Origin: Pedobacter cryoconitis
GTDB taxonomy: Bacteria; Bacteroidota; Bacteroidia; Sphingobacteriales; Sphingobacteriaceae
Length of the DNA stretch: 64,000 bases
Assembly: GCF_003259615.1 (NCBI RefSeq)
Contig: NZ_QLLR01000024.1
Coordinates: 1 to 64,000, forward strand
Reading direction: 5' to 3'
Below, in pieces: positions 1-64,000 of this stretch. Positions within the stretch are counted from its first letter, which is position 1. Every line of letters starts with the position of its first letter. The notes below the pieces were generated by a model. That model worked only from the letters and a program-made list of their open reading frames with translations. It had not been told where the DNA came from and ran no database searches. A program made the translations under genes and the position numbers.

Positions 1-30
1 GCGTTAAAGATTATCCTGATGCGTAAAAAA

Positions 31-80
31 TGTCCGTAATTGTCCGCAGCTGTCTGCAATTGTCCGCAGTTGTCCATGGG
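31..80. repeat. 10-bp-period tandem repeat, five units
   Basis: Five consecutive 10-base units start at 31, 41, 51, 61 and 71. Each begins TGTC; the middle ones read TGTCCGCAGC, TGTCTGCAAT and TGTCCGCAGT. The period equals about one helical turn, so any bound protein would sit on one face of the DNA. The units are degenerate and have no spacers, so this is not a CRISPR array. Function unknown. Confidence 0.8.
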
Positions 81-182
81 TTAGTCAAAGGGAAAATTAT
101 AATTTCATTAATCTTCAACTAGTTATGGTTAGGTTGTGCCTGAGTAATGGTCGGGGTGACACCAGGTTGTAAACGGGCTGTA

Positions 183-238
183 AGCATGGCAACTCTAAGT
201 CATTTCAACTAGTTGTTTTGACTTGGACTTGCCATGCT
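183..238. repeat. 56-bp imperfect palindrome
   Basis: Arms 183-210 and 211-238 are reverse complements at 23 of 28 positions, centred on CAACT|AGTTG. The outer 10 bases (AGCATGGCAA / TTGCCATGCT) pair perfectly, and a T-T internal loop of three bases lies near the centre. It could be a cruciform or hairpin, a recombinase or regulator site, or a decayed element end. It has no U-tract, so it is not a standard terminator. Confidence 0.75.
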
Positions 239-272
239 CTCACGTTACTTTAGCATTGCTCTTACCCTAACG

Positions 273-316
273 AGTACCCGACCAGTACTCGGACAGTACC
301 CGACCAGTACCCGGCC
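273..316. repeat. 11-bp-period tandem repeat, four units
   Basis: Four 11-base units start at 273, 284, 295 and 306: AGTACCCGACC, AGTACTCGGAC, AGTACCCGACC and AGTACCCGGCC. The block is much richer in GC than its surroundings. No protein-coding interpretation is convincing. It may be a dispersed genomic repeat family, which cannot be judged from one window. Confidence 0.8.
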
Positions 317-433
317 GATATAGATCTATTATTAAGTTTATGACTTGATCCCAAAAAACCTGTTTAACTTGCTTTTGCGCTCGACAGCGCATATATGGAA
401 AAGAGTAGTTTAAAATCACCTTAGAAACAAAAA

Positions 434-463
434 AAGCTCTATTTCGTATGAAATAGAGCTTTC
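434..463 (-). terminator. Intrinsic terminator of tRNA-Phe copy 1
   Basis: On the minus strand an 11-bp stem (AGCTCTATTTC with GAAATAGAGCT, loop ATAC) is followed by a run of Ts, a few bases past the tRNA 3' end. It is placed correctly to end the tRNA transcript. Confidence 0.85.
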
Positions 464-470
464 TAAGTTG

Positions 471-543
471 TGGTGTGGGCCGGGATCGAACCGGCGACAC
501 AAGGATTTTCAATCCTTTGCTCTACCGACTGAGCTACCGCACC
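471..543 (-). tRNA. tRNA-Phe (GAA), copy 1
   Basis: The reverse complement folds as a 73-nt tRNA: acceptor GGTGCGG, D-arm starting TAGCTC, anticodon stem AAGGA/TCCTT around loop TTGAAAA (anticodon GAA), T-arm GCCGG-TTCGATC-CCGGC, and discriminator A. CCA is not encoded. The acceptor 3' strand is CCACACC, which leaves a C5-A68 mismatch that is also present in the second copy (7742-7814). A Bacteroidota promoter lies upstream at 595-625 and a terminator downstream. Confidence 0.97.
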
Positions 544-594
544 ATCCTTTTATTAACATGATTTCGATCATGTGCCACCTCGGTTGGTGGGCTG

Positions 595-625
595 CAAATG
601 TAGTTTCTTTTTTTGAATTTCAAAA
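595..625 (-). promoter_or_regulatory. Promoter of tRNA-Phe copy 1
   Basis: On the minus strand the -7 element TACATTTG (595-602) matches TAnnTTTG exactly. TTTTG (621-625) upstream at an 18-bp spacing fits the -33 element. The same pair precedes tRNA copy 2, so the promoter was duplicated with the gene. A small CATG...CATG inverted repeat lies in the leader. Confidence 0.75.
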
Positions 626-659
626 TGGTTATGCGATTTTATTTAAAATAAATTCATTT

Positions 660-1040
660 TTATTCTTCCGGGCCTGATTTCACGGGCTCCAGCGTCTTCA
701 ATTCTTCCTCAGTAAACAGCCTTGAATGTATGATAAAGCCAACATCCAAGGTCGATTCAAGGGAGAAACCGGCGGCCCTCCCTTGCATTACATCTAATGT
801 AAGCTGGGTATGTTTCCAGTATTCAAACTGATCTCCAGCCATATAGAACTTACATTCTTCAATTTCTCCAAGGCAAACATCATTAGATCCGATCAGAAAA
901 CCACCTTTTTCAAAACAATGTGGATAAGAACCTTCACAACATCCACCACTTTGATGAAAAAAAAGCTCGCCATATTCAGCTTTCAACTGGTTGATTACAC
1001 CTATGGCTTTTTCTGTAACTAAGATTCTCTTGCTGTCCAT
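660..1040 (-). CDS. DUF779 family protein
   Basis: This 126-aa soluble protein matches my memory of the DUF779 family, whose genes often sit beside acetaldehyde/alcohol dehydrogenases. The clearest feature is a Cys- and Gly-rich stretch around residue 33 (SGGCCEGSYPHC) followed by an acidic, aromatic core. No enzymatic activity is established, and a metal-binding or chaperone-like role for the neighbouring dehydrogenases is inference. It is the last gene of a minus-strand operon after the aldehyde dehydrogenase (2142) and alcohol dehydrogenase (1047), with only 6 bases between it and the latter. Confidence 0.8.
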   Translation of the reverse strand: MDSKRILVTEKAIGVINQLKAEYGELFFHQSGGCCEGSYPHCFEKGGFLIGSNDVCLGEIEECKFYMAGDQFEYWKHTQLTLDVMQGRAAGFSLESTLDVGFIIHSRLFTEEELKTLEPVKSGPEE

Positions 1041-1046
1041 GATTAT

Positions 1047-2099
1047 TTATTTTGCAATTTTAATCAATATCTTCACCTGTGTAGGATTGTTCAGCAGAGC
1101 TTCAAATCCTTCTTGTACGATATTTTCAAGCTCAATTCTTGCAGTGACTAGCTTTTCAACAGGCATCCTGCCAGTATGGATCAGCTGAATTACTTCTGGA
1201 AAGATGTTCCGGTAAGCTATAGTCCCCTTTATGGTAATTTCACGCACAACCTGATCAAAAGCATTCGTTGTAACTGGTTTTCCAAAAAGAGCGACTAATA
1301 AAGCGGTCCCTCCATTTTTCAAACTAGCAATTCCAGCATCATAAGTTGCCTGTACACCTGCTGCGTCAATATAAATATCCGCACCGCCAGCAGTTAATTG
1401 CTTAACCTGTGCTGAAACATCCTTCTCTTTTCCATTGATGACCTGGGTAGCACCAATTTCCATTGCTTTCTCCAAACGTTTTTCTGCAACATCTACAACG
1501 ATCACGGTTGCTGCACCTGCTGCAATTGCCGCCTGTACGCAGAGTAAACCTACCGGGCCGGCTCCAAATATAACACAGGACTGTCCAAGCTTTAATCCAC
1601 TGCTTTTAACTGCATATACAGCTACCGCAGCTGGTTCAACCAATGCTCCCTGTTCAAAGCTCATATTGTCCGGAATAGGATGTACCATATAATCCTCTAC
1701 AACAACAAACTTAGCAAAACCACCATTCGAGGTCAGTCCGACAAAACCCAGAGGTTCTGACAAATTATACTCACCAGTTACAATAAAGGGACTTTCAGGA
1801 TTTCTGAAAAGGGGCTCTACAACTACCCGATCTCCTACTTTCACTTGTTTAACTTCTTCTCCAACTTCGGTTACCACACCCGAAAATTCATGACCCAAAG
1901 TGGTTACGCCGATATGTCCGTTTAAAGGATAAGGCACATCAGCAGGAATCAGCATCGGTCCGTGTGCATATTCATGCAAGTCAGAACCACAAATACCTGC
2001 GTACTGCACTTCTATTTTCACTTGTTTACTACCTGTGGAGGGTATAGGGGCATCTTCTACTCTAATATCTTTAGCGGCATACCAACGGGCAGCTTTCAT
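1047..2099 (-). CDS. Zinc-dependent 2,3-butanediol dehydrogenase-like MDR alcohol dehydrogenase
   Basis: A medium-chain dehydrogenase of about 350 aa, closest in remembered sequence to (R,R)-butanediol dehydrogenase BdhA. Catalytic zinc ligands are visible as GICGSDLHE near residue 37, the GHEFSG motif, and VVEPLF. The Rossmann motif is FGAGPVGLL. The four-cysteine structural zinc lobe is absent, as in BdhA. I chose the ATG at 2099 rather than 2114, because family members start MKA and five extra residues are unlikely. It probably oxidises secondary alcohols, diols or acetoin with NAD and works with the aldehyde dehydrogenase upstream. The exact substrate is unknown. Confidence 0.88.
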   Translation of the reverse strand: MKAARWYAAKDIRVEDAPIPSTGSKQVKIEVQYAGICGSDLHEYAHGPMLIPADVPYPLNGHIGVTTLGHEFSGVVTEVGEEVKQVKVGDRVVVEPLFRNPESPFIVTGEYNLSEPLGFVGLTSNGGFAKFVVVEDYMVHPIPDNMSFEQGALVEPAAVAVYAVKSSGLKLGQSCVIFGAGPVGLLCVQAAIAAGAATVIVVDVAEKRLEKAMEIGATQVINGKEKDVSAQVKQLTAGGADIYIDAAGVQATYDAGIASLKNGGTALLVALFGKPVTTNAFDQVVREITIKGTIAYRNIFPEVIQLIHTGRMPVEKLVTARIELENIVQEGFEALLNNPTQVKILIKIAK

Positions 2100-2141
2100 A
2101 ACGGGAACTAACATATATAAAATGGTTTAATAATAATTAAT

Positions 2142-3635
2142 TTAAAAGAATCCTAATTTGTTCTTGTCGTAAGAGATCAGCATGTTCTTAACACTTCTGT
2201 AATGGTCAAGCATCATTTTATGGTTTTCTCTTCCAAAACCAGATTTCTTGTATCCGCCAAATGGCGCATGCGCCGGGTAAGAATGATACTGGTTCACCCA
2301 TATACGACCAGCCTGGATAGCACGTGGCACCTGATATAACTCATGTGCATCACGTGTCCATACGCCGGCACCTAACCCATATAAAGTATCATTTGCAATC
2401 TCAATAGCTTCTTCCACTGTTTTAAACGTAGTGACGCAAAGCACCGGACCGAATATTTCTTCCTGAAAGATCCTCATCTTATTATGTCCTTTAAAGATTG
2501 TTGGCTCAATATAATAGCCTGTTTCCAGTTCGCCTGGTAGTTTATTGATTCCTCCCCCTGTCAGCACTTCTGCTCCTTCTTCAATTCCTATTTTGATATA
2601 AGATAATATTTTTTGATACTGCTCATTGGAAGTTTGTGCCCCCATCATACTCTCCTGATCCAACGGGTTTAATGTTTTGATAGCTTTGGTACGCTCAATC
2701 ACACGGCTGATAAATTTATCATAAAGACCTTCTTGTATTAACAAACGGGATGGACAGGTACAGACTTCACCCTGGTTCAGTGCGAACATCACTGCTCCTT
2801 CTACTGCTTTATCAAAGAATTCATCATCCTGAGCACCTACTGAATCAAAAAATATATTTGGTGATTTACCACCCAGCTCCATAGTTGAAGGGATAATGTT
2901 CTCAGCCGCATATTGCATAATTAAACGACCGGAAGTTGTACTGCCGGTAAAAGCAACTTTAGAGATCCTTGAAGAGGTAGCGAGTGGTTTTCCAACTTCC
3001 AGACCATATCCATTAACGATATTTAACACTCCGGGAGGAAGAATATCGCCAATCAGTTCCATTAAAATAATGATCGATACAGGAGTTTGTTCTGCTGGCT
3101 TAACAACCGTACAACAGCCCGCCGCCAATGCCGGGGCTATTTTCCAGGTGGCCATCAGCAAGGGAAAGTTCCAGGGTATAATTTGTGCTACAACACCTAT
3201 CGGCTCATGCAGCACTATGCTTACGGTGTGTTCATCGTGCTCTGCTATAGAGCCTTCTTCACCTCTGATTACCCCGGCAAAATATCTGAAATGATCTACT
3301 ACCAGAGGCAAGTCTGCTGCTAATGTTTCCCTGATCGCTTTACCATTATCGATAGTTTCCACTGTAGCGAGGTAGGCTAAATTATCTTCTATTTTCTGTG
3401 CAACTTTTAAAAGGATATTACTTCTGTAGGTCGGAGAACTTTTACTCCAGGTTTTAAAAGCTTCATGTGCCGCATCCAGTGCCAGTTCTACATCTTCTTT
3501 GCTGGATCTTGCTGCTTTTGTAAATACTTTCCCGTCTACCGGGGATATGTTATCAAAGTATACACCTTTTACTGGCGGGACAAACTTGCCTCCGATAAAA
3601 TTATCATAATAGGATTTAAATGCTGGTCTTTCCAT
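2142..3635 (-). CDS. NAD-dependent aldehyde dehydrogenase, ExaC/AcoD type
   Basis: A full-length 497-aa aldehyde dehydrogenase that oxidises aldehydes (acetaldehyde-type) to acids in the cytoplasm. Visible landmarks are the oxyanion Asn in PWNFP (residue about 156), the general-base Glu in MELGGKSPN (253) and the nucleophile Cys in NQGEVC (292). The neighbouring DUF779 gene is typical of the ExaC/AldB/AcoD branch. It is the first gene of the operon ald-adh-DUF779 and is transcribed divergently from an AraC regulator at 3807. A TACGTTTG -7 element at 3665-3672 lies just upstream. Confidence 0.93.
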
Positions 3636-3806
3636 GAGAATATGAATTTATGATTTGGTTCCTACAAACGTAATGGGTAATCGTAACCGATGTTAGGACA
3701 ATTGTAGCAAGTAGTAGCATTATCGTTGCAGAAAGAGTGAACTAGCGTCTTAAAATAAACTTATATTTGAGTATACGCCCTTATTATTAACCAAAATCTA
3801 TAGGTC
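3636..3806. promoter_or_regulatory. Divergent promoter region between aldehyde operon and AraC gene
   Basis: Minus-strand -7 element TACGTTTG at 3665-3672 faces the dehydrogenase operon. Plus-strand TATATTTG at 3762-3769 faces the AraC gene. Neither has a well-spaced -33 TTTG. The compact shared region would suit an AraC activator binding between the two. Confidence 0.55.
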
Positions 3807-4724
3807 ATGATGCAGCATAAATTAAATCTTGTGGAGCTGAGCAGGGAAGCGAATTTACAAACCTTAGTGGAAAACAGAACGTCTTATACGCTGGAACGCT
3901 GTGAACTGAACGTTTTTGAGACTTATTCTGAGTCGTATAAAGTGCCTTTGACTTTCAATGATTTTGTGATCACCAGTATGCTGCGTGGTAAAAAGATAAT
4001 GCACCTTTTTGATAAAAAAGGTTTTGATTATCTCCCTGGAGAAACCGTAATCATCCCTGCTTCACAGGCTATACAAATAGATTTCCCTGAAGCTTCTGAT
4101 GAAAATCCGGCTCAGTGTATTGCGCTTGCAATTGATAACGATCAGATTAAGCAGACCATCCGGTATCTCAATGAATATTTCCCTAAGGCGACTGCTGATC
4201 AGCAATGGTCACTTAATTATGATGAATATCATTTCTATAATAATGAAGAGATCTCCTTTTTAATCAATAAGATAATCAGGATTTGTGGGGAAGGATCAAA
4301 AGAGAAAGATGTGCTGGCAGATCTGACCTTAAAGGAATTACTGGTCAGAATTATGCAAACACAAAATTTAAAGACCATTGGCCGCCGCACGGATACGAAT
4401 CATAATCCACTGGCGTATGTTATTGGTTATATCAGAGCCAACCTGAGTGAAAAAATAAGTATCAACAGTTTAAGCAGTAAGGCTTGTATGAGCAAAGCTA
4501 CTTTTTACAGGTTATTTAAACGGGAATTGGGTATCAGCCCAAATGATTTCATCCTGACTGAAAAAATTAGCCGTGCGAAACAATTGCTGGCCAGACCAGG
4601 CTCAAAGATTGCCGCAATCAGCTATGAGCTTGGTTTTAGTGATGCGAATTATTTCATTCGTGTATTCAAGAAACTAGAGGGAATTACCCCTGGCAGTTAC
4701 CAGGTACAATTCTCAGCACTGTAA
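3807..4724 (+). CDS. AraC-family transcriptional regulator
   Basis: 305 aa. The N-terminal ~190 residues resemble the AraC-type ligand-binding fold (with FNDFVITSMLRGKKIMHLF). The last ~100 residues form the double helix-turn-helix of AraC/XylS, with SLSSKACMSKATFYRLFKRE and the ISYELGFSDANYFIRVFKK signature. It is divergent from the aldehyde/alcohol dehydrogenase operon and is most simply its aldehyde- or alcohol-responsive activator; that assignment rests on gene order only. A TATATTTG element lies 37 bases before the start. ATGATG allows a start one codon later. Confidence 0.92.
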   Translation: MMQHKLNLVELSREANLQTLVENRTSYTLERCELNVFETYSESYKVPLTFNDFVITSMLRGKKIMHLFDKKGFDYLPGETVIIPASQAIQIDFPEASDENPAQCIALAIDNDQIKQTIRYLNEYFPKATADQQWSLNYDEYHFYNNEEISFLINKIIRICGEGSKEKDVLADLTLKELLVRIMQTQNLKTIGRRTDTNHNPLAYVIGYIRANLSEKISINSLSSKACMSKATFYRLFKRELGISPNDFILTEKISRAKQLLARPGSKIAAISYELGFSDANYFIRVFKKLEGITPGSYQVQFSAL

Positions 4725-4813
4725 TACTGTGCATTTATTACCTAACAACTCAACCAGTTAATACAGGCAAACATTTATTTGTATACAAAAATACATTTTA
4801 ATAGATAATTTAA

Positions 4814-4821
4814 TACATTTG
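4814..4821 (+). promoter_or_regulatory. -7 promoter element TACATTTG
   Basis: An exact TAnnTTTG match precedes the frameshifted barrel gene. A TTG start codon at 4819 would fall inside this element, which favours the ATG at 4855 as the true start. No TTTG lies at standard spacing upstream. Confidence 0.5.
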
Positions 4822-4854
4822 CGCCTCAGGAAAATAAACCACTTAGCGCTCAAA

Positions 4855-5681
4855 ATGTTATCTTATATTAAAATTAATATTATTGCTCAGGCAATTTTTA
4901 AATTATCAAGCATTTTTCTTTTAACAACAACAGTAATATTATTTCTTACAAATATTGCTTCGGCACAAGAGGCCGCAAAAAACAACAAGCACAGCAACTT
5001 TTCAGACTCTTTAAAAAATAGATTGAAGTTGGTATAGCTGCAGGTTTGAGTCTAAACCACTTTACTAAGGGACAGCCTCAAACAGGTCAGAACACAGGTT
5101 ATACTGCCGGAATTTCTGTAAACTACAAATTAGTTAAGGAAATAAGTTTGCAACTGGAAGTCAATGCTTTACAACAAGGCGGAAGCATGATCCGTTTCAA
5201 AGACGATACCAGACTTGATTTACCAGAGAGTTTTGAAACTAAAAATGTTAAAAACAGTTCTTATAAACTGAATAGTATCGAAATCCCTCTTTTGCTTAAT
5301 TATACCTTTAAGATTAAACCATTGTGGAAACCGTCAGTATATGCTGGTGGAAGTTATGCGTACACCTATAATGTAAACGAAAGTTATCAAAAAACGGGGA
5401 ACCTGCTGCCGGGTGAAGATATTATTGCTACAGTCAGCGATTCACAGAACGCAACCAATTTATTTAATGCCTCAAGGTTCAACTTAATAGTCGGTGCAAA
5501 TTTAAAACTGCCACTAACTTCAAGATTCCTGCTCCTTATAGATATGAGATATTTAAATGGTTTGTCATCAGCCAGGGATAAATATTCTTACATGGAAAAA
5601 GTTGGTTTTGGAACGAATATCAGAACGAACTCTTTCCTTACAAAACTAGGCATTATTATGCCTTTATCTACCCTTAAATAA
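4855..5681 (+). pseudogene. Outer-membrane beta-barrel protein (PorT-like), frameshifted
   Basis: From ATG 4855 the first frame encodes a signal peptide ending near IASAQ and then a short mature segment, and stops at 5037. A second frame, open to 5681, continues with IEVGIAAGLSLNHF and then repeated amphipathic strands of a small outer-membrane barrel. Its last strand, however, ends GIIMPLSTLK, lacking a terminal aromatic residue. The two frames join smoothly (KNR then IEVG) if one base, most simply an A, is restored near 5018-5022. It is therefore either a real one-base deletion or a sequence error. The lipoprotein downstream (5731) is close enough to be co-transcribed. Confidence 0.75.
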
Positions 5682-5730
5682 GGATTTCATCCAATAAAAA
5701 TCAAAATTTACTTAAATAAATAAGCGTAAT

Positions 5731-7164
5731 ATGAAGTCAAAATTTACAATTTTAACGGCTATGGCGTTCGCTATTCTGATTGCAGGTTGCAGTAAGGATA
5801 AGTTTAACGAGAATGATGCCATCAATGCCCAAAAGGATCTGCTGAATTTAAAATATCAGCATGAGCTTGATCTTGAAACTTTAAAACAAAAAGGTGCAAC
5901 TGCTATGCAGCAGTTAATCAATACAGCTGCATTAGAGCAATTAAAGCTTAATGATAGTTTGAAAACAAAAAGTAATATCGCTGCAAGTAAGCAAGATTAT
6001 ACTGTAAAAGTTGTTGACGTTATATCTAACGCACCATTGGCAGATGCTGATGTTACTGTCTCTTCTGAGGGGAAAATATTCGCAGCAAAAACAAATGCGC
6101 AGGGTATAGTTACCTTTACTGCTTTATATCTATTTCCAACAAGTACTTTCCTGGTTTCAAAAACTGGTTATGCTGCAACCCAGATTTCACAATACCTCGC
6201 TGGTAATGGAAGTGTAAAATTGTGGAATACTTCAGATATATCAAACGAAATTACTGGTAGTCTTTATATTGAAACAGATCTGACAAATAATACTCCAGAA
6301 AAAGCAGGCGCTAAAGTATTAGTGACAGCTTTCGCAAATATTCCTACAAATAATTCAGATTCTTATACTGTTTACTTCCCGACATATACTGATGCTGCTG
6401 GTGTTTATAGTCTTAAGCTTCCTGCCGCTCCAAGTGGATATACACTTTTATTTGAGCAAATCACTGCGGATCAAAAGCTATATGTGAACTCAACCGAAGA
6501 TGATGCTGTTGCTTCATTTCCAAATAGCTTACCAAGACTAACTACGGTAAAGACTTATTTTAATGTAAATAATTTCAATGCGCAGGTACCTCTTGTTAAT
6601 AACTACTATTATTTTAAGGTAGCACCAGACAAATCAGGAAGAACATTATATACTCCGGGTTATAATAATAATTATTATGGCTATAATCAGGTCTTTGTAT
6701 CAGTTAATGGCAGCAAATTTCAGATAGAGAAACTTTTCACCAATAATTATAATAATTCTGGTAACCCCGAACTTAATATGTACACCTATGAGCCAAATGC
6801 GAAGGTTGATGTAGAATTAGTAGATATAACCGGAACTATTGTAGAAACAGCGCCAAAGTTAGTAGCAACTGCAGGACCAAATGGAAAGTTGATCTATACA
6901 GCTTCTGATGAAGGTGGAAATGGCTATTTTCATCTTAAGAGAGACGCTGCTGGTATGTTAGTACCCGGTGCAAAAGGTGTATTCCTAAAAGCAGCCTTGT
7001 ATGATCAGTATTCAAATCTATACACCTTGAATTTCAATAATAGTTTAAACACTGTATCCAGCAGATACGTAAGCAGCAATTACTTACTCAGCAATAAAGG
7101 CGACAAGAAAGTTGTCAACTTTTATTATGGTGCTGGTGACAGCAGAGTAAAACAAGTATACTAG
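5731..7164 (+). CDS. Lipoprotein with carboxypeptidase-regulatory-like fold
   Basis: 477 aa with a lipoprotein signal peptide: lipobox LIAGC, Cys about residue 20, followed by SKDK. Residues ~25-80 look like a coiled coil. Residues ~90-160 resemble an Ig-like carboxypeptidase-regulatory domain (VVDVISNAPLADADVTV, then a KTNAQG turn). The rest is Asn- and Tyr-rich and beta-sheet-like. It is probably anchored in the outer membrane or periplasm. Function is unknown. It follows the frameshifted barrel gene by 50 bases, so the two may once have formed a cell-surface pair. A clear terminator follows. Confidence 0.75.
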   Translation: MKSKFTILTAMAFAILIAGCSKDKFNENDAINAQKDLLNLKYQHELDLETLKQKGATAMQQLINTAALEQLKLNDSLKTKSNIAASKQDYTVKVVDVISNAPLADADVTVSSEGKIFAAKTNAQGIVTFTALYLFPTSTFLVSKTGYAATQISQYLAGNGSVKLWNTSDISNEITGSLYIETDLTNNTPEKAGAKVLVTAFANIPTNNSDSYTVYFPTYTDAAGVYSLKLPAAPSGYTLLFEQITADQKLYVNSTEDDAVASFPNSLPRLTTVKTYFNVNNFNAQVPLVNNYYYFKVAPDKSGRTLYTPGYNNNYYGYNQVFVSVNGSKFQIEKLFTNNYNNSGNPELNMYTYEPNAKVDVELVDITGTIVETAPKLVATAGPNGKLIYTASDEGGNGYFHLKRDAAGMLVPGAKGVFLKAALYDQYSNLYTLNFNNSLNTVSSRYVSSNYLLSNKGDKKVVNFYYGAGDSRVKQVY

Positions 7165-7198
7165 TTTTACTTACCAGTAGCTTAATATAGAAAACAAA

Positions 7199-7235
7199 AA
7201 ACCATCTCATAATTATATATGAGATGGTTTTTTGT
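7199..7235 (+). terminator. Intrinsic terminator after the lipoprotein gene
   Basis: The stem ACCATCTCATA (7201-7211) pairs with TATGAGATGGT (7218-7228) and is followed by seven Ts; flanking As make it usable in both directions. Confidence 0.9.
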
Positions 7236-7396
7236 TATAAAGAGATTTTATCCAGGTTCAAACTGCCACCTGACAATTCACCTGCTGTTATAAAGTTTCT
7301 TATCAATCAAAGGCATAACGATCAATATAATTAGATCTGCAATAGACAGAACCAATATAGCAAATATCTGTAGTTTGCATAATAAAATGAATTAAA

Positions 7397-7424
7397 ATCG
7401 GGCCCGGCAAATGCCAGACCCGAT
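7397..7424 (-). terminator. Hairpin terminator of the lost NHL gene
   Basis: ATCGGGYCYGGCA-type arms (7397-7409 and 7412-7424) form a 13-bp GC-rich stem with two wobble-type mismatches. On the minus strand it is followed by TTTTAATT. It sits 26 bases past the stop of the NHL fragment. Confidence 0.7.
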
Positions 7425-7450
7425 AGAGCGTATAATCAAATTTTAAGATC

Positions 7451-7640
7451 TTATTTAAGGAACACTTTTCTTACTGCATTGTTCCTGTAATCAATGACGT
7501 ATACAGTTCCATCTTTGCCAATGGCTATATCTCCAATAGAGCCAAATCCAGCTTCACTGAAACTTCCATCATTGCTGCCAGTAGCAAATTTTGCAATAGC
7601 AGTTACTTCTCTGGTTGAAATATTGACTTTCCTATTAAGT
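7451..7640 (-). pseudogene. C-terminal remnant of an NHL-repeat protein
   Basis: In one minus-strand frame ending at stop TAA (7451-7453) the sequence reads like the last NHL blade of a secreted beta-propeller: GFGSIGDIAIGKDG then TVYVIDYRNNAVRKVFLK. The frame is open for only about 60 codons, has no start codon and is stopped upstream. A natural terminator follows. It is therefore a truncated 3' end, not a gene. Confidence 0.7.
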
Positions 7641-7699
7641 TATTAAAACGATTTTTTAATCTTAATGTCCAGCAGCATAAGGCTATAAAAAACCTCTGA

Positions 7700-7736
7700 A
7701 AACAAAAAAGCCTCAGATTTCTCTGAGGCTTTTAGA
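7700..7736 (-). terminator. Intrinsic terminator of tRNA-Phe copy 2
   Basis: On the minus strand, AAAAGCCTCAGA pairs with TCTGAGGCTTTT around a 4-base loop and is followed by TTTTTTG. The stem sequence differs from the terminator of copy 1, so the two flanks have diverged while the tRNA bodies are identical. Confidence 0.88.
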
Positions 7737-7741
7737 AGAAG

Positions 7742-7814
7742 TGGTGTGGGCCGGGATCGAACCGGCGACACAAGGATTTTCAATCCTTTGCTCTACCGAC
7801 TGAGCTACCGCACC
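7742..7814 (-). tRNA. tRNA-Phe (GAA), copy 2
   Basis: All 73 bases are identical to copy 1 at 471-543, including the C5-A68 acceptor mismatch, and the orientation is the same. CCA is not encoded. Promoter motif and spacing upstream are conserved, while leader and terminator sequences differ. Having both copies 7.2 kb apart in direct orientation makes the intervening DNA a candidate for deletion by homologous recombination. Confidence 0.97.
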
Positions 7815-7859
7815 ATCTTATTTCAACATGTTTGACCATGTTCCCCTCGGTTGGGAGTG

Positions 7860-7890
7860 CAAATGTAGTTTCTTTTTTCGAATTGCAAAA
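7860..7890 (-). promoter_or_regulatory. Promoter of tRNA-Phe copy 2
   Basis: On the minus strand TACATTTG (7860-7867) and TTTTG (7886-7890) with an 18-base spacer match the Bacteroidota promoter. The adjacent GTAGTTTCTTTTTT spacer is shared with copy 1. Confidence 0.75.
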
Positions 7891-8025
7891 CTTTTTCTGA
7901 AAATAATTTAAAAAGGCCTCAGGATTATTTAAAAAGGCTCTAAATTTGGAATAATTATGCAAGCATAGTATTTTTTCTCTGCTAATTATTTTAACTTAGC
8001 ATGACTGTAAAAGATTAACCAAATA

Positions 8026-9321
8026 ATGATTTCACAAATTCTATTTATAGCAATCACTTTAGCGGCCATCGCCTTATTCAGCTTCAACCTGAAAAAGGTC
8101 ATCCGCAACATCAGAATTGGTAAAGCGGCAGACCGTACCGACCAGCCTCAAAAAAGATTGATGACCATGATCAGGGTTGCCCTTGGGCAAAGCAAGATGG
8201 TGGTACGTCCAATTCCTGCTGCCCTGCATTTTGTAGTGTACATCGGTTTTGTAATTATCAACATTGAAGTGCTTGAAATTATGATCGACGGAATGTTTGG
8301 CACTCACCGTGTATTTGGCGGACTGGGAACGCTGTATAACTTTTTGATAGGATCATTTGAGATCCTGGCTTTAGGGGTATGGGTTGGCTGTGCTATTTTC
8401 CTGATCAGAAGAAATATTTTAAAACTGAAAAGGCTAAACAGCCCTGAGCTGAAAGGCTGGCCAAAATCGGATGCCAACTATATCCTGATTACAGAAATTC
8501 TGTTAATGACCGCATTTTTGCTGATGAATGCAGCAGATGCTAAACTGCAGGCTTTAGGTGCGCATCATTATGTCACAGCAGGTAGCTTCCCTGTGAGTCA
8601 GTTTCTTCAAAACTTATTGCCGGGCAGCGAAAGCAGTCTGATCGCTATAGAAAGAGGTTGCTGGTGGTTTCATATCATCGGAATTCTTGCTTTTCTTAAT
8701 TATTTACCTTATTCCAAACATTTCCATATCCTGTTTGCCTTTCCAAATACTTATTTCTCTAATCTGGAACCAAAAGGTGAATTTACAAATATGCAAAGCG
8801 TTACCAATGAAGTTAAAGCAATGCTTGATCCATCCTTCACTCCTGTTGAAGGAGAAGCAGGCCGCTTTGGTGCAAAAGACGTAAATGATTTATCATGGGT
8901 AAACCTGATGAATGCTTATACCTGTACTGAATGTGGTCGTTGTACTTCAGTATGTCCTGCCAACATTACTGGCAAACTACTTTCTCCACGTAAGATCATG
9001 ATGGATACACGTGACCGGATGGAAGAAGTAGGTAAAAACATTGATAAAACAGGTGCTGGCTTTGAGGATGGAAAATCATTGATTGATGACTATATCACCA
9101 GAGAAGAATTATGGGCTTGTACAAGCTGTAATGCTTGCGTAGAGGCCTGCCCTATCAATATAGATCCGCTGGCAATTATTACAGACCTGAGAAGGTATGC
9201 GGTAATGGAAGAGTCTCAGGCACCGGCCAGCATCAATGCGATGCTTGGAAACATTGAGAACAATGGTGCGCCATGGAAGTATTCTCCGGCGGACCGTTTG
9301 AACTGGGCAAAAGAAAATTAA
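8026..9321 (+). CDS. Membrane (Fe-S)-binding protein, HdrC/GlpC-like with nitrate-reductase-gamma-like N-terminus
   Basis: 431 aa. About six transmembrane helices fill residues 1-240 and contain several His residues (for example 68, 216, 232, 234) that could bind haem. The soluble C-terminal part has two 4Fe-4S motifs: Cys 300/303/306/310 and Cys 365/368/371/375, each CxxCxxCxxxC-P. This is the plan of membrane electron carriers that link the quinone pool to CCG-domain partners. The partner follows at 9349, 27 bases downstream. The electron donor and acceptor cannot be read from the sequence. Confidence 0.88.
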   Translation: MISQILFIAITLAAIALFSFNLKKVIRNIRIGKAADRTDQPQKRLMTMIRVALGQSKMVVRPIPAALHFVVYIGFVIINIEVLEIMIDGMFGTHRVFGGLGTLYNFLIGSFEILALGVWVGCAIFLIRRNILKLKRLNSPELKGWPKSDANYILITEILLMTAFLLMNAADAKLQALGAHHYVTAGSFPVSQFLQNLLPGSESSLIAIERGCWWFHIIGILAFLNYLPYSKHFHILFAFPNTYFSNLEPKGEFTNMQSVTNEVKAMLDPSFTPVEGEAGRFGAKDVNDLSWVNLMNAYTCTECGRCTSVCPANITGKLLSPRKIMMDTRDRMEEVGKNIDKTGAGFEDGKSLIDDYITREELWACTSCNACVEACPINIDPLAIITDLRRYAVMEESQAPASINAMLGNIENNGAPWKYSPADRLNWAKEN

Positions 9322-9348
9322 ATTTTAATCTATTACTCAAGCTGAATA

Positions 9349-10149
9349 ATGAGCGAGAAACTAAATATAGAAGTGCCTACCATGGCAGAAATGATTGCAA
9401 GGGGCGAAGAACCTGAAATTTTATTCTGGGTAGGTTGTGCAGGCAGTTATGATGAACGCGCACAAAAAACAACACGTGATATTTGCAAAATCCTTCATCA
9501 TGTGGGCATTAAATATGCCGTTCTGGGAACAGAAGAAAGCTGTACGGGAGATCCTGCCAAACGTGCCGGAAATGAATTCCTGTTCCAGATGCAGGCCATG
9601 ACCAATATCGAGGTACTGAATGGTTACAATATCAAAAAAATAGTAACAGGCTGTCCGCATTGCTTCAACACCATTAAAAATGAGTATCCGGGTCTGGGAG
9701 GGAATTATGAAGTTATTCACCATACTCAACTGATTCAGGATCTGATCAATGATGGCAAGCTGAAAGCTGAAGGAGGCGAGAGTTTCAAAGGTAAAAAAAT
9801 CACTTACCATGATCCATGTTATTTAGGCCGTGGTAATGGGATATATGAAGCACCAAGAAAAGCTTTAGAAGTCCTGGATGCACAACTAGTTGAAATGAAA
9901 CGTTGTAAATCCAATGGTCTTTGCTGTGGTGCTGGCGGTGCTCAGATGTTTAAAGAACCGGAAAAAGGGAACAAAGACATCAACATCGAGAGAATCGAAG
10001 AGGCATTGGAAACTAATCCGAACATTATTGCAGCAGGTTGTCCTTTCTGTATGACTATGCTAAGTGATGGGGTTAAAATGAAAGATCAGAATCAAAATGT
10101 CCAGGTATTAGATATTGCAGAAATAACAGTAAGAGCAAATGGGTTGTAG
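9349..10149 (+). CDS. CCG-domain (HdrB/LutA-like) Fe-S oxidoreductase subunit
   Basis: 266 aa, soluble. Two cysteine-rich CCG modules are visible: GCAGSYDER with TGCPHC, and YHDPCYLGR with LCCGAGG and AGCPFC. In heterodisulfide reductase such modules hold noncubane Fe-S clusters and form the catalytic face. It pairs with the membrane Fe-S protein just upstream, and together they probably form a complex that exchanges electrons with membrane quinone. The substrate is unknown; this pair is common in aerobic Bacteroidota. Confidence 0.88.
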   Translation: MSEKLNIEVPTMAEMIARGEEPEILFWVGCAGSYDERAQKTTRDICKILHHVGIKYAVLGTEESCTGDPAKRAGNEFLFQMQAMTNIEVLNGYNIKKIVTGCPHCFNTIKNEYPGLGGNYEVIHHTQLIQDLINDGKLKAEGGESFKGKKITYHDPCYLGRGNGIYEAPRKALEVLDAQLVEMKRCKSNGLCCGAGGAQMFKEPEKGNKDINIERIEEALETNPNIIAAGCPFCMTMLSDGVKMKDQNQNVQVLDIAEITVRANGL

Positions 10150-10978
10150 TCCCCTTTTTATTACTTCGATAAATTCAGGCAGTAATGGCAATTGTTATTA
10201 CGTAGGTAATGCACAGGAGGCCGTACTGATTGACGCTGGAATATCCTGCCGGGAAACTGAAAAGCGGATGCTGCGCCTTGGCTTATCTATGGGCAAGGTA
10301 AAAGCTATCTTCATTTCCCATGAACATGGCGACCATATCCGCGGTTTAACTGTGATGGCCAAGAAATATCGTATCCCTGTTTATATCACTCCGGGAACAA
10401 TTGGTAACAGCAAGCTGGAATTACCAGAAGATTTAATCAACTCATTCTTCAGTCATCAGGTAGTCCAGATCGGATCGTTGCAAATCACTTGTTTCCCTAA
10501 AATTCATGATGCAGCAGAACCGCACAGTTTCATGGTTTCATGCGGAGAGGTCAAAGTTGGCATATTTACCGATCTTGGTGTAGTCTGTGAACAGCTTACC
10601 CTGCATTTCAAACAATGTGATGCAGCTTTTCTTGAAGCAAATTATGATGAAGATCTTTTACACAATGGAAATTACCCATATCACCTCAAAAAAAGGATTA
10701 GTGATGGTTTTGGTCACCTGAGTAACAAACAAGCTTTAGAACTGTTCACAACGTCGCGTCCGGCTAACCTGACACACTTATTGCTTTCACATCTATCAAA
10801 AGATAATAACAATCCGGATTTAGTAGAAAACCTGTTTAAAGAACACGCACAGGATACGATGATTATTGTTGCTTCGCGTCACATGGAAACCCCGGTATTT
10901 ACTATTGGCGGACCTTCAGGCTCATCTGCCGGAATTTCTCCATTAGCTGATTCAACTCCTCTGGTTCAATATTCTTAA
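10139..10978 (+). CDS. Metallo-beta-lactamase-fold hydrolase (WalJ/YycJ-like)
   Basis: 279 aa. The fold is marked by SINSGSNGNCYYV at the N-terminus, the metal motif HEHGDH (about residues 61-66), and later metal-ligand candidates FTDLG and HLLLSHLSKDNN. It resembles the YycJ/WalJ exonuclease-like branch. The start ATG overlaps the end of the CCG-domain gene by 11 bases, so the two are translationally coupled. The last ~25 residues overlap the convergent gene at 10902 by 77 bases, an unusually long tail overlap that may reflect stop-codon loss and extension. Confidence 0.85.
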   Translation: MGCSPLFITSINSGSNGNCYYVGNAQEAVLIDAGISCRETEKRMLRLGLSMGKVKAIFISHEHGDHIRGLTVMAKKYRIPVYITPGTIGNSKLELPEDLINSFFSHQVVQIGSLQITCFPKIHDAAEPHSFMVSCGEVKVGIFTDLGVVCEQLTLHFKQCDAAFLEANYDEDLLHNGNYPYHLKKRISDGFGHLSNKQALELFTTSRPANLTHLLLSHLSKDNNNPDLVENLFKEHAQDTMIIVASRHMETPVFTIGGPSGSSAGISPLADSTPLVQYS

Positions 10979-11378
10979 GTGGTATGGCCATAAAGGTGGC
11001 CATACTATCAATATCATTACCTTTTGTATCATTATAAGTCTGCACAATAACATCATCACCTTTTGTATGTAAGATTAAACTCCCGGATTGTGCTGTCCCT
11101 GCATAATCCAGGTCTTTGTATTTTAAAAAGTTAAAAGAGAAATATTCTATCTTTCCGTTGTTAAAAAAACATTTATAACGACAGAATCCACTGTTGGTAA
11201 TACGCAGTTCATACTTCTTTATACTACCGCCTTTCGCCTCTTTATTATAGTGATCTTCTAATTTTTGCTGGACATATATGGCTTCTTCTTCTGTTGGACC
11301 ATAGGATGAGAAAGAGAGAAAAACAGCACATAACAACGTATACGCACTAATTCTTAAGGAGATTGTAAACTTTTTCAT
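10902..11378 (-). CDS. Secreted hypothetical protein
   Basis: 158 aa with an N-terminal signal peptide (hydrophobic residues ~8-26, basic MKK start). I do not recognise the family. The mature part alternates Lys/Tyr-rich strands and includes two Cys (FCRYKCFF). Its 3' end overlaps the convergent hydrolase gene over 10902-10978. No homologue is recalled, so confidence rests on the good signal peptide and on reasonable composition. Confidence 0.55.
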   Translation of the reverse strand: MKKFTISLRISAYTLLCAVFLSFSSYGPTEEEAIYVQQKLEDHYNKEAKGGSIKKYELRITNSGFCRYKCFFNNGKIEYFSFNFLKYKDLDYAGTAQSGSLILHTKGDDVIVQTYNDTKGNDIDSMATFMAIPLKNIEPEELNQLMEKFRQMSLKVRQ

Positions 11379-11417
11379 CTCAATTGCTATTTGGGTAAAT
11401 CAATTTAAATAAAATGT

Positions 11418-11425
11418 TAAATTTG
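11418..11425 (+). promoter_or_regulatory. -7 element TAAATTTG four bases before a start codon
   Basis: An exact TAnnTTTG match ends at 11425 and the gene starts at 11430, so a transcript would begin at or next to the ATG. A TTTG at 11390-11393 is a possible -33 element at a long 24-base spacing. Confidence 0.5.
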
Positions 11426-11429
11426 TGAT

Positions 11430-11909
11430 ATGAGTTTTTCTCCACAATCAAAAGTTTGGATCTATCAGAGCGATCGTGAATTCAGTGACCAGGAGGTTAG
11501 TGCAATTCAACAGCAATTGGACGGTTTTACTGCACAATGGAAAGCCCATGGCCACCAGTTACAGGCAAAAGCAGAAATCAGGTACAATTATTTTATTATT
11601 TTCACAGTAGACGAAGCCACAGCTGGCGCTACAGGGTGTTCTATTGATGCTTCTGTACGTATCATTAAAGGAATTGAAACCGAATATGGAGCTGATTTAT
11701 TTAACCGCTTCAATATGGCTTACAAAGTTGACGGGAAAGTAATTGTTGTCAATAAGGAAGATTTCGAAACACTGATCAGTATTAAGAATATAACGCCGGA
11801 TTCTATCGTGTTTAACAACATGGTTCAGACCCTGGAAGATTTCCAGACCAAATGGGAAGTTCCTTTCAAGGATAGCTGGCATAATAAGGTTTTCGCGGAT
11901 TTACTTTAA
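11430..11909 (+). CDS. Conserved Bacteroidota protein often mislabelled ABC transporter ATPase
   Basis: 159 aa, soluble. The pattern VWIYQSDREFSDQE, TAQWKAHG, ATGCSIDASVRII and a C-terminal SIVFNNMV...WEVPFKDSWH is a conserved Bacteroidota family that databases sometimes label an ABC ATPase. No Walker A, signature or Walker B motif is present, so that label is wrong. The conserved GCSID motif with its Cys could be a catalytic or binding site. From memory it travels with the HdrB/C-like Fe-S pair in this phylum. Function unknown. Confidence 0.8.
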   Translation: MSFSPQSKVWIYQSDREFSDQEVSAIQQQLDGFTAQWKAHGHQLQAKAEIRYNYFIIFTVDEATAGATGCSIDASVRIIKGIETEYGADLFNRFNMAYKVDGKVIVVNKEDFETLISIKNITPDSIVFNNMVQTLEDFQTKWEVPFKDSWHNKVFADLL

Positions 11910-11938
11910 CCCGCGAAAACCGATAACCAGCAATGGGC

Positions 11939-12667
11939 TTACTTAAATTTTAGCGGCCCAAGGTTTCTTATATTTTTCATAATCAGATATTGTCTGTGCC
12001 TGATATACAAGGTCGGATGTGAAGGTGTCCAGCGTAAAGGATTAGGAAAACACGCCACAATCAATGCAGCTTCAGACCTGTTTATGTTCCTGCATGATTT
12101 CCCGTAATAACTTTGTGAAGCTGCTTCAGCACCATAAATACCATCCCCCATTTCAATTACATTCAAATAGACTTCCAATATTCGCTGTTTGCTCCACATC
12201 ATTTCAATCAGCACCGTAAAGTAAGCTTCAAAGCCCTTACGCACCCAGGATCTTCCCGGCCATAAAAATACATTTTTAGCAGTTTGCTGTGAGATCGTAC
12301 TTCCACCTTTAACTTTAGTACTATCTCCTTTATTAGCACTATAAGCCCTGCCAATAGCTTTCATATCGAAACCCCAGTGATGCACAAATTTCTGATCTTC
12401 ACCAGCAATGGCCGCCCGCTTGATCTGATCTGACATTTCACTAAGTTTTACCCAATCCTTCTCTGTTTTAAAGGTTTTACCATCAGATTTACGTTCAATA
12501 TTACGCAAGATCATTAAAGACGTAAAAGGTGGGTTAATGAACCGGTAAGCCAAAACCCAGAGGATCGTACTCAGGAAAAACCATAAAATACATTTTCCTA
12601 TTAATATTGGTAAATTCCTGAAGTCGAATTTTCTTTTTTTAGTGCTTTTGCCACGTTTTACAGCCAT
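11939..12667 (-). CDS. mtgA: Monofunctional biosynthetic peptidoglycan transglycosylase
   Basis: 242 aa, GT51 family, polymerising lipid II into glycan strands in the periplasm. There is one N-terminal transmembrane helix (about residues 25-46) after a very basic start. The catalytic Glu is in AGEDQKFVHHWGFD; the other GT51 motifs GGSTISQQTAKN, KRILEVYLN and YGAEAASQSYYGK are all present. No penicillin-binding domain follows, as expected for MtgA. The -7 element TACCTTTG (12672-12679, minus) lies only four bases before the start codon. Confidence 0.95.
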   Translation of the reverse strand: MAVKRGKSTKKRKFDFRNLPILIGKCILWFFLSTILWVLAYRFINPPFTSLMILRNIERKSDGKTFKTEKDWVKLSEMSDQIKRAAIAGEDQKFVHHWGFDMKAIGRAYSANKGDSTKVKGGSTISQQTAKNVFLWPGRSWVRKGFEAYFTVLIEMMWSKQRILEVYLNVIEMGDGIYGAEAASQSYYGKSCRNINRSEAALIVACFPNPLRWTPSHPTLYIRHRQYLIMKNIRNLGPLKFK

Positions 12668-12772
12668 CGCCCAAAGGTAAATAAAAATAGAGATTTGTCA
12701 TGTCAGTGCATATATTTAAAGCAGTATAAACATTCGGACTATTTACTTGTTTTTTGATTAAAACAATAGAAC

Positions 12773-13870
12773 ATGGAAGCGAATAAAGTAAAAAAAATAC
12801 ACGATTATGGTCAAAGTATCTGGCTGGACTTTATTGATCGTGACATTATTAAATCTGGTAAATTAAAAGAACTGATTGAAATTGATGGGGTAAGAGGGTT
12901 AACTTCTAATCCGGCGATATTTGAGAAAGCAATCAGCAGCAGTTCTGATTATGATGCTGATATTGCCGAATTCTCAAAAGAGAAAATAAGTAACGAAGAT
13001 ATATTTTACAGACTTGCTATTAAAGATATTCAGCAGGCCGCAGATTTATTATTGCCGGTATATGATGAAGAAGTAAAAGGGGCTGATGGTTATGCAAGCC
13101 TGGAGGTTTCTCCACTTTTGGCCTTGAATACCGAAGGAACTATTCAACAAGCTTTACAGCTTTGGAAGGAAGTAAATCGCAAAAATGTAATGATCAAAAT
13201 TCCCGGTACACAACCAGGATTGGCAGCGATTAAGAAAGCTATTTCTGAAGGATTGAACATCAATGTAACCTTATTGTTTGGACTGGAACGCTATAAAGAA
13301 GTAACAGAGGCCTACCTGCAAGGGTTGGAAGAACGTGCTGCAAGAAACGAAAGCATTAAAGATATTGCATCAGTAGCCAGCTTCTTTTTAAGCCGTATAG
13401 ATGTATTAATTGATCCTATACTGGAAGAAAAACATTTAGGGGAATTAAAGGGAGAAGTTGCAATTGCTTCTGCAAAAAAAGCATATGAGATCTACAAACA
13501 GGTTTTTAGTGGAGAAAGATGGGAAAAACTAGCTGCTCTGGGAGCTAAACCTCAGCGTTTACTTTGGGCAAGTACAAGCAGTAAAAACCCGGCATTTAAG
13601 GATACCAAGTATGTAGAAGCACTGATTGGTCCCGATACAGTAGACACCATTCCTATGGAAACACTGGAAGCTTACCGCGATCACGGTGATCCGGAAAACC
13701 GCCTTGGAATTGACCTTGATGGCGCAACTGCTATACTCGCACAATTACGTCATGAAGATATTGATCTGGCTAAACTTACCCAGCAACTGGAGGATGAAGG
13801 GATAGAAAAATTCAATGCACCTTATGAGAAATTATTAAATGCAATTGAAAAGCAAAAACAATTGGCTTAA
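12773..13870 (+). CDS. tal: Transaldolase
   Basis: 365 aa, a long Tal-type transaldolase of the pentose phosphate pathway that moves a dihydroxyacetone unit between sugar phosphates. The motifs GLTSNPAIFEKAI at the N-terminus, the Schiff-base Lys in NVMIKIPGT, and WASTSSKNPAFKDTKYVEAL near the C-terminus are clear. The C-terminal extension of about 40 charged residues is usual for this long class. The gene stands alone, followed 35 bases later by a small conserved gene. Confidence 0.95.
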   Translation: MEANKVKKIHDYGQSIWLDFIDRDIIKSGKLKELIEIDGVRGLTSNPAIFEKAISSSSDYDADIAEFSKEKISNEDIFYRLAIKDIQQAADLLLPVYDEEVKGADGYASLEVSPLLALNTEGTIQQALQLWKEVNRKNVMIKIPGTQPGLAAIKKAISEGLNINVTLLFGLERYKEVTEAYLQGLEERAARNESIKDIASVASFFLSRIDVLIDPILEEKHLGELKGEVAIASAKKAYEIYKQVFSGERWEKLAALGAKPQRLLWASTSSKNPAFKDTKYVEALIGPDTVDTIPMETLEAYRDHGDPENRLGIDLDGATAILAQLRHEDIDLAKLTQQLEDEGIEKFNAPYEKLLNAIEKQKQLA

Positions 13871-13905
13871 TAAGTAGATTTGCCATTACATTCAGATCAT
13901 AAAAA

Positions 13906-14199
13906 ATGAAGTTTACAGCATCAAGGCTCTCAGAGGGAAACAAGGTTTTTCCGGCAGAAATCTATTTAGAAGAAAACAGTATCGAGATAAAAGTACCAGG
14001 CTTATTTAGCGGAGACTCTAAATATCTGAATTACGAAGACATTACTTCAATCGAGGTAGACTCTCCAATGATTGGATTTGCAACTTTACGCTTGTTTGTA
14101 AATGGCAATAAAGTAGAGATTCATGGTTTCTCTAAAAAAGACATTAAAGAAATCCGGAGATTAATTGATGAAAACAGATCTAAAAGAAGAAAAGTTTAA
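13906..14199 (+). CDS. Small conserved PH-like domain protein
   Basis: 97 aa, no signal peptide. The pattern (beta strands with FPAEIYLEENSIEIKVPG, then YEDITSIEVDSP and a terminal KKDIKEIRRLIDE helix) resembles a bacterial PH/GRAM-like domain. The basic tail RSKRRKV is notable. I do not know its function. It is 35 bases after tal and ends at a strong bidirectional terminator. Confidence 0.65.
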   Translation: MKFTASRLSEGNKVFPAEIYLEENSIEIKVPGLFSGDSKYLNYEDITSIEVDSPMIGFATLRLFVNGNKVEIHGFSKKDIKEIRRLIDENRSKRRKV

Positions 14200-14206
14200 A
14201 GCATAA

Positions 14207-14240
14207 AAAAAGCGTTCCGATAATCGGAACGCTTTTTTTA
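14207..14240. terminator. Bidirectional intrinsic terminator
   Basis: AGCGTTCCGAT and ATCGGAACGCT (14211-14233) form an 11-bp stem flanked by AAAAAAA and TTTTTTT. It terminates both the tal-side genes (+) and the rpsF-rpsR-rplI operon (-). Confidence 0.93.
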
Positions 14241-14258
14241 TATTCGTTTAAGATGAGA

Positions 14259-14702
14259 TTACTCAGCTACAACTGCGAAAGGAACTTTAACTTTCACTTC
14301 TTTGTGTAAGTTTAAGTTAGCGATATATTCACCAACAAATTTAGGTTCAGTTTCGAAAGTGATACGGCGACGGTCAACATCAAAACCTTGTTGTTTTAAT
14401 GCATCAGCAATCATAATAGTGTTTACTGCACCAAAGATTTTACCAGTTTCACCAGCTTTAGCACCGATACTCAATTTAACATCAGCTAAACGAGTTGCGA
14501 TACCTTCAGCATCTTTCTTAATTTTATCTTGTTTAAACGCTGCTTGTTTTAAGTTCTCTGCTAATACTTTTTTAGCAGATGGAGTAGCTAAAGCACCGAA
14601 TCCTTGTGGGATAAGGTAGTTACGTCCGTAACCTGGCTTTACGTTTACAATATCATCCTTCTCTCCAAGAGATTTGATGTCCTGTTTTAATATAATTTCC
14701 AT
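14259..14702 (-). CDS. rplI: 50S ribosomal protein L9
   Basis: 147 aa. The N-terminal L9 signature (MEIILKQDIKSLGEKDDIV, then GYGRNYLIPQGFG) is clear, followed by the long connecting helix and the C-terminal RNA-binding domain. It is the last gene of the rpsF-rpsR-rplI operon, 9 bases after rpsR, and ends at the shared terminator. Confidence 0.98.
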   Translation of the reverse strand: MEIILKQDIKSLGEKDDIVNVKPGYGRNYLIPQGFGALATPSAKKVLAENLKQAAFKQDKIKKDAEGIATRLADVKLSIGAKAGETGKIFGAVNTIMIADALKQQGFDVDRRRITFETEPKFVGEYIANLNLHKEVKVKVPFAVVAE

Positions 14703-14711
14703 GTTCAGCTC

Positions 14712-14975
14712 TTATTTTAATTGGTCAGCAACGAAAGGTAACAAACCAATGTGGCGAGAACGTTTAACCGCTTGAGCCACTTTACGTTGAAATTTCAATG
14801 AAGTACCGGTTAAGCGGCGAGGTAAAATTTTACCTTGGTCATTGATGAATTTTAACAAAAAGTTTGCGTCTTTATAATCAATATATTTAATACCATTCTT
14901 TTTGAAACGGCAATATTTTTTTCTGTTATCGTCCACTTTTGGAGCGGTAACATATTGTATCTGATCTTTAGCCAT
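14712..14975 (-). CDS. rpsR: 30S ribosomal protein S18
   Basis: 87 aa. The S18 core is evident ([18 protein letters not shown], then [20 protein letters not shown]). Its start overlaps the rpsF stop by one base, so translation is coupled to S6, its binding partner in the 30S platform. Confidence 0.98.
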
Positions 14976-15337
14976 TATGCTGCAGCCTCCTCTTTCTTAG
15001 GTTTTTTGTTAAAAGCACCACTGCGTTTCTTCTCATTATAAGCAACCGCGTGACGGTCTAATCTAATGGTAAGGAAACGAAGAACACGCTCATCGCGTTT
15101 TAGTTCTAATTCCAATTTGTTAATTAATTCACCTGAAGATTTGTATTCTGTAAGGTGGAAAAATCCGCTTGCTTTTTTTTCAATCGGATACGCTAATTTT
15201 CTCAAACCCCAATTGTCCTCTTGAACAATTTCGGCACCGCTGTCAGTGATGATTTTGCTGAATTTCGCTAATGCTTCTTTCGCAACTTCTTCTGACAACA
15301 ACGGGGTTAGAACGATAACAGTTTCGTACTGATTCAT
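14975..15337 (-). CDS. rpsF: 30S ribosomal protein S6
   Basis: 120 aa: [17 protein letters not shown] start, [17 protein letters not shown] centre, and [11 protein letters not shown] end of the S6 fold, with a Lys/Glu/Ala-rich tail. It is the first gene of the S6-S18-L9 operon. A complete promoter lies at 15381-15412. A CCTG...CAGG hairpin in the leader (about 15362-15376) could take part in S6:S18 autoregulation, but this was not verified. Confidence 0.98.
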
Positions 15338-15380
15338 TGTTATGATTATTTTATGTTAAATCCTGTGTTAAACAGGGATG

Positions 15381-15412
15381 CAAACTTAGGAATAATTTTC
15401 TACAATTCAAAA
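15381..15412 (-). promoter_or_regulatory. Promoter of the rpsF operon
   Basis: Minus strand: TTTTG (15408-15412), 19-base spacer, TAAGTTTG (15381-15388). This is a textbook Bacteroidota promoter, and it nearly abuts the 3' end of the upstream gene at 15416. Confidence 0.85.
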
Positions 15413-15415
15413 CAT

Positions 15416-16666
15416 TTAAAGCTTGCCAAACAGGTAATTAACACCAATCCGGTAGCGTTGCATATTAATACTGAAGTTACTATAATTAGTAATTGAAGAA
15501 GAAAAAGCATAACCTGCTGAGACTTCTATCTTTTTATTAAAGACTACACCAGCTGTGAAAGGCAATGAAAAATTGAATTTCTCCATATCAATCGCATTAT
15601 CTGCTCTTGTAGTTGCCCTTGTTATGGAATTATACTGGCTTGTTCTGTTATTGCTATAACTGGAAAAATTAACCCCAATCCCCGCGCCCACAAAAGCTTT
15701 CAAATGATTAGCATTATATATATTGTATATCAACTGTGGAAGAAAAGTAATAGTTACCTGATCAAAAGTATGTTGTGCATTTGACCCTGCATATTCATAG
15801 GAGTCTATAGAAGCCTCATTTTTACTCATCAACAGAGAAGATTCTAATCTGTAAATCAATTTCCCAATAGCTGGATTGGCTAAAATATCAATCCCCGCAG
15901 TTACTAAAGGGCTATACGAAGTTTTAATTACCGCACCCCGTTGTGCAAAAGCTATGTTTCCTTTATAGACCGCTTTAAACACATTTAAACCTGTTCCAGC
16001 GAAGAACCTTATAGCAGAAGTTTTAGGTTTGGCTAATTTTTGTTCATTAATTATAGCCACAATATTCATCAGTTCTTCTTCCTTATAAGGTAAAAATGCC
16101 AGACGCTTAAGTTCATCAGCAGTACCCGCATTCAATTTATTCATGACCAGTGATAACTGCCTGATATACCCGGTTTCCTTGATTACAATACTTTCCTGGC
16201 CAGACTTCATATACCGTTGTGAGCTCAATTCATAAGGCAATGGATCATCATTTCCCTGCAGATAAAACCTTCGTTTAATTCCATCAGTATAAGAATACAG
16301 GGTTACATTTTTACCTGTTTGCAAAACTTGTAAAAAGACAGTACTTTTTATTTTTGATTGATCAAGTCCCGCAGATAGCCTGTCCAGATCAATCTTACTC
16401 ATACTGATTTCCACCTCATGCCGCTGGTAGGATTCAAACCCGTCAACAGACCATGCAGAGGCACGATCAACGGTGAAAATTTGTGCATCTGTATCCAAAC
16501 CGACTTTAAAAGTAACCGAAGAAGGATTTTTTCTCCATTCTTTATAATCAACATATCCCCTTAGGGTGTCCTTTAAATCGTTAACAACATATCCTTTTTG
16601 AAAATTAGATTGAGCAGAGCATATAGCCGATGTGCCTAGTAAAAGACCGAGTAGAAAGCGTTTCAT
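15416..16666 (-). CDS. Outer-membrane beta-barrel protein, hypothetical
   Basis: About 416 aa from the ATG at 16666, which starts a good signal peptide (MKRFLLGLLLGTSAICSAQS); the longer 16717 start would put 17 extra hydrophobic residues in front. The N-terminal third resembles a soluble beta domain (GYVVNDLKDTLRGYVDY). The C-terminal ~190 residues are strands of a PorT-like barrel with alternating residues. Function unknown. It follows the TonB receptor by about 57 bases on the same strand and is probably co-transcribed. Confidence 0.75.
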   Translation of the reverse strand: MKRFLLGLLLGTSAICSAQSNFQKGYVVNDLKDTLRGYVDYKEWRKNPSSVTFKVGLDTDAQIFTVDRASAWSVDGFESYQRHEVEISMSKIDLDRLSAGLDQSKIKSTVFLQVLQTGKNVTLYSYTDGIKRRFYLQGNDDPLPYELSSQRYMKSGQESIVIKETGYIRQLSLVMNKLNAGTADELKRLAFLPYKEEELMNIVAIINEQKLAKPKTSAIRFFAGTGLNVFKAVYKGNIAFAQRGAVIKTSYSPLVTAGIDILANPAIGKLIYRLESSLLMSKNEASIDSYEYAGSNAQHTFDQVTITFLPQLIYNIYNANHLKAFVGAGIGVNFSSYSNNRTSQYNSITRATTRADNAIDMEKFNFSLPFTAGVVFNKKIEVSAGYAFSSSITNYSNFSINMQRYRIGVNYLFGKL

Positions 16667-16723
16667 GAATTGAGTTAAATATTGAATTAATAATAAAAAC
16701 CCCAAAGTTAAATACATTTAACA

Positions 16724-19195
16724 TTAAAACGAACAAATTATCTTTAACCCAATATTCCTTCCCATGCCCTGTATCCCTCTATATCCATTCGATGACTGCT
16801 CATTATATTCAAAATACTTAAGCCTGCTTAAATTAGATTGATAAGTCTCATTGAATAAATTGCTGACCTGTGCCTGAACCTGCAGCGTATGTTTTTTTGA
16901 ATAATTAATTGTTGCTCCGGCAGCTACATTAAAAAGTAAATAGGAAGAAGTAGCAGTTTCTGTATCATTCAATGCCAAATAACGGTTTTGCGCGCCATTA
17001 AACTCACCTTCTGCCCTAAAATTCATTGCTGGAACCAATTTGGAATTAAGTTTGAGATCCTGACTTATACTAGTCAATAACCTGACAGGTGGAATGAGCG
17101 GTAAATATTCCCCATCCGTTTTCTTATCTTTAAATATCGCTTTTCTATTAAATCCGTGGATCACAGCAAATGAATTATCAAATGAAAAGCCCTTCCAAGC
17201 TTCGGGATGAAGATTAAAAGTAGCTTCAAAACCATAAAGCTGTGCAGATGACTGCTGGTATTGGTAAGTCCTATCTCCCTGTGCACTGATAACCGGGTTT
17301 CCGGCAGCATCCAGCAACTGGCTCAAATAAATATAATTCTGAATATTATTATTGAAAACACTAAATGACATGGAGAAGTCTTTCAAGGTAATGTCAGCAC
17401 CAATATCTTCCTGTAAAGAGAACTCAGGCTTGAAATCACGATTTCCTAAATAAATGATATGTGCACCGGGGTCCAGCCCATTAGAAGCAAATTCCGTGAT
17501 ACTCGGCGCACGGTATCCTCTGGCAACATTTGCTTTCAAACTTACCTGATCACTCAGTTGATAAGTAGTTCCTAAACTTAACGAGATTCCACCAAAAGAC
17601 TTGTTAAAAGAAGGGAACTGCAAGTTTGCTTTTGGATCTTCAGCAGGCGAAACATGCTGACCAAAACCTGTTTGCGCATTGGTGGAAGTATAAAAATCAT
17701 TTGCCTTTAAATAGCGTAGATCAGACCTCACTCCGCCCCCAATTGTCCACCTCTCATATTTCCATTTGGCAAACAAGTAAGCCCCTGCGTCAAATAAACT
17801 GTAATCCGGAATCGGAAAATCAGTCGCATTTTTATTTAAATTGTTCTGGTACATTCCATTTATACCAAAAGTAAACTCAGTGTTTAATATTTTAGGGGTA
17901 TTGTATTTAACTCCATAATTTAAAGTATTTAACCTGACAAACATTCCTGCCTGTTCTGGCATAGTCGGATGATTATATTCCCTGCGAACATTTTGCTGGA
18001 AAGCTAACATCACATCAATATCCCCTTCACCAAGCGCATAGTGGTTATTGTTATAAATACGGTAGTGTTGAATATGCTGATGCAAGGGACTAAGCGTATA
18101 AGAATTTAACAACGCATCAGAAACAACCGGCCGGTTTTTAATATCGTCTAAATCTCCTTCATAAATCTGATGTGTAAATTTCCTGGTCAGGGAGTCGCGG
18201 CTGCCATCAGGTATCCCCTGAATGTTATCATAAAGAGTGAGGTTAAATGTTGAACTACCCCTGATGGTCTGATAGCGAACCGTACCGGAAGCATTCGTTT
18301 CCCTGAATCCTGTATTATAAACCCTTCCATCAATAGCATTACTGTAATTTTTAGCGATCCGATAAGAACCCCTCAATGCAAAAGACCAATGATTTTTCGA
18401 ATAAAATAATCCTATCCCATTTCCAATCAAACCATTATTACTCTGATATTCAGATAAGGCCTTACCATGTAAAAGACCATCATCAATTCCCGGCATAGCA
18501 GACATCAGGCTGACCACACCAGCAAGTGCATCACTACCGTACATTAAACTTGCAGGGCCTTTAATGACCTCAGAACGCTCAATATTGTAAGCATCAACCT
18601 CAATACCGTGTTCATCCCCCCACTGTTGACCTTCCTGGCGAATTCCGTCATACAAAGTTAATACCCTGTTATAGCCAAGTCCCCTGATAAAAGGTTTTGA
18701 AATATTAGGCCCTGTTTTAACTGCATTAAGCCCCGGAACATTTCTCACCAATACATCTATAATATTACTCTCTGAAGATTGTTCAATTTTCTTTTTAGAA
18801 ACCGACACGATAGGAACAGGATTTTCTTTTACAAGTGTTGCTCTGGAAACACCAGTCACCACAACCTCACTCAGTGCATCTGACTTCGTGTCCAATAATA
18901 TTTCATAATACTTTTTATTGGTATCAATTGATATTGAATCTGGCTTGTATCCCAGGTAAGAGATTAAAATTTTTCTATTCTTCATTTGCTGAGGAACAGC
19001 TAATTTGAATTTCCCATATTTATCAGCAACAGCAGATCTTTTAGAATTCTTGAGTTTTATAGTACTTCCGCCGATAGCTTCATTGCTATTTACATCTTTA
19101 ATCACGCCCGAAATTTCTATGTCCTGTGCCATCCCCCGGACAGAAAACAGCAGAAACAAAATGAGCATCAATCGTTTAAATATTAGTTTTAGCAT
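16724..19195 (-). CDS. TonB-dependent receptor with carboxypeptidase-regulatory N-terminal domain
   Basis: About 823 aa. A signal peptide ends at GMAQ, then a CarboxypepD_reg-like domain (residues ~30-110), a TonB-box-like SEVVVTGVSRAT, the plug (NVPGLNAVKTG, then IRGLGYNRVLTLYDGIRQ) and the 22-strand barrel ending with C-terminal Phe. It lacks SusC-type features and is most like a metal or metal-chelate importer. The ATG at 19195 is preferred to the GTG at 19201. A perfect 20-bp palindrome at its promoter (19222-19241) suggests control by a metalloregulator. Substrate unknown. Confidence 0.9.
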   Translation of the reverse strand: MLKLIFKRLMLILFLLFSVRGMAQDIEISGVIKDVNSNEAIGGSTIKLKNSKRSAVADKYGKFKLAVPQQMKNRKILISYLGYKPDSISIDTNKKYYEILLDTKSDALSEVVVTGVSRATLVKENPVPIVSVSKKKIEQSSESNIIDVLVRNVPGLNAVKTGPNISKPFIRGLGYNRVLTLYDGIRQEGQQWGDEHGIEVDAYNIERSEVIKGPASLMYGSDALAGVVSLMSAMPGIDDGLLHGKALSEYQSNNGLIGNGIGLFYSKNHWSFALRGSYRIAKNYSNAIDGRVYNTGFRETNASGTVRYQTIRGSSTFNLTLYDNIQGIPDGSRDSLTRKFTHQIYEGDLDDIKNRPVVSDALLNSYTLSPLHQHIQHYRIYNNNHYALGEGDIDVMLAFQQNVRREYNHPTMPEQAGMFVRLNTLNYGVKYNTPKILNTEFTFGINGMYQNNLNKNATDFPIPDYSLFDAGAYLFAKWKYERWTIGGGVRSDLRYLKANDFYTSTNAQTGFGQHVSPAEDPKANLQFPSFNKSFGGISLSLGTTYQLSDQVSLKANVARGYRAPSITEFASNGLDPGAHIIYLGNRDFKPEFSLQEDIGADITLKDFSMSFSVFNNNIQNYIYLSQLLDAAGNPVISAQGDRTYQYQQSSAQLYGFEATFNLHPEAWKGFSFDNSFAVIHGFNRKAIFKDKKTDGEYLPLIPPVRLLTSISQDLKLNSKLVPAMNFRAEGEFNGAQNRYLALNDTETATSSYLLFNVAAGATINYSKKHTLQVQAQVSNLFNETYQSNLSRLKYFEYNEQSSNGYRGIQGMGRNIGLKIICSF

Positions 19196-19220
19196 AATCA
19201 CAATGTATTTTTAGTTTCGA

Positions 19221-19241
19221 CAAATCTAATAAATTAGATTT
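19221..19241 (-). promoter_or_regulatory. Palindromic putative operator over the TonB receptor promoter
   Basis: AAATCTAAT-AA-ATTAGATTT (19222-19241) is a perfect palindrome. A minus-strand -7 element TAGATTTG (19221-19228) is embedded in its left arm, about 26 bases from the start codon, so a bound dimer would block transcription. The arm resembles operators of Fur/DtxR-type metal repressors, but the regulator is not identified. Confidence 0.6.
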
Positions 19242-19394
19242 AACTAATTTTAATTATTATGTATTTCTAAAAATAAAACATAAGGAAGCTAATTCTCACT
19301 AAAACTCCGGATAACGGCTATAATCGTGTCGGGTTCATTTTATTTTGCCCAAAATCCCCTCTGCTCCATAAAAATTTTATAATTTCGCAGTGAA

Positions 19395-21236
19395 ATGGAA
19401 AATTTTATTGTCTCGGCCCGTAAGTATCGTCCAGCAACGTTTGAAACCGTTGTAGGGCAAAACCACATTACCGGGACTTTAAAAAATGCGATTAAAAATA
19501 ATCAGCTGGCCCAGGCATTCCTTTTTTGCGGACCAAGAGGAGTAGGTAAAACAACTTGTGCAAGGATACTTGCCAAAACAATTAACTGTACTAATTTAAC
19601 CAGTGAAGTTGAGGCTTGCGGAACCTGCGAATCATGTGTTTCATTTCAAACCGGTCATTCTTTCAACTTTCATGAACTGGATGCTGCATCTAATAATTCA
19701 GTAGACGATATACGCAGCCTGATCGAACAGGTTCGTATCCCGCCACAGGCTGGTAAATACAAAATTTATATTATTGATGAGGTACATATGCTTTCTGCAA
19801 ATGCGTTTAACGCGTTTCTGAAAACATTGGAAGAACCGCCATCGTATGCCATATTTATATTGGCGACAACTGAAAAGCATAAAATCTTACCAACTATCCT
19901 CTCCCGTTGTCAGATTTTTGACTTTAACAGGATCCAGGTAGATGACATTTCGAGTCACCTGAATAAAATTGCTATCCGTGAACAAATTACTGTAGAAGCA
20001 GATGGGCTGCATATTATTGCCCAAAAAGCTGACGGTGGTTTGCGTGATGCACTTTCTATGTTTGACCAGATTGTAAGTTATACCAATAAAAACCTGACTT
20101 ATAAAGCTGTAATCGATAATCTGAATATTCTGGATTACGATTACTATTTCAAGCTAACACAGTATCTTAACAATGCAGACGTAAGTTTGGCACTGGTATT
20201 ATTCGATGAAATTCTGAACAACGGTTTTGACGGAAATAATTTCATCAATGGTCTGGCAAGTCACCTGCGGAATTTATTGGTTAGTAAAGACCCGCAAACA
20301 GTAAAGCTACTGGAAGTCAGCGAAAATATTAAACAGAAATATATCACACAAAGCCAGCAAATACAGGTATCGTTTATTCTTACAGCGCTTAACCTGGCTA
20401 ACCAGTGTGATCTTACCTATAAAAACAGCAAGAATCAGCGGCTGCAAGTTGAACTGGCACTCATCAAGATGTGTCATATTCCTTCAGTCCTGCAACTCGC
20501 ACAACTACCCCATACAGCATCTACAACAGCAACTGACACAGAGCAGACTAAAAAAAAAACTGATGTAAAAACTGTACCTGTAGTGAATGTGGAAAGGCCT
20601 GAGCCTCTGCCACCTCCCGCAGGAATGACCACTAAACCTATAGAAACGCCCGCTAAGGCTATTCCATCAATACCACAGGCCGCACCAGCTGAGGCCAGCC
20701 GCGCGTCAGTAACTCCTAATCTGAATTCTGTCAATAAGATTGCGCTAAAGCCGAACCCATTAGGAAATATGGCCGGAGGAACACTGATTCCATCCCTTAC
20801 AGCATTAACTAATGCAGAAGGCGGTATAGTGAGCGATGAACCAAAATTTGTATTCGGTGAAGAGAAGGAACCATTTACCCATGAGGAATTGATGGTACTC
20901 TGGAAAGAGTATATACAAAAGATTAAAGAAGAAAATAAAATCAACTTTTATACCATCCTGACTACAAATGATCCGGAGCTAACCAGCCCTGAACAAATCA
21001 CAGTATGTATTACTAACCTTGCACAGGAAAGTATTCTTCAGAATGAACTGGTCGAATTTCTGAATTTCCTGAGAACAAGGTTAAAGAATTACAGTGTAGG
21101 AATCGTTACTAAAAGAGTAGAAAATAAGATTGAAAACCGATTGTATACCAGCATTGAAAAATACCATTACCTTTTAGAAAAGAATCCTAAACTGGAAGAC
21201 ATGCGTAAACGCCTTAATCTGGATCTGTTACCTTAA
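19395..21236 (+). CDS. dnaX: DNA polymerase III subunit gamma/tau
   Basis: 613 aa. AAA+ clamp-loader ATPase with Walker A GPRGVGKTT (residues ~45-53), zinc-module cysteines CGTCESC, Walker B DEVHML and sensor SRCQIF. Domain III runs to ~360. A Pro/Ala/Thr-rich linker follows (~380-490), then a C-terminal tau-like domain starting near FTHEELMVLWKEY. It is essential for loading the sliding clamp. The stop overlaps the convergent gene at 21228 by 9 bases. I see no A-rich slippery site resolving to a short gamma product, though a run of nine As at 20550-20558 is worth noting. Confidence 0.95.
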   Translation: MENFIVSARKYRPATFETVVGQNHITGTLKNAIKNNQLAQAFLFCGPRGVGKTTCARILAKTINCTNLTSEVEACGTCESCVSFQTGHSFNFHELDAASNNSVDDIRSLIEQVRIPPQAGKYKIYIIDEVHMLSANAFNAFLKTLEEPPSYAIFILATTEKHKILPTILSRCQIFDFNRIQVDDISSHLNKIAIREQITVEADGLHIIAQKADGGLRDALSMFDQIVSYTNKNLTYKAVIDNLNILDYDYYFKLTQYLNNADVSLALVLFDEILNNGFDGNNFINGLASHLRNLLVSKDPQTVKLLEVSENIKQKYITQSQQIQVSFILTALNLANQCDLTYKNSKNQRLQVELALIKMCHIPSVLQLAQLPHTASTTATDTEQTKKKTDVKTVPVVNVERPEPLPPPAGMTTKPIETPAKAIPSIPQAAPAEASRASVTPNLNSVNKIALKPNPLGNMAGGTLIPSLTALTNAEGGIVSDEPKFVFGEEKEPFTHEELMVLWKEYIQKIKEENKINFYTILTTNDPELTSPEQITVCITNLAQESILQNELVEFLNFLRTRLKNYSVGIVTKRVENKIENRLYTSIEKYHYLLEKNPKLEDMRKRLNLDLLP

Positions 21237-21653
21237 TTTAGGCTCATCATTTTTCGGGTATCCTTCTTCATCCAGATCTGTACGTTCATCTTCTGCTGTT
21301 CTGGCTAAAAATTCATCTTCAGGATTGACTTCTACAATATTTCCGTGATCAATGTGCATTCCCTGGTTATCCAGCTCAGCTTTTCTCTTTTCTGCCCATG
21401 TTGCGTATTCATCCCCTACGTAAGGATTGGCTTCATCATAATCTGAATTTTCATCACCGCCATTCTCTGCTGTAGTATCATATGGAAGCGGATGATCATA
21501 GTCCTTATCCGGCCCCTTTACATCAAGCTCGTAACTATTTTTCTCTTTGTCAAAAGATAACTGGTTAAAATCTTTTGTCTCTCCTAAGTCAGAATCATGA
21601 AGTTTGTCTCCAGATCCTTTACCTTCACCTGCATTATTTGCGTCTGTAACCAT
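21228..21653 (-). CDS. Acidic, probably disordered hypothetical protein
   Basis: 141 aa, very rich in Asp, Glu, Asn and Gly, with almost no hydrophobic core and no signal peptide. A recognisable middle is DEANPYVGDEYATWAEKRK. I recall similar short acidic proteins in Sphingobacteriaceae but no function. It is transcribed toward dnaX and overlaps its last 9 bases; it is divergent from icd. Confidence 0.6.
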   Translation of the reverse strand: MVTDANNAGEGKGSGDKLHDSDLGETKDFNQLSFDKEKNSYELDVKGPDKDYDHPLPYDTTAENGGDENSDYDEANPYVGDEYATWAEKRKAELDNQGMHIDHGNIVEVNPEDEFLARTAEDERTDLDEEGYPKNDEPKLR

Positions 21654-21742
21654 AGCTTAATGTTTTATGTCAATATAACGTTACTTAATCTTCATTTGTT
21701 TTGGTAATTTACGCGAAAATGAGGCTATAAACTCAAAATTTA

Positions 21743-21750
21743 TATCTTTG
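21743..21750 (+). promoter_or_regulatory. -7 element of icd (TATCTTTG)
   Basis: Exact TAnnTTTG match 32 bases before the icd start, giving a leader of about 25 bases. No TTTG at 19-21 bases upstream is evident. Confidence 0.55.
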
Positions 21751-21782
21751 TTTTTTTATAAAGTTAAAATTGAAACCATAAT

Positions 21783-23018
21783 ATGTCTGTACAAAAAATT
21801 AAAGTAGACCAGCCAGTTGTAGAGTTAGATGGTGATGAGATGACCCGTATCATCTGGAAATTCATTAAGGATAAACTGATTTTACCTTATCTTGATCTTG
21901 ATATTAAATATTATGATCTTGGTATAGAATACCGTGATGAGACTAATGATCAGGTGACTATTGATTCAGCTGAAGCCATTAAAAAATACGGTGTAGGTAT
22001 TAAATGTGCTACCATTACTCCTGATGAAGACCGCGTAAAAGAATTTAATTTAAAACAAATGTGGAAATCACCAAACGGGACCATCCGTAATATCTTAGAT
22101 GGTACTGTTTTCCGTGAGCCAATTGTGATGAGCAATGTTCCTCGTTTAGTGCCAAACTGGACTGCTCCGATCTGTATCGGCCGTCATGCTTTTGGTGACC
22201 AATACCGTGCTACTGATTTAGTAACTAAAGGAAAAGGTAAATTAACCCTGACATTCACTCCAGAAGACGGTGGTGAAGTTCAGTCATTTGATGTTTATAA
22301 CTTCCAGGGTGATGGTGTTGCTTTAGCAATGTATAACACTGATGAGAGTATCCGTGGTTTTGCACATGCTTGTTTCAACCAGGCATTAATCAAAAAATGG
22401 CCTTTATACTTATCTACAAAAAATACTATTCTTAAAAAATATGATGGTCGTTTCAAAGATATCTTCCAGGAGATTTATGAAAATGACTTCTTAGCTAAAT
22501 TTAAAGAAGCAGGTATTACTTATGAGCACCGTTTGATCGATGACATGGTAGCTTCTGCCTTAAAATGGAATGGTAACTTTGTTTGGGCTTGTAAAAACTA
22601 TGACGGAGACGTTCAATCAGATACAGTTGCACAAGGATTTGGTTCATTAGGTTTAATGACATCAGTATTAGTTACACCAGATGGAAAAACTATGGAAGCT
22701 GAAGCTGCGCATGGTACAGTGACCCGTCACTACCGTGATCACCAGGCTGGCAAACCAACTTCTACAAATCCTATTGCTTCTATCTTTGCATGGACAAGAG
22801 GTTTGGAATTCCGTGGTGTGTTAGATAACAACCAACCATTAATCAACTTCTGTCACGCTTTAGAGCAGGTTTGTATTGAAACTGTTGAAAGTGGAAAAAT
22901 GACTAAAGATTTAGCTGTTTGTATCCATGGTAACAAAGTAGAACATGGTAAACACTACTTATACACTGAAGAATTCTTAGCTGCGATTGATGAAAACTTA
23001 CAATCGAAACTAGCTTAA
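21783..23018 (+). CDS. icd: NADP-dependent isocitrate dehydrogenase (eukaryotic type)
   Basis: 411 aa, the homodimeric IDH subfamily II shared with eukaryotic IDH1/2. It converts isocitrate to 2-oxoglutarate in the TCA cycle. Visible motifs are [13 protein letters not shown] at the start, the substrate-binding KSPNGTIRN, the metal-binding [12 protein letters not shown] and the NADP region [18 protein letters not shown]. Single gene with its own promoter element and terminator. Confidence 0.97.
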
Positions 23019-23046
23019 TTACTGAGGTAGTCTAATTTTTATTTTA

Positions 23047-23080
23047 AAAGTCCTGTTCTTAATTGAGCAGGACTTTTTTT
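23047..23080 (+). terminator. Intrinsic terminator of icd
   Basis: AAAGTCCTGTTC pairs with GAGCAGGACTTT (one G-T) around TTAATT and is followed by seven Ts. Confidence 0.93.
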
Positions 23081-23135
23081 GTTAAACCACCTTATAGCTA
23101 AAACAATTTTAATAACTAAATTCACAAACGGCATT

Positions 23136-23203
23136 GAAATATATATATTTCATGAAACATCCTTTCAATTAACTTGTTAACAAAATAGCTTTAGCAAGCT
23201 ATT
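23136..23203. promoter_or_regulatory. Two inverted repeats upstream of the sugar dehydrogenase
   Basis: GAAATATATATATTTC (23136-23151) is a 16-bp palindrome. AATAGCTT-TAGC-AAGCTATT (23184-23203) has perfect 8-bp arms. Both lie 45-110 bases before the gene at 23249, where no TAnnTTTG is visible. They are plausible operators; no regulator is known. Confidence 0.45.
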
Positions 23204-23248
23204 GCGTAGCATTAAATTAAATATATACAACCTAAAAACCATATTCTA

Positions 23249-24565
23249 ATGAAAAGATACCTTCTTCTGCTGAGTACCATACCCTTCATGGTTTCTTGTA
23301 ATTCACAAACAAAAAAGAATACAACCAAGACAGATACCACAGGTAGTGATACGACTAAAAATGCGTTGAATTTGCCAGTACCAGACACTGGCGCTTCAAA
23401 AACCAAATTCAGTAAAGTAATAGGCTGGCCGGCCGATAAAACACCAGTAGCACCAGCAGGATTTACAGTTACCAGGTTTGCAGGAAATATTAAAAGCCCA
23501 AGAAACATCTATATTGCTCCTAATGGTGACATACTGGTTGTACTCTCCAATTCCGAGCGCAATACCAAAGAGAAAATAGCTAATGTACTAAGCGGCAAAG
23601 ATAAAGCAGAAGTAAGTGGATCAAGTGCAAACACAGTACTCCTGTTCAGAGACACCAATAAAGATGGTAAATATGATTTACAAACCACGTTTTTATCCGG
23701 ACTTGATCAACCTTACGGAGTATTGATTATTGGTAATTCATTTTACGTAGCCAATACTGATGGCTTATATGTCTACCCTTATCAAACAGGTGATACTAAA
23801 ATCACTGCTAAAGGTAAAAAGATTGTGGAGCTGCCTGCTGGTGGATATAACAACCACTGGACAAGAAACCTGATTACCAATGCCGATCATTCTAAAATTT
23901 ATATTACCGTAGGATCTGGAAGTAATGCAGGAGAGAATGGAATGGAGCATGAAGTACGCCGCGCTAACATCCTGGAAGTTAACCCGGACGGAACAGGTGA
24001 AAAAATATATGCTGCAGGATTAAGAAATCCTGTAGGCGTAGCCTGGGCCCCCGTTACCAATGCTTTATGGACTGCAGTAAATGAACGTGATGGTCTGGGG
24101 GATGACCTTGTACCTGATTATATCACCAGTGTTAAACCAGGAGGATTTTACGGCTGGCCGTACTCCTACTACGGTCAAAACGAAGATCCAAGATTAAAAG
24201 GCCAGCATCCTGAACTGGTTAAGTCTGCTCTTGTTCCTGATTTAGCAGTCGGATCACATACCGCATCTTTAGGTCTGACATTTTATACGGATAAAAAGTT
24301 TCCTGAAAAATATCAGAACGGAGCTTTCATTGGTCAGCATGGCTCATGGAACAGATCAGTATTAGCCGGTTACAAAGTCGCTTTTGTTCCTTTTAAAAAT
24401 GGAAAACCAGCTGGAAAATTAGAAGACTTTCTAACAGGTTTCATTGCAGACGAAGCAAAAGGTGAAGTTTATGGTCGTCCTGTTGGTGTTGCTGTTGCAA
24501 ATGATGGTGCACTACTGGTTGCAGATGATGTGAGTGGTGTAGTTTGGAGAGTTGCAGCCAAATAG
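23249..24565 (+). CDS. Sorbosone/aldose dehydrogenase, PQQ-type beta-propeller lipoprotein
   Basis: 438 aa. Lipobox SFMVSC-like start (Cys about 16, in MVSCNSQ) indicates an exported lipoprotein. Residues ~65-435 form a six-bladed propeller of the soluble glucose/sorbosone dehydrogenase superfamily, with GLDQPYGV, NNHWTRN, GLRNPVGVAW, GSHTASLGL, GQHGSWNRS and GRPVGVAVANDG. Members use pyrroloquinoline quinone to oxidise sugars in the periplasm. Its stop codon ends one base before the ATG of a PqqU-like receptor. No PQQ synthesis genes are in the window, suggesting reliance on imported cofactor. Confidence 0.85.
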   Translation: MKRYLLLLSTIPFMVSCNSQTKKNTTKTDTTGSDTTKNALNLPVPDTGASKTKFSKVIGWPADKTPVAPAGFTVTRFAGNIKSPRNIYIAPNGDILVVLSNSERNTKEKIANVLSGKDKAEVSGSSANTVLLFRDTNKDGKYDLQTTFLSGLDQPYGVLIIGNSFYVANTDGLYVYPYQTGDTKITAKGKKIVELPAGGYNNHWTRNLITNADHSKIYITVGSGSNAGENGMEHEVRRANILEVNPDGTGEKIYAAGLRNPVGVAWAPVTNALWTAVNERDGLGDDLVPDYITSVKPGGFYGWPYSYYGQNEDPRLKGQHPELVKSALVPDLAVGSHTASLGLTFYTDKKFPEKYQNGAFIGQHGSWNRSVLAGYKVAFVPFKNGKPAGKLEDFLTGFIADEAKGEVYGRPVGVAVANDGALLVADDVSGVVWRVAAK

Positions 24566-26623
24566 ATGAAGCAATTCCTTACGCTTTCACTTCTGACCTT
24601 AACTTTAACAAGCTTTAGTCAGGTCAAACCAGATACAACAAAGAAACTTGAAGAGGTCATTATCCGACCTTATTTTTCTACACAGCCCTTGTTAAGAACA
24701 ACAGGGGCTGTGGCTATTTTAGACAGAAAAGTGCTGGATCAGCAACCTAATAGTTCATTGGTCACGGCTGTAAATACCATATCAGGAGTCCGGATGGAAG
24801 AACGTTCTCCGGGAAGTTACAGACTATCCATAAGAGGAAGCTTATTACGTTCCCCTTTTGGAATTAGAAATGTGAAGATCTACTTTGACGAATTTCCGTT
24901 AACTGATGCAGGCGGAAATAGCTATCTGAATGCACTGGGCTTATCTGGCATACAAAATATTCAAATATTAAAAGGCCCTCAAAGTAGTATCTATGGTGCT
25001 AATTCTGGAGGAGTCGTATTAATTGCGCCCAATACTATAGCTACAGACAGTACCCAGATTTCATTAAATCTTACCGGCGGTTCATTTGGCCTGCTCCATG
25101 AAAACCTGAACCTTGGTAAAAGGTGGAAAAACTACACCCTGAACATTAACCAGTCCTATCAAAGAAGTGACGGTTTCCGTGACCATAGCCAAATGGAAAG
25201 GAAATATTTGCAGGTACATCAAAAATGGGATTATACGCCAAAATCAAACCTGACAGCCTTGTTGTTCTATAGCGATTTACAGTATGAAACTCCGGGAGGG
25301 TTAACAGCAGCAGAGTATGAATTGAACCCAAAAGCATCAAGACCAGCTTTTGGTAAAATCAGAAGTCCGGCAGAACAGCAGGCAGGTATTTACAGCAAAA
25401 CTTTTTATGCAGGAGTGACGAACAACTGGCAATTAAGTTCACAGTTTAAACATGTTCTTTCTGCGTTCACTTCTTACACAGATTTCAAGAATCCATTCCT
25501 CACTAATTACGAACACCGGAAGGAATTCACAATTGGAATTCGAACATATGTGGAATACTTTAAAAAATCAGAAGATGTTACCTGGAGATTCAACCTGGGT
25601 CTAGAAGCCGCTAAAACAGCTTCAAACATTGATAATAGAGATAATGACTACGGAATACCGGGTAATTTGCAAGCTTCAGACCGACTAAAAGCAGTAACCG
25701 ATTTTAGTTATGCACATTTAAATGTGGATATCTTTCAAAGACTTTTACTGGAATTCTCAGTTAGCGGAAACTTATATCAATACAAATATGAACGTAAAGC
25801 TCCTGTTCCTGACCCTCAGAAAACGAAGAATTTTGACTTGCAGTTTATGCCCAGAGCAGCCCTCTCTTATTTATTAAATAAAGAACTATCCTTACGCGGA
25901 TCTGTTAGCCGCGGTTATTCACCGCCCACACTTGCCGAAATCAGGGCATCGGACAATGTAATTAATATGGACTTACAACCAGAAAGCGGCTGGAATTATG
26001 AAACAGGGATCAGGTACCAAACAGCAAACCGCACAATATCTTTAGATCTCAATACTTTTTACTATCGGCTAAAAAATGCAATTGTCCGGAGATTAAATGA
26101 AAATGGCACAGAATTTTTCGTCAATGCAGGCGGAACAAAACAGTGGGGATTAGAAGCTTCCGCCTCAGCATGGCTGGTTCAGTCAAATAAAAACCGTTTT
26201 ATCAGAGGATTATCAATTAAAAGTGCCTACACACTAAGCCGCTTTAAATTCGATCATTATATGGATCGTACAGTAGATCTTTCAGGGAAAGACCTTACCG
26301 GTGTTCCAAAAAACGTTATCGTCACCTCCATAGATCTGCAATTGCCAAAAGGGTTCTATATTTTCCTGCAACACAATTATACTTCAGGAATTCCGCTAAC
26401 GGATGCCAATACCGTTTATGCAAAGGACTATCATTTGGTACAAAGCAAAATCGGCTGGAAAGAACTGCACATAGCAAATATTCCGGTAGAAATCTTTGCT
26501 GGTGCAGATAACCTGCTCAACCAAAATTACAGCCTTGGTAACGATCTGAATGCTGCCGGAGGAAGATACTTCAATCCTGCAGCCACCAGAAGCTTTTATG
26601 GCGGACTAAATATTCATTTCTAA
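24566..26623 (+). CDS. TonB-dependent receptor, PqqU/YncD-like
   Basis: 685 aa with a signal peptide, no carboxypeptidase-regulatory domain, a plug at ~30-160 (TISGVRMEERSPGSYRLSIR, FPLTDAGG) and a barrel ending in Phe. By memory the barrel matches E. coli YncD (PqqU), the PQQ importer, over SDGFRDHS and PGGLTAAEYELNPKASRPA and in the C-terminal plan. The gene begins on the base after the stop of a PQQ-type dehydrogenase, so the two are co-transcribed. PQQ import is the best hypothesis; ferric siderophore or other cargo cannot be excluded. Confidence 0.82.
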   Translation: MKQFLTLSLLTLTLTSFSQVKPDTTKKLEEVIIRPYFSTQPLLRTTGAVAILDRKVLDQQPNSSLVTAVNTISGVRMEERSPGSYRLSIRGSLLRSPFGIRNVKIYFDEFPLTDAGGNSYLNALGLSGIQNIQILKGPQSSIYGANSGGVVLIAPNTIATDSTQISLNLTGGSFGLLHENLNLGKRWKNYTLNINQSYQRSDGFRDHSQMERKYLQVHQKWDYTPKSNLTALLFYSDLQYETPGGLTAAEYELNPKASRPAFGKIRSPAEQQAGIYSKTFYAGVTNNWQLSSQFKHVLSAFTSYTDFKNPFLTNYEHRKEFTIGIRTYVEYFKKSEDVTWRFNLGLEAAKTASNIDNRDNDYGIPGNLQASDRLKAVTDFSYAHLNVDIFQRLLLEFSVSGNLYQYKYERKAPVPDPQKTKNFDLQFMPRAALSYLLNKELSLRGSVSRGYSPPTLAEIRASDNVINMDLQPESGWNYETGIRYQTANRTISLDLNTFYYRLKNAIVRRLNENGTEFFVNAGGTKQWGLEASASAWLVQSNKNRFIRGLSIKSAYTLSRFKFDHYMDRTVDLSGKDLTGVPKNVIVTSIDLQLPKGFYIFLQHNYTSGIPLTDANTVYAKDYHLVQSKIGWKELHIANIPVEIFAGADNLLNQNYSLGNDLNAAGGRYFNPAATRSFYGGLNIHF

Positions 26624-26626
26624 AAA

Positions 26627-26663
26627 ACTATTCCCTCCAACTCCGGCAGGCGGAGGGAATAGT
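26627..26663 (-). terminator. Intrinsic terminator of ssb
   Basis: ACTATTCCCTCC (26627-26638) and GGAGGGAATAGT (26652-26663) form a 12-bp stem with a GC-rich loop. The run of six Ts is on the minus strand, so it serves ssb, while also lying just after the TonB receptor gene. Confidence 0.88.
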
Positions 26664-26667
26664 CACC

Positions 26668-27009
26668 TTATAAGTCATATTTATCAACGACTTCCAGCTT
26701 GTGAATTACGATTTCAGTAGTATACCGCTGATCCCCATTTTTATCCATATAAGTCTGCGCACTCAGCTTCCCTTCTACCTGCATGGCCATACCCTTTTTA
26801 ACGATATTTTCTACCAGTTCTACTTTCTGGTTCCAGAAAATTAAATTAAACCATTGCGTCTGGTCCATTGCCTCTCCTAAGCCATTCTTATAAAACTCAT
26901 GTACGCCCAGACTTAACCTGGCCATCCTTTTCCCTGTAATAAAAGTCACAATTACCGGATCTGTAGCTGCATAACCAGTTAAACGCACGCTGTTTCTTAC
27001 TCTATCCAT
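26668..27009 (-). CDS. ssb: Single-stranded DNA-binding protein, short form
   Basis: 113 aa. One OB fold: NSVRLTGYAATDPVIVTF, then RLSLGVHEFY, QWFNLIFWNQKVELVENIVKK and an ending KLEVVDKYDL. The acidic C-terminal tip (DDDIPF-like) that recruits repair and replication proteins in main SSBs is missing. It may therefore be a secondary SSB rather than the replicative one. It stands alone and ends at a strong terminator. Confidence 0.92.
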   Translation of the reverse strand: MDRVRNSVRLTGYAATDPVIVTFITGKRMARLSLGVHEFYKNGLGEAMDQTQWFNLIFWNQKVELVENIVKKGMAMQVEGKLSAQTYMDKNGDQRYTTEIVIHKLEVVDKYDL

Positions 27010-27245
27010 ATTTCACCTTTTATTTTATTAATACAAATTCTTTGTCCGGAACCGATTTCAAATCCGGTCATTCACCTCTTGCAGCGCAGAAAAAATTGAA
27101 CGTTAAACCATCCCTGACCGTCAAACCAAATATGGGAATAAGAATACCCGTTAGTCGTTCATTAACCGTTTATTATCGGTTAGACTAAGATTTAAAAGAA
27201 AAAATATTTAACCACAAACACACAAAAACAGGGTAAGTTGCTGCT

Positions 27246-27608
27246 ATGAAATATTGCCAGGATTGCGGGACGCTAATTAAAGGACGTACAGATAAAAAAT
27301 TCTGTGATGATTACTGCCGGTGTCATTATAACAATGTGATCAATAGAAACCGGGATCAGAATTTCAAAAAAATCAATAGTATCCTGAAAAAAAACACCGG
27401 TATTCTGGAAAAACTGATTCAGCAGGGAATTAAAACCTCTACACCTTACTTACTTTCTGCGGCAGGTTTCAATTTCAGCTTTTTCACCCATCAATTAAAT
27501 GAACAAAATGGAAAAATCTGCATTTACTGCTATAATTATGGATATATTAAAATAAATGAAGAACAATTAGCAATTAAACAAGTTACTCATTCCCTGTCAT
27601 CTAACTAA
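27246..27608 (+). CDS. Small zinc-ribbon protein, hypothetical
   Basis: 120 aa. The N-terminus holds a probable zinc site: CQDCG at residues 4-8 and FCDDYCRCHY at ~20-29. The rest is Lys/Asn-rich, followed by a hydrophobic stretch (TPYLLSAAGFNFSFF) and a CIYCYNYGY motif. Similar small proteins occur in Sphingobacteriaceae, function unknown. Gene spacing is loose on both sides. Confidence 0.65.
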   Translation: MKYCQDCGTLIKGRTDKKFCDDYCRCHYNNVINRNRDQNFKKINSILKKNTGILEKLIQQGIKTSTPYLLSAAGFNFSFFTHQLNEQNGKICIYCYNYGYIKINEEQLAIKQVTHSLSSN

Positions 27609-27693
27609 AAAAAGTAAAACAACGCCGAAATAGTGAAATTCGAATGACAGGTTATTTCACTGTTAGTACCTCAATATCATTTAGGTTTAGTAC

Positions 27694-27721
27694 TTTGGTC
27701 TATCAATCAATTTAGACCAAA
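27694..27721. promoter_or_regulatory. Inverted repeat just before the DUF2071 gene
   Basis: TTTGGTCTA and TAGACCAAA are perfect 9-bp arms separated by 10 bases. The repeat ends 6 bases before the start codon, so it could be an operator or a hairpin that hides the ribosome-binding region. Confidence 0.6.
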
Positions 27722-27727
27722 TCTTTA

Positions 27728-28441
27728 ATGAGTTTTTTAACCGCAGAATGGAGAAAATTAGCAATTGCTAATTATGCCATCGATCAAGAAATCCTACGCC
27801 CTTACCTGCCAGCAGGTACGGAACTGGACATTTGGAATGACACCTGTTACGTAAGTTTAATAGGTTTCCTTTTTAAAAACACTAAACTACTGGGCTTCAG
27901 TGTTCCTTTTCATGCTAATTTTGAAGAGGTGAACCTGCGTTTCTATGTCAAGTATACAGAAGGCGACACCGTTAAACGCGGCGTAGTCTTTATCAAGGAA
28001 ATAGTGCCTAAATTTGCACTTTCCGTGGTAGCTAATACCGTTTACCATGAACATTATGAAGCCATGCCAATGACCCACAAGTGGTCGGAAACTGAAGATG
28101 AGCGTGAAGTAGAATACAGTTGGAGGTGTAAAAATGAATGGCAGGTTTTCTCTGTAAAAGCGAACAAAGCGCTGTCTGAAATTTTACCGGACAGTGAAGC
28201 TGAATTCATTACCGGACATTACTGGGGTTATACCAAATGTAATGAGACAGAAACTAACGAATACGAAGTAAAACACCCTAAATGGGCACAATATAAAGTT
28301 AAAGAATTCAAAATTGCTGTAGATTTCGCACACACTTATGGCCCGGAATTCGACTGTCTGAACCATCAGGAACCAGTTTCTGTGATGCTGGCAGAAGGTT
28401 CGGACATTTCTGTAGAAGGCAAAAGAGGAATTCAGGGTTAG
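27728..28441 (+). CDS. DUF2071 (YqjF-like) family protein
   Basis: 237 aa, soluble. The family pattern is visible in LRPYLPAGTELDIWND, YVSLIGFLFKNTKL, FEEVNLRFYVKY, GVVFIKEIVPK and FITGHYWGYT. Members adopt an acetoacetate-decarboxylase-like fold; their activity is unknown. It starts a probable operon with the gene at 28462, 20 bases downstream. A 9-bp inverted repeat overlaps its start region. Confidence 0.85.
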   Translation: MSFLTAEWRKLAIANYAIDQEILRPYLPAGTELDIWNDTCYVSLIGFLFKNTKLLGFSVPFHANFEEVNLRFYVKYTEGDTVKRGVVFIKEIVPKFALSVVANTVYHEHYEAMPMTHKWSETEDEREVEYSWRCKNEWQVFSVKANKALSEILPDSEAEFITGHYWGYTKCNETETNEYEVKHPKWAQYKVKEFKIAVDFAHTYGPEFDCLNHQEPVSVMLAEGSDISVEGKRGIQG

Positions 28442-28461
28442 AAACCCTATTTTAAATATTT

Positions 28462-29100
28462 ATGATCAATACATCAGACCTTCAATTGTTGCCAGACAAC
28501 AAAAAACTACAATCCGCCTGCAAAGCTATGGCCGTATTAGATGCCATACTTTGCCAGGACTGGACTTATCGTTATCACTCATACAATAGTCAATGGAGTG
28601 AAGACGAAGAATTTTTTGAAATGCGCAACGGAGAAGGTGACCAGTTGCTGGCGCTATTCAGAAAAGAAGGAGCTGTAATTAATGGTTATTTCTCAGAAGC
28701 AGAACAAGGGGAAAAAGACAAATTAACCGATCAGCTTCCTGAGGTATTCCATGAATTCATTTTTGGAGAACCTGTAGCCTCTGCCGGAACTACTTTTTCA
28801 GTATGGCAACTAAACGGTCAGCCCTGGAAAACAGGAATACCTGCTGAAAATGACGATCATTCAGCAGAACTGCTAACCCCGCTGGATGCAGAACCTGCTA
28901 CCTATATTAAATGGGCATCAGATTATTTCAAAGGAAGTTATGCAGAAGGCGGAATTCCATTGGATACTGTAACCCGGATTTTCAACCAGGAACCATTGAC
29001 TAAAGAGCTGATTTCCTCCTTAGTTAATGAACTGGAAGACTGGGATCAGCTGATAGAGGATCTGATAGAAATTTCATATCCATATCATATAAATCTGTAA
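28462..29100 (+). CDS. Conserved hypothetical protein
   Basis: 212 aa, acidic and soluble, no signal peptide. Conserved-looking parts are ILCQDWTYRYHSYNSQW, EDEEFFEMRNGEGDQ and a C-terminal LEDWDQLIEDLIEISYP. I do not recognise a characterised family; similar proteins occur in Bacteroidota and resemble immunity/SMI1-type small proteins only superficially. It lies 20 bases after the DUF2071 gene and 41 before an MFS gene. Confidence 0.65.
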   Translation: MINTSDLQLLPDNKKLQSACKAMAVLDAILCQDWTYRYHSYNSQWSEDEEFFEMRNGEGDQLLALFRKEGAVINGYFSEAEQGEKDKLTDQLPEVFHEFIFGEPVASAGTTFSVWQLNGQPWKTGIPAENDDHSAELLTPLDAEPATYIKWASDYFKGSYAEGGIPLDTVTRIFNQEPLTKELISSLVNELEDWDQLIEDLIEISYPYHINL

Positions 29101-29125
29101 ACCATGCAATTGGCTCTAACAATCT

Positions 29126-29133
29126 TATCTTTG
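29126..29133 (+). promoter_or_regulatory. -7 element TATCTTTG of the MFS gene
   Basis: Exact TAnnTTTG ending 8 bases before the start codon; the transcript would have a leader of at most a few bases. Confidence 0.5.
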
Positions 29134-29141
29134 CGGCCAAT

Positions 29142-30338
29142 ATGAAATTACTGAAGCTAATTACCAATACAAAAATAAGCCTGATTACACTTTGCCTGGG
29201 TGGCATCAGCCTGGGAATGACAGAATTCATGATGATGGGGGTATTGCCGGATGTCGCTAAAACCCTCAGCATCAGTATTCCCTCAGCAGGGAACTTAATA
29301 TCTATTTATGCCTTAGGTGTAATTATCGGGGCTCCGATAATGGTTGCCGTTCTTGGAAAGTATCCTCCCAAAAAGGTATTGATCGGACTCATGATTACCG
29401 TGGCCAGCGGTAACATCTTATTCAGCTTTGCCCCAACCTATGAATTATTGCTGGTTGCACGTTTTTTGGTTGGCTTACCACACGGTGCTTTTTTTGGTAT
29501 CGGTGCAGTAGTTGCCAGCAGACTAGCTGACCCCGGAAGTGAAGCCAAATCAGTTTCAGTGATGTTTGCCGGACTTACGATAGCGAATATAATTGGCGTA
29601 CCTCTGGGCACATTTATCGGTCACAATGTGAGCTGGAGAATTTCCTTCCTTTTAGTCTCTGTAATAGCACTGATTACCGCAGCCAGCATCAAATTATGGT
29701 TGCCGGTGCTCCCATCACAATCAGAAACCAAGTTTTCGGACAGCCTTAAAGTATTTAAAAAACCAGAACTCTGGATCATTATAGGAATTTCTGCGATCGG
29801 TACAGGAGGATTATTTGCCTGGATCAGTTATATCGCACCGCTGATGACAGAAGTCGCACACTTCAACAGCAATATGATTACGCCGATCATGGTCATTGCA
29901 GGCCTGGGAATGGCAGTAGGTAATTTCATTGGCGGCCGTTTGGCAGACAAGTTTTCACCACTTAAAACAACTAGTTACTTATTATTGGCTATGATTGTTA
30001 CCCTGATCCTGGTTGCTCTTTTAAGTCATATTAAAGTTGCAGCAATCCTGTTGACTTTCATTACAGGAGCACTCGCCTTCGCAGTTATTGCACCAATGCA
30101 AATGCTGATGATAGGCGCAGCAAAAGGCGCAGAAATGTTAGCCTCTTCCTCTATGCAGGCCAGTGCGAATACAGGTAATGCTTTAGGTGCATTTTTAGGA
30201 GGTATGCCAATTGCAGCCTACGGCTTTACCTCGCCACAATATGTAGGTGCGGGATTAGCCTTCGGTGGATTCTTACTCTGTATGTTGCTAACCTCCATGT
30301 TAAATAACAGGACAAAATTGAAAACTGCTATCGCTTAG
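29142..30338 (+). CDS. MFS transporter, AraJ/drug-efflux type
   Basis: 398 aa, twelve predicted transmembrane helices. The DHA1 landmarks are GMTEFMMMGVLPDVAK in helix 1, YALGVIIGAPIM in helix 2, LLVARFLVGLPHGAFFGIG (motif related to MFS motif A/B) and NTGNALGAFLGG in helix 11. Similar proteins export sugars, purines or drugs; the cargo here is unknown. It overlaps the convergent lgt by 11 bases. Confidence 0.88.
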   Translation: MKLLKLITNTKISLITLCLGGISLGMTEFMMMGVLPDVAKTLSISIPSAGNLISIYALGVIIGAPIMVAVLGKYPPKKVLIGLMITVASGNILFSFAPTYELLLVARFLVGLPHGAFFGIGAVVASRLADPGSEAKSVSVMFAGLTIANIIGVPLGTFIGHNVSWRISFLLVSVIALITAASIKLWLPVLPSQSETKFSDSLKVFKKPELWIIIGISAIGTGGLFAWISYIAPLMTEVAHFNSNMITPIMVIAGLGMAVGNFIGGRLADKFSPLKTTSYLLLAMIVTLILVALLSHIKVAAILLTFITGALAFAVIAPMQMLMIGAAKGAEMLASSSMQASANTGNALGAFLGGMPIAAYGFTSPQYVGAGLAFGGFLLCMLLTSMLNNRTKLKTAIA

Positions 30339-31206
30339 CAGTTTTCAATACTACTTTTTGTTTCAGCAGTACTTTTTCTTCTTCTTTCATCGGAGTCTGT
30401 TCCTCGTCCCCTCTTTTAAGGTACATAATTACCATACCCGTTAAAATAAAAGGAATACTCAGCAATTGCCCCATATTCAGCAGCATGCCCGCCTCAAAAG
30501 CAGACTGATCCTCTTTAATAAATTCAATAGCAATTCTGAAACAGAAGATCAGGAAGATGACCATTCCGAAATAAAAACCAGAAGCCCTCGGATATTTCTT
30601 CATCATCAGGTAAACAAAGCCAAAAATCAATAAATAGACGATAGCCTCATATAATTGTGCCGGATGGCGCGGAATATTATCATCCCTTAGAAAAACAAAA
30701 GCCCAGCTCACATCAGTCGGCTTACCAATAATTTCTGAATTCATCAGATTACCCAACCGGATAAAAGTACCTGCAAGCGGAACTACCAGGGCAACCTGGT
30801 CTAGCAGGAACCACAATTTCACCTTGAACTTTCTGCTAAATAAAATTAAGCTCAGCATAATTCCTATTCCACCACCGTGACTTGCCAATCCCAGGAAACC
30901 AGTGATCCGGAAATGCGGTGTAAAAGTAACCGGGAGTACAGCTTCCAGCGGATGCTGAGAAAAATAAGCAAAATCATAAAACAGCACGTGTCCCAGACGT
31001 GCCCCGATTAATGTTCCCAGAACAGCATAAATCGTTAAAGAATCCATCAGCTCCACATCAATCCCATATTTAATAAATTGTTTTTTGACTACGATATAAC
31101 TAAAAACAAAAGCAAGCAGAAAAAACAGGGAATAATACTTTAAAGCGAAAAAACCTAAATCTATCAGCGAATCACCGGGGTTCCATATTATGGTAGCTAT
31201 ACTCAT
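30328..31206 (-). CDS. lgt: Prolipoprotein diacylglyceryl transferase
   Basis: 292 aa with about seven transmembrane helices. It transfers diacylglycerol from phosphatidylglycerol to the lipobox Cys of prelipoproteins, the first step of lipoprotein maturation. Lgt motifs are LGARLGHVLFYD, SHGGGIGIM, the signature RLGNLMNSEIIGKPTD and RHPAQLYEA. The many lipoproteins of the window (SusD, GH30, MsrB and others) are its substrates. A full promoter lies at 31235-31264. Confidence 0.96.
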   Translation of the reverse strand: MSIATIIWNPGDSLIDLGFFALKYYSLFFLLAFVFSYIVVKKQFIKYGIDVELMDSLTIYAVLGTLIGARLGHVLFYDFAYFSQHPLEAVLPVTFTPHFRITGFLGLASHGGGIGIMLSLILFSRKFKVKLWFLLDQVALVVPLAGTFIRLGNLMNSEIIGKPTDVSWAFVFLRDDNIPRHPAQLYEAIVYLLIFGFVYLMMKKYPRASGFYFGMVIFLIFCFRIAIEFIKEDQSAFEAGMLLNMGQLLSIPFILTGMVIMYLKRGDEEQTPMKEEEKVLLKQKVVLKTAKR

Positions 31207-31234
31207 ATTTCCTTAAAATTTGTATTAATGCCTG

Positions 31235-31264
31235 CAAATATAGGCCATATATACACATATGCAA
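31235..31264 (-). promoter_or_regulatory. Promoter of lgt
   Basis: Minus strand: TTG (31262-31264), 19-base spacer, TATATTTG (31235-31242), giving a leader of about 20 bases. Confidence 0.75.
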
Positions 31265-31295
31265 TCACGTTGCAGATTTGAAATCAAATTAATCC

Positions 31296-31303
31296 TATCT
31301 TTG
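31296..31303 (+). promoter_or_regulatory. -7 element of the receptor-transposase-domain fusion gene
   Basis: TATCTTTG matches TAnnTTTG exactly, 37 bases before the start codon. Candidate -33 TTG/TTTG sites sit at 23 and 15 bases, both outside the usual range. Confidence 0.55.
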
Positions 31304-31340
31304 CTTTCATACCAGATGCCAAGGCCTTTCTTATTCATTT

Positions 31341-33248
31341 ATGTTTAACCGGTTCACACTCTCACGCTTAAGTACCTTACTCACAGTAATTCTCCTGCTT
31401 GTTATTAGTCCGGCTATTTATGCGCAGCAACCAGTCACCGTAAACGACAATATCAATCAGCACATCTTTAATTTTGGTGAGATAGAATGGTTAAAAGACA
31501 CCCAAAACAAGCTCAGCTTTGAGCAGATCAGCAGTAAAGATTTTGATCAGCATTTCATAAAAAGCATAAAAAGCACTCCGCAAACTACCGATCTGAAAGC
31601 AACCTATTGGTTTAGAATTAAGATTAAACACAATAGTAAAGCCAGCAAAAGATACCTGCTGGAGTTCTTCGATCAAACCATAGACCATGTAACCGCCTAT
31701 TTACCCCAAAAGGACGGACATTACAAAATCAAAGAATTCGGTGATCAATTCAACTTTGACCAGCGTGAACTTCACCATAAAAACTTCGAGCTGTACATCA
31801 ATAACGACAATGATGAAACACAGCTTTATTACTTCAAATTTAAATCCTCACAGATCTCTGATGCCATCATCGTACTCAGAAGCGTAGACTGGTTTATCTC
31901 TTACGCACTGGATGAATACTTTTATTTCGGCATATTCTATGGAATGATCCTGGTTTTTAGCTTCTATAACCTGATCATGTTTATCGCCATGCGGCAAAGA
32001 CAATACCTCTATTACGTACTGTATAATCTAAGCGTGGGTTTCTTTGAAATGAGTACAGACGGTATCGCCTACCAGTATTTATGGTCTTCCGCTACCGGAT
32101 GGAACCAGATTGCTTATGCCTTTGCCCTGTATGCAACCAGTATATTTGCCCTGCTGTTTACCAAAGAACTGCTCTTTGTGAAAGCTAATGCCCCGAAACT
32201 AAACAAGTTTATACTTTATATCATCAGCATCCGGACAGTCCTGTTTCTTTACAGCCTGATCATAGACCAGTCATTGCTTACCTATAAATTCCTCGAATTT
32301 ATTCCCCTTGCTGTAGCCTTCTATACCGGTATTTATATTTACAAACAAGGTTATAAGCCTGCCCGTTTCTTTGTTTTAGGCTATAGTTTTCTTTTTATCG
32401 GCTTTACCTTAAAATTCCTGATTATGCTGGGATTTGCCTGGCTAAACTTTGGGGTGATCAGCTATTACAGTCTGAGCTTCTGTTTTATTCTGGAAATGGT
32501 ATTTCTTTCCTTTGCTATTGGCGATAAACTGCGCATTCTGAAAACCAAGGAAGAAAAAGTACAGCGTCAGATGATCCATCAGATGGCAGAAAATGTAAAA
32601 CTGAAAGACACTCTAAACCAGCAACTGGAAACTAAAGTAGAAGAACGCACTAAAGAAGTATTTCATAAATCCCTAATTATTGAAGCTAAAAATGCGGAGC
32701 TGCTTGCAGTTAATGACAGGCTGCAGCAACAAGCAGAAGAAATATCCAGGATGAACATACTCCTGGAACAAGACAATCAGGAACTGCAAACCAATGTAGA
32801 AAAAGTAACCCGTGACCGCGTGATGTCTGCTGATGTTGATTTTGAAGAATTCAGTAAAATCTATCCCGACAAAGACAGCTGCAACCTGTTTCTGTCCGAA
32901 CTCAAATGGAAAGACGGTTATAGCTGCCGCAAATGTAAAAACACACATTTCTATAGCGGGCACATCACCTTTAGCAGAAGGTGCAGTAAATGCGGATATG
33001 AAGAATCTGTTACTGCTTATACCGTTTTTCAAAATACCCGTATCCCCATTAATAAAGCATTTTATATGATTTTCCTGATCTACTCCAGTAAAGGAAAAAT
33101 CTCTTCACACAAGCTCGCTGAAATACTGAATATCCGCCAAAGTACCTGCTGGACTTATGGTTCCAAGATCAAACTCCTGATGGAAGAAAGAAAAACAGTA
33201 CTAAAAAAGACCAGCAAAAACGGGTGGAGCCAGCTTGTTCTGGATTAA
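31341..33248 (+). CDS. 7TMR-DISM membrane receptor fused to an IS1595-type transposase zinc ribbon and HTH
   Basis: 635 aa in one uninterrupted frame. Residues 1-29 are a signal peptide. 30-185 match the 7TMR-DISM extracellular sensor (a beta sandwich often binding carbohydrate). 190-398 hold seven transmembrane helices. 400-492 form a coiled coil. The C-terminus (about 500-615) reads like the transposase zinc ribbon of IS1595 elements: FSKIYPDKDSCNLFLSELKW, Cys 529/532 and 548/551, SVTAYTVFQNTRIPINKAF, and a helix-turn-helix at ~584-615 (KLAEILNIRQSTCW). The protein ends 20 residues later with no DDE domain, so it cannot transpose. It is most simply a membrane-bound DNA-binding regulator for the sus locus downstream; that role is inference. 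Confidence 0.85.
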   Translation: MFNRFTLSRLSTLLTVILLLVISPAIYAQQPVTVNDNINQHIFNFGEIEWLKDTQNKLSFEQISSKDFDQHFIKSIKSTPQTTDLKATYWFRIKIKHNSKASKRYLLEFFDQTIDHVTAYLPQKDGHYKIKEFGDQFNFDQRELHHKNFELYINNDNDETQLYYFKFKSSQISDAIIVLRSVDWFISYALDEYFYFGIFYGMILVFSFYNLIMFIAMRQRQYLYYVLYNLSVGFFEMSTDGIAYQYLWSSATGWNQIAYAFALYATSIFALLFTKELLFVKANAPKLNKFILYIISIRTVLFLYSLIIDQSLLTYKFLEFIPLAVAFYTGIYIYKQGYKPARFFVLGYSFLFIGFTLKFLIMLGFAWLNFGVISYYSLSFCFILEMVFLSFAIGDKLRILKTKEEKVQRQMIHQMAENVKLKDTLNQQLETKVEERTKEVFHKSLIIEAKNAELLAVNDRLQQQAEEISRMNILLEQDNQELQTNVEKVTRDRVMSADVDFEEFSKIYPDKDSCNLFLSELKWKDGYSCRKCKNTHFYSGHITFSRRCSKCGYEESVTAYTVFQNTRIPINKAFYMIFLIYSSKGKISSHKLAEILNIRQSTCWTYGSKIKLLMEERKTVLKKTSKNGWSQLVLD

Positions 33249-33277
33249 AGCCATTAAAATCACATTAATTCTTTAAG

Positions 33278-33383
33278 GGTATCAGAGCGTATCGTTTATG
33301 CCGTACCTGGTATTGAATATCTTCTCCTATGCCCTGTATATCAGCCACAAACCCTTATTTACCCTACGGTATTGAAGCGTATC
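33278..33383. promoter_or_regulatory. Three spaced repeats upstream of susC
   Basis: GGTATCAGAGCGTATC (33278-33293) and GGTATTGAAGCGTATC (33368-33383) share 14 of 16 bases. A shorter copy GGTATTGAATATC lies at 33309-33321. The last full copy sits about 43 bases before the TATATTTG element, an activator-like position. These are the best candidate sites for a regulator of the locus. Confidence 0.55.
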
Positions 33384-33425
33384 AAATACTCCATAATTAA
33401 CTGTTCATCAGCTATTTATAAAAAA

Positions 33426-33433
33426 TATATTTG
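33426..33433 (+). promoter_or_regulatory. -7 element of the susC operon (TATATTTG)
   Basis: Exact TAnnTTTG match, 72 bases before susC. No TTTG stands at the -33 position, as expected of a promoter needing an activator. Confidence 0.6.
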
Positions 33434-33505
33434 TTTAATATGTTGATTTTAACAGATATTAGCCCTTAACTTTAACAATCAAATACAAACCTAAATAAGC
33501 AAATC

Positions 33506-36500
33506 ATGACTAAAAATTTTACTCTTTTAATCATTTGTCTTTTATGCGGGATCTCTGTAGCCATAGCACAGAACATCAACATAAAAGGTGAAGTCAAAGA
33601 TCATCAGGGTCTGCCTTTACCGGGAGTCTCGGTTAAAGTCGATGGAACCAGCAACGGGGTGATGACTAATAAAGACGGTATTTACACGCTGTCTGCTCCA
33701 GGAAACGGAACACTTACTTTTTCATTTATAGGCTATAAAACGATTTCGGAGGCTATTAATAACAGAACCAATATCAATACTACACTGGCTGATTCAAACC
33801 AGGAACTGAATGAAGTAGTCGTTATAGGTTATGGCTCACAGAAAAAGAAAGACATTACTTCAGCGATCTCTACCATCAGTGTGAAAGATGTAAGCGCGCG
33901 CCCAATCATCAATACCTCTGAAGTTCTTGCAGGAAAAGCTCCCGGAGTACAGGTATTCAACGCATCAGGCGCACCAGGCGGTGGTAATTTCAGCGTAAGA
34001 ATACGCGGAGCATCTTCACCAAACGGCTCTGAACCGATTTACGTTGTAGACGGAGTTGTAGTAAGAAACACAGAAAGTATAGACCCTAACAATATCGAAT
34101 CAATCAGTGTACTGAAAGATGCCTCTGCTGCCGGAATCTATGGTTCATTAGGAGCCACCAATGGTGTCGTATTAATTACTACTAAAAAGGGAACTGCAGG
34201 ACAAACCAAGGTAGAAGTTAACATGTATGCAGGTAAACAGCAAATCATTAAAAAATTGGATATGCTGAATGCCGACCAGTACAAAGACCTGATCAATGAT
34301 GAGTATACCAATAAAGGACAGAATGTACCCGCATTCCCAGCTAATTTCACTGCCAATAACAACTGGCAGGACCTGACTTACCGTTCTGCAAACCAAAGTG
34401 GAATTAATGTAGGCGTATCCGGCGGTACCGACAAAGGAACCTTCTATTTAGGATTAGGCCGCTTACAACAAGACGGAATTGTATACGGTACTAACTTTAA
34501 ACGTTATTCTACCAACCTGAGCTTAGAACAAAAGCTGAAACCATGGTTATCTGTAGGAACTAATGTTGCTTACAACAGAACCGACGGCCGTACCGTGAAT
34601 GATAACCAGTCTGCTAACAGAGGAGGAACCATACTTGGTGCACTTTACGCTCCGCCTATCCTTCCAATCTTTAATTCAAATGGTAAATACCAGGCGAACA
34701 CAGATAACGTTTCTAACCCATTGGATGATATTTACAGTAATGAGAACCATTATGTAAAAAACAACTTACTGGGAAATGCACACGCCGAAATCACTTTACC
34801 ATTTAACATTAAGTACCGTTCACAATTAGGTATTTCATTAAACAACTATAACAACGATACCTTTACCAACCCGCTAACTAACCAGGGAGCAAGCCAGGTA
34901 AATGGTATAGGAACAAATACAGCCAATGAAACTTTCCGTTATACCTGGGATAACACCTTGACCTACTCTACAGTAATCAACGGAAAACACAACATTACTG
35001 CTGTAGTTGGAACGTCAGCTATCGAAGAAAAATATACCAGCAGCTATTTATACGGTACAGGTTTTCCAGCTGGAATAAAGACCTTAAATGCTGCAAGTGC
35101 GAACAAACAGATCTCTACTTTTAAAACAGACTGGACAAGTAATTCTTACTTTGGCCGTATCAACTACGGTTATGACGATAAGTACCTGTTAACCGCGTCA
35201 TTAAGAGCTGACGGATCATCCAGAGCAGGTATTAATAACCAGTGGGGATATTTTCCGGCAGTATCCGGAGCATGGCGTATCTCTAACGAAGACTTTTTGA
35301 AAGACAATACTGTTATCAAAGACCTAAAACTAAGAGCAGGTTATGGTGAAGTAGGTAATTTGCCCCAAACACTATACAATAGCTACAGCTCACTAGACCC
35401 TTCAGCCTATTTATTTGGCGGCAACAGTGCTTCAGGTTACAGACCAGCTAATCCATTTGGTAATCCAGATCTGAAATGGGAAAGTACTAAAGGATTAAAT
35501 ATTGGTTTTGATCTGTCTGTATTAAATGACAGAGTATCATTCAGTGCTGATTACTACGATAAAAAAACAACTAACTTCATTTTCCCGGTAACTTTCCCTA
35601 CTGCAATTTCGGGTAATGCAAATACTGGTTATTATAATCTACCGGGTAATATCTCGAACAAAGGGATTGAATTTTCAGTAACAGGAAGAATACTGGCTAA
35701 AACTGATTTCTCATGGACTGCTAACTTAAACGCATCCTTTAATAAAAATTCTGTAAATGGTATGCCACAATTAGTGGACAGTAAAGGAAATAATGTAGAC
35801 CAGACCTTTCCATTCGGTGGTATAGGATTTGGTGGTAATGGAAATAACACTAATCTGTCTATTGTTAAAAATGGTTTGCCATTAGGCGCATTTTATGGTT
35901 ATCAGTATACAGGTGTTGATCCAGCTAATGGAAATGCACTGTACAGAAAAGCAGATGGAACGATCACTGCAAAACCAGAAGCAGCAGACCAGACTTACCT
36001 GGGCAGCGGACTGCCAAAAGGAGTATATGGCTTTACCAATAGTTTTAACTACAAAAGCTTAAGCCTGGACATCTTAATTGATGCAGTTACCGGAAATAAA
36101 GTTTACAATGCGACAAGAGTAGAAACTGAATCTATGTCTTCTACAGCTAATGCAAGTGCAGCAGTATTAGATCGCTGGAGAAAACCAGGTGATATTACTG
36201 ATATTCCAGGTGCATTTTTTGGTGGTATAAACGCTGCGGGTACAACCAATACGCTTCCATCATCACGCTTTGTGGAGAATGGTTCATTTGTCCGTTTGAA
36301 ATCAATCACGTTAAGCTACAGGATTAAAAACAGCTTGTTTGATAAACAAGGTATACAGCTGACTGTGTATGCTACAGCTCAGAACCTATGGACCATTACC
36401 AAATACAAAGGCTATTACCCTGAGGTCAATACCTTTAGTTCAAGCTCTCAGCAAGATGGTAAACTTGGTGCACCAAGCTCTACTGCTGTGGGTATAGATT

Positions 36501-36556
36501 ACGGTACTTACCCGCAAACAAAAACATACACAGCAGGTCTGAATCTATCTTTTTAA
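33506..36556 (+). CDS. SusC/RagA-family TonB-linked outer-membrane transporter
   Basis: 1016 aa. Signal peptide to VAIAQ, CarboxypepD_reg domain (~25-100, GEVKDHQGLPLPGVSV), the SusC TonB-box motif LNEVVVIGYGSQKKKD (~108-123), plug with IRGASSPNGSEPIYVVDG, and a barrel ending in Phe. No STN (FecR-interacting) domain is present, so it is not controlled by an anti-sigma/ECF pair in the usual way. It imports oligosaccharides captured by the SusD lipoprotein encoded 22 bases downstream. It is the first gene of the utilisation locus. Confidence 0.95.
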   Translation: MTKNFTLLIICLLCGISVAIAQNINIKGEVKDHQGLPLPGVSVKVDGTSNGVMTNKDGIYTLSAPGNGTLTFSFIGYKTISEAINNRTNINTTLADSNQELNEVVVIGYGSQKKKDITSAISTISVKDVSARPIINTSEVLAGKAPGVQVFNASGAPGGGNFSVRIRGASSPNGSEPIYVVDGVVVRNTESIDPNNIESISVLKDASAAGIYGSLGATNGVVLITTKKGTAGQTKVEVNMYAGKQQIIKKLDMLNADQYKDLINDEYTNKGQNVPAFPANFTANNNWQDLTYRSANQSGINVGVSGGTDKGTFYLGLGRLQQDGIVYGTNFKRYSTNLSLEQKLKPWLSVGTNVAYNRTDGRTVNDNQSANRGGTILGALYAPPILPIFNSNGKYQANTDNVSNPLDDIYSNENHYVKNNLLGNAHAEITLPFNIKYRSQLGISLNNYNNDTFTNPLTNQGASQVNGIGTNTANETFRYTWDNTLTYSTVINGKHNITAVVGTSAIEEKYTSSYLYGTGFPAGIKTLNAASANKQISTFKTDWTSNSYFGRINYGYDDKYLLTASLRADGSSRAGINNQWGYFPAVSGAWRISNEDFLKDNTVIKDLKLRAGYGEVGNLPQTLYNSYSSLDPSAYLFGGNSASGYRPANPFGNPDLKWESTKGLNIGFDLSVLNDRVSFSADYYDKKTTNFIFPVTFPTAISGNANTGYYNLPGNISNKGIEFSVTGRILAKTDFSWTANLNASFNKNSVNGMPQLVDSKGNNVDQTFPFGGIGFGGNGNNTNLSIVKNGLPLGAFYGYQYTGVDPANGNALYRKADGTITAKPEAADQTYLGSGLPKGVYGFTNSFNYKSLSLDILIDAVTGNKVYNATRVETESMSSTANASAAVLDRWRKPGDITDIPGAFFGGINAAGTTNTLPSSRFVENGSFVRLKSITLSYRIKNSLFDKQGIQLTVYATAQNLWTITKYKGYYPEVNTFSSSSQQDGKLGAPSSTAVGIDYGTYPQTKTYTAGLNLSF

Positions 36557-36577
36557 TCCTATCCTAAATTTTAAGAA

Positions 36578-38053
36578 ATGAACAACTATCATAAAATATT
36601 AACCATTGCAATGTGCGGCTCAATTGGCCTGCTCTGCTCTTGTAAAAAAAGCTTTTTAGACAAACAACCAATCTCACAAGGTACTGCCGGAACCTATTAT
36701 AAAACTGCAAGTGATGCCGAAGGTGGCCTTGTAGGCGTTTATCAGCAAGCCTTTTTAACCAATCAATACTGGGTTTGGGATTATATTACCAATGGTGATG
36801 CCCGTGCAGACAACTGTTACGCAGGTGGTGATAACCCTGACAACTTTGCAATTGATAACTTCCAGCTTACTCCACAAAACGGAAACGCGACCCGTAACTG
36901 GCAGAATTTATATCAGGACATCTATGCAGCGAATATAGTACTGGATTATGTCCCTAAAATTGCAGCAGAACAATTTGCAAATAACAGACAACAGGAGATT
37001 CTGGGTGAAGCTAAATTTATAAGAGCACTGGATTACTTCCAATTGGTAACTACCTACAATGATGTACCGCTGATTTTGTCAACTGTTGATTTTCCTGCTA
37101 AACCCAGCAGAAACGCAGCAACAGAAGTATATGCACAAATAGAGAAAGACCTGATAGACGCAGAAACAGCCTTACCACTTACCGCAGCTTCAGTTGGTCA
37201 TGCCACTAAAGGATCAGCACAAGCACTATTGGCTAAAGTATATGCACAAGAAGGAAAATATCAGCAGAGTCTGGACTATAGCAATAAAGTAATCAACTCA
37301 GGAAAATACGCATTGGTCCCTAACTTTGCTACTTTGTTTGATGGCACCAAGAATACCTCTGAATCTATATTTGAAATTCAGCACTCCTCTGCAAGTGGTT
37401 TTACCAGTTACAATGTTTCTTTATTCTTACCTGCAAAATTTGGCACTTACTCTTTCAATAAATTCAACCTTCCAACAAATGACCTGGTCAACCTGTATAA
37501 ATCTCAAAACGATAATATCCGTTTGAGCTCCTCAGTTTACCTGGCAACCGTTGGTACAGATGGTCTGGCTGCCGGAGATCCGATCCCAACACCTTATACT
37601 GCTGCCTATGGCACAATTCCATTCCTTTATAAATGGAAAACCAATATTTCACAATATGGAGGTGGTACAGACAACACTATTCTGCTGCGTTTAGCAGATA
37701 TTATCCTGCTAAAAGCTGAAGCACTGAACCAATTAGGTCAAACAGGAGCAGCAATTCCTTTAGTGAACCAGATCAGGGCCAGAGTTTCACTTGCACCAAT
37801 TACAGCAACTTCAAAAGATGATGTCGCATTGGCTATCCTGAATGAAAGAAGAATGGAATTAGCATTTGAAGGTAACCGCTGGAATGACCTTTTAAGATTC
37901 GGTAAACAATACACAATTGACCTGATGAACAAACAAACCGGTCCTGATGGAAAACCATTGAATTACAATGTAAGTCAGACTAAATTATTATTCCCGGTTC
38001 CATTTAATGAAATACAATTAGATGGGAATCTGACTCAGAACCCAGGTTACTAA
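36578..38053 (+). CDS. SusD/RagB-family nutrient-binding outer-membrane lipoprotein
   Basis: 491 aa, lipobox with Cys about residue 22 (LLCSCKKSFLD). The N-terminal SusD-like part (FLDKQPISQGTAGTYYKT, NLYQDIYAANIVLD) contains tetratricopeptide-like helices (LGEAKFIRALDYFQLV), and the C-terminal RagB/SusD part ends with AILNERRMELAFEGNRWNDL. It caps the SusC barrel and binds glycan at the cell surface. It directly follows susC and is followed by an intrinsic terminator. Confidence 0.95.
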   Translation: MNNYHKILTIAMCGSIGLLCSCKKSFLDKQPISQGTAGTYYKTASDAEGGLVGVYQQAFLTNQYWVWDYITNGDARADNCYAGGDNPDNFAIDNFQLTPQNGNATRNWQNLYQDIYAANIVLDYVPKIAAEQFANNRQQEILGEAKFIRALDYFQLVTTYNDVPLILSTVDFPAKPSRNAATEVYAQIEKDLIDAETALPLTAASVGHATKGSAQALLAKVYAQEGKYQQSLDYSNKVINSGKYALVPNFATLFDGTKNTSESIFEIQHSSASGFTSYNVSLFLPAKFGTYSFNKFNLPTNDLVNLYKSQNDNIRLSSSVYLATVGTDGLAAGDPIPTPYTAAYGTIPFLYKWKTNISQYGGGTDNTILLRLADIILLKAEALNQLGQTGAAIPLVNQIRARVSLAPITATSKDDVALAILNERRMELAFEGNRWNDLLRFGKQYTIDLMNKQTGPDGKPLNYNVSQTKLLFPVPFNEIQLDGNLTQNPGY

Positions 38054-38073
38054 CAAAATTTAATATAGATCCC

Positions 38074-38104
38074 GAAGGCAGCTCAGGCTGCCTTCAATTT
38101 TTTA
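38074..38104 (+). terminator. Intrinsic terminator inside the glycan locus
   Basis: GAAGGCAGC (38074-38082) and GCTGCCTTC (38087-38095) form a 9-bp GC-rich stem with loop TCAG, followed by AATTTTTT. No promoter is visible between it and the GH3 gene (38125), so the enzymes probably depend on read-through. Confidence 0.9.
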
Positions 38105-38124
38105 AGCCCAAATAAACAATTAAG

Positions 38125-40425
38125 ATGTATTTAAGAAAACCCCTCTCAGTTCTTTTGTTAATGCTCTCTTACGGAATAGTCGATGCACAAACAAAGAATA
38201 ATGCGAAAGTAGAAAGCCTGCTTCAGAAAATGACCCTGGAAGAAAAGGTAGGTCAGATGGCACAGATCACGCTCGACGTTATCGGAACCGGTAAAGATCG
38301 TTTTACCAGTGATGAACCGTTTGCACTGGATCAAAAAGCAATGGAAAAAGCACTGATTCAGTATAAACTGGGCTCAGTATTAAATACATCAAACAACAGG
38401 GCAAGAACACCTAAAGTCTGGTATGAAATTATCAGTAAGATCCAGCAAACTGCCATGAAAGGAACCAAAAATGGTATTCCTGTGATCTATGGTATTGATG
38501 CTATTCACGGTGAAACTTATACCGCAGGTGCAACCATGTTCCCGCAGCAAATCGGACAAGCAGCAACTTTCAACAGAAGCCTTGTTCGCAGAGGAGCTGA
38601 GATTACTGCTTATGAAACCCGTGCAAGCTCTATTCCATGGGCATTTTCTCCTTTATTGGATTTAGGTGCTGATCCCCGCTTCCCTCGTCAATGGGAAAGT
38701 TTCGGAGAAGATCCTTATTTAGTAAGCGAAATGGGTGTTCAGGCTGTAAAAGGTCTGGAAGGAGACAACAATGATGTCTCTAATCCATACCGTGTAGCCT
38801 CTTCCATTAAACACTTTTTAGGTTACCAAGTACCAATTTCAGGTAAAGACAGAACCCCTGCCTATATTTCTGACCAGGCCTTAAGAGAATATCACTTACC
38901 ATCTTTCAGAGCAGCTATTCAGGCAGGTGCGAAAACTATCATGATTAACTCAGGAATTATTAATGGTGTTCCGGTTCATGCTAACTATAACCTGATCACT
39001 AAATTGTTAAAAGAAGAATTAGGTTTCAAAGGACTGGCGGTTACAGATTGGGGTGATATTGAAAACCTTTACAAAAGAGATCACGTAGCAAAAGATAATA
39101 AGGATGCCGTAAGGATTGCTATTAATGCAGGTATTGACATGTCAATGGTTGCTTATAACTATGAGCCTTTTTGTGATGATTTGATTGCTTTAGTTAAAGA
39201 AGGTAAAGTAAAAGAAAGCCGTATCGATGATGCAGTAAGAAGAATCTTACAGGTAAAATTTGATTTAGATCTTTTCAACAAGCCAACAACCAACCCTAAA
39301 GACTATCCTAAGTTTGGCAGTAAAGAATTTGAGCTGGCTTCTTACCAAGCAGCAGCAGAATCTATTACCTTGTTAAAAAATACAGATCAGGCTTTACCAT
39401 TGAACAAAGGAGTGAAAATTTTGGTTACTGGCCCTAACGCAAATTCAATGAGAACTTTGAATGGTGCATGGACTTACTCATGGCAGGGAGAAAAAGTAGA
39501 AGAATTCGCCGCAAAATATAATACGATCCTGAAAGCTTTAGAAAATAAAGCCGGCAAGCAAAACGTGACCTATGTACCGGGTGTGAGCTATAAAATGGAT
39601 GGCAAATACTTTGAAGAATATGCAGATCAGTTAGACGCAGCAATTGCCGCAGCTAAAGATGTGGATGTAGTTGTTTTATGTTTAGGAGAGAACTCTTACA
39701 CAGAAACCCCAGGTAACTTAAGTGACCTTTATCTTTCAGATCTTCAGACAGAGCTTGCGCAAAAACTTGCGGCTACAGGTAAAAAGATCATTTTAGTATT
39801 GAATGAAGGCCGCCCGAGAGTGATCTCTAAATTTGAGAAAAAAATGAGTGCAGTCGTACAGAGTTACCTGCCTGGTAATTTTGGTGGCGATGCCATTGCT
39901 GACGTACTATTAGGTACAGTAAACCCATCAGGTAAATTACCTTACACTTACCCGCAATATCCAAATGCCTTGTTTACTTATTACCATAAACCATCTGAAG
40001 CACGTTCTACTACAGAAGGTGTTTATAACTACGATGCAGATTATAACCCGCAGTACGTTTTCGGATTTGGTTTAAGTTATACCACGTTCAAATACAGTCC
40101 AATTAAATTAAGTACAGCTGCTTTGAAAAAAGGAGAAACTTTAACCGTTTCTGTAGAGGTAACCAATACTGGTAAAGTTGCAGGTAAGGAAAGTGTGTTG
40201 TTATTTACCTCAGACCTGGTAGCTACTTTAGTTAGCCCTGACGTGAAACGTTTAAGAGGGTTTGATAAAATAGAATTAAAAGCCGGTGAAACTAAAACAG
40301 TAACTTTTAAGATTACTGCAGATGATCTAGGCTTTATTAATCCAGAAGGCCAGAAAGTAACTGAAGACGGAGACTTTACCGTACAAATTGCTGATCAGAA
40401 AATCAATTTCACTTACAATCAATAA
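38125..40425 (+). CDS. bglX: Glycoside hydrolase family 3 beta-glucosidase (BglX-like)
   Basis: 766 aa, exported (signal peptide to VDAQ). GH3 N-terminal barrel with KVGQMAQITLD, IPVIYGIDAIHG, FSPLLDLGADPRFPRQWE, SSIKHFLGYQ and the nucleophile Asp 308 in LAVTDWGD. A C-terminal alpha/beta sandwich and a fibronectin-III-like domain (~660-766) follow. It should release glucose from the ends of short beta-glucans in the periplasm. Its stop overlaps the GH30 start by one base, giving translational coupling. Confidence 0.94.
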   Translation: MYLRKPLSVLLLMLSYGIVDAQTKNNAKVESLLQKMTLEEKVGQMAQITLDVIGTGKDRFTSDEPFALDQKAMEKALIQYKLGSVLNTSNNRARTPKVWYEIISKIQQTAMKGTKNGIPVIYGIDAIHGETYTAGATMFPQQIGQAATFNRSLVRRGAEITAYETRASSIPWAFSPLLDLGADPRFPRQWESFGEDPYLVSEMGVQAVKGLEGDNNDVSNPYRVASSIKHFLGYQVPISGKDRTPAYISDQALREYHLPSFRAAIQAGAKTIMINSGIINGVPVHANYNLITKLLKEELGFKGLAVTDWGDIENLYKRDHVAKDNKDAVRIAINAGIDMSMVAYNYEPFCDDLIALVKEGKVKESRIDDAVRRILQVKFDLDLFNKPTTNPKDYPKFGSKEFELASYQAAAESITLLKNTDQALPLNKGVKILVTGPNANSMRTLNGAWTYSWQGEKVEEFAAKYNTILKALENKAGKQNVTYVPGVSYKMDGKYFEEYADQLDAAIAAAKDVDVVVLCLGENSYTETPGNLSDLYLSDLQTELAQKLAATGKKIILVLNEGRPRVISKFEKKMSAVVQSYLPGNFGGDAIADVLLGTVNPSGKLPYTYPQYPNALFTYYHKPSEARSTTEGVYNYDADYNPQYVFGFGLSYTTFKYSPIKLSTAALKKGETLTVSVEVTNTGKVAGKESVLLFTSDLVATLVSPDVKRLRGFDKIELKAGETKTVTFKITADDLGFINPEGQKVTEDGDFTVQIADQKINFTYNQ

Positions 40426-41846
40426 TGATGAAGAAGAATATCCTATTTGCTTTTGCGATTGCGCTATCAGCGTGTTCAGCAAAAAGAACAGCAACAGATC
40501 CTAACCGGTCTGCTGCTGCTAACAGTGAAGTTAAATACTGGCTCACTACAGGTGATCAATCAGCCTTATTACAAGAACAGTCAACGACTTTAAAATTTGG
40601 TACCGCTCAATCTGCCAATCCTGTAATTAGTGTTGATGAAACACAAAAATTTCAAACTATTGATGGTTTTGGTTACACTTTAACCGGCGGCAGTGCCAGC
40701 TTAATCAATGCGTTGGATGAAAAGACTAAAGATGCCTTATTGCAGGAACTGTTCTCTACAAAGAAAAACAGTATCGGCGTAAGTTACCTGAGGATCAGTA
40801 TCGGCGCTTCAGATCTGAGTGCAGATAACTTTACTTACAATGAATTACCTGCCGGACAGACTGATATTAATCAGGATAAGTTCTCTATGGCTAAAGAAAT
40901 GACAGATTTAGTACCTATCCTGAAAAAGATCCTGGCTATTAACCCTGACCTAAAAATCTTAGGTTCTCCATGGACTGCTCCTACCTGGATGAAAACGAAC
41001 CATAGCTTTAAAGGCGGAAGTCTGAAACCAGAATACTACGAATCTTATTCAAAATACCTGGTGAAATATATTCATGCGATGAAAGCTCAGGGAATTACAA
41101 TTGATGCAATCACGATTCAGAATGAGCCTTTACATCCTGGGAATGTTCCAAGTATGTATATGGAAGCAAAAGATCAGGCTATGTTCATTAAATCTGCTTT
41201 AGGCCCTGTATTTAAAGCTGCTGGTGTTAAAACAAAGATTATCATTTACGATCATAACGCAGATCGCCCGGATTATCCGATTACTATTCTGGATGACCCA
41301 GAGGCAAAACAATACGTTGATGGATCTGCTTTCCACTTATACGGCGGTCAGATCACAACATTGTCTAAAGTTCATGAAGCACATCCGGACAAAAACCTGT
41401 ACTTCACAGAACAATGGGTTGGCGGACCGGGTAAATTTGATGAGGAGCTAAAGTGGCATGTCTCTACTTTAATTATCGGAGCAACCCGTAATTGGAGCAG
41501 AAATGTTTTAGAGTGGAATTTAGCCGCTGACCCACTATATGGCCCACATACTGTAGGCGGATGTAAAAATTGCTTAGGGGCGATTACTGTAGCTCCTGAG
41601 GTTACAAAAAACGTAGCTTATTACATTATTGGCCATGCGTCGAAATTTGTAAGACCAGGATCTTACAGAATCGGTTCTAACATTACTGACAATTTAGAAA
41701 ACGTAGCCTTCAGGACTCCGGATGGAAAAACTGCACTGATCGTTGTCAATGGAAACACCGCTGAAAAAACCTTTAACATTCAATATAAAGGAAAAACAGT
41801 AAAAACTTCATTGCCAGCAGGTGCTGTTGCAACTTATGTCTGGTAG
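40425..41846 (+). CDS. Glycoside hydrolase family 30 glucanase lipoprotein
   Basis: 473 aa. Lipobox with Cys 17 (ALSAC), so it is surface or periplasmic membrane-anchored. GH30 barrel: QTIDGFGYTLTGGSA, YLRISIGASDLS, SPWTAPTWMK, acid/base Glu 234 in TIQNEPL and nucleophile Glu 329 in LYFTEQW, then a C-terminal beta sandwich. The sequence is nearer to bacterial glucosylceramidase/endo-beta-1,6-glucanases (subfamily 3-like) than to xylanases. With the GH3 it suggests beta-1,6-glucan breakdown. Subfamily is inferred. Confidence 0.9.
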   Translation: MMKKNILFAFAIALSACSAKRTATDPNRSAAANSEVKYWLTTGDQSALLQEQSTTLKFGTAQSANPVISVDETQKFQTIDGFGYTLTGGSASLINALDEKTKDALLQELFSTKKNSIGVSYLRISIGASDLSADNFTYNELPAGQTDINQDKFSMAKEMTDLVPILKKILAINPDLKILGSPWTAPTWMKTNHSFKGGSLKPEYYESYSKYLVKYIHAMKAQGITIDAITIQNEPLHPGNVPSMYMEAKDQAMFIKSALGPVFKAAGVKTKIIIYDHNADRPDYPITILDDPEAKQYVDGSAFHLYGGQITTLSKVHEAHPDKNLYFTEQWVGGPGKFDEELKWHVSTLIIGATRNWSRNVLEWNLAADPLYGPHTVGGCKNCLGAITVAPEVTKNVAYYIIGHASKFVRPGSYRIGSNITDNLENVAFRTPDGKTALIVVNGNTAEKTFNIQYKGKTVKTSLPAGAVATYVW

Positions 41847-41922
41847 TTTTATAGCATTAAAAAATTTTCTTAATCAAATAATGTACCTTTAGCGGCATAC
41901 TTATAAAGTTATAAATATTAGA

Positions 41923-42891
41923 ATGACCAAAGAAAATAAAGTTTATCACTCGGTGACTTGCAGAATATGCAAGTCACCTTTTTCAAAAGAATATAATTTC
42001 AAAGAGCAGATGTTTGGCTTCGGCGATGAATTCCGTTACCAGGAATGCTCTTCTTGCGGATGTTTGCAGATTGCAGAATTACCAGCCGATATTATCAAAT
42101 ACTATCCTCCATATTATTATTCTTTTACCCAGAAAATAGCGACGCTAAAAAAACTTCCGTTCCTGAAAAGGTTATTGGGAAATCACAGAATACAGCGCAA
42201 ATACAGCAAAGACTATAACCTTCTAAAATACCTGAAACCTATCAACGCCAAAATTGATGATAGAATTCTGGATGTAGGCTGCGGCAAAGGACAATTGATC
42301 TGTGACCTGTTTAACCAGGGCTTTAAGCAGGTAGAAGGCGTAGATAAGTTTCTCCCTCAGGAAATTGATTACGGATACGGTGTAAAAGTAATGAAAAAGG
42401 AGCTGACAGAATTACAAAGTCACACTTATGATCTGATTATGATGCACCATGTTCTAGAGCATATGGATCAGCAAAAACAAGCTTTAACAGATTGCCGTGG
42501 ATTGCTGAAAGAAGAAGGCTGTCTGCTGATCAGAATTCCTGTACTTGGAGAAGCATGGGAGCGCTACCAGGGCAACTGGGTTCAACTGGATGCACCAAGG
42601 CATTTCTTTTTACACACTTTAAAAAGCATGAGCATTCTTGCGGAAGACGCTGGCTTTGAAATCAGGCAAACCACGTATGATTCCACAGGGTTCCAGTTTT
42701 ATGCCAGTGAACTTTATGAAAAGAAAATCCCATTATTCTCTGCAGCAAACGATTATAATCTTCATCCTATAGAGAAAGAGTTTACACCAGGAGAATTAAA
42801 AGCTTTTGAACAGGAAGCTGAGAAACTCAATGCAGTGCAAAGAGGAGATTCAGCTGTTTTTTATTTATATAAAAAGCCAGCCCGCTCCTGA
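41923..42891 (+). CDS. Class I SAM-dependent methyltransferase with N-terminal zinc-ribbon
   Basis: 322 aa. Residues ~10-50 hold CRICKSPF and CSSCGCLQI, a likely zinc-binding pair. The SAM fold has ILDVGCGKGQLI (~105) and MMHHVLEHMD. Resembles Methyltransf_23 proteins linked to cell-surface sugar or lipid modification; the substrate is unknown. It follows the glycan locus by 76 bases but need not belong to it. Confidence 0.85.
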   Translation: MTKENKVYHSVTCRICKSPFSKEYNFKEQMFGFGDEFRYQECSSCGCLQIAELPADIIKYYPPYYYSFTQKIATLKKLPFLKRLLGNHRIQRKYSKDYNLLKYLKPINAKIDDRILDVGCGKGQLICDLFNQGFKQVEGVDKFLPQEIDYGYGVKVMKKELTELQSHTYDLIMMHHVLEHMDQQKQALTDCRGLLKEEGCLLIRIPVLGEAWERYQGNWVQLDAPRHFFLHTLKSMSILAEDAGFEIRQTTYDSTGFQFYASELYEKKIPLFSAANDYNLHPIEKEFTPGELKAFEQEAEKLNAVQRGDSAVFYLYKKPARS

Positions 42892-42946
42892 TTTTCTGGC
42901 CGGACTCTTGTGCTGAAAAAATGAAACCTCTCTAAAATATATTCCG

Positions 42947-43411
42947 ATGAAAAAAACAATCTTATCATTGACTATCCTGGCAGGGCTTTTTGCTGCCTGT
43001 CAGCAGAATAAAACTACAGCGCAAAAAATTGATAGCCTTGCTACCACACCTGACACCAATGCCTCTAAAGCAAAAGCATGTTATGTGTACATTAAAGATA
43101 AAGACACTGTTTCTTTATCACTGATTACTGCAGGAAACGCAGTAGCAGGCAGCTTGAACTATAATTTTTATGAAAAAGATAAAAATGCCGGTACTATCGC
43201 CGGAATAATCAAAGGAGATACCATTATTGCAGACTATACTTTTCAAGCTGAGGGGACAACCTCTTACAGACAAGTTTCATTTATCAAAAAAGGAGATCAG
43301 CTGTTAGAAGGTTACGGCCCAACGCAGGAAACAGATGGCAGAAGAGTATTTACCAATTTAGCAGGCTTAAAATACGGGGATATTACCCTTTCACCAGTAG
43401 CCTGTAAATAA
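42947..43411 (+). CDS. Small lipoprotein, hypothetical
   Basis: 154 aa, lipobox LFAAC (Cys about 18). The mature protein reads like a short beta barrel (CYVYIKDKDTVSLSLITAGNAV, GTIAGIIKGDTIIADYTF). A common Bacteroidota lipoprotein type without known role. It ends at the hairpin shared with the convergent rluA-like gene. Confidence 0.75.
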   Translation: MKKTILSLTILAGLFAACQQNKTTAQKIDSLATTPDTNASKAKACYVYIKDKDTVSLSLITAGNAVAGSLNYNFYEKDKNAGTIAGIIKGDTIIADYTFQAEGTTSYRQVSFIKKGDQLLEGYGPTQETDGRRVFTNLAGLKYGDITLSPVACK

Positions 43412-43415
43412 AAGA

Positions 43416-43449
43416 AACGTTTTGAATCCCTAAAAGGACTCAAAACGTT
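43416..43449. terminator. Hairpin between convergent genes
   Basis: AACGTTTTGAATCC and GGACTCAAAACGTT form a near-perfect 14-bp stem with loop CTAAAA. It spans the last codons of the minus-strand gene ending at 43430, so the stem is partly coding. U-tracts are weak on both sides. Confidence 0.6.
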
Positions 43450-44116
43450 CCCAAAATCCGTCTACAGGAAGTTTGGCAAAGATATTTACCGGTTCTTTTT
43501 TGACCGGATGAAGGAATTGCAACCTTCGGGCGTGTAAACAAATACTTCCTTTACGGCTGCCACGCGGGTAGCCGTATTTATTATCCCCGACAATCGGACA
43601 GCCTAAAGTAGAAAGCTGTACCCTGATCTGATGGGAGCGCCCTGTTAAAGGATCTACCTCAATCAGGTAATATCCGCCCAGTTCACCAAGCAGCCTGTAG
43701 CTTAATTCAGCACGCTGACTCCCCGGAACTTCCGTATTATGCGGCGTAACCACATTTGTTTTTGGATTTTTCACCAGCCAGTGTACCAGGGTCCCCGAAA
43801 TATTAGCCGGACGATTGCGTACAACCGCCCAGTAAGTTTTCTTAACCTCCCTGTTTTTAAAAATGGCATTCATTCTTTCCAGTGCTTTACTTGTTTTCGC
43901 AAATAAGATCACCCCGCTTACCGGGCGGTCTAAACGATGTACCACACCTAAAAATGCACTGTTAGGCTTATTATATTTTTTGGCGATGTACCTTTTCACC
44001 ATATCTTCCAATGGCTCATCGCGAGTTTCATCCACCTGGACAATATCACCTGCACGTTTACAAATCGCGATCAGGTGATTATCTTCGAAAAGTACATCTT
44101 TATCAGTTACCGACAT
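43430..44116 (-). CDS. RluA-family pseudouridine synthase
   Basis: 228 aa. The catalytic motif HRLDRPVSGVILFAKT (Asp in HRLDR) and RSHQIRVQLSTLGCPIVGD are diagnostic of RluA/RluC/RluD enzymes that isomerise uridine in rRNA or tRNA. The N-terminal S4 domain is absent, as in RluA/TruC-like members. The start is 2 bases after the panB stop, forming a two-gene operon. Confidence 0.92.
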   Translation of the reverse strand: MSVTDKDVLFEDNHLIAICKRAGDIVQVDETRDEPLEDMVKRYIAKKYNKPNSAFLGVVHRLDRPVSGVILFAKTSKALERMNAIFKNREVKKTYWAVVRNRPANISGTLVHWLVKNPKTNVVTPHNTEVPGSQRAELSYRLLGELGGYYLIEVDPLTGRSHQIRVQLSTLGCPIVGDNKYGYPRGSRKGSICLHARRLQFLHPVKKEPVNIFAKLPVDGFWERFESF

Positions 44117-44118
44117 TT

Positions 44119-44934
44119 TTAGTATTGCTCTTTTTCATTTGGAAAGTCATTCGCTTTCACATCCTTAATATATGCTTTTGCAGCATCTAAAATTCCGTCA
44201 TATAAATTAATATACTGACGTAAAAAGCGTGGTTTAAAGCCTTTAGTTAAACCGATCATATCGTTTACCACTAAAACCTGTCCATCACAATGCGGTCCTG
44301 CCCCTATTCCGATGACCGGGATATGAAGACTTTCAGACACTTCTTTAGCCAGTGCAGCAGGTATCTTTTCCAATACAATTGCAAAACAACCAGCGTCCTG
44401 TAAAGCCTTTGCATCAAGTTTCAGCTTTTCAGCTTCCTCTTCACCTTTAGCTCTTACAGTATAAGTTCCGAATTTATAGATCGACTGAGGAGTTAAACCT
44501 AAGTGTCCCATTACAGGAATACCCGCAGTAATAATTCTGGAAATAGAATCCACTACTTCAGTACCGCCTTCCAGCTTTACACCGTGAGCACCCGATTCTT
44601 TCATGATTCTGATCGCAGAGCTTAAAGCTTCTTTTGAATTGCCCTGGTAAGAACCAAAAGGAAGATCCACTACGACAAAAGCGCGCGTTGCACCTCTAAC
44701 GACACCCTGGGCATGATAAATCATCTGGTCCAGTGTAATCGGCAAAGTAGTTTCATGGCCCGCCATTACGTTTGAAGCTGAATCACCAACCAATAAAACA
44801 TCAAGTCCTGCATCATCCAGAACCGTAGCCATAGAATAATCATAAGCAGTTAACATCGATATTTTTTCACCACTCTGTTTCATTGCTTGCAGAATGTGGG
44901 TTGTAATACGCTTTACTTCTTTGTGTATAGACAT
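44119..44934 (-). CDS. panB: 3-methyl-2-oxobutanoate hydroxymethyltransferase
   Basis: 271 aa. First step of pantothenate synthesis, adding a hydroxymethyl group to ketoisovalerate. PanB motifs: [54 protein letters not shown] and the catalytic Glu in [12 protein letters not shown] -7 element TAATTTTG lies upstream at 44956-44963. Confidence 0.97.
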
Positions 44935-45067
44935 AAATTTATGCTTTTAGGGGAGCAAAATTAGGGTATTCAATTGAGAAAATTACCCTAAAACCAATTA
45001 TATACGGCATATCGAACGTAACAATTCAATCCTGATAAAAAAAATATGGATTTAAAGATGAAAAAGC

Positions 45068-45075
45068 TATCTTTG
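45068..45075 (+). promoter_or_regulatory. -7 element upstream of carA
   Basis: TATCTTTG, exact TAnnTTTG. Transcription would start near 45081 and give a leader of about 113 bases before carA, containing a CCCG...CGGG hairpin (45079-45092) and a 38-codon open frame. Confidence 0.55.
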
Positions 45076-45084
45076 TATCCCGAA

Positions 45085-45201
45085 ATGAACGGGTTAAACA
45101 ACAACACATTTGTTAATCAATATAGCGACCTCAAAACCGCAAATCTTCATTCATTAATCCCTTTTTTAAACTTTATTTTTCATTTTAATTACGATGACTA
45201 A
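45085..45201 (+). CDS. Possible upstream open reading frame overlapping carA
   Basis: An ATG at 45085, three or four bases after the predicted transcription start, opens 38 codons rich in Asn, Phe and Leu. The stop TAA at 45199-45201 lies inside the first carA codons, an 8-base overlap. It encodes no Arg codon run. It may be a leader peptide coupling translation to carA, or a chance frame. Confidence 0.25.
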   Translation: MNGLNNNTFVNQYSDLKTANLHSLIPFLNFIFHFNYDD

Positions 45202-46306
45202 CTACACCAAGTTACCTGCTATCCTGTTATTGGCTGACGGTACTGTTTACCACGGTAAAGCTGCCGGAAAGATTGGTACAACGACAGGAGAGATTTGTTT
45301 CAATACAGGAATGACAGGTTATCAGGAAATTTTCACTGATCCATCTTATTTCGGACAAATCATGGTCACTACGAATGCCCATATTGGTAATTATGGAATT
45401 CATAAAGAAGAAATCGAATCTGATTCGATTAAGATTGCAGGTCTGGTTTGCAAAAATTACAACATCGGCTATAGCCGTAAAGAAGCAAATGAATCTATAC
45501 AGGATTATTTCCAGGATGAAAACATCGTTGGAATTTCTGATATTGATACCCGTGCTTTAGTAAGGAAAATCAGAGATCAGGGAGCAATGAATGCGATTAT
45601 CTCTTCTGAAATCACTGACATCGAAGAACTGAAAGCTAAATTGGCACAAGTACCTTCTATGGACGGATTGGAACTGTCTTCACAGGTTTCTACCAAAGAA
45701 CCATATTTCTATGGTTCACCAGATGCGACTTATAAAGTAGCTACGCTGGATTTTGGAATCAAGAAAAACACTTTACGTAACTTCGACGAAAGAGACTTAT
45801 ACGTACAGGTTTTCCCTGCAAAAACTACTTTTGAAGAAATGGATAAATGGGGAGCTGATGCTTACTTTGTGTCTAACGGCCCTGGTGATCCATCGGCCAT
45901 GCCTTATGCCATTGAAACTGTTAAACAAATCCTGGCTTCAGATAAACCACTTTTCGGTATCTGTTTAGGTCACCAGTTATTAGCACAAGCTAACGGAATT
46001 GGTACGATGAAAATGTTTAACGGCCACAGGGGATTAAACCACCCGGTAAAAAATATTATTAAAAACCATTGCGAAGTAACTTCTCAAAATCACGGTTTCG
46101 GTGTAATTCCGGAAGAAGTAAGAAGTTCTGACAAAGTGGAAATTACCCATATCAACTTAAATGATCAGTCGATCGAAGGAATTCGTGTAAAAGGTAAAAA
46201 AGCATTCTCGGTACAGTACCACCCTGAATCTTCTCCTGGCCCGCATGATTCACGTTATCTGTTTGATGACTTTGTGAAGCTGATCAAAGGTGAAATAAGC
46301 TGGTAG
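45194..46306 (+). CDS. carA: Carbamoyl-phosphate synthase small subunit
   Basis: 370 aa. The N-terminal CPSase domain (LLLADGTVYHGKAAG, NTGMTGYQEIFTDPSY) is followed by a class I glutamine amidotransferase with catalytic Cys in LFGICLGHQLLA and His/Glu in VQYHPESSPGPHD. It supplies ammonia for carbamoyl phosphate used in pyrimidine and arginine synthesis. No carB follows directly, so the large subunit lies elsewhere. The 113-base leader may regulate it. Confidence 0.97.
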   Translation: MTNYTKLPAILLLADGTVYHGKAAGKIGTTTGEICFNTGMTGYQEIFTDPSYFGQIMVTTNAHIGNYGIHKEEIESDSIKIAGLVCKNYNIGYSRKEANESIQDYFQDENIVGISDIDTRALVRKIRDQGAMNAIISSEITDIEELKAKLAQVPSMDGLELSSQVSTKEPYFYGSPDATYKVATLDFGIKKNTLRNFDERDLYVQVFPAKTTFEEMDKWGADAYFVSNGPGDPSAMPYAIETVKQILASDKPLFGICLGHQLLAQANGIGTMKMFNGHRGLNHPVKNIIKNHCEVTSQNHGFGVIPEEVRSSDKVEITHINLNDQSIEGIRVKGKKAFSVQYHPESSPGPHDSRYLFDDFVKLIKGEISW

Positions 46307-46351
46307 ACTGGTAATCACCGGTTCTAACCATCATTTTACCGACATTTTAAG

Positions 46352-46379
46352 AAAGGATTGAGTCACATCAATCCTTTTT
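46352..46379 (+). terminator. Intrinsic terminator of carA
   Basis: AAAGGATTGA and TCAATCCTTT form a 10-bp stem with loop GTCACA and further Ts. It overlaps an in-frame ATG at 46358 and so supports a later start (46406) for the next gene. Confidence 0.9.
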
Positions 46380-46405
46380 ACATTAAACCTTGTTACATTT
46401 ATCTC

Positions 46406-47173
46406 ATGGATAAAACGAATACCATTATCAGTGTCCGTAATCTGGTAAAAAACTATGCTGATTTCACAGCAGTCAAAGGGATTAGTTTCGATGTCTATGA
46501 AAATGAGATTTTCGGACTGCTTGGCCCTAACGGTGCAGGAAAAACGACTACTTTAGAAATCATTGAAACACTTCGGGAAAAAACTTCCGGAGAAATTACA
46601 GTAGATGGATTTTCTGTAGATAAAGATGCCAATGAAATCAAAAGGATTATTGGCGTACAACTACAGGCTGCGGGTTATTACCCCAATCTGAACCTGGTGG
46701 AACTTATGGAGCTTTTTGCTGGTCTTTATGGCGTGGACATCAAACCGATGGAAATGCTGGAGAAAGTAAACCTTCAGGATAAAGCCAAAGCAAAATTTAA
46801 AGCCCTTTCCGGCGGACAGAAACAACGCTTCTCTATTGCGACAACTTTACTGAACTCTCCCAAGATCATTTTCCTGGACGAGCCGACCACAGGACTCGAT
46901 CCTCAGGCACGCCGTAATTTGTGGGACCTGATTATCGACATCAGGAACAATGGAACTACGGTTGTGCTCACTACCCACTATATGGATGAAGCAGAACAAC
47001 TATGTGACCGCGTAGCTTTCGTAGAGCACGGAGAAATCATTGCGCTGGATACTCCGGACAACCTGATTGACCAGTTAATCAACAGCGGATTCGAAAGAAA
47101 AAAAGAAGTTAAAAAAGCTAACCTCGAAGATGTATTTATCAATCTTACAGGCCAGGAATGGCGTGAAGGCTAA
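46406..47173 (+). CDS. ABC transporter ATP-binding protein (ABC-2 type)
   Basis: About 255 aa from the ATG at 46406; an earlier ATG at 46358 is inside the carA terminator. Walker A GPNGAGKTT, Q-loop VQLQAAGYYPNL, signature LSGGQKQR, Walker B IIFLDEPTTGLD and the H-loop TTHYMDEAEQ are complete. The C-terminal tail LEDVFINLTG is typical of ABC-2 exporters for drugs or lipids. The permease starts on the base after its stop. Confidence 0.93.
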   Translation: MDKTNTIISVRNLVKNYADFTAVKGISFDVYENEIFGLLGPNGAGKTTTLEIIETLREKTSGEITVDGFSVDKDANEIKRIIGVQLQAAGYYPNLNLVELMELFAGLYGVDIKPMEMLEKVNLQDKAKAKFKALSGGQKQRFSIATTLLNSPKIIFLDEPTTGLDPQARRNLWDLIIDIRNNGTTVVLTTHYMDEAEQLCDRVAFVEHGEIIALDTPDNLIDQLINSGFERKKEVKKANLEDVFINLTGQEWREG

Positions 47174-48277
47174 ATGAGCTCAAAAATGAACAAATCATAT
47201 AACAATACTAAAGCCACGCTGGCTCTTGCCAAAGCAAGTTTCAGGTCTATTACCCGCAGCCCGTCGGCTGTAGTTTTCACGCTTGCCTTTCCACTTATTT
47301 TTATTCTTGTATTTGGTTTTCTGGGTGGCGGAGGAGTTAAATTAGATCTTGCTGTAGCACCGGGCTCAGATATGCAGAATCCGGTTATTATTGCCCTGCA
47401 ACATACCTCTGTAATCCATTTAATTACTGATCAAAGTGATATTGAGCTACACCAGCGGTTAGAAAAAGGAACAATTGCCGGGGTAATTGATGTCCACAAA
47501 AACATTGTGGATCAACCCGCTTATTTAGCAAACGTAAAATATACCTCTGCCTCGATGGATAAAGGAAATATCCTGAAGTCGATTTTAAACAACCTGATGT
47601 ACACTTTAAATACGAAAGATTTAAAGCCATCGGTAGCAGAATTAAAAGAAAGTACTGTACATGGCAGAACTTACCGGACTATAGATTTTATCCTGCCCGG
47701 ACAGCTCGGTTTCTCTTTATTGAGTACCGGTGTTTTCGGAACAGCCTTTGTCTTTTTCAGCCTGAGACAAACACTGGTAATCAAACGTTTTTTTGCCACT
47801 CCGGTAAAAAGATCGAGTATTATCCTGGGTGAAGGGCTGGCCAGAATAGGTTTCGCGTTGATAGGAGCCTTATTTATTATCCTGATCGGCCATTTCTTTT
47901 TCCATTTCACACTCATCCATGGGGTCACGACGGTGATTAATATGCTCCTGCTGTCCACTATTGGTGTCATCGTGTTTATGGGCTTCGGTTTTGTCGTTTC
48001 TGGTATTGCAAAAAGTGAAAGTACGATCCCTCCTATCTCAAATATTATTACCTTACCACAATTTTTATTATCTGGTACGTTCTTCTCTATAGAGAACTTC
48101 CCAAACTGGCTGCAACCAATTAGCAGGGCCTTACCACTCACCTATCTGAATGATGCGATGAGACAGGTTGCTTTTGAAGGTGCCGGACTATGGGATGTGA
48201 AGCAACAGATTTTAATCATGGTGATCTGGGGAATAGGAATATACGCGGTAGCGGTAAAGGTATTCAAGTGGGAATAA
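47174..48277 (+). CDS. ABC-2 type transporter permease
   Basis: 367 aa. One N-terminal transmembrane helix (~25-47), an extracytoplasmic loop of ~130 residues, and five more helices in the C-terminal half (LGFSLLSTGVFGTAFVFF, then FALIGALFIILIGHFF). The ABC-2 motif PLTYLNDAMRQVAFEG is near the end. It partners the ATPase upstream. Cargo unknown. Confidence 0.9.
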   Translation: MSSKMNKSYNNTKATLALAKASFRSITRSPSAVVFTLAFPLIFILVFGFLGGGGVKLDLAVAPGSDMQNPVIIALQHTSVIHLITDQSDIELHQRLEKGTIAGVIDVHKNIVDQPAYLANVKYTSASMDKGNILKSILNNLMYTLNTKDLKPSVAELKESTVHGRTYRTIDFILPGQLGFSLLSTGVFGTAFVFFSLRQTLVIKRFFATPVKRSSIILGEGLARIGFALIGALFIILIGHFFFHFTLIHGVTTVINMLLLSTIGVIVFMGFGFVVSGIAKSESTIPPISNIITLPQFLLSGTFFSIENFPNWLQPISRALPLTYLNDAMRQVAFEGAGLWDVKQQILIMVIWGIGIYAVAVKVFKWE

Positions 48278-48317
48278 AATTATAGGGAAATCAATCCTGA
48301 TAATTTATAATTTTATT
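48276..48317 (+). terminator. AT-rich hairpin before eno
   Basis: AAAATTATA (48276-48284) pairs with TATAATTTT (48306-48314) across a 21-base loop, followed by ATTTT. Low GC makes it a weak terminator candidate. Confidence 0.4.
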
Positions 48318-48318
48318 T

Positions 48319-48326
48319 TAACTTTG
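48319..48326 (+). promoter_or_regulatory. -7 element of eno (TAACTTTG)
   Basis: Exact TAnnTTTG, 61 bases before the start. An AAGGAGAT stretch follows at about 48358-48365 but is too far from the ATG to act as a normal ribosome-binding site. Confidence 0.55.
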
Positions 48327-48327
48327 A

Positions 48328-49680
<1,353 letters not shown>

Positions 49681-49706
49681 GCTGGGTTTCCAGTTTTAGC
49701 ATAGAA

Positions 49707-49737
49707 AGCATAGTCGGAAACGGCTATGCTTTTTTAT
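49707..49737 (+). terminator. Intrinsic terminator of eno
   Basis: AGCATAG and CTATGCT with a 10-base partly paired loop (TCGGAAACGG), followed by TTTTTTATTTT. The next gene's -7 element begins 12 bases later. Confidence 0.85.
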
Positions 49738-49748
49738 TTTATAATTTA

Positions 49749-49756
49749 TATCTTTG
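49749..49756 (+). promoter_or_regulatory. -7 element five bases before the DivIC/FtsB-like gene
   Basis: TATCTTTG matches TAnnTTTG and ends at 49756; the start codon is 49762-49764. The mRNA would be leaderless or nearly so. Confidence 0.55.
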
Positions 49757-49761
49757 TTTAT

Positions 49762-50061
49762 ATGAACAGATTACTGGAAATCTTTCGCAACAAGTACTTT
49801 CTCTCTACTGCTGCATTTGCAGTATGGATGTTATTCTTTGATAAGAATGATATGCTCTCTCAATATGAGTACCGCACAGAAGTACACAAGCTGCAGGAAG
49901 AAAAAGATTTCTATGAAAAACAAACTGCCCAGGTGAAAAAAGATCTTAACGAGCTAAACACCAATCTGAATACCGCAGAGAAGTTTGCAAGAGAAAAATA
50001 CTTCATGAAAAAAGACAATGAAGATGTTTTTGTAATTATTAAAGAAACCCCTAAAGACTAA
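49762..50061 (+). CDS. Septum formation initiator protein (DivIC/FtsB family)
   Basis: 99 aa from the ATG at 49762; an upstream ATG at 49726 lies in the eno terminator. One transmembrane helix (~11-28, FLSTAAFAVWMLFFDK) is followed by a periplasmic coiled coil (~35-75) and the conserved AREKYFMKKDNEDVFVI end. This is the plan of FtsB/DivIC, which joins FtsL and FtsQ at the division site. It sits downstream of eno as ftsB does in Gammaproteobacteria, a conserved pairing. Confidence 0.9.
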   Translation: MNRLLEIFRNKYFLSTAAFAVWMLFFDKNDMLSQYEYRTEVHKLQEEKDFYEKQTAQVKKDLNELNTNLNTAEKFAREKYFMKKDNEDVFVIIKETPKD

Positions 50062-50071
50062 ATTCAGCTTT

Positions 50072-50683
50072 CTAATAGCCGAATCTAGGCAACGTCAGTT
50101 TATAACGAACCACGACTATTCTCAGCGCGAAGATAAAGCCGATCACCAATACCTTTGCCACATCTGCTTTCAGGTTAAAAAACAATAAAGTAAAATATAA
50201 GATCCCTCCCAGAATACAGGCCGTAGCATAAATCTCTTTTTTAAAGATCAAAGGAATTGTATTCAGCAAGGTATCCCTGATTACACCGCCAAAACAACCT
50301 GTAATTGTACCCAGCGCAATACAAATCCCCGGACTCAGACCAAAGGCTATCCCTTTTTGAATTCCCAGGATTGTAAAGAGCCCAAGCCCCATCGAGTCAA
50401 ACAAGAATAGTGTCACTGTAAACCGCTTCCGATGTCTTTTCAAAACTATAGTGAGCAGTGAGGTGACCAGGATCAGTAAACAGTAATTTACATCCCTCAT
50501 CCATTTAACCGGGGTATCACCCAAAAGCAAATCCCTGACCGTTCCCCCGCCAATAGAAGTTACAAAAGCGATGATCAGTACACCAAAAGGATCAAGCCGC
50601 CGCTGTATAGCAGAAAATGAACCTGAGATCGCAAAAGCGATGGTCCCTAAAATTTCTATAACCTGAGAGGTAGTGAATTCCAT
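50072..50683 (-). CDS. TRIC-family (UPF0126, YicG-like) cation channel protein
   Basis: 203 aa with seven predicted transmembrane helices built from two repeats. Each repeat has a glycine-rich bend: SIGGGTVRDLLLG (~42) and GCFGGVIRDTLLN (~130). Bacterial TRIC proteins form trimeric potassium/sodium channels. The two-base-resolution layout with the next gene (13 bases apart) suggests co-transcription with the large membrane protein upstream. Confidence 0.92.
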   Translation of the reverse strand: MEFTTSQVIEILGTIAFAISGSFSAIQRRLDPFGVLIIAFVTSIGGGTVRDLLLGDTPVKWMRDVNYCLLILVTSLLTIVLKRHRKRFTVTLFLFDSMGLGLFTILGIQKGIAFGLSPGICIALGTITGCFGGVIRDTLLNTIPLIFKKEIYATACILGGILYFTLLFFNLKADVAKVLVIGFIFALRIVVVRYKLTLPRFGY

Positions 50684-50696
50684 AAATTAACCTTTA

Positions 50697-52778
50697 TTAC
50701 AGCGCCGAATTTCTTTTACGTACAAACCATTCTATACTCAGCATGACCATAATCAGCACAAATAAACTTTTTAAATTGATCAGTTCCTCATACTTTCGAT
50801 CCTCATAACTCAGTGTTTTCAACTGGTTACTCTGAATCAGGTCATCCTTAATTTTTAAAAGCTGGTCTGGAAGATACAATTTTCCATTGGTCTGGTTAGC
50901 TAACTGATATAATAATTGATGATTTGCCAGCGTCTGCTGAAATTCGGCAGTAAGGGTATTTACAAAAAAGGTTCCTTTGTCCTGATAATGCTGATTTCCC
51001 AATGTAGTATTGGCAGTATAGCTGTACTTGCCCGGTGGCAATACACCTGCATCCAGCTGATAAGAGGATTCATATTTTGAGAACGTGAAGTTATACGTTT
51101 TACCCTTTTCATCTTTTAATAGTAAATTGACATCCGGCGTATTTACTGGCTGATAACTATCATTGTATAATGAAGCGTTCAGCACTACCCGGTCATTCTC
51201 TTCAAAAGTATTTTTAACCGGCCTGACTTTAAATTTCCGCTTATCATCCTTCACAGAAAGATATTGTACTATTTTACCCACCAGGTCATTGAATACCGGG
51301 GTCTGCGGGTTTTCACGGGCTTCTGACAGCTTCCACTTCCATAAACCCTCCCCAATCAGATACCCGGTCTTACGGCCATTGTCATTCATAAAAAACAGCT
51401 GCGGACGATCAGTTTTTATTTTGCCATTGCGCTGATCCAGTACAACCTGCTGGTTTCCCAAAATTTTAAACACGCCCGCTGGTGACTGTAAAGCATCAAA
51501 ATTTTCAATGACTTTACGCGAAGCCGGATCTAAATCAAAAACAGACAGGTTTGGATCGATAGCACTATATTGATATTGAGGAGCCGCATTTCCAGAAAAA
51601 TTAACCTGTTGCTGTACCTGATTAAACCTGCCCGGATTACTTTGCATGCCTACAACATACCAAAGCGGAACTTTCGCGGTCTTTGTTTTCGCCAGAAAGG
51701 CACTTCCATCAAATTGACTATCGGGCAATTGATAAAGAATGATCAATCCATAAGCCTGCGGGTCAATCTTCAACAACGCATCATTTAAAACTACTGAAAC
51801 CTCATGATGTTTATTCAACCCGATGGCCTGTTTTAAAGCTGCCACATCCGGATGCGGACCAGCCGCAGCAATCAATATCTTTTGACGTTCATCAATCACA
51901 TCAACCAGGGTCTGATAAACATTATTTTTGATGGAGATTTCCTGAGCAACCGGGGCCAATGAAACAACATATTGATGCTGACCAACTTTTGAAGCTTTTA
52001 AATTCACCGGTATGTTTTTCGAAAATTGAGCTGCATTTACCTGTACAGTTTTCTCATACACCTTTTTCCCATCTTCGAGTACTGTCAGCCGGATTGGTAT
52101 CCCCTCACACTGAAATGCCTGTACCTGCACCTCCATCCTGAAATCATTATCCAGGTAAACCAGATCGTTAACATTTACAGCACTGACTAATATATCTTTT
52201 TTAGGGATAGTGTCCCCCAGCGCTATCGTATAAACCGGCGCCTTGAGCAGTGCCAGCTCCTGTACCGGATTCCCGCCCCGGTTAAAAATTCCGTCAGTAG
52301 CTATAATCACCGCTCCGACGTTTTTATTAATTAATTCATCATTTAGTTTATTGATCAGTTGTGCAGCGTTGGTAAGTTTCCCTTTATAGCCAAAATCAAG
52401 CCCTTTAACCACACGATCACTAAAACTATAACCTCTTACCTCATATTTTTCTGATAGTTCTGCCTGAAGCTGCTGCAGCGATTTTCTATATTTGATAGTA
52501 TCAAATCCTGCAGGCCTGAAAGCCGCAATAGAGGCAGAGTTATCTTGTGCGATGACCACAATCGGTTTCTCGAGCGTATAACTCGTTTGTTTAATCAGCG
52601 GGGAAAATAAAAGCCATAAGATCAAAGTGAGCGTTACCGTCCTGATTACCGCCAAACCTATATTGACCGGACGGGTCAGGTTTGAATTTTTCCCATAGAG
52701 CAACCATGCGAAAAATAAACCAGCTGCCAGACAGCCGGAAAATGCAAGGAAACTATAGAAATTAAAGGTGTCGTTCAT
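50697..52778 (-). CDS. Large Bacteroidota membrane protein with VWA-like region
   Basis: 693 aa. Two transmembrane helices at ~8-25 and ~38-60, a periplasmic region beginning IVVIAQDNSASIAAF that resembles a degenerate von Willebrand A metal site (D-x-S-x-S), an Ig-like domain (~190-290), a Rossmann-like segment (~305-420, ILIAAAGPHPDVAAL), and a last helix (~670-688) followed by RKRNS. I know no function; homologues in Bacteroidota sit near BatA-type VWA proteins. It may be a surface or envelope scaffold. Confidence 0.7.
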   Translation of the reverse strand: MNDTFNFYSFLAFSGCLAAGLFFAWLLYGKNSNLTRPVNIGLAVIRTVTLTLILWLLFSPLIKQTSYTLEKPIVVIAQDNSASIAAFRPAGFDTIKYRKSLQQLQAELSEKYEVRGYSFSDRVVKGLDFGYKGKLTNAAQLINKLNDELINKNVGAVIIATDGIFNRGGNPVQELALLKAPVYTIALGDTIPKKDILVSAVNVNDLVYLDNDFRMEVQVQAFQCEGIPIRLTVLEDGKKVYEKTVQVNAAQFSKNIPVNLKASKVGQHQYVVSLAPVAQEISIKNNVYQTLVDVIDERQKILIAAAGPHPDVAALKQAIGLNKHHEVSVVLNDALLKIDPQAYGLIILYQLPDSQFDGSAFLAKTKTAKVPLWYVVGMQSNPGRFNQVQQQVNFSGNAAPQYQYSAIDPNLSVFDLDPASRKVIENFDALQSPAGVFKILGNQQVVLDQRNGKIKTDRPQLFFMNDNGRKTGYLIGEGLWKWKLSEARENPQTPVFNDLVGKIVQYLSVKDDKRKFKVRPVKNTFEENDRVVLNASLYNDSYQPVNTPDVNLLLKDEKGKTYNFTFSKYESSYQLDAGVLPPGKYSYTANTTLGNQHYQDKGTFFVNTLTAEFQQTLANHQLLYQLANQTNGKLYLPDQLLKIKDDLIQSNQLKTLSYEDRKYEELINLKSLFVLIMVMLSIEWFVRKRNSAL

Positions 52779-52854
52779 AGGTCAGCCTAAAGATGCTGAT
52801 TTTTTAAAAACTGACTGCATAATTCTTAGAAAAAACCAAATTTCACGTCAATGA

Positions 52855-52900
52855 AAAAGGGTGAAAAGCCTTCCTGTAACAGAAATATTTTCACCCTTTT
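52855..52900 (-). terminator. Intrinsic terminator of fabG
   Basis: AAAAGGGTGAAAA (52855-52867) and TTTTCACCCTTTT (52888-52900) form a 13-bp stem; on the minus strand Ts follow (TTTTTCATTG). Confidence 0.82.
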
Positions 52901-52923
52901 AAAATAATATTTAAGGAATAAGC

Positions 52924-53667
52924 TTATAACATACCACCGCAAACAGACAGCACTTGTCCGGTTACGTAAGCACTCATATCAGAAGCAAGGAATACGCAAA
53001 CATTTGCTACATCCTCAGGCTCACCTGCACGCTTCAACGGAATACCTTCTTCCCAGCCTTTAACAACTTTAGGATCTAATACATCAGTCATTTCCGTACG
53101 GATAAATCCCGGAGCAACCACATTGGTCCGGATATTTCTTGAACCTAATTCTTTGGCAACTGATTTAGAGAAGCCAATAATACCAGCTTTAGAAGCTGCA
53201 TAATTAGCCTGACCAGCATTTCCCTGCACACCGACTACCGAGCTCAGGTTAATGAAAGATCCTTTACGGGCTTTCATCATCACTTTTGAAGCTGCTTTAG
53301 TAATATTGAACACAGATTTCAGGTTTACATTGATCACGTCGTCCCAGTTTTCTTCGCTCATCCGCATCAGTAAACCGTCTTTAGTGATTCCGGCATTGTT
53401 CACAACGATGTCAATTGTACCAAATTCAGCAACTATATCACTAATTAGTTTTTCTGCTTCATCAAATTTAGAGGCATCAGAACGGTATCCTTTGATTTTA
53501 GTACCGAAAGATTGTAATTCCTGCTCTAAAGCTTCTCCTTTTTCTACTGAAGACAGATAAGTGAAAGCAACATTCGCACCCTGTTCTGCAAACTTCTCCG
53601 CTATTTTGCGGCCTATTCCTTTTGAAGCACCAGTAATTAATGCTGTTTTTCCTTCTAATAGTTTCAT
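52924..53667 (-). CDS. fabG: 3-oxoacyl-ACP reductase
   Basis: 247 aa from the ATG at 53667; 29 additional upstream codons are AT-rich and unlike the family. Short-chain dehydrogenase with TGASKGIGRKIAE (NADPH), NNAGITKDGLLMRM, the catalytic Ser-Tyr-Lys set (SFINLSSVVG and YAASKAGIIGFSKS) and the FabG-typical APGFIRTEMTDVL and YVTGQVLSVCGGM. It reduces beta-ketoacyl-ACP in fatty-acid synthesis. Confidence 0.95.
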   Translation of the reverse strand: MKLLEGKTALITGASKGIGRKIAEKFAEQGANVAFTYLSSVEKGEALEQELQSFGTKIKGYRSDASKFDEAEKLISDIVAEFGTIDIVVNNAGITKDGLLMRMSEENWDDVINVNLKSVFNITKAASKVMMKARKGSFINLSSVVGVQGNAGQANYAASKAGIIGFSKSVAKELGSRNIRTNVVAPGFIRTEMTDVLDPKVVKGWEEGIPLKRAGEPEDVANVCVFLASDMSAYVTGQVLSVCGGML

Positions 53668-53838
53668 CTTGTTGTATATAGTATTTTTTGTAAGATGGAG
53701 CCTTTGATGATTAAAATAATTATTTCCTGCGGCTTTAATAATTATTTTGATCATGCCGGGTTCATCTGGTTGTATATTGTTTTTTTATAATAGTTATTTC
53801 TGGTTCAAATCTGCAAAGCCAATTTGAATTCAAACTTT

Positions 53839-54894
53839 TTAAACTGCTGGTTCCTGCTGGCTTAAGCAGTGGAAACTACCTAATCCCCAGATAATATCTG
53901 TAGAATCAATCCCGACTACTTTGCGGTCAGGAAAAGCACCTCTGATAATACCCAGTGCAATTTCATCATTTACATCCCTGAAAGTAGGCACAATTACCGC
54001 AGCATTTGCAATGTAAAAGTTAGCATACGAAGCAGGTAAACGTGTATCCTCATGAATAACCGGCGATGGCATTGGTAACTGGATAATGTTTAAAGGCTCA
54101 CCGTTTAACAAACGCATCGCCTTTAGTTCTTCCAGATTTTCCTTTAAAAGGATATAATTTTCATCTAATGGATTTGACTCCACGACAGTTAAAACGGTAT
54201 TCGCATTCACAAAACGGGTAATATCGTCAATATGGCCGTCTGTGTCATCACCAACAATACCATCCCCAACCCATAAAACCTGTTCTGCGCCATAACATTC
54301 TTTCAGATACTCTTCAATCTGCTGTTGGTTCAAATGCGGATTTCTGTTTGGATTTAACAAACAAGCTCTGGAAGTTAAAATTGTCCCTGCCCCGTTGAAT
54401 TCTACAGATCCGCCTTCCATTACAATCCCCGGGTTGAATACCGGCAAACTGAAATGATCTGCAATACGCGTAGGTATAATATCATCTAACTCATATGGAG
54501 GATATTTTCCGCCCCAGGCATTATAACCCCAGTCAATAACCACTTTTTGCTGCTCTGCTTTTGGGTTCAATAAGAAAGCAGGGCCATGATCACGGCACCA
54601 GGCATCATTGCTTGGATTAAAATAAAATTCTATCTGCGCCAAATCTGCACCTGCTTCCTGCAATTTTGAAATTGCAAAAGCTTTAGTAACTTCATCATTT
54701 ACATTGATCCTTACTTTTTCTCCCTGAGCTACGATTTTGATAAACTCACAGTATGATGCGTAAATCATATCAATTTTACCAGGCCATGAAGCTTCTTTAT
54801 GCGGCCATGTTAACCAGGTAGCCTCATGTTTAGCCCATTCAGCAGGAAAGCTATAGCCGGCTTTCTTCGGAGAGTTATCAAATAGACTCGTCAT
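53839..54894 (-). CDS. aguA: Agmatine deiminase
   Basis: 351 aa of the peptidyl-arginine-deiminase-like family; it hydrolyses agmatine to N-carbamoylputrescine. Motifs: WLTWPHKEASWPG, WCRDHGPAFLLN, VMEGGSVEFNG, DGHIDDITRFVN and the nucleophile Cys in GLGSFHCLSQQEP. The start overlaps the end of aguB by 17 bases. The pair completes agmatine-to-putrescine conversion. Confidence 0.96.
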   Translation of the reverse strand: MTSLFDNSPKKAGYSFPAEWAKHEATWLTWPHKEASWPGKIDMIYASYCEFIKIVAQGEKVRINVNDEVTKAFAISKLQEAGADLAQIEFYFNPSNDAWCRDHGPAFLLNPKAEQQKVVIDWGYNAWGGKYPPYELDDIIPTRIADHFSLPVFNPGIVMEGGSVEFNGAGTILTSRACLLNPNRNPHLNQQQIEEYLKECYGAEQVLWVGDGIVGDDTDGHIDDITRFVNANTVLTVVESNPLDENYILLKENLEELKAMRLLNGEPLNIIQLPMPSPVIHEDTRLPASYANFYIANAAVIVPTFRDVNDEIALGIIRGAFPDRKVVGIDSTDIIWGLGSFHCLSQQEPAV

Positions 54895-55753
54895 CTATAT
54901 ATCTTTTGGTAATTGGTGAATAAGTATCAATTCTTCTGTCACGTAAAAATGGCCAGTGCGTTCTGTAACGGTCAGACTTAGACAAGTCAAGTTCTACCAC
55001 TTTCAGTTCTTCCTGATCGTGTGTAGCCTGGTATAACAGGGAGCCGAAAGGATTGGATACAAATGATCCTCCCCAGAAAGATACACCTGCTTCTTCCCCA
55101 ACACGGTTGATACTTACCACAGGCACACCATTCGCAATAGCATGTGAACGCTGAATAGTCTGCCACGCGTTATATTGTTCTTTATTCGTTTCCTCATCCT
55201 GTGTAGTCGCCCATCCTATTGCAGTTGGGTAAACCAGGAAATCAGCGCCCATCAGTGCAGTTATTCTTGCAGCTTCAGGATACCATTGATCCCAGCAGAT
55301 CAGCACACCAATTTTAGCATATTTGGTTTTGAATACTTTATAACCTAAGTCACCCGGAGTGAAATAGAATTTTTCATAAAACCCAGGATCATCCGGGATG
55401 TGCATTTTACGATATTTACCTAAATAAGCCCCATCTGCATCCAGAACAGCAGTAGTATTATGATATAAACCTTCCGCTCTTTTTTCAAACAGAGAAGCAA
55501 CAATGACTACGTTTAGTTCTTTGGCAACAGCCGATAAAATATCGGTTGACGGGCCAGGGATAGTTTCTGCTAATTTGAAGTTCTCATACTCTTCAACATC
55601 ACAGAAATATAGGGAGGTAAAAAGCTCTTGCAGGCAAACCACCTGGGCACCCTGAGCCGCTACTTCACGGATCTTTGCAATTGCTTTATCTAAATTTTCT
55701 TGTTTGCTACTGGTGCAGGTCATCTGCACCAATCCAACTTGTACTTTAGCCAT
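54878..55753 (-). CDS. aguB: N-carbamoylputrescine amidase
   Basis: About 291 aa of the nitrilase family. The catalytic triad is Glu in CLQELFTSLYF, Lys in YRKMHIPDDPGFYEKFYF and Cys in GVLICWDQWYPEAAR. It converts carbamoylputrescine to putrescine, CO2 and ammonia. The ATG at 55753 is chosen because a longer start (55774) would lie on the -7 element TAACTTTG (55774-55781). Transcribed before and overlapping aguA. Confidence 0.96.
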   Translation of the reverse strand: MAKVQVGLVQMTCTSSKQENLDKAIAKIREVAAQGAQVVCLQELFTSLYFCDVEEYENFKLAETIPGPSTDILSAVAKELNVVIVASLFEKRAEGLYHNTTAVLDADGAYLGKYRKMHIPDDPGFYEKFYFTPGDLGYKVFKTKYAKIGVLICWDQWYPEAARITALMGADFLVYPTAIGWATTQDEETNKEQYNAWQTIQRSHAIANGVPVVSINRVGEEAGVSFWGGSFVSNPFGSLLYQATHDQEELKVVELDLSKSDRYRTHWPFLRDRRIDTYSPITKRYIDDESI

Positions 55754-55773
55754 TCTTTGAATTTTTGTGACCA

Positions 55774-55781
55774 CAAAGTTA
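55774..55781 (-). promoter_or_regulatory. -7 element of aguBA (TAACTTTG)
   Basis: Exact TAnnTTTG on the minus strand, 20 bases before the start codon at 55753. Confidence 0.55.
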
Positions 55782-55848
55782 GCAGAAAAAAAATTCTGTA
55801 CTTCATTATTCTGAAAAGCTTATCCTGGCTAAGATTAAGGGCTAAAAA

Positions 55849-56982
55849 TCAGAATTTTATTAGTGTTTCAGGCTTATAATAATAGTGATAAAAAAGCAGG
55901 TAAGAAATAATCAGACTTGCAGCAAAAGATAATCTTTGCATGCCAAACATGATGATATAAAATGATAAGATAAATAGTCCGAATACCCATAACAGGTACC
56001 TGTACATTCTTAAGCCCATTAAATGTAAGATGCTCCGGAAAAGTAATGCGGTACTTAATCCAAACAACAACATTTCAACCGCTGTTAAAAAAGGAAATTT
56101 AGATAAACACCAGATACATTCCGGCAAAATAATTAAGAAGTAACTCCAGAAGAAGCTGAAAAAAAGCTGGAACCGGCTATAAGGAAGATTTCTTGCAAAG
56201 CTGAGGTAAGTTTCTTTAAAACGATGCTCCTGGTAAATCAGTACGCTATGTAAAGTGACGATGGCGAGCATGATGATATAGGGTACACGCAGATCTTGTT
56301 TGTTCCCTGCAAAAATATAAAGTATACCGGTCATCACTAACAGCGAAGCAATTTTGGTCAGCAGGTAGATCAGCTTGGTCCGGTCAAAAAGATGATACAT
56401 GAATAAGCTTGAAAAAGGTTTAATGATTCCGCGGGTCATCCTAAGCACTAAAGCCGTCTTCCTGGTTTTGTTAATGCGGTTAGCCAGGTATATATATAAT
56501 AATGCACTAATCGAGGCCATTAAAAGAATATAAACGAGAGTAATTGCAGGGATCACATTCGCATCATAGATTATCCCCAAAATGGTCGCAAAAAGCCAGT
56601 AGCCTAAAAATGGCAGAGAGATCACAAGCTGTACACAAAACCAGCTTTTAAACTGTTCAAACTTACTGAACGAGGTAATCCCATAAAACAGGAATTGATT
56701 ACTTTCTAATTGTAGTTGTGCAGCTACATATTGCCAGCTTTTGATAGAATAAATGAGCCAGCAAGCAAAAACCAGCAACATCATAACAGGCGTGATAATA
56801 AAAGTCATCATTAACATCAAATGATAAAATGTAGATTCTTCCATTTGATAAACACCAGCAGTATTGATAAAGAAACAATAACTGATGATCGTGACGAAAA
56901 GAAAAAGCAGCAGTCCTGATTGCTCCCTGTAAAAGCGGTAAGCAAATATTTTAAGCAGTACCTGGGTGAGTGTTCCGGACAT
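55849..56982 (-). CDS. Multi-pass membrane protein, ABC exporter permease candidate
   Basis: 377 aa, about 8-10 hydrophobic segments spread over the whole length, no signal peptide. I recognise no family motif. Its start lies 1 base from the stop of an ABC ATPase (56984), so it is very probably that protein's permease. The aromatic-rich composition (Tyr, Phe, Leu) is typical of Bacteroidota exporters annotated only by context. Confidence 0.75.
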   Translation of the reverse strand: MSGTLTQVLLKIFAYRFYREQSGLLLFLFVTIISYCFFINTAGVYQMEESTFYHLMLMMTFIITPVMMLLVFACWLIYSIKSWQYVAAQLQLESNQFLFYGITSFSKFEQFKSWFCVQLVISLPFLGYWLFATILGIIYDANVIPAITLVYILLMASISALLYIYLANRINKTRKTALVLRMTRGIIKPFSSLFMYHLFDRTKLIYLLTKIASLLVMTGILYIFAGNKQDLRVPYIIMLAIVTLHSVLIYQEHRFKETYLSFARNLPYSRFQLFFSFFWSYFLIILPECIWCLSKFPFLTAVEMLLFGLSTALLFRSILHLMGLRMYRYLLWVFGLFILSFYIIMFGMQRLSFAASLIISYLLFYHYYYKPETLIKF

Positions 56983-56983
56983 C

Positions 56984-57637
56984 TTATAAGTTAATTAAGT
57001 GTTGGTTTTCAATCAGGATATTTTTGATCAAAGGCAAAGCTGAACTTTCAAATGGCTGATGAGACGCTAAAAGGAAACTCGTTTTATCTTTCTCGTGTTT
57101 TTCTGTGATCCACTGGTAAAGGACTTCCAGCGATTCTACATCAACAGTGATTAAGGGTTCATCCAGTAAAATAATTTCAGGTTTGCCCAAAAAAGCAAGA
57201 ATAAGTGACAGTTTTTTCAGCATACCACTGGAATAGGTTCCCAAAGGCCGGTTGATATAGGAAGTCATTTTCATACTTTCTATATAATAGACAGCTTGTC
57301 CCTGCTCCCCTCCCTTTGCAGCTGAAAACAGGCTGACCATTTCCTGACCGGTTAAGAAATCAGGAAAAATGGGCTCTGCTTCTGCGAAATTAACGCGTTT
57401 ACGAAAGCCAAGGGTATGCTTTTTTATACTGATCGGGTTAGCAGGATCAGCTGTGGAAGGATGCAGGATAATATCCCCCTTAAAATCAAGGATACCCGCA
57501 ATTGTTTTCAGTAGTGTACTCTTCCCTGATCCGTTCGCTCCTTTAATCCAGTAGATGCCAGGATCAATAGTATGATCATCTATTTTTAAAGCCGGGAAGT
57601 TATTGTATGATTTTTGATAATTCACGAAGCTGAGCAT
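56984..57637 (-). CDS. ABC transporter ATP-binding protein
   Basis: 217 aa. Walker A GANGSGKST (~36-44), a signature-like TYSSGMLKKLSLI, Walker B IILLDEPLITVD, and LLASHQPFES in the H-loop position. The Q-loop region (NFAEAEPIF) and the signature SSGM (rather than SGGQ) are divergent. It forms a two-gene operon with the membrane protein that follows. Cargo unknown. Confidence 0.85.
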   Translation of the reverse strand: MLSFVNYQKSYNNFPALKIDDHTIDPGIYWIKGANGSGKSTLLKTIAGILDFKGDIILHPSTADPANPISIKKHTLGFRKRVNFAEAEPIFPDFLTGQEMVSLFSAAKGGEQGQAVYYIESMKMTSYINRPLGTYSSGMLKKLSLILAFLGKPEIILLDEPLITVDVESLEVLYQWITEKHEKDKTSFLLASHQPFESSALPLIKNILIENQHLINL

Positions 57638-57707
57638 ATCCTGTCTTTAGAATAGTAGGACGGCAATCAACTGGCATTGTTACGGTTAAAGAAAACTAAC
57701 GTCTTTT

Positions 57708-57923
57708 TTAAGAGCCTGTATTCGAAGTCAGAGAGTCTCTGTACTCCTGTTGTAACTCAAACAGGCATTTAGCACAAAGACAGCTATCATAATGTTCACT
57801 GATATACTGCACTTCGTTCAGGTCAAGATAGACCACACTGCACTGACATTTAGTGTAGGAGTTAGCCTTGCACTCAATCGGCACACCGCAACGTTCGCAT
57901 GGTATAATTTCGTGTTTGGCCAT
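57708..57923 (-). CDS. Small cysteine-rich protein (CWC-type)
   Basis: 71 aa with eight Cys in the order CERCG, C, CQC, CLCAKC. This matches the cysteine-rich CWC family plan, with Gln in place of the Trp of CWC, and is expected to bind zinc. Cytoplasmic, function unknown. A -7 element TACTTTTG (57944-57951) lies just upstream, overlapping the nrdA terminator. Confidence 0.75.
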   Translation of the reverse strand: MAKHEIIPCERCGVPIECKANSYTKCQCSVVYLDLNEVQYISEHYDSCLCAKCLFELQQEYRDSLTSNTGS

Positions 57924-57945
57924 TAAAAAAGGGTCTTATACAACA

Positions 57946-57975
57946 AAAGTACGGTAATTTGACTTACCGTACTTT
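57946..57975 (-). terminator. Hairpin after nrdA
   Basis: AAAGTACGGTAA and TTACCGTACTTT are perfect 12-bp arms around TTTGAC, 27 bases past the nrdA stop. On the minus strand TTTTGTTGT follows. It overlaps the promoter of the next small gene. Confidence 0.8.
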
Positions 57976-58001
57976 ATGCCTTTCATTTTATGAGATTTAG
58001 A

Positions 58002-60380
58002 TTATCCTGAGCAGCTGATACAGCCTTCCTCCATAGAACAAACCGGACCGTCAGTAATTTCTTCCACTACCTGGTCAATATGCGCCGGAATTACAGGTTC
58101 CATATTTTTACCAGCCTGGTTCTCTACAGTGAATTTCACCGCTTGTGAAGCAGCCTGAGTACGCAGGTAATACATTCCTGTTTTTAAACCTTTTTTCCAT
58201 GCGTAGAAGTGCATTGAAGTCAGTTTAGAAGTATTAGGTGCATTGATAAACAAGTTAAGAGATTGCGACTGGCAGATATAAGCACCACGATCGGCAGCCA
58301 TATCAATGATACTACGCATTTTAATTTCCCAAACTGTTTTATACAATTCTTTGATATAATCAGGGATCTCAGCGATGTCCTGAATAGAACCGTTAGCTAA
58401 AATAATTCTGTCTTTCATTGCTGGTGTCCATAAACCTAAAGCAACCAGATCTTTCAATAAGTGTTTGTTAACCACGATGAATTCACCGCTCAATACACGT
58501 CTTGTATAGATGTTTGAAGTATAAGGTTCGAAACACTCATTGTTACCTAAAATCTGAGAAGTCGAAGCTGTAGGCATTGGTGCAACCAGTAAAGAGTTAC
58601 GTACACCGTCTTTAACTACTAATTTACGCAATGATTCCCAGTCCCAGCGGTTACTCGATGGCGTTACGTTCCAAAGATCAAACTGGAATTTACCTTTTGA
58701 TAAAGGAGAACCTTTGAAAGTTTCATAAGCTCCGTCTTTAACAGCAAGATCGTGCGAAGCAGTCATTGCAGCAAAGTAAATAGTTTCAAAGATCTCTTTG
58801 TTCAGCTCTCTTGCGCCTTCACTTTCGAAAGGTAAACGCATTAAGATAAACGCATCTGCAAGTCCCTGTACACCTAAACCAATTGGTCTGTGGCGCATGT
58901 TAGAGTTTCTGGCTTCTTCTACCGGGTAGAAGTTATAATCAATGATTTTATTCAGGTTTAAAGTAGCCTGATAAGTTACATCATATAATTTCTGGTGGTC
59001 AAATTCTCCATTGATCACATATCTTGGTAAAGCCAGTGAAGCTAAGTTACATACCGCAACTTCGTCTTTAGAGGTATACTCAATGATCTCTGTACACAAG
59101 TTAGAACTTTTGATAGTTCCTAAATTCTGCTGATTAGATTTACCGTTCGCAGCATCTTTGTACAACAAGTATGGTGTACCGGTTTCAATTTGTGAATCCA
59201 AGATAGCGAACCACAATTCCTGTGCTTTGATCGTTTTACGGGCACGTCCTTCTTTTTCGTAACGTGTATATAACGCGTTAAATTCTTCTCCCCAGCATTC
59301 TGCAAGTCCTGGTGCTTCATGTGGACAGAAAAGGCTCCATTCGCCGTTTTCTTCAACACGCTGCATAAATAAATCGCAAACCCAAAGTGCATAGAACAAG
59401 TCACGTGCACGCATTTCTTCTTTACCGTGATTCTTACGCAAATCAAGGAAAGCAAACACGTCAGCATGCCATGGCTCTAAATAGATCGCGAAAGCACCTT
59501 TACGTTTACCCCCGCCCTGATCTACATAACGTGCAGTATCATTGAATACTTTTAGCATCGGTACGATACCATTACTGGTTCCGTTTGTTCCGCTGATATA
59601 AGAACCTGTAGCTCTTACGTTGTGAATACTCAATCCGATACCTCCTGCACTTTGTGAGATTTTAGCGGTTTGTTTTAAAGTATCATAAATTCCTTCGATA
59701 CTATCATCCTGCATAGACAATAAGAAGCAAGATGACATCTGAGGTTTTGGTGTTGCTGCATTAAACAAGGTTGGTGTAGCATGGGTAAACCAGCGCTCAC
59801 TCATCAGGTTATAAGTAGCAATTACGCTGTCAATATCACCTTTGTGAATACCTACAGAAACACGCATAAATAAATGCTGCGGGCGTTCTACGATTTCACC
59901 ATTAATTTTTAAGAGGTACGATTTTTCAAGGGTCTTGAAACCAAAGTAATCGAAACCAAAGTCACGGTCATAGATGATTGTGCTATCTAATAAATCAGCA
60001 TTCTCCTGGATAACTTCCCAAACATCTTCAGCAATTAAAGAAGCTGATTTCTCAGTTTTAGGATCTATATATCTATATAACATTTCCATCGTCTTTGAAA
60101 ACGACTTCGTGGTATTCTTATGTAAATTTGATACGGCTATTCTAGAGGCTAATAAAGCATAGTCCGGGTGTTTAGTGGTTAAAGAGGCAGCCGTCTCAGC
60201 AGCAAGATTATCTAATTCTGAGGTTGTAACACCGTCATACAATCCTTCAATTACTTTCTTGGCTACATCTATAGGATCAACAAGTTCTACATTAAAGCCA
60301 TAACATAACTTTTCGATTCGGGCAGTGATCTTATCAAACCGCACCGCTTCTTTGCGACCATCTCTTTTTTCTACAAACAT
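58002..60380 (-). CDS. nrdA: Ribonucleoside-diphosphate reductase alpha subunit (class Ia)
   Basis: 792 aa. N-terminal ATP cone (~1-90, [18 protein letters not shown]), then the ten-stranded barrel with catalytic cysteines in [18 protein letters not shown] and [10 protein letters not shown] and the C-terminal redox pair CISCSG. With NrdB it reduces ribonucleotides to deoxyribonucleotides. The intact cone implies dATP inhibition. It follows nrdB by 77 bases on the same strand. Confidence 0.97.
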
Positions 60381-60457
60381 ATTTTCTTAGGTTTTATGCT
60401 GCTTATTCTCGTTGTTCAAAGCAATTCCGAACATAGGCAACAGTTTATATTCTTTTA

Positions 60458-61429
60458 TTAAAAATCATCATCCAGAGAGAAAGCTGAAGCTTTATCTTCT
60501 GAAGATGTCAACACACCACTTTTCTGGTAATCTCCAACACGTTTTTCAAAGAAGTTGGTTTTCCCCTGCAGGGAAATCATTTCCATGAAGTCAAACGGAT
60601 TAGTAGCGTTATATATTTTATCGTATCCCAGTTCACTTGACCATCTGTCGGCCACAAATTCGATATACTGAGACATTAGTTTGGCATTCATTCCGATCAG
60701 TGCAACTGGCAGTGCATCTGTCACAAATTCTTTTTCTATTTCAACGGCATCTTTGATGATACCATGAACTGCTTCCTGAGAAAGTCTGTTCTTTAACATT
60801 TTGTAAAGCAGGCAGGCAAATTCGCAGTGCATACCTTCGTCTCTTGAGATCAGCTCATTGCTGAAGGTCAAACCTGGCATTAAACCACGTTTCTTCAACC
60901 AGAAAATTGAACAGAAACTTCCGCTGAAGAAGATACCTTCTACTGCGGCAAAAGCTACCAGGCGTTCTGCGAAGTTTCCTCCGTCGATCCAGCGTAATGC
61001 CCATTCTGCTTTTCTCTTTACACAAGGTACAGTGTCAATAGCGTGGAACAACCTGTCTTTTTCTGCTTCGTCTTTGATATAAGTATCAATTAACAAGGCA
61101 TAAGTTTCAGAGTGGATGTTTTCCATCATAATCTGGAAACCATAAAAGCAACGTGCTTCTGGTAACTGGACTTCACTCATAAAGTTGACTGCAAGGTTCT
61201 CATTCACAATTCCGTCACTGGCTGAGAAAAATGCCAGGATGTGAGAGATGAAATGACGCTCTCCATCATTAAGATTATCCCAGTGTTTCTGATCATCGGA
61301 TAGATCAATCTCTTCGGCCGTCCAAAAACTAGCTTCACTCTTTTTGTACATTTCCCAGATTGCCGGATATTTAATCGGCAAAAGTACAAAGCGATCTTTG
61401 TTCTCTTTCAGTAATACTTCTTCTTCCAT
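60458..61429 (-). CDS. nrdB: Ribonucleoside-diphosphate reductase beta subunit (class Ia)
   Basis: About 323 aa from the ATG at 61429 ([11 protein letters not shown]); a start at 61462 adds 11 AT-rich residues. Diiron ligands and radical Tyr: Asp in [17 protein letters not shown] (Glu, His and Tyr) and [18 protein letters not shown]. Eukaryote-like R2 rather than the E. coli form, since the radical Tyr lies in HSETY and EARCFYGFQ precedes it. The extreme C-terminus FSLDDDF is the peptide that docks in NrdA. First gene of the operon. Confidence 0.96.
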
Positions 61430-61462
61430 GGGTATATTATAAGGGTAATAAACGATTGTCAA

Positions 61463-61813
61463 TAGGTATCAATCCTCTTCAATAGTCTTTTTTGCAGACC
61501 GGCTTTAATAAATCAAAAGTTTTACCTAAAATCAGGCTTAATATTTAATCCTAAAATATTAATTACTAAACCTTTATCTAACAAATTATTGATGATAATG
61601 TCAGAATATTTGTTAAAACAAATATAAACTTTGAGGCTTTTAAACGTTAGCAATAGTTCTTAACAAGGGGACGTAGTTATCCACACTGCGAGGTAAAAAT
61701 TACAGTTAATTTACTTTGTAAAGTTGTTATTGTTTTCTGTGGTTATCAAAGAAGCTTATAAAAACTGTTGATAACATTCGCAATTCTGACTATTGCTACC
61801 TGATATTCAGGAT
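61463..61813. other. 350-bp AT-rich region with a perfect DnaA box upstream of nrdBA
   Basis: No gene is visible. A perfect DnaA box TTATCCACA lies at 61677-61685 (+), and a one-mismatch box (TTATCAACA, minus) at 61766-61774; TGTGGTTAT at 61738-61746 is a weaker two-mismatch site. A minus-strand -7 element TATATTTG (61619-61626) faces nrdB. An AT-rich tract covers about 61501-61630. DnaA control of nrdBA or part of a replication origin are both possible. Confidence 0.5.
61677..61685 (+). promoter_or_regulatory. DnaA box TTATCCACA
   Basis: Exact match to the consensus DnaA-binding site. It lies 248 bases upstream of the nrdB start and about 51 bases from the putative nrdB promoter element. 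Confidence 0.65.
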
Positions 61814-62212
61814 TTAAGAGGATTTATCGTAGCTGATTTTCACTCTGGACTGCCCTTTCCTGAAAAATCCAAGGTCTTTGGCAGCTTGTTCTGAAACATC
61901 GATAATATATCTTTTTGTAAAAGGGCCTCTGTCATTGATTTCCACATCTACTGATTTTCCCGTCGCGACGTTGGTGACCGTTACGATCGTACCAAAGGGA
62001 AGTGAGCGGTGGGCGGCGGTTAGTCTGCTTCGCCGGTATCTGGCTCCGCTGGTGGTTCTTTTGCCTTCAAACTTCCTATGATAATAGGTTGCCATTCCTG
62101 TTTTTATTAGCGTTGAACTGTCTAAAGCTGTACTGTCCAGTGCTGTAGTATCTCCTTGTGCGTCAACTTGCAAGAACAAGAATATACTCAATAAAAGCAA
62201 ACAATATCTCAT
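61814..62212 (-). CDS. rlpA: RlpA-like septal lytic transglycosylase protein
   Basis: 132 aa with a signal peptide (to VDAQ). Double-psi beta-barrel: GMATYYHRKFEGKRTTSG, RLTAAHRSLPFGTIVTVTNV and EINDRGPFTKRYIIDVS. No SPOR domain follows, so it would not be recruited through denuded glycans. The Asp of NDRGPF is kept, but the position usually held by Glu in the TxxGExY motif reads Ala (SGARY), so activity is uncertain. A full promoter lies upstream (62236-62268). Confidence 0.85.
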   Translation of the reverse strand: MRYCLLLLSIFLFLQVDAQGDTTALDSTALDSSTLIKTGMATYYHRKFEGKRTTSGARYRRSRLTAAHRSLPFGTIVTVTNVATGKSVDVEINDRGPFTKRYIIDVSEQAAKDLGFFRKGQSRVKISYDKSS

Positions 62213-62235
62213 ATTTAATTTTGTTGGTGAACTTT

Positions 62236-62268
62236 CAAAGGTAAGTAAAAAAAGTATATACCACCAAA
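62236..62268 (-). promoter_or_regulatory. Promoter of rlpA
   Basis: Minus strand: TTTG (62265-62268), 21-base spacer, TACCTTTG (62236-62243). Confidence 0.75.
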
Positions 62269-62272
62269 CTAA

Positions 62273-62303
62273 AAATGCCCAATGAGCTGATCATAGGGCA
62301 TTT
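62273..62303 (-). terminator. Intrinsic terminator of msrB
   Basis: AAATGCCC and GGGCATTT form an 8-bp stem with a 15-base loop; Ts follow on the minus strand. It overlaps no gene. Confidence 0.75.
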
Positions 62304-62349
62304 ACGTAAATTAAAAAGGCTATTTTATGGGTTTAAATACCCTTAAAAG

Positions 62350-62826
62350 CTATTTATCGGGAACAAAATTCATTGAAATTGAGTTCACACAGTTTCTTGT
62401 GTTTTTAGCGGTAAATCCTTCGCCCATGAACACATGTCCAAGGTGTGCTTTACAGTTTGCGCATACAATTTCGGTACGTGATCCGTCTGCGTCAGGGATT
62501 CTGATTACAGCACCTTTAATCTCGTCATCAAAGCTTGGCCAGCCGCATGAGGATTCAAATTTTGATTCTGAGCGGTAAAGGGGAGCGTTACAGCGTTTAC
62601 AGGTATAGGTGCCTTTTGCGGTATTCTTTAAGAGCGTTCCTGTTCCTGGATATTCTGTGCCTTTGTTCACGATTACATCTTCTTCTTCTGCGGTTAATTT
62701 ATTCCATTCCATTTTTCCGTTGGTTTTTGAAGGTGACTCTTTTTGTTGTTTCTGCGCACAGGCCATTAAGCTGCAAATGCAGACCAGCCCGGCCATTAAT
62801 ATCGATTTACTGATGATCGTTTTCAT
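62350..62826 (-). CDS. msrB: Peptide-methionine (R)-S-oxide reductase, lipoprotein
   Basis: 158 aa with a lipobox (LMAC, Cys about 23), so this MsrB is exported and anchored. The enzyme has zinc-binding CKRCNAPLY and CANCKAHLG, SSCGWPSFDDE and the catalytic Cys in TRNCVNSISM. It repairs methionine-R-sulfoxide in periplasmic proteins. Most MsrBs are cytoplasmic, so the lipoprotein form is notable. Confidence 0.93.
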   Translation of the reverse strand: MKTIISKSILMAGLVCICSLMACAQKQQKESPSKTNGKMEWNKLTAEEEDVIVNKGTEYPGTGTLLKNTAKGTYTCKRCNAPLYRSESKFESSCGWPSFDDEIKGAVIRIPDADGSRTEIVCANCKAHLGHVFMGEGFTAKNTRNCVNSISMNFVPDK

Positions 62827-62900
62827 GTTTTTATATACGTTTAACGGCCTCCTTCAGTTTTTAGCACTTCAAAAATATAAGCTGACAAATACGTGATAAA

Positions 62901-62934
62901 AAAAAAGAGGCTCGTTTTGACACGAACCTCTTTC
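62901..62934 (-). terminator. Intrinsic terminator of sucD
   Basis: AAAGAGGCTCG and CGAACCTCTTT form an 11-bp stem with one mismatch, followed on the minus strand by nine Ts. Confidence 0.85.
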
Positions 62935-62952
62935 ATATGAATTTAAGAAGGA

Positions 62953-63825
62953 TTATTTCTTCAGTAATTCTGCCATAGCTTCACCGATTTCAGCAGGACT
63001 TTCTACTACACGGATTCCACATTCTGCCATAATTTTCATTTTAGCAGCAGCAGTATCATCAACACCACCAACGATAGCACCGGCATGGCCCATTTTACGT
63101 CCCGCAGGAGCAGTCTGGCCAGCGATAAATCCTACTACTGGTTTTGTACCATGTTCTTTGATCCAAAGCGCAGCTTCAGCTTCCATACCACCACCAATTT
63201 CACCGATCATGATGATACCTTCAGTTTCAGGATCATTCATTAACAATTCAACAGCTTCTTTAGTAGTTGTACCGATAATTGGATCTCCACCAATACCGAT
63301 TGCTGTAGTGATACCTAAACCTGCTTTCACAACCTGGTCAACTGCTTCATAAGTTAATGTTCCCGATTTAGAAACAACACCTACTGTACCTTTTTTGAAG
63401 ATAAATCCTGGCATAATACCAACTTTAGCTTCATCAGCAGTAATAACACCCGGGCAGTTAGGACCGATTAAACGGCAATCTCTTCCAGTAATATATTCTT
63501 TAACCTGAATCATATCCTTTGTAGGGATACCTTCGGTAATACATACAATAACTTTTATTCCAGCTTCTGCAGCTTCCATAATAGCATCTGCAGCAAATGC
63601 AGGTGGAACAAAGATAATAGATACATTAGCTCCAGCTTGATCAACCGCATCTTTAACCGTGTTAAAAACCGGTCTGTCTAAATGAGTTTGTCCGCCTTTA
63701 CCAGGTGTAACCCCGCCAACTACGTCAGTTCCGTATTCTATCATTTGTGAAGCATGGTAAGTACCTTCATTTCCGGTAAAACCTTGTACAATTACTTTTG
63801 AATCTTTATTTACTAAAACACTCAT
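62953..63825 (-). CDS. sucD: Succinyl-CoA ligase alpha subunit
   Basis: 290 aa. CoA-binding N-terminus ([20 protein letters not shown]) and the ligase domain with [18 protein letters not shown] and the phospho-His in [12 protein letters not shown]. It couples succinyl-CoA hydrolysis to nucleotide triphosphate formation in the TCA cycle. sucC is not adjacent within the window. A complete promoter precedes it. Confidence 0.97.
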
Positions 63826-63844
63826 GTATCTATAATTTTTTATG

Positions 63845-63875
63845 CAAATCTAAGATTATTGAATGGAATGACAAA
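63845..63875 (-). promoter_or_regulatory. Promoter of sucD
   Basis: Minus strand: TTTG (63872-63875), 19-base spacer, TAGATTTG (63845-63852): a complete Bacteroidota promoter. Confidence 0.85.
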
Positions 63876-64000
63876 CGCATTTGGAATTATAATGAAAAGA
63901 ATTGTTGGGGAGAGTGCGTGAGAGGGGAAACAATAAAAACCGACAACGTATTTTCCGCCTTACGTTCCCCGAAGAGGGGATCCGAGGCCGGGAAACACGT

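Follow-up and report, generated by a model that had tools for sequence, protein, structure and literature searches.

Architecture of the receptor

What does a membrane receptor that ends like a transposase do in front of a susC-susD locus? The question is raised by one open reading frame in the window, the whole 64,000-nucleotide stretch of Pedobacter cryoconitis DNA analyzed here. The earlier note had claimed that a transposase module was recruited as the output of a membrane one-component regulator, probably of SusCD, and as far as sequence comparison can tell this is supported by homology, gene neighbourhood and a paired motif. The gene and the domains of its product are as follows.

31341..33248, + strand: receptor gene, open reading frame from ATG at 31341 to TAA at 33248, 635 aa
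31479..31871, + strand: 7TMR-DISMED2 sensor domain, residues 47-177 (Pfam PF07696, 9e-28)
31914..32528, + strand: 7TMR-DISM_7TM membrane domain, residues 192-396 (Pfam PF07695, 2.6e-41; membrane helices in the AlphaFold model)
32529..32822, + strand: helical linker, long and probably a coiled coil, at about residues 397-494 (AlphaFold, low confidence around 447-470)
32823..33245, + strand: transposase-derived output module, about residues 495-635, with a four-Cys zinc ribbon and a helix-turn-helix (HTH)

The protein thus reads, in order, signal peptide, DISMED2 sensor, 7TM domain, coiled coil, and IS1595-type zinc ribbon and HTH. An AlphaFold model built on an alignment of 30 homologues (pLDDT 80) has a beta-sandwich at residues 40-181, membrane helices from 182 to ~397, a long helix to 447, a second helix at 464-494 and a small module at 501-633; the helical linker weakly matches coiled-coil proteins. 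With the frame open, both Pfam domains detected and the model in agreement, the signal peptide, 7TMR-DISM sensor and seven helices described previously all hold. Pfam and the model place an extracytoplasmic DISMED domain before a 7TM domain, the arrangement of 7TMR-DISM receptors, and the best PDB match of the sensor is that of RetS (3jyb, E 6e-6). The receptor resembles RetS and LadS (PF07695/PF07696) in its DISMED2 sensor, seven helices and cytoplasmic C-terminal output, but their type of output is a kinase, cyclase or GGDEF domain, whereas here it is a transposase-derived DNA-binding module. Pfam detected none of the domains of HTCS or SusR regulators (histidine kinase with AraC HTH, SusR-type domains) in the receptor.

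The output module and IS1595 transposases

The zinc ribbon of the module is formed by Cys 529, 532, 548 and 551. Zn_ribbon_IS1595 (PF12760) matches residues 510-553 with an E value of 1.9e-5, at 25.0 bits against a Pfam cut-off of 25.4, a cut-off that several divergent homologous receptors exceed. The NCBIfam IS1595 transposase model aligns residues 565-618 with its positions 1-55 of 215 only, which is the HTH end. The DDE catalytic domain (PF12762) was not found in the receptor by Pfam, and the protein stops after the HTH, so that the earlier description of an IS1595 zinc ribbon and HTH lacking a DDE core is borne out. Searched against 395 Bacteroidota genomes, a profile of the module matched 7TM receptors in other families as well as transposases of ~300-345 aa, the latter with a best E value of about 6e-37; PF12762 was present in 3/3 of the matched transposases checked. 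Homology to these transposases spans about 120 residues of zinc ribbon and HTH, and the C-terminus is in this respect what had been claimed, a homologue of IS1595 DNA-binding regions by Pfam, NCBIfam and the module profile alike. IS1595 transposases (PF12760 plus PF12762) share the zinc ribbon and HTH with the receptor, which differs from them in lacking DDE and in being fused to a membrane receptor.

Across 112 homologues the last third of the receptor is more conserved than the sensor, and conservation is 97% or more at C529, C532, C548 and C551 as well as through most of the HTH core GKISSHKL..IRQSTCW. Modelled alone, the module reached a pLDDT of 83.7. A Foldseek search of the PDB with the module returned weak HTH-type matches with no convincing solved relative, and nothing of note came from searching PDB sequences with a profile. 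Stand-alone proteins of 137-185 aa at three loci (L130, L134 and L143) also match the module profile and are possibly further domesticated modules; PF12760 was confirmed, and the DDE domain not detected, in L130 and L134.

Gene neighbourhood

The receptor gene is followed by SusC, SusD, GH3 and GH30 genes in that order.

33506..36556, + strand: susC-like TonB-dependent receptor
36578..38053, + strand: susD-like lipoprotein
38125..40425, + strand: GH3 glycosidase
40425..41846, + strand: GH30 glycosidase, best solved relative 5ngk

susC starts 257 bases past the receptor gene, the distance given in the earlier note. We take 5ngk to be the endo-1,6-beta-glucanase BT3312, and the target is best read as a beta-1,6-glucan-type PUL. 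The same cargo of SusCD, GH30 and GH3 is found in the PUL BT3309-BT3314, where the regulator is of the SusR type (PMC5481569). On genome contigs, a GH30 gene lies within 10 kb of the receptor in 78/80 relatives, for which chance would give about 1%, and susC directly follows the receptor in 49 of the 80; the P. cryoconitis genome (6.08 Mb) has three GH30 genes. Divergent receptors of other families likewise stand before susC-susD, and the expectation that homologues neighbour sus loci is thereby confirmed. Like SusR-type, HTCS (Reg_prop/Y_Y_Y) and ECF/anti-sigma PUL regulators, the receptor adjoins susC-susD and glycosidase genes, but the sensors and DNA-binding domains of those regulators come from other families. 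No standard PUL regulator was detected among the other neighbours tested in the window, in agreement with the earlier claim that the usual regulators are absent.

A candidate operator between receptor and susC

The gap between the receptor gene and susC contains two pairs of conserved elements and a likely promoter.

33278..33293, + strand: candidate operator site A1, GGTATCAGAGCGTATC
33334..33344, + strand: conserved element B1, CTGTATATCAG
33368..33383, + strand: candidate operator site A2, GGTATTGAAGCGTATC, 90 bp after A1
33401..33411, + strand: conserved element B2, CTGTTCATCAG
33443..33474, + strand: likely promoter of the general Bacteroidota consensus, TTG at 33443 and TAACTTTA at 33467-33474

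A k-mer count of the receptor-susC gaps of 50 loci found AGCGTATC in 44 of them; in shuffled sets, 8-mers reached 16 at most. When the 50 orthologous gaps were scanned for paired sites with up to three mismatches allowed, nearly all held two direct copies of the consensus GGTAYnnnAGCGTATC, 90-92 bp apart. The B elements read CTGnnnATCAG, and one follows each A site. Judged by sequence, conserved operator-like sites thus precede the PUL, as they do for PUL regulators, and this paired motif beside the receptor gene is independent evidence for a DNA-binding output. A second site pair was found in 4 orthologues whose susD-GH3 gap is longer than 260 bp, within that gap. The idea that GH3/GH30 genes behind a long gap always have sites of their own was rejected (4/22 such loci; 0/27 for short gaps).

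Specificity of the paired sites

In the P. cryoconitis genome the 16-mer is confined to two places, A1 and A2, and its reversed control does not occur. A looser paired core was found at two loci only (reversed control, one match): the receptor-susC gap, and a site at C8:202534-202627 in front of a PL14-like lyase gene and a second receptor of the same architecture.

G000:C8:199549-201372, - strand: paralogous receptor behind the lyase gene, 53% identical to the main receptor

These two receptor genes are the only ones in the genome with the full module, and each adjoins one paired-core locus. Among 83 paired cores listed from 61 receptor-bearing genomes, 29 are no more than 5 kb from a receptor, where 0.22 would be expected, and 24 of the 83 are directly downstream of a receptor on the same strand; many of the remaining matches share one sequence that resembles a conserved coding region.

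Since orthologous gaps have a common ancestry, loci that were not used to find the motif provide the stronger test. In 31 Mucilaginibacter-type loci the core AAGCGTATCA occurs at 34 sites, most of them preceding GH30 genes and not susC; permuted cores gave 1.07. Paralogous and divergent loci gave 13 core sites against 0.66. The AAGCGTATC core is absent from the gaps of f8-family receptors (L155-L159), and each gap of the f9 receptors (L152-L154) holds a single looser GTGTG-AAGYGTATA site; either the motif is not shared by all receptors or its recognition has changed. A search of the divergent f8 and f9 loci for direct repeats of 78-103 bp found nothing above shuffles in f8. In the nearest IS1595 element copies examined, exact AAGCGTATC was likewise absent; these copies matched it only with one mismatch, and they showed no clear terminal repeats similar to the operator. 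Separately, GCAAnCGnTTnC elements resembling LacI-type operators occur in the receptor-susC gaps of L155, L156, L157 and L159 (f8), L152 and L161.

Natural exchanges of sensor and output

Two single loci have exchanged one half of the architecture.

L117:9089-10813: LuxR-type HTH as the output of the same 7TM sensor
L115:10109-13345, - strand: same IS1595-derived module, here fused to an HTCS-type Reg_prop/Y_Y_Y beta-propeller sensor

The L117 receptor stands before SusC, SusD, GH16 and GH30 genes, and its intergenic region has no site pair; a search for further LuxR-output versions returned none beyond this locus. The L115 protein is encoded near chondroitinase-B/PL6-type and PL14-like lyase genes. 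Both the output swap and the sensor swap fit an exchangeable DNA-binding output. The L117 locus also bears on the alternative that the module is a zinc-stabilized protein-interaction or sensor domain which does not bind DNA, another regulator using the paired sites. Such a role would accommodate the f8 receptors, which keep the module without the core motif, but it has to contend with a module that sits where L117 has its LuxR HTH, with an HTH region that few other parts of the receptor match in conservation, with a site pair that tracks the receptor even to paralogues with other target genes, and with tested neighbours in which no other regulator was found. We consider it unlikely.

Proposed mechanism

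The reading we prefer, and consider very likely, is that the receptor is a transmembrane one-component regulator that senses a glycan product and activates susC-susD-GH3-GH30 through the paired A sites. The periplasmic DISMED2 domain would respond to a glycan breakdown product, most likely a beta-1,6-gluco-oligosaccharide, and the seven helices and coiled coil would relay the change to a cytoplasmic part that is predicted to dimerize. The IS1595-derived zinc ribbon and HTH may then bind the A sites, together with element B, at 33278-33411 ahead of the susC promoter, and binding would switch the genes on rather than off. The opposite sign, a membrane-tethered repressor that occupies the paired sites until glycan releases it, seems quite improbable: although the position of a site is by itself no proof of activation, the likely -33/-7 promoter is not covered by the A and B elements, which are placed upstream of it in an activator-like layout, and the known local PUL regulators are mostly activators.

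Distribution and origin

The architecture is kept in more than 100 loci from several Bacteroidota families. All 34 receptor modules fall into a single clade of the maximum-likelihood tree (support 98/91, 97% of bootstrap trees), and this clade adjoins Bacteroidota IS1595 transposases of the G357 type. A chance fusion or decaying IS1595 insertion in a 7TM receptor gene, devoid of function, could account for a module that stops just before the transposase DDE domain, but it is refuted by strong residue conservation over so many loci and a single module clade, and is hardly credible. The single clade instead suggests that the family arose by one host-transposase fusion event; read from an unrooted tree, the direction was presumably from transposase to receptor. 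Taken with the sensor swaps, the receptors likely form a widespread and hitherto undescribed family of PUL regulators in Bacteroidota that began with one fusion of sensor and transposase module, later exchanged sensors, and uses tandem sites at a fixed distance.

The full-text literature searched, with most subscription journals and preprints outside its scope, contained no description of this architecture. The DNA-binding domain of the ChiS family is an output on membrane sensors that include 7TMR-DISM proteins (PMC8092284). The receptor resembles these in placing a DNA-binding output on a membrane sensor, but the domain is a different one, that of ChiS being a cryptic HTH variant. To our knowledge the ChiS-family domain has no zinc ribbon or transposase homology. 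Eukaryotes offer well-known examples of transcription factors made by host-transposase fusion, but we know of few descriptions from bacteria. Here sequence supplies much of the case, from donor family, single clade and conserved residues to the swaps of input and of output and the predicted operator. In Pedobacter, Mucilaginibacter, Chitinophaga and relatives, the family provides a candidate regulator of GH30/GH3 glucan loci, and it looks like an undescribed set of switches with which Pedobacter-like soil bacteria eat fungal-type glucans. One receptor from a contig labelled Beijerinckiaceae (L103) groups with Chitinophagaceae in the tree, and the contig is probably misbinned.
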